From Deltaproteobacteria bacterium RBG_13_61_14 (lineage in GTDB: Bacteria; RBG-13-61-14): a stretch of DNA of 7,517 bases. The translations under genes were made by a program, and so were the position numbers. The notes beneath the pieces are model-generated. The model did no database searches and was not told the DNA's origin. It worked only from the letters and a program-made list of their open reading frames with translations. Below, in pieces: positions 1-7,517 of this stretch. The stretch lies in contig MGQK01000080.1 of NCBI GenBank assembly GCA_001797815.1, positions 51,609 to 59,125 on the forward strand. The letters run 5' to 3'. Positions within the stretch are counted from its first letter, which is position 1. Each line of letters starts with the position of its first letter.

Positions 1-1069
1 TGACCACGCTCTTCGTCTCGGAGCCGGGCTTATACAGGTTCAGCCCGCGCCGCAGCGCCGGATCTTCAGCCAGGGCCGGGTCCAGACCCTTTTCGGCGAT
101 GCGCAGGACGTAAGGGAGCGTGGTGTTGGTCAGGGCTTTGGTGCTGGTGCGGGGGACTGCGCCCGGCATGTTGGCCACGCAGTAGTGAATAACCCCGTGT
201 TGGAAGTAGGTCGGCTGGTCGTGAGTGGTGGGCCGGGAAGTGGCAATGCAGCCGCCCTGGTCCACGGCAATGTCCACGATGACCGAGCCGGGCCGCATCC
301 TGGCTACCAGGTCCTTGGAGACAAGGACGGGCGCGCGGCTGCCGGGAATGAGCACGGCCCCGATCACCAGGTCGGCGTTGGCCACATAGGTTTCAATATT
401 GGCCGGATTGGACATCACCGTGATCAACCGGCCGCTATAAATTTCCTCCAGGCGGGCCAGCCGCTGGAGGGCGATGTCCAGCACCGCGACCTGCGCGCCC
501 ATGCCCACCGCGATGCGGGTGGCGTTGCTCCCGGCCTGGCCGGCGCCCAGGATAGTGACCTTGGCCGGGGCCACGCCCGGGACGCCGCCCAGGAGCACGC
601 CGGCACCCCCGTTCTCGCGCATCAGGTACCAGGCGCCGACCTGCACGGCCATGCGGCCCGCAATCTCGCTCATCGGCGCCAGGCAAGGAAGGGAGCCGTC
701 CTCCAATTGAATCGTTTCGAGCGCCAGGGCATGGACGCCTCGCTCCATCAACGCGGAGGTCAGCTTAGGTGCCGGCGCGAGATGGAGGTAGCAGAAAAGG
801 ATCTGGCCGCGGCGCAAAAATTTGATTTCCATCGGCTGCGGCTCCTTGACTTTCACGATCAACTCCGCCGCAGCGTAAACCGCTTTGGCGCTCGGCATCA
901 GCTCGGCCCCCGCGGCAAGGTATTCCTCGTCCCGGAACCCGCTCCCGGCCCCGGCGCCGGCTTGCACCAGCACCCGGTGCCCCGCCTGAACCAGCGTCTT
1001 GGCCCCGCCCGGCACCAGGCCCACCCGGTATTCCTGGGTCTTGATTTCTTTGGGCACCCCGATGATCAT
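1..1069 (-). CDS. ald: Alanine dehydrogenase, 3' end cut by window edge
   Basis: Catalyses reversible NAD-dependent deamination of L-alanine to pyruvate and ammonium in the cytoplasm. The minus frame is open from ATG at 1069 to the window edge (356 codons). The family is about 370 residues, so only some 15 C-terminal residues are missing. The protein begins MIIGVPKEIKTQEYRVGLVP, the usual start. The residues known to be catalytic or substrate-binding in alanine dehydrogenases are all at their familiar numbers: R15, K75 (in VKVKEP), H96 (CYLH) and D270 (IAVDQGG). The NAD-binding Rossmann loop is GAGQAG at 175-180, followed by the acidic D198. The start codon overlaps the stop of the upstream MBL-fold gene as ATGA, so the two are very probably one transcript with coupled translation. 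No frameshift was seen when I translated it codon by codon. Identity is secure; physiological direction (alanine use or synthesis) cannot be told. Confidence 0.96.
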   Translation of the reverse strand, partial: MIIGVPKEIKTQEYRVGLVPGGAKTLVQAGHRVLVQAGAGAGSGFRDEEYLAAGAELMPSAKAVYAAAELIVKVKEPQPMEIKFLRRGQILFCYLHLAPAPKLTSALMERGVHALALETIQLEDGSLPCLAPMSEIAGRMAVQVGAWYLMRENGGAGVLLGGVPGVAPAKVTILGAGQAGSNATRIAVGMGAQVAVLDIALQRLARLEEIYSGRLITVMSNPANIETYVANADLVIGAVLIPGSRAPVLVSKDLVARMRPGSVIVDIAVDQGGCIATSRPTTHDQPTYFQHGVIHYCVANMPGAVPRTSTKALTNTTLPYVLRIAEKGLDPALAEDPALRRGLNLYKPGSETKSVV

Positions 1070-1839
1070 GACCGATCCTCGAACTCGACCGCTTGCCCGT
1101 CATAGGCGAGTTCCACTCCCGCCGGCAGTTCGGCACAGGTCTTCTGGTAGTCGAAACTGTGGCTCAAGTGCGTGAGCAGAGCGCGGCGGGGTTTGAGCTC
1201 CGCAATCAGGTCCAGCGCGGCCTGGAGATGAAAGTGGGTGGGGTGAGGCCGGTGGCGGAGCGCGCCCACGATCAAGAGTTCCTTCTCCTGGAGTAAAGCC
1301 CGGGAAGGTTCCGGCAGCCCGGAGCAGTCGGTGAGATAGCCGACCCGGTCAAAGACATAGCCGGTGATGGGCTGCTGGCCGTGCCAGATCTCCACCGGCT
1401 GCACCGGAAGTCCGAAGACCTCCACTTTCCCGTCCAGGACCCGGGTCTCCAACATCGGTTTGCCTCCGCCCAAGGGCGCGCCCGGGTCCCAGATGTAATC
1501 GAAAATGCGCCGGATTTGCTCGATCGTCTCCGGACGGCCGTAAATCGGGATCACCCCGCCCTGGATGAAGTTAAACACCCGCAGCTCGTCCAGGCCGAAG
1601 ATGTGGTCAGCGTGGCCGTGGGTATAGAACACCGCATCCACCCGGCGGAGCTTCATGGCCAGCGCCTGCATGTGCAAGTCGGGCGCGGTGTCCACCAGGA
1701 AGTTCCGCCCTTTCCATTCCACCAGCAGGCTGGCCCGGGTCCGAAAGTTGCGGGGGTCTTTCGAGACGCACACGTTGCAGGGACAACCCACCACCGGCAC
1801 ACCGGTGGAGGTGCCGCATCCCAGGATGGTGATCTTCAT
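1066..1839 (-). CDS. PhnP-like MBL-fold metallo-hydrolase
   Basis: A 257-residue soluble metallo-beta-lactamase-fold hydrolase, likely a phosphodiesterase using two metal ions. Visible metal ligands are the signature HGHADH at 74-79, H153 (IWHG), D171 (LTDCSG) and H224 (LTHLSH). The N-terminal CPCNVC cluster (C19, C21, C24) matches the extra structural zinc site of E. coli PhnP, the phosphoribosyl 1,2-cyclic phosphate phosphodiesterase, where a late histidine completes the site; H227 could serve here. No other phn (C-P lyase) genes are in the window, so a phosphonate role is not supported and the substrate is unknown. It may instead be a general cyclic-nucleotide or tRNase Z-like hydrolase. 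The ATG at 1839 gives the canonical MKITILGCGTSTGVP start. No Shine-Dalgarno lies before it. Its stop overlaps the start of ald by four bases, so it is the first gene of a two-gene operon. Confidence 0.88.
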   Translation of the reverse strand: MKITILGCGTSTGVPVVGCPCNVCVSKDPRNFRTRASLLVEWKGRNFLVDTAPDLHMQALAMKLRRVDAVFYTHGHADHIFGLDELRVFNFIQGGVIPIYGRPETIEQIRRIFDYIWDPGAPLGGGKPMLETRVLDGKVEVFGLPVQPVEIWHGQQPITGYVFDRVGYLTDCSGLPEPSRALLQEKELLIVGALRHRPHPTHFHLQAALDLIAELKPRRALLTHLSHSFDYQKTCAELPAGVELAYDGQAVEFEDRS

Positions 1840-1847
1840 CGCTGAAT

Positions 1848-1879
1848 ACTATATTAGCAATCCCCTTTTAATCCGGCAA
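1848..1879 (-). promoter_or_regulatory. Candidate promoter for MBL-ald operon
   Basis: On the minus strand, TTGCCG (1879-1874) and TAATAT (1856-1851) are 17 bases apart, each matching 4 of 6 of the sigma70 consensus. A better -10, TATAGT (1853-1848), overlaps but sits 20 bases from the same -35. With either -10, transcription would start within a few bases of the ATG at 1839, giving an almost leaderless mRNA. This agrees with the lack of a ribosome binding site there. It is a prediction from hexamers alone. Confidence 0.4.
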
Positions 1880-1905
1880 CTACGGGATTTCTGAAAGGGT
1901 TGCCG
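1874..1905. repeat. Inverted repeat between divergent promoters
   Basis: CGGCAAC (1874-1880) and GTTGCCG (1899-1905) form a perfect 7-base dyad with 18 bases between the arms. The left arm covers the minus-strand -35 and the right arm ends eight bases before the plus-strand -35. A dimeric regulator bound here could control both directions. The right arm is followed by CTTTTTC, so a weak terminator-like hairpin is an alternative reading, although the loop is long for one. It could also be chance. Confidence 0.35.
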
Positions 1906-1912
1906 CTTTTTC

Positions 1913-1941
1913 TTGACAGACTGTGGCGGGTTTGGTATAGA
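1913..1941 (+). promoter_or_regulatory. Sigma70-type promoter for the glycosyltransferase genes
   Basis: TTGACA (1913-1918, 6/6 consensus) and TATAGA (1936-1941, 5/6) are separated by exactly 17 bases, the optimal spacing. The start of transcription would be near 1948, giving a leader of about 54 bases before the ATG at 2002. This is the strongest promoter match in the window and most likely drives the GT81 gene and the GT4 gene behind it. Confidence 0.75.
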
Positions 1942-2001
1942 AAGCTAAGTTCTTGCCTGTGGGGTCCAAGTATTTGTAGCCGGGGAGAAGGATAGGGAGC
2001 C

Positions 2002-2973
2002 ATGAGTTATTGGCTCAAGACACATACTTTTCACCATTCGGAGTTTGCTGACATCGCCCGCCTGGTGGAGCTTAAGCAAGCGAAAGGGCACCGGATCAGC
2101 CTCGCCTTCCCCACCTTGAATGAAGAAGCCACCATCGGACACGAGATTCTAGCGATCCGCAGCGAACTCATGGAACGCCGGCCGCTCCTGGACGAGATCG
2201 CGGTCATTGACAGCGGGAGCGTTGACCGAACCCTGGAATTCGCCGCCGCGGCCGGGGCCGATATTTATTCTGCCCAGGAATGCCTTCCCCAATTCGGCCA
2301 CTGGCCGGGCAAAGGCGACAACCTCTGGAAGAGCCTCTACCTGCTTTCCGGCGATATCCTGGTCTGGCTCGACGGCGATATCAAGAACATCCATCCCAAG
2401 TTCGTTTACGGCCTGGTCGGGCCCCTGCTCCACCACGACCACCTCCAGTTCGTCAAGGCCTTCTACGAACGGCCCCTGCAAATCCCGGGCGATGATTGGG
2501 AATACGGCGGCGGCCGGGTGACCGAGATCCTGGTCCGGCCCTTGCTCTTCTGCTTTTTCCCGGAACTGGCCCGGGTCTATCAGCCCTGCGCCGGCGAGGT
2601 GGCCGCCCGCAGGGGCATCCTGGAAGAGTTGCCCTTTGCGGCCGGTTACGGGATCGAGACCGGCATGCTGATTGATATCTTCACCCGCTTCGGCCCCGGG
2701 GTGATGGCCCAGGTCAACCTCGACCGCCGCGTCCATCGCCACCAGCCGGTCAATGAACTCGGCAAAATGGGCTTTGAAATCCTTCATGCCTTTTTCTCCC
2801 GCCTGGAAGAGTCCGAGCGAGTGCGCCTGGCCGGGCCGCTCGCCGACCATTACCGCAAACTGGTCTGCGGTCCTTCCCTCTACACCTTGGAGGAAACTCG
2901 GGTCCAGGTCCAGGAGCGGCCGCCCATGCGCACCGTCCGCGACTACCAGGTCGGCCGCGGCGGGATCGGCTGA
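2002..2973 (+). CDS. gpgS: Glucosyl-3-phosphoglycerate synthase-like GT81 transferase
   Basis: A 323-residue GT-A-fold retaining glycosyltransferase resembling GpgS, which moves glucose from an NDP-glucose to D-3-phosphoglycerate, the first step to glucosylglycerate and, in mycobacteria, to methylglucose lipopolysaccharide. Length is close to mycobacterial GpgS (324). Motifs in family order: nucleotide-sugar loop PTLNEE (37-42), DSGSVD (70-75), GKG (103-105), metal-binding DGD (124-126, where mycobacterial GpgS has DSD), QPCAGE (194-199), YGIETG (216-221) and histidine-rich RRVHRHQ (242-248). The start is supported by GGAGAAGG about ten bases upstream (1984-1991). A second GGGAG at 1995-1999 is too close to the ATG to serve. 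It is probably first in its transcript. Whether it uses glucose or mannose cannot be read: GT81 contains both activities. No GpgP phosphatase is adjacent. Confidence 0.85.
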   Translation: MSYWLKTHTFHHSEFADIARLVELKQAKGHRISLAFPTLNEEATIGHEILAIRSELMERRPLLDEIAVIDSGSVDRTLEFAAAAGADIYSAQECLPQFGHWPGKGDNLWKSLYLLSGDILVWLDGDIKNIHPKFVYGLVGPLLHHDHLQFVKAFYERPLQIPGDDWEYGGGRVTEILVRPLLFCFFPELARVYQPCAGEVAARRGILEELPFAAGYGIETGMLIDIFTRFGPGVMAQVNLDRRVHRHQPVNELGKMGFEILHAFFSRLEESERVRLAGPLADHYRKLVCGPSLYTLEETRVQVQERPPMRTVRDYQVGRGGIG

Positions 2974-3009
2974 ATTCTTCCGCTTCTTTTTTCGCGGGCC
3001 TTTCCGCTC

Positions 3010-4263
3010 ATGAGAATTTGTCTCCTCAGCTACCGCGGCAACATGTATTGCGGCGGCCAGGGCGTTTACGTCTATTACCTGGGCAAGCACCTGGCCAAGA
3101 TGGGCCACGAGGTCCATCTCATCCAGGGTCCGCCCTATACCTGGGACATGCCCGGCGTGACCATGCACCGCCTCCCCAACTTCAACTTCTTCGCCACCCG
3201 CAAGTTCTTCACCAAGTTCATCCCGGCCGGCGTCAACCTCCTCCAACTCTTCCACCCGCTCCACTTCTACGAGTTCGTAGCCACCCGCTTCGGCTTCTTT
3301 CCGGAAATGGCCGCCTTCAGCTTCCGCGCCTATCGCAAGCTGGTCCAGCTTTCCGCTGAAAAGTCCTTTGATATCGTCCACGACAACCAGACCCTGGCCT
3401 ACGGCCTCCTCCTGATCAAGGCGCTCGGCATCCCGGTCGTCACCACCCTCCATCATCCCCTGGCCGAAGACCTGCGCGAGGATTTCCAGCAGCTACCGAA
3501 CTTCAACGACCGCTTCCGCCGCGCGGTCTATTACCCGGTGCTCATGCACCGGCTGGTCACGCCCCGGCTGGATGAGCTGGTCACCGTGTCGCAGACCGCG
3601 GCCCGCTCGTGCGCCCGCGCCTTCGGGATTCCCGAGGAGCGCATCCGGGTGATTTACAACGGCGTGGACCTGGAGACCTTCCGGCCCGATCCTGCCGCAA
3701 CCAAGGTCCCGCGCCGCCTGATCTTTGTCGGCAATACCGAAGACCGCAAGAAAGGCATCCGCTACCTGTTGGAGGCGCTCTTGCTTTTGCCCAAGGACGT
3801 GACCCTCACCGTGGTGGACGGCGGCGCCCCGCGCCACCTGTTGATGGAAGAACTGCGCCGGCGGCTCAACCTCGGCGACCGCGTCCAATGCACCGGCAAG
3901 ATCCCGACCGCGGAGCTGGTGAAGAAATACCACGAGGCCGAGATCGCGGTGGTGCCCAGCCTCTACGAGGGCTTCGGCTTCCCCGCAGCCGAGGCCATGG
4001 CCTGCGGTCTGCCCGTCGTTTCCAGCGACGGCGGGGCTTTGCCCGAGGTGGTGGGCGCCGATGGGAAAGCCGGCTTCGTGGTGCCGCGCCGGAATCCGCA
4101 GGCCCTGGCCGAGGCCATCAGCAAACTCTTGAAGGATCCTGCCCTCCGCGAGCACATGGGCCGGGCCGGCCGCGAGCGCATCGTCCAAAACTTTTCCTGG
4201 GACGTGGCGTGCGAGCAGATGGTCCGGCTCTATCGGGAGGCCATCGCCCGCCGCTCCCCTTAA
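3010..4263 (+). CDS. GT4-family glycosyltransferase, copy A
   Basis: A 417-residue GT-B-fold retaining glycosyltransferase; acceptor and sugar unknown. The N-terminal domain opens with SYRGNMYCGGQGVYVYYL (7-24), the glycine-rich loop typical of GT4, and contains HDNQ (124-127) and LHHPL (147-151). The donor-binding C-terminal domain begins near IYNGVD (215-220), followed by FVGNTEDRKKGI (239-250). The EX7E motif is E320 to E328 in YEGFGFPAAEAM. There is no signal peptide or membrane helix, so it acts in the cytoplasm or at the inner membrane face. It lies 36 bases after gpgS, in the same frame, and ATG 3010 is the only start after that stop. No Shine-Dalgarno is visible; the leader is pyrimidine-rich. 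The TAA stop lies inside a long palindrome, and the protein ends about ten residues earlier than its paralogue at 4640. An unusual FNFFATRKFFTKF segment (58-70) precedes HFYEF in both copies. Confidence 0.92.
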   Translation: MRICLLSYRGNMYCGGQGVYVYYLGKHLAKMGHEVHLIQGPPYTWDMPGVTMHRLPNFNFFATRKFFTKFIPAGVNLLQLFHPLHFYEFVATRFGFFPEMAAFSFRAYRKLVQLSAEKSFDIVHDNQTLAYGLLLIKALGIPVVTTLHHPLAEDLREDFQQLPNFNDRFRRAVYYPVLMHRLVTPRLDELVTVSQTAARSCARAFGIPEERIRVIYNGVDLETFRPDPAATKVPRRLIFVGNTEDRKKGIRYLLEALLLLPKDVTLTVVDGGAPRHLLMEELRRRLNLGDRVQCTGKIPTAELVKKYHEAEIAVVPSLYEGFGFPAAEAMACGLPVVSSDGGALPEVVGADGKAGFVVPRRNPQALAEAISKLLKDPALREHMGRAGRERIVQNFSWDVACEQMVRLYREAIARRSP

Positions 4264-4303
4264 TCTAACATTCGGGGTCAGACCCCAAATGTTAGATTAA
4301 GGG
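4257..4303. repeat. 47-base near-perfect palindrome
   Basis: Centred on A4280. GGGGTC (4274-4279) pairs with GACCCC (4281-4286), one C/A mismatch (4273/4287) follows, then CCCTTAATCTAACATT (4257-4272) pairs with AATGTTAGATTAAGGG (4288-4303). Arms are thus 23 bases with one mismatch. It contributes the last Ser-Pro codon bases and the TAA stop of GT4 copy A. No T run follows on either strand, so it is not a classical intrinsic terminator, though a hairpin this stable could still pause polymerase or protect the upstream mRNA. Its form suggests a dispersed palindromic (REP-like) element; I cannot see other copies in the window. Confidence 0.85.
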
Positions 4304-4305
4304 AG

Positions 4306-4334
4306 TTGGCGGGGTGATGAATTTGAGCTAGAAT
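4306..4334 (+). promoter_or_regulatory. Candidate promoter for the membrane protein/GT4 copy B genes
   Basis: TTGGCG (4306-4311, 4/6) and TAGAAT (4329-4334, 5/6) are 17 bases apart, directly after the palindrome. Transcription would begin near 4341, leaving a leader of about 35 bases. It would let the downstream genes be expressed independently if the palindrome blocks read-through. Prediction from hexamers only. Confidence 0.45.
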
Positions 4335-4360
4335 GAGCACGCTGGGTTTGGAAAGTCAGC

Positions 4361-4370
4361 GAGGAGGAGG
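4361..4370 (+). promoter_or_regulatory. Strong ribosome binding site
   Basis: GAGGAGGAGG ends five bases before the ATG at 4376. It gives a near-ideal anti-16S match and fixes the start of the small membrane protein. It is much stronger than the sites of the neighbouring glycosyltransferase genes. Confidence 0.85.
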
Positions 4371-4375
4371 TAAAC

Positions 4376-4600
4376 ATGGATCGGACGCGAATGTACGGCG
4401 GGCTGATTTGCCTGGCCATCCTGGTGGCAGCGCTTTTGTTCATCGTCGGGGTCTTCAACCATAGCTACGTGGCCCTGGCCATCCCGGTCACCGTCATCAC
4501 TCTCACTTTGCTCGGTCTGGCCTTTTGGGTGGGCTGGACCATCTGGACCATCAAGGTGGAGCCGCCCCAGCCGGACCAGGAAGAAAAAAAAGCAAGCTAA
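4376..4600 (+). CDS. Small two-helix membrane protein, function unknown
   Basis: A 74-residue protein that I do not recognise as a named family. Residues about 7-27 (YGGLICLAILVAALLFIVGV region) and about 31-58 (ending LAFWVGWTIWTI) are strongly hydrophobic and should form two transmembrane helices separated by a short FNHS turn. The N terminus has R3 and R5, and the tail (60-74) is polar and charged with PPQPDQEEKK, which suggests both ends face the cytoplasm. A very strong Shine-Dalgarno and good coding character, with no sign of being a shadow of another gene, support it as real. It lies between the two GT4 paralogues, 39 bases before copy B, so it is probably co-transcribed with that gene. 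A role in anchoring a glycosyltransferase complex at the membrane is possible but is only inferred from position. Confidence 0.82.
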   Translation: MDRTRMYGGLICLAILVAALLFIVGVFNHSYVALAIPVTVITLTLLGLAFWVGWTIWTIKVEPPQPDQEEKKAS

Positions 4601-4609
4601 CCCCGGAAC

Positions 4610-4628
4610 CCTCCGATTTCTGGAGGAG
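4610..4628 (+). promoter_or_regulatory. Ribosome binding site with possible masking hairpin
   Basis: GGAGGAG (4622-4628) is the ribosome binding site of GT4 copy B, eleven bases before its ATG. CCTCC (4610-4614) can pair with GGAGG (4622-4626) over a seven-base loop and would hide the site. The stem is only five pairs, so this may be incidental. Confidence 0.4.
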
Positions 4629-4639
4629 CACTCGATCCG

Positions 4640-5908
4640 ATGAAGGTCTGCATTCTCAGCTACCGCGGCAACATGTATTCGGGCGGGCAGGGGATTTATC
4701 TCTACTACCTGACCCGGGAGCTAGCTAAGCTCGGGCACGAGGTGACCGTGCTGGTGGGACCGCCTTATCCGGCGGAGATGCCCTGGGCCAGGGTGATCAA
4801 GATCCCCAATGAAAATTTTTATGCCGTAAAAAGAGATTGGCTCCCCAAGGACAATCCCCTCAAAATTTTCACGCCCCTCAATTTCTATGAGTTCGCGGTC
4901 ACCCGGGCCTGGTTCTTTCCGGAGATGCTCACCTTCTCGCTCCGCGCATACGCCAAGCTCTACGAGCTCTGGCAGGCCGGCGAGCGCTGGGATATTTTCC
5001 ACGACAACCAGTGCCTGGGCTACGGCTACCTCTTGATGAAGGCCTTCGGCCCACCGGTGATCGCCTCCATCCACCACCCCCTGGGCATGGACCGGGCCGC
5101 GGACTTCGAGCAGACCCAGGGCCTCCTTGAGCGCGCCCGCCGCATCGTCTTCTATCCTTTCGTCATGCAGAAGTGGGTGGCGCGGCAACTGGACCTGGTC
5201 ATCTCCGGGTCCCATGATTCCGCCCGGCTGGTGCAGGAAACTTTTGGCCTGGACCCGGCGAAAATGCGGCCGGTCTGGGACGGGGTGGACGACGGGGTGT
5301 TCAACCTGAAGAACGGCACAGCCAAGGTGCCGGGCCGGCTGATCTTTGTGGGCAACACCGAAGACCACAAGAAGGGCATCTGGTATTTGATGAAGGCGCT
5401 CTCCATGCTGCCTCCGGAGGTGCACCTGCGGGTGGTGGACGGCTGCTCGAAGTGGAAGTTTTTAGCCAACTGGCTGATCGAGAAATACAAGCTCCAGGGC
5501 CGGGTCACGTTCAAGGCCCGGATCCCGGCCGAGGAGTTGGCCGAGGAATACCGCGCGGCCGAGGTAGCGGTGGTGCCGAGCGTATATGAGGGCTTCGGCT
5601 TGCCCGCGGCCGAGGCCATGGCCTGCGCCACGCCGGTGGTGGCCACCGACGGCGGCGCTTTGCCCGAGGTGGTTGGCAACGAAGGCGCCGGGCTGGTGGT
5701 CCCGGCCAAGAACGCGAAGGCCCTGGCCGAGGCCATCCGCAAGCTGCTCGCCGACGAGAAGCTGCGCCAAGAGGTCGGGATGCGTGGCCACGAGCGGGCG
5801 ATGAAACATTTCACCTGGCGGCAAATGGCCATCGGCACGGCCGAGGTTTACCGCGAGGCCATCCGCCTCAAGTCGCGCAGTGCACAGTATGAAAGCAATC
5901 AGTTCTGA
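4640..5908 (+). CDS. GT4-family glycosyltransferase, copy B
   Basis: A 422-residue GT-B retaining glycosyltransferase, clearly a paralogue of the gene at 3010: shared blocks are SYRGNMYSGGQG (7-18), LAKLGHEV (28-35), HDNQ (121-124), HHPL (145-148), RLIFVGNTEDHKKGI (233-247) and the EX7E region YEGFGLPAAEAMAC, with E317 and E325. A run of about 25 identical bases at the 5' ends (CTCAGCTACC onward) also betrays common descent. It differs from copy A in the acceptor domain (VKRDWLPKDNPLKIF at 63-77) and where copy A has IYNGVD, it has VWDGVD (212-217): the usual Asn is Asp. These changes suggest a different acceptor or donor. No signal peptide or membrane helix. The start is set by GGAGGAG at 4622. 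The C terminus ends with a polar tail absent from copy A. Sugar and acceptor are unknown. Confidence 0.92.
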   Translation: MKVCILSYRGNMYSGGQGIYLYYLTRELAKLGHEVTVLVGPPYPAEMPWARVIKIPNENFYAVKRDWLPKDNPLKIFTPLNFYEFAVTRAWFFPEMLTFSLRAYAKLYELWQAGERWDIFHDNQCLGYGYLLMKAFGPPVIASIHHPLGMDRAADFEQTQGLLERARRIVFYPFVMQKWVARQLDLVISGSHDSARLVQETFGLDPAKMRPVWDGVDDGVFNLKNGTAKVPGRLIFVGNTEDHKKGIWYLMKALSMLPPEVHLRVVDGCSKWKFLANWLIEKYKLQGRVTFKARIPAEELAEEYRAAEVAVVPSVYEGFGLPAAEAMACATPVVATDGGALPEVVGNEGAGLVVPAKNAKALAEAIRKLLADEKLRQEVGMRGHERAMKHFTWRQMAIGTAEVYREAIRLKSRSAQYESNQF

Positions 5909-5918
5909 AAGCGCCCTC

Positions 5919-6326
5919 ATGGAAGATAAACCCTTCCTCACCCTGGAGCGCCTCCGGCAAGGTGCGAAGCTGGAGCCCCTGGTGCTCCCCATCAGCGAGG
6001 AGTTCGTGGCCGCATTCTGCCACGCCACGAGCGAAAAGCCGACCTTTCTGGAAGGCCGGCAAGTCGCGCCTACCGGTATTGCCGGCATCTGGGGCCGGCG
6101 CGCCTATCTGGTCAACCACCGCATGCCCGGGGGCAGCGTGCTTTTCCAGTTGCAATACGAATTCGACCGGCCGGTCTTTGTGGGCGACACCCTCACGGCG
6201 CAAGCGCGGGTCAAGGAGATCACCGACCGCAAGGGCCGGCCCCTGGTGCGCTTCCGGGTGGAAGCGAAAAATCAGCGCGGCGAAGGGGTGGCCGCGGTCG
6301 AGCTGGCGGTGCTCTGGTCGAAATAA
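5919..6326 (+). CDS. MaoC/hot-dog-fold dehydratase-like protein
   Basis: A 135-residue single-domain protein that looks like the hot-dog fold of MaoC-type (R)-enoyl-CoA hydratases and related dehydratases. The recognisable part is the C-terminal half: RPVFVGDTLTAQARVKEITD (84-103), then RPLVRFRVEAKNQRGEGVA (107-125), as in that superfamily. The usual catalytic stretch, with Asp, Asn-Pro and His in order, is replaced around residues 36-43 by ATSEKPTF, so hydratase activity is doubtful; thioester binding or a structural role is possible. ATG 5919 follows the GT4 copy B stop by ten bases, with a weak GAAAG upstream. In-frame alternatives at 5880 (GTG) and 5889 (ATG) would overlap that gene by up to 29 bases and lack a ribosome binding site. 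Close spacing suggests co-transcription with the glycosyltransferases, but a functional link is not evident. Confidence 0.75.
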   Translation: MEDKPFLTLERLRQGAKLEPLVLPISEEFVAAFCHATSEKPTFLEGRQVAPTGIAGIWGRRAYLVNHRMPGGSVLFQLQYEFDRPVFVGDTLTAQARVKEITDRKGRPLVRFRVEAKNQRGEGVAAVELAVLWSK

Positions 6327-6415
6327 ACCCACCCTTCTAACGAAGGGCGGGCTACAAGATTGAGATGCCTACCCACCCTTCGAAGCGAAGGGCGGGTTAC
6401 AAGATGGATATGCCT
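6327..6415 (+). repeat. Tandem pair of hairpin repeats
   Basis: Two direct copies, 6327-6370 (44 bases) and 6371-6415 (45 bases), begin right after the hot-dog gene stop. Each holds a hairpin: CCCACCCTTC / GAAGGGCGGG with a TAAC loop in copy 1 (6328-6351), and CCCACCCTTCG / CGAAGGGCGGG with an AAG loop in copy 2 (6372-6396), each with one A/C mismatch. Each is followed by YTACAAGATKGAKATGCCT. The second copy runs into the start of rimO. No T run follows, so these are not standard terminators. The form suggests a short palindromic repeat of the intergenic (REP/MITE-like) kind. Confidence 0.85.
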
Positions 6416-7517
6416 ACTATTGGATATCTTTCCCTCGGCTGTTTCAAGAACCTGGTAGATACCGAAGTGTTCCTGGCCGAGCTTCAGTCCGCCGGCTTTG
6501 AGGTTACCGATTCCACCGGGGCGGTGGACGCATTGGTCATCAACACCTGCGGCTTCATTGACCCGGCCAAACAGGAGAGCGTGGACGAAATCCTGGATGC
6601 GGTCTATCAGAAAGAGATCGGCAAGGTAAAAGTCCTGGCCGTGGTCGGGTGCATGGTCGAGCTGCACGAGAAGGAGCTCCGCCAGGAAATCCCGGAGGTG
6701 GACCTCTGGCTCCCGCTCCGCGAGATCCAACGGCTGCCGGAAGAGTTGGCCGCGAGGCTGGGGAGGCCCAAACGAAAGGGCAATCGCGAGCCGCGGCTCC
6801 TTACCACCCCGCCGCATTTCAGTTATCTCAAGCTCGCCGAGGGCTGCGATCACGCCTGCACCTTCTGCACCATCCCCCGCATCCGCGGACCTTTCCGATC
6901 GCGGCCGCTCGCCGAGATCGTGAAAGAGGCGAAGTTCCTGGAAGAAGCCGGCGCCAAGGAGTTGAACCTCATCGCCCAGGACATTACTTACTACGGCCAG
7001 GACTTGCGGCCGAAAAGCTCGCTGGCGGACCTGCTCAAAGCTCTCCTGGCCGAGACCTCAGTGCCCTGGCTTCGCCTGCTCTACGGCCATCCCGATCACC
7101 TGGACGACCGGGTGATCGAGCTGCTCGCCACCGAGGACCGGCTCTGCCGCTACCTGGACCTGCCGCTGCAGCATATTTCCAGCAAGATCCTCAAGGCCAT
7201 GGGCCGGCGGATGAGCGGAGAAGAGACCCGGGCGCTGATCCAAAGGCTCCGGGTGGAGATCCCCGGGCTGGCGCTCCGCACCACCATGCTGGTGGGTTTT
7301 CCGGGCGAGACCGAAGAAGACTTCCGCGAACTCTTGGACTTTGCGGCCGAGGCGCGTTTCACGCACCTGGGCGCGTTCGCTTTTTCGCCGCAGGATGCCA
7401 CGCCGGCGGCGAGCTTGGCTGACCCAGTGCCGGCGGAGGCGGAGGAGGAGCGATTGGAGCAGCTCCTTGAAGTTCAGCGCGGAGTAGTGGAGGAATTGAA
7501 CCAGGCCCGGATCGGCA
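6404..7517 (+). CDS. rimO: Ribosomal protein S12 methylthiotransferase RimO, 3' end cut
   Basis: Radical SAM enzyme that adds a methylthio group to a conserved aspartate of ribosomal protein S12. The frame is open to the window end: 371 codons of a family that is usually about 440, so the C-terminal TRAM domain is off the edge. The N-terminal MTTase domain has its three cluster cysteines, C13 (LGCFKN), C49 (NTCGF) and C83 (VGCM). The radical SAM cluster is C148, C152 and C155 in EGCDHACTFCTIP. RimO rather than MiaB is indicated by LIAQDITYYGQD, RLLYGHP, YLDLPLQHIS, ILKAMGRR and VGFPGETEEDF. LGCFKN departs from the usual LGCPKN. The start is ambiguous: ATG 6404 (GGCGGG seven bases upstream), ATG 6410, or ATG 6365, which is in frame through the repeat and would add 13 residues to the 6404 start. 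An in-frame TAA at 6338 rules out anything further upstream. Confidence 0.95.
   Translation, partial: MDMPTIGYLSLGCFKNLVDTEVFLAELQSAGFEVTDSTGAVDALVINTCGFIDPAKQESVDEILDAVYQKEIGKVKVLAVVGCMVELHEKELRQEIPEVDLWLPLREIQRLPEELAARLGRPKRKGNREPRLLTTPPHFSYLKLAEGCDHACTFCTIPRIRGPFRSRPLAEIVKEAKFLEEAGAKELNLIAQDITYYGQDLRPKSSLADLLKALLAETSVPWLRLLYGHPDHLDDRVIELLATEDRLCRYLDLPLQHISSKILKAMGRRMSGEETRALIQRLRVEIPGLALRTTMLVGFPGETEEDFRELLDFAAEARFTHLGAFAFSPQDATPAASLADPVPAEAEEERLEQLLEVQRGVVEELNQARIG

Follow-up and report, generated by a model that had tools for sequence, protein, structure and literature searches.

The four-gene cassette at positions 2002-5908 of the window (the whole 7,517-nucleotide stretch of DNA that we analyzed) probably builds short chains of methylated sugars within the cell, much as mycobacteria do but with a different starter enzyme. 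We read it as a variant of cytosolic methylated hexose oligosaccharide synthesis, the kind that yields methylmannose polysaccharide (MMP) and methylglucose lipopolysaccharide (MGLP) in mycobacteria; this variant would operate without the hydrolase MmpH and take its primer from a glycosyltransferase of family GT81, and we put the probability of this reading at about one half. The GT81 enzyme would join a hexose from a nucleotide sugar to 3-phosphoglycerate to give the primer, to which a pair of ManT-like GT4 glycosyltransferases would add alpha-linked hexoses, one perhaps starting the chain and the other elongating it. A SAM methyltransferase of the pMeT3 type would then methylate the added residues. 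A small membrane protein (SMP), a membrane-embedded two-helix hairpin bearing a charged tail, would probably anchor the GT4 enzymes at this site. The original prediction of a glucosylglycerate-derived glycoside pathway was right in part, but it missed the ManT homology, the pMeT3-type methyltransferase, and the SMP family.

The four predicted open reading frames were confirmed on one strand (+), namely GT81 (2002-2973, 323 aa, the proposed primer synthase), GT4a (3010-4263, 417 aa), SMP (4376-4600, 74 aa), and GT4b (4640-5908, 422 aa), separated by gaps of 36, 112, and 39 bp. The same order is collinear in all three genomes of the phylum that were compared, and the identities to both relatives are 64-65% for GT81, 63-64% for GT4a, 56% for SMP, and 61% for GT4b. 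Because both relatives keep this order, the cassette is not a chance arrangement, and the concern raised with the original prediction, that related genomes might not keep the genes together, is not borne out. A promoter-like element, TTGACA-N17-TATAGA, lies 5' of GT81 (1913-1941, + strand) and matches the consensus at 10 of 12 positions. Its -10 box lacks the final T of the consensus, which accounts for its absence from the strict scan list; calling it an excellent promoter was roughly right. The element recurs 5' of GT81 in both relatives (loci L053 and L054) as TTCTTGACA, a 17-nt spacer, and TATAGG or TAAAAG, and this conservation is stronger evidence than the consensus score. The gap between GT4a and SMP holds a dispersed palindromic repeat (4261-4300, no strand assigned) that overlaps the GT4a stop codon. 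Its core, ATTTGGGGTCTGACCCC (one mismatch at most), has 30 copies in the genome versus none for the reversed control, and the repeat probably has no function in the cassette.

Judged by its sequence, the GT81 protein is a GpgS-like enzyme, as had been proposed. It scored 365.5 bits against the NCBIfam model of glucosyl-3-phosphoglycerate synthase (NF010496; cut-off, 262) and matched mycobacterial GpgS structures with E values of about 1e-65. Residues E54, S81, K114, D134, D136, and GRVT184-187 of MtGpgS are kept, as are Y229, E232, R256, H258, and M269. The positions that serve the nucleotide, the metal, and 3-phosphoglycerate (for the nucleotide- and 3-phosphoglycerate-binding roles, see PMC2581804) are thus retained, with the exceptions L209C and N260H. 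The latter occurs only in the window enzyme. L209C, located in the donor pocket, is common to the window GT81 and those of both relatives and is absent from MtGpgS and from seven GT81s of other phyla, and its confinement to cassette GT81s suggests a dedicated role for these enzymes; the change would be expected to alter which donor is preferred. Among the structure matches, GpgS (225.7 bits) was closely followed by Rubrobacter MpgS, also a GT81 enzyme (208.8 bits), and the hexose moved may be glucose or possibly mannose.

GT4a and GT4b are full-length paralogues with 50% identity, in line with the original prediction. For both proteins the top PDB match was ManT (7QSG), which is the alpha-1,4-mannosyltransferase of mycobacterial MMP, at 243.9 bits for GT4a (next structure, 115.1) and 231 bits for GT4b (next structure, 108). 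ManT of the actinobacterium Nonomuraea aligned with both over the full length at 37-38% identity, and the equivalents of the catalytic ManT residues K240, E313, and E321 are retained together with the HDNQ and HHP motifs of the N-domain. With ManT so far ahead of the other solved GT4 structures, we assign both proteins to the ManT family on the strength of these matches. The guanine-contacting Asp293 of ManT, considered as a donor marker, was discarded; it is kept neither in the window GT4s nor in the MmpH-associated enzymes, so this residue is uninformative about the GT4 donor. A GDP-mannose pyrophosphorylase homologue is present, which counts in favor of the methylated-hexose reading.

If the cassette were instead of the MGLP type, the GT4s would be Rv3032-like alpha-1,4-glucosyltransferases building 6-O-methylglucose chains on glucosylglycerate. 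GpgS (Rv1208) does initiate MGLP and is encoded near the GT4 gene Rv1212c in M. tuberculosis (PMC2674218), and the best NCBIfam match of both window GT4s was TIGR02149 (glgA_Coryne), under its cut-off. However, TIGR02149 is equally the top sub-threshold match of Nonomuraea ManT and hence does not discriminate, so we rejected it as evidence for a glucan; GlgM (6TVP) reached only 82-85 bits in the PDB search, far behind ManT. We therefore regard MGLP-type synthesis as very unlikely. The mannosylglucosylglycerate (MGG) option named in the original prediction, in which the GT4s would be MGG or MGG-phosphate synthases of a compatible-solute pathway, shares the logic of a GT81 plus a GT4, and at two loci of other phyla (L037 and L039) GT81 adjoins a gene that reads as a histidine phosphatase as well as an unrelated GT4. 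Nevertheless, the MGG synthase model NF041101 was not among the best 25 NCBIfam matches of the window GT4s, whereas the gene beside GT81 at another locus (L036) does match it weakly; moreover, two GT4s, a methyltransferase, and SMP do not suit a trisaccharide solute. The MGG pathway was rejected on the family matches and can hardly be the right one.

The methyltransferase joined the system through its genomic neighborhood. A ManT-like gene adjoined a pMeT3-family methyltransferase gene in 50 of 59 loci, with loci L053-L109 gathered using motifs from the window GT4s and therefore over-sampling near relatives. Such pairs occurred in Chloroflexi, Spirochaetota, Myxococcota, Desulfobacterota, Nitrospinota, Microbulbifer, and Asgard archaea, and the methyltransferase-bearing loci include ManT-pMeT3-MmpH-MeT1 of Nonomuraea. 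The name pMeT3 stands for the putative 3-O-methyltransferase of MMP. Culturable strains of Microbulbifer have manT, pMeT3, and mmpH together. In both relatives of the window genome, the methyltransferase gene directly follows GT4b. In the window genome itself, its ortholog is unlinked, at 104606-105304 of another contig (C53), which counts against the methylated-hexose reading. This ortholog scored 311.9 bits (next match in that genome, 70 bits), is 62.5% identical to a relative's linked copy and 43% identical to the Nonomuraea copy, and has hisG downstream, as in the relative's linked setting. From this linkage and similarity, we consider a pMeT3-type methyltransferase to be part of the cassette system.

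The ManT-like family falls into two clades, one with SMP and its sister clade with MmpH, in which the tree places an actinobacterial ManT; no locus had both. MmpH gave no match in the window genome or in one relative (G002) and a 26.7-bit fragment in the other (G001). MeT1 gave no match in the three genomes with one actinobacterial query, which matches MeT1 (6G7D) at 8e-77 and was run without a positive-control genome. SMP was predicted to form helices at residues 3-28 and 32-58 (pLDDT 73.8) and has two hydropathy peaks, which bears out the two-helix protein originally described. Neither Pfam nor NCBIfam gave a match to it that passed the cut-off. It has orthologs in the equivalent slot of both relatives, and has homologues that adjoin ManT-like GT4s in several phyla. 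In a sample of 386 genomes, spread by kinship rather than drawn at random and less biased than the motif-collected loci, SMP was found in five, always beside a ManT-like GT4 and all within the seven that have such a GT4 (p = 3e-10; 1e-6 with its own phylum counted once). SMP is a separate family and a marker of one of the two clades.

A membrane protein specific to one GT4 clade would also suit an envelope glycoconjugate, with the GT4s acting on a lipid-linked acceptor, SMP as the anchor, and the methyltransferase capping the glycan. A third ManT-like paralogue elsewhere in the window genome, adjoining a gene that resembles a DegT-type sugar aminotransferase (family assigned by reading rather than by profile search), might be taken in the same sense. 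Against this, the cassette loci showed no recognizable gene for a flippase, a polymerase, or export, and ManT, the closest characterized enzyme, yields a soluble cytosolic polymer (PMC9883506); we consider such a function unlikely.

The primer role of GT81 we infer from its linkage in one small phylum. A strong GT81 match (E < 1e-50) was found in four of 50 genomes with ManT-like systems, never adjoining a GT4, and since most of these genomes are without one, the pathway does not generally include GT81. Its presence was not significantly related to the absence of MmpH (7 of 44 versus 0 of 9 genomes, p = 0.33). An open reading frame at 10864 of a spirochaete locus (L055) was rejected as a GT81 neighbor because it reads as a tryptophanyl-tRNA synthetase; the weak GT81 match of that genome must come from another place or from an overlapping frame, and we set it aside. 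Of the primer-extension scheme in the original prediction, oligosaccharide extension stands as the likeliest role of the GT4s, while the GT81 product as their acceptor is so far unsupported, given the few GT81s elsewhere. The proposed tethering of the enzymes by SMP likewise lacks support so far. The cassette might combine two independent functions, GT81 making glucosylglycerate as a compatible solute, and GT4a, SMP, GT4b, and the methyltransferase making an unrelated methylated glycan on an acceptor of its own. SMP-GT4-methyltransferase modules do occur without a linked GT81 in Spirochaetota, Myxococcota, Nitrospinota, and Chloroflexi. However, in all three genomes GT81 opens the cassette behind one conserved promoter, with 36 bp between it and GT4a, and its L209C change suggests a dedicated role, so that a split of this kind seems doubtful, although it deserves serious consideration.

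In the literature that we found, methylated mannose polysaccharide and its genes are described only for mycobacteria and related actinobacteria, with nothing on methylmannose or polymethylated polysaccharides outside Actinobacteria. The mechanism known for its chains is the recycling of old ones. Our results extend the ManT-pMeT3 pair to many uncultured bacterial phyla and Asgard-type archaea, in MmpH-bearing and SMP-bearing kinds, and add a previously undescribed family of small membrane proteins with a clear genomic partner. In the window phylum, the elongation pair is tied to a GT81 of the type that starts MGLP, which offers a testable answer to how such chains are first primed. As a tentative extension, there may be a second widespread branch in bacteria and archaea, a membrane ManT-pMeT3 system in which SMP replaces the recycling hydrolase MmpH, and in the window phylum new chains may begin de novo on a phosphoglycerate glycoside made by GT81, with no need for pieces of old chains.

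The cassette shares features with three known systems. The mycobacterial MMP cluster has the order meT1-mmpH-pmeT3-manT (PMC9883506); the window GT4s are ManT homologues that keep the catalytic residues, and the methyltransferase belongs to the family occupying the pMeT3 slot of the MMP-type locus in Nonomuraea. Unlike that cluster, the cassette has two ManT-like enzymes, with SMP and GT81 added, and its genome encodes neither a detectable MmpH nor a match to the MeT1 query. The MGLP pathway, with GpgS, GpgP, the GT4s Rv3032 and Rv1212c, and methyltransferases (PMC2674218, PMC2581804), has the same GpgS-type starter with conserved catalytic residues. The window GT4s are, however, closer to ManT than to GlgM, the sole MGLP/glycogen-type GT4 structure, and no GpgP-like phosphatase, whose absence also counts against the methylated-hexose reading, or branching enzyme was recognized among the window genes. 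MGG synthesis likewise follows GpgS with a GT4, the MGG synthase, but the window GT4s fall outside that family and work in a system that includes a methyltransferase and SMP.

The window lies on contig C80 of a 4.7-Mb assembly, and the four genes of the original prediction are real, all being found on its plus strand: a GT81 enzyme (2002-2973), the GT4 enzyme GT4a (3010-4263), a 74-amino-acid membrane protein, SMP (4376-4600), and a second GT4 enzyme, GT4b (4640-5908). A hotdog/MaoC-like gene and rimO follow on the same strand. On the minus strand are genes for an alanine dehydrogenase (2-1069), whose ORF on the full contig (L033:10954-12678) encodes 574 amino acids and, as an unusual fusion, carries a nitroreductase domain (PF00881) at the C terminus, and an MBL-fold hydrolase (1066-1839), whose 327-bit match to NF038231 (GPMC system MBL fold metallohydrolase) falls slightly below the 360-bit cut-off. 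A near-perfect palindrome, TAATCTAACATTcGGGGTCAGACCCCaAATGTTAGATTA (4261-4300), overlaps the stop codon of GT4a, and its core has about 30 genome copies versus none for the reversed control. A tandem pair of nearly identical palindromic units of ~39 bp (CCCACCCTTC...GAAGGGCGGG.TACAAGAT; 6327-6405) lies immediately upstream of rimO.

The window phylum was represented by this genome and two others, both of which match contigs from uncultured Lake Alinen sediment bins. As predicted, the cassette is kept together: the order GT81-GT4a-SMP-GT4b is intact in both relatives, with identities of 64-65, 63-64, 56 and 61%, respectively. In both, GT4b is followed by a SAM methyltransferase gene, MT1, and then hisG. 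Since the MT1 ortholog of the window genome, with hisG downstream, is located on a separate contig (C53), an ancestral block was probably split by rearrangement. All three genomes share a promoter-like element upstream of GT81, consisting of TTCTTGACA, a 17-nt spacer, and TATAGA, TATAGG or TAAAAG.

Among solved structures, 7QSG is by a wide margin nearest to GT4a and GT4b; it represents ManT, which in methylmannose polysaccharide synthesis acts as a GDP-mannose-dependent alpha-1,4-mannosyltransferase (PMC9883506). Both align over their full length with Nonomuraea ManT (37-38% identity) and retain one lysine and two glutamates without which ManT is inactive or severely impaired. A third ManT-like paralogue occurs elsewhere in the window genome and likewise in one relative, and the three form one lineage in the tree (96/87); the duplications are thus local to this phylum. 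GT81 scored above the GpgS family cut-off; as a match to it, Rubrobacter MpgS, likewise a GT81 enzyme, comes close behind GpgS. It keeps the UDP-, metal- and 3-phosphoglycerate-binding residues of Mycobacterium tuberculosis GpgS, including Ser81, which in that enzyme excludes guanine (PMC2581804). Leu209 of the donor-sugar pocket, conserved in M. tuberculosis GpgS and seven GT81 enzymes of other phyla, is replaced by Cys in each of the three cassette enzymes. Asn260 is His in the window enzyme only. Given these replacements, the transferred sugar may be glucose or possibly mannose.

ManT-like systems fall into two kinds. MmpH, which matches 7QSJ at 7.5e-106, was found at 8 of 13 loci in one GT4 clade versus 0 of 23 in the other, whereas SMP was found at 0 of 13 and 14 of 23, respectively. 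In a less targeted sample, which covered many phyla with 386 genomes, a ManT-like GT4 was present in seven and five of these had SMP, while no genome lacking such a GT4 carried SMP (p 3e-10; 1e-6 with the window phylum counted once). The gene order was SMP-GT4-MT1 in the two SMP genomes outside the window phylum and GT4-MT1-MmpH in the two GT4 genomes lacking SMP. SMP is predicted to form a two-helix hairpin; in three Spirochaetota loci, two SMP units are fused in tandem in one ORF.

Mycobacterial MmpH cleaves old polysaccharide into fragments that serve as primers for new chains (PMC9883506). A system lacking MmpH needs another primer. GT81 is a primer enzyme of the related methylglucose lipopolysaccharide pathway (PMC2674218) and is encoded by the first gene of the cassette. 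In the simplest reading, GT81 probably supplies the primer, GT4a and GT4b would elongate the chain, MT1 would methylate it, and SMP would anchor the system to the membrane; the genes themselves are established, and all substrates and the tether are inferred. The presence of a GDP-mannose pyrophosphorylase homologue makes a mannose donor possible. The main weakness of priming by GT81 is that most SMP-type genomes have no strong GT81 match, so that GT81 may have been added in this lineage only or may be a neighbour with an independent role; across genomes, GT81 presence was not significantly related to MmpH.

One scan across named genomes yielded 57 loci with a ManT-like GT4. They belong to Chloroflexi, Spirochaetota, Myxococcota, Nitrospinota, Desulfobacterota and Microbulbifer, and to archaea, Jordarchaeia and Freyarchaeota among them. 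Many Dehalococcoidia loci (L057-L072) have the near-constant order GT4-MT1-GT4 downstream of NAD-kinase-like and NUDIX-like genes, followed by a methyltransferase of a second family, MT2, on the opposite strand. In five Asgard-type archaeal loci, the constant order is a distant second GT4, the ManT-like GT4, MT1, a further methyltransferase and an aminotransferase-like gene. Profile searches of the 57 loci, two from the window genome and the Nonomuraea locus placed MT1 in 50 of the 59 loci listed, several of those without it stopping at a contig edge. In a limited literature search, which is no proof of novelty, methylmannose or polymethylated polysaccharide appeared only in mycobacterial, actinobacterial or unrelated work. 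Eight Microbulbifer and Dehalococcoidia loci carry ManT-pMeT3-MmpH, and are thus methylmannose polysaccharide-type clusters outside Actinobacteria. The Nonomuraea order, ManT, MT1, MmpH and then MeT1 on the opposite strand, corresponds to the mycobacterial cluster (meT1, mmpH, pmeT3, manT). From this slot and the 43% identity between the window genome and Nonomuraea copies, MT1 is assigned to the pMeT3 family.
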